From an uncultured Acidobacteriota bacterium (GTDB taxonomy: Bacteria; Acidobacteriota; Blastocatellia; Pyrinomonadales; Pyrinomonadaceae), in the NCBI GenBank assembly GCA_946480545.1, contig CAMLKY010000191.1, positions 1 to 5,288 on the forward strand: a DNA stretch of 5,288 nucleotides, read 5' to 3'. Both the position numbers and the translations under genes were made by a program. Each line of letters begins with the position of its first letter. Position 1 is the stretch's first letter. Positions 1 to 5,288 of this stretch are shown piece by piece. The notes beneath the pieces were generated by a model that was not told where the DNA came from, made no database searches, and saw only the letters and a list, made by a program, of their open reading frames with translations.

Positions 1-667
1 GAAGCTCGTCCGGCAGCGCGGCCCGCCCGTTGAGCGCCTTGGCCACGCCCGCGCCGAGCCTGTCCGCGGTCTCGGCCACCTCGCGCGGGACGAGCTCGAG
101 CACGATCGAGAAGGCACCCGCCTCTTCAAGGAGCTGCGCGTCCTCGATCAGGATCTTGGCCGCGTCGGCCGTCTTGGCCTGGACACGGTATCCGCCCAGC
201 TTGTGGACCGACTGCGGTGTGAGTCCCACGTGTGCCATCACGGGAATCTCCTCATCGACCAGACGCTTGACCAGCTTTACACGATTACGGCCGCCTTCGA
301 GCTTTATTGCTTCCGCACCGCCATCCTTCATCAGCGTAAGCGCGTTGCGAACGGCTTTATTGTCGCCGGTGTGAAAGCTTCCGTACGGCATATCGGCGAC
401 GATCAGCGCACGGCTCGACCCTCTCCGCACGGCCTTTGTTGCCGAACAGATCTCTTCGAGTGTGACGGGGATCGTGTTCCCGTAACCGTGTATCACGTTT
501 CCCATGCTATCGCCGACAAGAATGATGTCGACACCGGCCTCATCCACGATCCTCGCGGTCGGATAATCGTAGGCCGTAAGACATACAAGTTTCTCGCCCT
601 TTTCTTTGGCTGCCCGGAGAGCTGGGACATACACCTTTTCGGGTTTATCGGGTTTTAGATAGGCCAT
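1..667 (-). CDS. panB: 3-methyl-2-oxobutanoate hydroxymethyltransferase (ketopantoate hydroxymethyltransferase), 3'-truncated by window edge
   Basis: PanB is a cytoplasmic Mg2+ enzyme that transfers a hydroxymethyl group from 5,10-methylene-tetrahydrofolate to 2-oxoisovalerate, giving ketopantoate for pantothenate and CoA synthesis. Translating the minus strand from the ATG at 667-665 gives 222 uninterrupted residues. Family landmarks are in order: TAYDYPTA (31-38), LVGDSMGNVIHGY with metal/substrate residues D53-S54 (50-62), ADMPYGSF with the second metal Asp D92 (91-98), KLEGG (122-126), HVGLTPQS (146-153) and LELVP with the probable catalytic Glu E191 (190-194). Residue roles come from the E. 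coli enzyme (D45, D84, E181). PanB is usually about 260-280 residues, so roughly the last 40-55 lie beyond position 1. No in-frame start exists upstream before folK ends, so 667 is the best start, although no strong Shine-Dalgarno is visible. It follows folK by 37 bp on the same strand, as in the E. coli pcnB-folK-panB-panC cluster, so co-transcription is likely. Identification is very secure. Confidence 0.97.
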   Translation of the reverse strand, partial: MAYLKPDKPEKVYVPALRAAKEKGEKLVCLTAYDYPTARIVDEAGVDIILVGDSMGNVIHGYGNTIPVTLEEICSATKAVRRGSSRALIVADMPYGSFHTGDNKAVRNALTLMKDGGAEAIKLEGGRNRVKLVKRLVDEEIPVMAHVGLTPQSVHKLGGYRVQAKTADAAKILIEDAQLLEEAGAFSIVLELVPREVAETADRLGAGVAKALNGRAALPDEL

Positions 668-704
668 AAAACGCTTTAAGCATAGACCTTTGCATTGGGC
701 AAGT

Positions 705-1241
705 CTAGTTGTTGTGATCGTCGTGATTGCCGTTCACAGCGAACGGATTCCAACGCGTTACAGACGATAAGTCGGGGGACTCGGCGAGAAGCGTCTTGAC
801 GTCCTTTTGGAGGACCGGGTGCACAAATGTTGGGGCGATCTCGCACAGGGGAACCAGTACGAAATTGCGGCGATGCAGCCGCGGATGGGGCAGTGTTAGA
901 AATTCGGTATCGGCCTGCTCGTGGTTATAGAAGAGAAGATCCAGGTCGATGGTACGCGGCTTTTTCTCTGACTTGTCTTTGCGGCCAAGCAGGTACTCGA
1001 TCCTAAGCATTCGCGCCATCATCTGCGACGGGGTGATGCTTTCGCACCGAAGCTCCGCTACCATGTTCAGGAACTTGGTTTCACTTTCGATCTCAACCGG
1101 TTCCGTTTCGTAGATGCCTGAAAGCTTAGTGACGTTGAAGCTGGCCTCCATAAGGCCGCGGACGCCGAGCAACAAATTTCCCGCTCGATCGCCGAGGTTC
1201 GATCCGAGGCCGATATAGGCTGTGACGGTTTCGGTGTCCAA
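705..1241 (-). CDS. folK: 2-amino-4-hydroxy-6-hydroxymethyldihydropteridine diphosphokinase (HPPK)
   Basis: HPPK is a small cytoplasmic kinase that moves pyrophosphate from ATP to 6-hydroxymethyl-7,8-dihydropterin, just before dihydropteroate synthase in folate synthesis. The 178-residue product has a near-typical length (about 160-180). Visible landmarks are the N-terminal YIGLGSNLGDR (9-19), YETEPV (44-49), the pterin-site Asn region FLNMV (57-61), LLGRKDK (84-90), the signature KKPRTIDLDLLFY with Mg2+ aspartates D99 and D101 (93-105), and LPHPRLHRRNFVLVPL (117-132). The signature carries Lys94 where Gly/Ala is usual; otherwise the catalytic residues look intact. The start is a TTG at 1241-1239. 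The reading frame is closed by a stop at 1277-1275, no ATG or GTG precedes the YIGLGSN motif, and no Shine-Dalgarno is obvious, so the TTG is chosen by elimination. panB follows after 37 bp, a known arrangement joining folate and pantothenate synthesis. The acidic/Asn-rich tail (HDDHNN) is not conserved. Confidence 0.97.
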   Translation of the reverse strand: MDTETVTAYIGLGSNLGDRAGNLLLGVRGLMEASFNVTKLSGIYETEPVEIESETKFLNMVAELRCESITPSQMMARMLRIEYLLGRKDKSEKKPRTIDLDLLFYNHEQADTEFLTLPHPRLHRRNFVLVPLCEIAPTFVHPVLQKDVKTLLAESPDLSSVTRWNPFAVNGNHDDHNN

Positions 1242-1249
1242 GCGAGTTA

Positions 1250-1278
1250 ATAATAAAAGCGTTCTGCCTTTCGCTCAA
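1250..1278 (-). promoter_or_regulatory. Possible sigma70-type promoter for folK-panB
   Basis: On the minus strand TTGAGC (1278-1273) and TATTAT (1255-1250) are separated by exactly 17 bp and match the bacterial -35 and -10 consensus at 4/6 and 5/6 positions. The expected transcription start, near 1243, lies only about two bases before the TTG start codon. The message would therefore be nearly leaderless, which fits the missing Shine-Dalgarno but is unusual with TTG. Either the promoter or the start codon may be wrong. Confidence 0.35.
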
Positions 1279-1283
1279 GTTCA

Positions 1284-1350
1284 TTACCAAATTACGAATT
1301 GCCGGCCTGCCGTCGATTGATTCGTCAGGGTGCAATTACCAATTTGGTAA
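1284..1350. repeat. Hairpin repeat element 1 (ATTACNA-type units)
   Basis: An imperfect inverted repeat: left arm 1284-1302 (TTACCAAATTACGAATTGC) and right arm 1332-1350 pair at 16 of 19 positions around a 29-nt loop. The left arm holds two degenerate units of about 7-8 nt (ATTACCA, ATTACGA). The right arm contains the small palindrome TTACCAATTTGGTAA (1336-1350). It lies between the divergent folK and Schlafen-like genes and ends 9 bp before the next hairpin element. No U-tract follows, so it is not a standard terminator. It shares its design, not its sequence, with the other four elements of the window. Confidence 0.7.
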
Positions 1351-1359
1351 CCTGCGTTC

Positions 1360-1442
1360 CTTTGCGGCTTAGCGACTTTGCGCGAACACCATTCCGGGAT
1401 TATCAGCTCTCGGTGTTCTCGCAAAGACGCTAGGCCGCAAAG
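1360..1442. repeat. Hairpin repeat element 2 (CTTTGCGG-type octamers)
   Basis: A long inverted repeat: arms 1360-1390 and 1412-1442 are each 31 nt, pair at 28 of 31 positions and flank a 21-nt loop. Each arm is a run of three degenerate octamers (left: CTTTGCGG, CTTAGCGA, CTTTGCGC) followed by GAACACC. One of the three mismatches would be a G-U pair in RNA. The stem would be very stable in RNA or extruded DNA. No poly-T tract follows on either strand and it sits between divergent genes, so termination is not its obvious role. The sequence type resembles dispersed intergenic repeats I have seen in environmental bacterial genomes; that resemblance is from memory and unchecked. Confidence 0.85.
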
Positions 1443-1588
1443 TTGAAACTGATTTACATTTGCCAGTTTCGATGTTTCAATAGAAACCAGATCAAGCGAT
1501 CTAATCCAGCAGTGTTTTCCGTGTTTGAAAACATTCGGGCGGGCGACCGGTGTGACCCGTCCTGACATAAAATCTCACGCCCGAAGCG
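1443..1588 (+). other. Leader region upstream of the Schlafen-like gene; no clear promoter
   Basis: This gap between hairpin element 2 and the ATG at 1589 holds only short symmetries. GAAACTG (1445-1451) pairs with CAGTTTC (1464-1470). TTCGGGCG (1534-1541) pairs with CGCCCGAA (1578-1585), which ends three bases before the start codon and could hide the translation start. A TTGAAA at 1525-1530 and an AT-rich CATAAAAT at 1566-1573 are 35 bp apart, too far for a normal promoter. No Shine-Dalgarno is visible. Confidence 0.35.
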
Positions 1589-2881
1589 ATGGCACGACGA
1601 AAGTACCGACACAGTCCGCGGTTTGACAGCCAGGCCGACCGTTCTCACGCCGAATATCTTCTTTCTCAACCGACACAATCGACTACACGCAGCGAGCTTC
1701 TGCGCTTGATCCGAGGCGGCGAGGACACGTACCTCGAGCTGAAAGTCCGACTCTCGAACTCGGAAAAGATAACGCAGGGAATCGTCGCGCTCGCGAACAC
1801 GAACGGCGGCACGATCATCTTTGGCGTAAACGATCAGTTACGGATCGAGGGTGTCGCGAACCCCGAATGGGTGCAGGAAGAATTGGCCCGCATCTGCCGC
1901 GAGGAGATCGTTCCGCCGATCATACCCTTGATCGACACGATCGCCTTTGACAGCGGCAAGCGCGTCGTTGCGCTGGACGTTCAACCCCGACGAAAGCCTT
2001 ATCGCACTCGCGACGGCCGTTTCTACATGCGATTCGGCGCCGAGAAGCGCGAGGTCTCGCGTGAACAGCTCTCGATGTGGCTTGATGAAATTCGGCCGCT
2101 CGGTTATGAGAACCTTCCGCTGTTTACGGCGGACGAAAAGGATTTTGACGATGGTCTGCTTTGGACATTCGCGGGAGCGTTCGAAGATGTAAGTCCGACG
2201 ATCAATCTTTATCAGACCGCCGACTTCCTGAAGAAGGACCTCATACTCGCGGTCGGTGGCCCTGATGAGTTTTTCCCGACCGTAGCTGCCTTAATGCTGT
2301 TCGGAAAAGACGATCGAGTGCAGGAGTTGTTTCCGCGGTCGGTCGTAACGGTAGCGAGGTTTTCGGGCGAGAATGGGAATGCACAGCTTGTTGAAAGGCT
2401 CGAGCTGAAGGGGAATCTGCATTCGCAATACGAGGCGGTTCTGCGTTTTATCGAGCGTTACTGCGATCTGGCGAAGGACAAGCCCCGGAAATCGCTTCAT
2501 CTCGTCGGGGCGCCCGTCGCGGCACGTGCGACGTATCACGTCTATGCTGTCCGCGAGGCTGTAGCGAATGCCCTGATCCACCGCGACTTCGCATTACGCG
2601 ATATCGCTACGCGGATCACCATCTACGATAATTTCATCGAGGTCGTTAACGCTCGTCGCACACAGGGCTTTGTGCCGCCGGCGTCGCGTGCGATCAGGTA
2701 CGGGATCACCCAGCGTTTGAATCCGCAGATCGCATCGATCTTCAGCCGTCGTGAGTACGGCACGAGTGTTCCAAGGGGCGGAGTGCCGATGATCCTCAAA
2801 CAATCGGAACGCATCGCCGGAAAGCGTGCGGAGCTTTACACGGCGAATGACGAGTTCAAGCTGAAGCTGTATGGGGTTTAG
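1589..2881 (+). CDS. Schlafen AlbA_2-domain / GHKL-type ATP-binding protein (RecG-related 'putative transcriptional regulator' family)
   Basis: The 430-residue product has the two-part layout of proteins often labelled divergent AAA-4/AlbA_2 or RecG-like putative transcriptional regulators. Residues about 35-165 form a Schlafen AlbA_2 domain, with ExELK-type residues in EDTYLELK (45-52; E50, K52) and ALANTNGGTIIFGV (67-80). Residues about 310-425 resemble HATPase_c_4: the N-box-like REAVANALIHRDF (322-334; E323, N327), IYDNFIEVVN (345-354) and LNPQIASIF (377-385). The usual NPG motif after the Asp strand reads NARRTQG, and the lid loop reads YGTSVPRGG where GTGIPR-like sequence is typical, so ATP binding may be altered. 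No C-terminal winged helix follows. AlbA_2 domains are thought to bind nucleic acid; the cellular role is unknown, and some relatives lie in defence loci. The ATG at 1589 is the first start after an in-frame stop at 1568-1570; no Shine-Dalgarno is evident. It is divergent from folK, and the next gene begins about 33 bp downstream. Confidence 0.88.
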   Translation: MARRKYRHSPRFDSQADRSHAEYLLSQPTQSTTRSELLRLIRGGEDTYLELKVRLSNSEKITQGIVALANTNGGTIIFGVNDQLRIEGVANPEWVQEELARICREEIVPPIIPLIDTIAFDSGKRVVALDVQPRRKPYRTRDGRFYMRFGAEKREVSREQLSMWLDEIRPLGYENLPLFTADEKDFDDGLLWTFAGAFEDVSPTINLYQTADFLKKDLILAVGGPDEFFPTVAALMLFGKDDRVQELFPRSVVTVARFSGENGNAQLVERLELKGNLHSQYEAVLRFIERYCDLAKDKPRKSLHLVGAPVAARATYHVYAVREAVANALIHRDFALRDIATRITIYDNFIEVVNARRTQGFVPPASRAIRYGITQRLNPQIASIFSRREYGTSVPRGGVPMILKQSERIAGKRAELYTANDEFKLKLYGV

Positions 2882-2911
2882 TTGTTCAGCAGTTTCTAAG
2901 CGTGTGTGTGA

Positions 2912-2982
2912 TTCGTGCATTTCGTGCACTTCGTGTGTTTCGTGGTTCGATTTGATATCGGTCAGAACCACGAAACACACGA
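2912..2982. repeat. Hairpin repeat element 3 (TTCGTGNNN nonamers) overlapping a gene start
   Basis: Four tandem nonamers, TTCGTGCAT, TTCGTGCAC, TTCGTGTGT and TTCGTGGTT, fill 2912-2947. The last two lie in a perfect 18-bp inverted repeat: TCGTGTGTTTCGTGGTTC at 2931-2948 pairs with 2965-2982 around a 16-nt loop. Read through, the nonamers encode repeated F-V-(H/C) tripeptides on the plus strand and H-E repeats on the minus strand. The element fills the gap after the Schlafen-like gene and overlaps the start of the membrane-protein gene. No T-run follows the stem, so it is not a typical terminator. Confidence 0.88.
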
Positions 2983-4285
2983 TAACGCTTCGAGCGCTAC
3001 CGCGAAACAATGGAATCAACTCTACCCCTGGCTCGCCCTTGCGACGGGCGTCGTTTATTTCTTCTCTAATCCCAAACCGCAAAGTTATTACGACTACACG
3101 TTTCGCGTCGCCGCCAACATTCTGGGCGGGCACATTGCTTTTACGGAAAAGCAGCCGTCGTGGCTGAACGAGTTCGTGCCGTTCGAGGGATTCTGGTATT
3201 CGGTGTTTCCACTCGGCAGCGTAGTCTCGATGATGCCCTTCGCGTTATTCAAGGCCGTCGGGCTCATCAATGACATGCCGGCGGCCCTGGTCGCGGGGTT
3301 ATGCGCCGGCGTGAGCTGTATGTTTCTCTTTCTGATCGGACGGCGGTATGAGATCGAGCGAACACGGCTGATCGTTATGACTCTCGGCATTCTGTTTGGT
3401 ACGTGGATGTGGACGAACCTGACAATGGCCGGTGCGTGGCAGCTCGCACTTGGGTTCGCGATGGTGGGCGAGCTGGGGGCGATCTATTTCACGATCTACG
3501 ATCGCCGACCGCTGATAGCCGGGATCTTCTTTGCACTCGCCTTCGGAAACCGAACCGAGGTGCTGCTGACGGCACCTATTTTCTTTTGGCTGTTGAACCG
3601 CGGAGGCACGGAGACGCAGAGGAAACCTGATGAGGCAAGTACTCCACCGGGCAAACGCTCGAAGGCAAAGGAGGAAAAAGGCTCGAGGGATTCTTCTCCG
3701 CGTCTCGGCGTCTCGGCGGTCAACATCCGTGCCGTCGCTTTGTTCTGCATCGTCCCGTTCATCCTTGGCGTGACAACGCTCGTGTACAACTACCTCCGCT
3801 TTCATTCGTTCAGCGACTTCGGTTATGCACGCATCCCCGGCGTGCTCGATGAACCCTGGTACAACCATGGCATCTTTTCTTACCACTACATCCCGCGCCA
3901 GATATGGGAGATGTTGTGGCGTCCCTGGGAAACGCGCGCGACGTTCCCGTATCTCGTGCCGAACCCGTTCAGCAGCTCGATTTTGTGGAGCAGCCCGTTC
4001 GTTCTCTTCGCTCTCCGAACCGGAGCACGTGACAAGGCGTTGAAGTGGGCATCGTGGCTCGCGATCCTTGTGCTTTGTATCTTGCTGTGGATGCACGGGA
4101 ACTCCGGGGGATGGCAGTTCGGTTATCGGTACGCGATGGTCTGTTTGCCTTGGCTGTTCGTGATCATGCTCGAAACTTCGCCAAAAAAGATCACCCCGCT
4201 CGAATGGGCCGCGTATGGATTCTCATTCGCCGCAAATGTATATGCGACGTGGCTGTTCCACTGGACAGAGTATCTAAAATCCTGA
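2915..4285 (+). CDS. Polytopic membrane protein, probable GT-C (family 39-like) glycosyltransferase
   Basis: The product (up to 456 residues) has about 10-11 hydrophobic spans, roughly at 36-51, 95-118, 120-141, 151-168, 172-193, 199-227, 271-292, 355-368, 376-393, 403-419 and 430-448. GT-C glycosyltransferases use lipid-phosphate sugars at the outer membrane face. Supporting features are an Asp in the first long outer loop (YYDYTFRVA, D60), FWYSVFPLGSVVSMMPFAL (93-111), which resembles the YYSxxPPGxxLL stretch of such enzymes, AFGNRTEVLL (209-218), and SGGWQFGYRYAMVCLPWL (397-414), like GGWxFGxRYLxPxLP. Acceptor and donor are unknown. The start is uncertain: an in-frame stop at 2909-2911 and no ATG before the first span leave only GTG codons at 2915, 2924, 2933 or 2942, all inside repeat element 3. 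Residues about 227-272 come from repeat element 4 and form a charged, low-complexity loop between two spans. Downstream, 104 bp separate it from the exporter gene. Confidence 0.72.
   Translation: MHFVHFVCFVVRFDIGQNHETHDNASSATAKQWNQLYPWLALATGVVYFFSNPKPQSYYDYTFRVAANILGGHIAFTEKQPSWLNEFVPFEGFWYSVFPLGSVVSMMPFALFKAVGLINDMPAALVAGLCAGVSCMFLFLIGRRYEIERTRLIVMTLGILFGTWMWTNLTMAGAWQLALGFAMVGELGAIYFTIYDRRPLIAGIFFALAFGNRTEVLLTAPIFFWLLNRGGTETQRKPDEASTPPGKRSKAKEEKGSRDSSPRLGVSAVNIRAVALFCIVPFILGVTTLVYNYLRFHSFSDFGYARIPGVLDEPWYNHGIFSYHYIPRQIWEMLWRPWETRATFPYLVPNPFSSSILWSSPFVLFALRTGARDKALKWASWLAILVLCILLWMHGNSGGWQFGYRYAMVCLPWLFVIMLETSPKKITPLEWAAYGFSFAANVYATWLFHWTEYLKS
3591..3725. repeat. Hairpin repeat element 4 (CGGAGNCN octamers) inserted in frame within a coding sequence
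   Basis: Arms 3591-3623 and 3694-3725 form an imperfect inverted repeat: TGTTGA pairs exactly with TCAACA (3720-3725), one base bulges (3597), then 20 of 26 positions pair, around a 70-nt loop. The left arm runs as octamers CGGAGGCA, CGGAGACG, CAGAGGAA. The right arm read in reverse gives CCGAGACG, CCGAGACG, CGGAGAAG. The span is 135 bp, an exact multiple of three, and lies wholly inside the membrane-protein gene without a stop. It encodes about 45 polar residues rich in Lys, Arg, Glu, Ser and Pro between two hydrophobic segments, unlike the rest of that protein. Confidence 0.78.
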
Positions 4286-4305
4286 ACCCCGATCGAACTT
4301 ATCGT

Positions 4306-4386
4306 TTATCAGTTATTCCGGGGGCGGCTTGCTATAATCCAATATCCGGAATAACTGATAAGTGATAGCTGATAACTGATATCTGA
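4306..4386. repeat. Hairpin repeat element 5 (CTGATAA heptamers)
   Basis: A perfect 16-bp inverted repeat, TTATCAGTTATTCCGG at 4306-4321 against 4346-4361, flanks a 24-nt loop. The right side continues as tandem heptamers from 4355: CTGATAA, GTGATAG, CTGATAA, CTGATAT, then CTGA, ending three bases before the exporter's ATG. The AT-rich repeat contrasts with the GC-richer genes around it. The stem is followed by mixed sequence, not a T-run, so a terminator is unlikely. The loop carries a strong promoter-like motif. Confidence 0.87.
4330..4338 (+). promoter_or_regulatory. Extended -10 promoter motif in the loop of repeat element 5, upstream of the MFS gene
   Basis: TGCTATAAT is a perfect extended -10 box (TGnTATAAT). 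No good -35 hexamer is found 15-19 bp upstream, but extended -10 promoters can work without one. Transcription would start near 4345, at the right arm of the hairpin, leaving a leader of about 45 nt made mostly of CTGATAA heptamers before the ATG at 4390. Confidence 0.55.
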
Positions 4387-4389
4387 CGG

Positions 4390-5288
4390 ATGCTTCTCGA
4401 CCTTTCGCCGCTCCGCGTTTCACGCGATTACAGGCTGCTCTTCTTCGGGCAGCTTGTTTCCTTTTTTGGATCGATGATGACTTTCATCGTCGTTCCATGG
4501 CAGATGTACGAGATCACCGGGTCGTCGGCGATGGTCGGGTATATCTACCTCGCCGAGTTCGTACCGATGGTGATCCTGGCGTTTGTCGGCGGAGCACTCG
4601 CGGATTACTTCGAGAAACGACGCCTGCTACGGCTGACCGAGTTCGGCCAGGCAGCGACATCTGCCATCCTTCTGATCAACTCGCTGCTTGCGTCTCCGCG
4701 GATCTGGGTCTTGTTTCTATGCGTCGCGATCCACGCCGGTCTTGCAGCGATCCAGCGTCCGGCGTTCGAGTCGTTTATCCAGAAGGTCATCCCAGCCGAG
4801 CTGATGTCGGCCGTGATGGCATTGAATTCGATCCGCTGGAGCCTCGGCGCGATCATCAGTCCGGCCGTCGGCGGCATCGTGACGGTGAGCCTCGGGCCGG
4901 CGTACGCCTACGCGTTCGATCTGGTGACATTCGTCGCAACCATCTATGCCGTCTACGCGGTCCAGGCTGTTCCCCCGCCGGAGAATGCCGAGCGGCCGAG
5001 CTTTCAGGCGGTGAAGAAAGCACTTCGGTATGCGACTTCGCGGCAGGAGCTGCTTGGCACTTACTTCATCGACATTGCGGCGATGTTCTTCGCGATGCCG
5101 CAGGCGCTGTACCCCGCGCTCGCGGTCTATTACGGCGAAAGTTATCTCGGATTCTTTCCGGCCGCCATCGCGGCGGGTGCTCTCGCGGCAAGCGTGAGCT
5201 CGGGGTGGACAAAGAATATTCACCGGCATGGGCTGATGGTAACGATAGCCGCTGCGCTCTGGGGTGTTGCGATCGTGCTTTTTGGATG
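4390..5288 (+). CDS. MFS transporter, MFS_3 / EntS-like exporter family, 3'-truncated by window edge
   Basis: An inner-membrane major facilitator, probably a proton-driven exporter; the substrate cannot be read from the sequence. The visible 299 residues cover roughly two thirds to three quarters of the usual 400-440. After a short N-terminus (LSPLRVSRDYRLLFFGQLVS) come hydrophobic spans near 14-36, 46-72, 83-100, 105-120, 147-165, 170-190, 223-245, 252-272 and 280-298. Motif A between the second and third spans is GGALADYFEKRRLL (67-80), with Asp72 and the basic cluster intact. IQRPAFESFIQKVIP (121-135) followed by LNSIRWSLGAIISPAVGG (145-162) is typical of MFS_3 proteins, which include the enterobactin exporter EntS. 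The ATG at 4390 is set by an in-frame TGA at 4384-4386 just upstream; no clear Shine-Dalgarno is present. The gene follows repeat element 5 and probably has its own promoter there. No siderophore synthesis gene is visible, so an iron role is not supported. Confidence 0.9.
   Translation, partial: MLLDLSPLRVSRDYRLLFFGQLVSFFGSMMTFIVVPWQMYEITGSSAMVGYIYLAEFVPMVILAFVGGALADYFEKRRLLRLTEFGQAATSAILLINSLLASPRIWVLFLCVAIHAGLAAIQRPAFESFIQKVIPAELMSAVMALNSIRWSLGAIISPAVGGIVTVSLGPAYAYAFDLVTFVATIYAVYAVQAVPPPENAERPSFQAVKKALRYATSRQELLGTYFIDIAAMFFAMPQALYPALAVYYGESYLGFFPAAIAAGALAASVSSGWTKNIHRHGLMVTIAAALWGVAIVLFG

Follow-up and report, generated by a model that had tools for sequence, protein, structure and literature searches.

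What is already known of repeat DNA that is read in frame within bacterial protein genes? The Rickettsia palindromic elements (RPEs) are about 150 bp long, dispersed, and often in frame within unrelated protein genes (relevant parts of PMC10969869 and PMC6649704). REPs of the GTAG/CGTC type lie within ORFs in a wide range of species, one such ORF being uvrA in Opitutus terrae and in Thioalkalivibrio, and in Xanthomonas recB different REPs occupy about the same site (intragenic examples in PMC3733652). In Beggiatoaceae, cyanobacteria, and Bacteroidetes, TAACTGA heptamers have been described as direct repeats; a role in translation has been suggested for them, and some copies overlap ORFs (MacGregor 2015, sections of PMC4679880). 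In-frame palindromes are thus already known, as RPEs and intragenic REPs; the new part here is the inverted arms at GxxExxY genes. The sequence that we analysed, referred to as the window, is a 5,288-nucleotide stretch of contig CAMLKY010000191.1 from an uncultured Acidobacteriota bacterium of the Pyrinomonadaceae, and it carries a palindromic element with octamer arms in frame within a membrane-protein gene. Elements of this type are reminiscent of RPEs in being palindromic, dispersed (in relatives), and in frame within a protein gene. A first-pass annotation had drawn this parallel from the window alone, and the recurrence of the family in relatives' genomes makes the comparison appear apt. 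Unlike RPEs, the octamer-type system lies in Acidobacteriota, has arms of iterated octamers, shares one loop with several other classes, and has gene-bearing relatives; to our knowledge the sequences of the octamer element and of RPEs are unrelated. What sets the window element apart from the intragenic GTAG/CGTC REPs is the iterated build of its arms and a companion gene; among the classes found in that loop, PPA is REP-like. The octamer system resembles REPIN/RAYT systems (PMC3116915) in having short dispersed inverted pairs and a gene-bearing partner with the same repeat at its ends, but its companion is GxxExxY (PF13366) and not a Y1 transposase.

The reading that we favour, with a probability of about 0.68, is that a gene-less, MITE-like octamer element inserted in frame in a loop of the host protein, and that copies bearing a GxxExxY gene are its likely autonomous partners. 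The host ORF (2915-4285, forward strand, 456 codons, true start uncertain) encodes a polytopic membrane protein that is weakly GT-C glycosyltransferase-like. Its neighbours are a gene at 1589-2881 that matched nothing in NCBIfam and an MFS transporter gene. The protein matched no Pfam family, and in NCBIfam one glycosyltransferase model was hit, at a score far below its cut-off. The best eight Foldseek matches are glycosyltransferases, which we take to have GT-C folds, with probabilities of 0.87-1.00, yet E values of 0.01 or worse. Alignments of 121 proteins, and of 152 rows once loci were added, indicate good conservation outside the element loop and the N-terminus. In the AlphaFold model, confident helices at residues 214-228 and 268-296 enclose ten-residue blocks scoring 47-60 over residues 231-270; this low confidence is due in part to a gappy alignment there, since gaps alone lower confidence. 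A second palindrome, of TTCGTGCAC-type nonamer units without an assigned strand (2912-2982), lies at the 5' end of the host gene, and the repeat search places its inverted repeat at 2931-2982. It contains the candidate GTG starts of the gene, and its right arm, read in frame, would form the N-terminus.

The octamer element itself occupies 3597-3720 on the forward strand (124 bp) and corresponds in frame to residues 228-269; it was delimited by arm pattern, folding, and the recurrence of its family in the genome G001. Its arms, at 3597-3621 (forward) and 3696-3720 (reverse), are each 25 bp long and made of three octamer units, and they face each other across a 74-bp spacer (3622-3695, read on the forward strand) that encodes charged residues and is not octameric. 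Complementarity between the arms is imperfect. Both arms match the octamer pattern, for which 0.00 matches are expected in 200 shuffles, and because the pattern was derived from the window itself, independent support comes from its recurrence in other genomes. As a single strand the element folds into a long imperfect hairpin that is moderately better than shuffled sequence (z of -2.50 for 3585-3730 and -2.25 for 3594-3723, with 4 of 200 shuffles equally good in each case). None of 100 loop shuffles attained the gapless inverted-repeat score of the real loop; it was equalled or exceeded in 2 of 62 other windows of the host gene, probably on account of the second palindrome at its 5' end. A repeat finder run on the window did not list the octamer element, presumably because of the arm mismatches, and Rfam gave nothing in the window at gathering scores. 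The host ORF is open throughout, and no stop interrupts it across the element. All six frames of the octamer array are free of stop codons; the unit is devoid of T on one strand and of A on the other.

The first-pass annotation therefore recognised a palindromic repeat element that is truly present in the membrane-protein gene, leaves the frame unbroken, and lies between two hydrophobic spans, seen here as a low-confidence stretch between two modelled helices. Its extent needs revision, from 135 bp at 3591-3725 to the 124 bp given above; the proposed build of octamers is true of the two arms and untrue of the spacer; and the charged residues added number about 41 (residues 228-269) rather than about 45. 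Judged by comparison, the octamer element and its in-frame reading are solid features of the sequence, and the segment that it encodes would be translated in the cell.

Is the octamer element a member of a dispersed family? The arm pattern was sought in 25 related genomes carrying the same gene, with two mismatches allowed and the reversed pattern as control, and was found in 20 of them. G001, the nearest genome with the host gene that was examined (ortholog 75% identical), has 49 matches (25 forward, 24 reverse) and none to the control. Many are inverted pairs; there are 19 such pairs, spanning 67-129 bp, a range that includes the 124 bp of the window element. The control gave no match in 20 of the 25 genomes and one each in G007, G016, G020, and G025; in G023 it gave 14 against 26 octamer matches. 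In a phylum-wide draw of 396 genomes the pattern is patchy, occurring in 33 at one mismatch. Dispersal as inverted pairs in relatives is a REP/REPIN-type feature. The alikeness of arms was also considered as a sign of template switching and was set aside as weak: mates in G001 are only slightly closer to each other than when the arms are re-dealt, and 34 of 2000 re-dealings scored as high.

The octamer element is one of several palindromes in the window. The repeat search placed three more between genes, none with an assigned strand: one of CTTTGCGG-type octamers at 1360-1442, an A+T-rich one at 1284-1350, and one with TAACTGA-like heptamer arms at 4300-4386. The last has the same heptamer as the repeats of MacGregor 2015, but as palindrome arms instead of direct repeats. 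In 388.5 kb of G001 there are 120 inverted repeats, against none in shuffled sequence, at a density biased upward because all stretches but one, that of the host ortholog, were picked around octamer matches. With genes predicted by a simple purpose-written script, as also in the position-chosen stretches below, 80 of the 120 lie between genes, 22 across a gene end, and 18 within genes, and several of the 18, near gene starts, may be untranslated. Genes of G001 that host inserts include those for NuoL, UvrA, an M1 aminopeptidase, and a DUF512 radical-SAM protein; the M1 aminopeptidase gene (L072:16673-19999) has five palindromic inserts, in frame. Across 400 kb chosen by position in ten other genomes, 2 of 31 inverted repeats fall within predicted genes; copies within genes are therefore rare away from such loops.

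What does the same loop hold in orthologs? A repeat motif was found there in 102 of 152 ortholog rows. By peptide motifs selected by eye, 39 rows are octamer, 28 PPA/AGG hairpin, 11 GGAGAAGG units, 8 AATCCGC heptamers, 8 heptamers of other kinds (by themselves or mixed), and 8 combinations of classes, among which L004, P0056, and P0067 have a nested appearance. P0070 and P0045 are probably partly mislabelled, the rows include the same gene twice in places (for example, P0120/L002 and P0061/P0064), and about a dozen of the 50 rows without a recognised motif resemble decayed elements. For octamer loops the data are mostly peptides alone: DNA covers 31 ortholog loci, and L004 is the one among them labelled octamer. 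CCAAAGA repeat counts were discarded because the reversed control pattern was also frequent, the pattern being nearly symmetric. A tree from which the loop was excluded requires at least 31 changes of class among the 94 labelled rows (58 were left out, 50 without motif and 8 of mixed class), against a shuffled mean of 47.3, and none of 200 shuffles was as low. This was a quick tree in which 48 of 149 inner branches are weakly supported; well supported branches alone force 8 changes for the octamer class, 9 for PPA, and 6 for GGAGAAGG.

Contrary to the first-pass expectation that close relatives should lack exactly this segment, 48 of the 59 best matches (P0002-P0060, 68-83% identity) hold an element motif there, and several of the other 11 have loops resembling decayed elements. 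No exact empty site of the host loop was found at high identity among the orthologs examined; motif-free loops of 20-26 residues occur only at about 55-64% identity (L017-L022, L025). The same annotation had supposed that distant orthologs would not share a conserved loop of similar length. This holds in that loop length ranges from 20 to 76 residues, with 49 in the window, and in that an alignment of 33 sequences marked no conserved column there; it holds less well for the P0076 group, whose lysine-rich loops are of similar length without a recognised element. That many element-free loops are lysine-rich would fit the idea that the loop is kept for a function, a positively charged segment being selected and the elements serving merely as raw material. 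The very short loops and the lack of a marked column speak against it, and we consider it decidedly unlikely. The wide variation of loop length could also suggest that the loop is simply permissive, with repeats growing in place by slippage or template switching and each class arising locally without any mobile element. Tandem units within the arms fit slippage, and some loops have tandem heptamers without an inverted repeat (L013, L014, L016). The loop inverted repeat beats all other windows of the gene in L001, L002, L003, L005, L009, L010, L043, L047, and L049; in 23 of 32 loops tested (22 loci and the window) it is absent, or matched or exceeded elsewhere in the gene, so not every such loop is a palindrome today. 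Against growth in place, the octamer and PPA classes are dispersed in related genomes with many inverted pairs, and genome-wide families are not what independent local growth would produce.

A second loop, in UvrA, bears on the same question. The UvrA insert of G001 falls at gaps of the best-matching solved UvrA, in what is, across 120 homologs, the sole length-variable block once the termini and one 4-column block are set aside. DNA was examined for the 30 best-scoring of 119 genomes: the loop is short in 21 (20-23 residues in the stretch) and filled in nine (32-56 residues), and the short state is present in genomes 75-82% identical to the query. The nine fillings, named by eye, sort into four families: PPA elements in L077, L081, L089, and L102, an ACAGGCT hairpin in L078, L082, and L094, a heptamer palindrome in L076, and a GGAACGCC hairpin in L101. 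By eye, the 30 genomes showed no recognisable target-site duplication. Loops that are either filled or short, with PPA copies among the fillings, argue against repeats that grew where they stand.

What might move the octamer element? Flanking arms were examined at GxxExxY (PF13366), 23S-IVP (PF05635), and Y1_Tnp genes. Inverted arms that span the gene, at a score of 14 or more, were found in 74 of 97 GxxExxY loci and for 4 of 297 control genes of 75-260 residues from 11 genomes; the four control positives are themselves one GxxExxY, one 23S-IVP, one DUF559, and one ribosomal L6 gene. The DUF559 gene (L246:17952-18425) lies between two 27-bp inverted repeats that are identical and belong to a further, different element family; the gene had been a candidate RAYT, which was ruled out. 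The threshold was fixed on the first GxxExxY set, and the flank was later widened from 250 to 320 bases, controls included. The first two sets comprise 70 loci from 79 profile matches, nine being left out, and the third, from further genomes of the phylum, 28 of 30 loci, two having already been counted. Arms were found in 22 of 29 loci of the first set after relocation by motif, which did not locate L164 (17 of 27 before relocation, with several ORFs wrong), in 30 of 40 of the second set by domain coordinates (28 of 34 on relocation by motif), and in 22 of 28 of the third. In the remaining 23 of the 97 loci no spanning arms reach the threshold. The arms are mostly iterated 8-10-mers, although some, as in L290, are not iterated. 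The IVP genes (L176-L205), whose ORFs were not relocated by motif, have spanning arms in 15 of 28 loci, mostly heptameric.

Octamer arms proper, at up to three mismatches, flank the GxxExxY gene on both sides in L164, L169, L212, and L230. At least one such octamer arm occurs in 7 of 70 GxxExxY and 2 of 40 Y1 loci, and in none of 30 IVP loci, 30 UvrA loci, or 20 position-chosen 20-kb stretches. In L212 the GxxExxY gene (1209-1574) lies wholly between its arms, one of which differs from the right arm of the window element at 1 of 25 bases. The window element is thus MITE-like in the usual sense, being short and gene-less with ends that match those of a gene-bearing element. All of the palindromes, octamers included, could instead be REP/REPIN elements moved by RAYT (Y1) transposases, and Y1_Tnp genes were indeed present in all 20 genomes searched. 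PPA copies flank them, as read by eye, in L138, L139, and L144, so the PPA class, itself one of the loop classes, behaves like a REPIN of a RAYT. The octamer arms tell otherwise: of the two Y1 loci that have any, L130 has a pair well away from the Y1 ORF and L115 a single arm, copies on both sides of the Y1_Tnp gene occur in none of the 40, and it is GxxExxY genes that octamer arms flank instead. A RAYT origin of the octamers is therefore very improbable. Because the octamer family and its 8-10-mer cousins are found at both ends of GxxExxY genes, gene-bearing copies are likely autonomous partners. The association with GxxExxY genes is strong, and on this view the GxxExxY protein would move the octamer element.

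Comparison of the L212 site across genomes gives a view of whole units. The L212 flank was matched in 56 of 119 genomes, and 12 loci (L294-L305) were compared. G019 and G087 have octamer arms and a GxxExxY gene at this junction. No gene is present in G020, whose flank is 91% identical, or in G018, G017, G021, G003, and G080, and the junctions of G018 and G080 may hold repeat remnants. G081 has a gene-less palindrome, and G072, G086, and G011 have heptamer arms around an apparent IVP gene, identified by profile in G011 and by eye in the other two. Depending on the relative, this one intergenic junction is either empty of genes or holds a gene-less palindrome, a GxxExxY unit, or an IVP unit. Among the 12 loci a target-site duplication could not be made out by eye, and the extra DNA of G019 exceeds the arm-to-arm length. 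Comparison of sequences, then, establishes two things: arms flank GxxExxY genes, and at one intergenic site close relatives differ in whether a gene-bearing copy is present. The presence or absence of whole units at one site is difficult to reconcile with repeats that grew in place, which we regard as unlikely, and the window segment probably arose by insertion.

The insertion reading can be put together as follows. A gene-less palindromic element with iterated-octamer arms would enter, in frame, the loop that separates helix 214-228 from helix 268-296, and would be translated as a disordered charged segment. Insertions there would survive because the octamer array offers no stop codon and the loop can accommodate a different length or sequence, and in relatives the loop would have been refilled many times by several element families. 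The in-frame reading, the recurrence of the family in relatives, and the several element classes in the loop are established by sequence comparison, and the loop appears to have served many times as a landing site at which repeat DNA turns into protein. A wider proposal, to which we would give somewhat less than even odds, is that GxxExxY genes with iterated 8-10-mer arms make up an undescribed class of bacterial mobile element with a PD-(D/E)XK-like nuclease at its core, as we take GxxExxY proteins to be PD-(D/E)XK-like. The window would then hold a gene-less copy turned protein, and 23S-IVP genes, whose products are four-helix bundles and whose arms are heptameric, would form a parallel class. 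A search of mainly open-licence papers turned up neither the octamer family nor palindromic arms at GxxExxY genes; searches on GxxExxY returned the family name and no described function, and open-licence papers on DUF559 with repeats included no title or abstract about these elements.

If the insertion reading is right, the octamer loops would be a second natural system beside Rickettsia where repeat DNA repeatedly becomes protein, and two loops, those of the host protein and of UvrA, would let the gain and exchange of elements be read across relatives. The octamer hairpins would gain a testable partner and the GxxExxY proteins a possible role.
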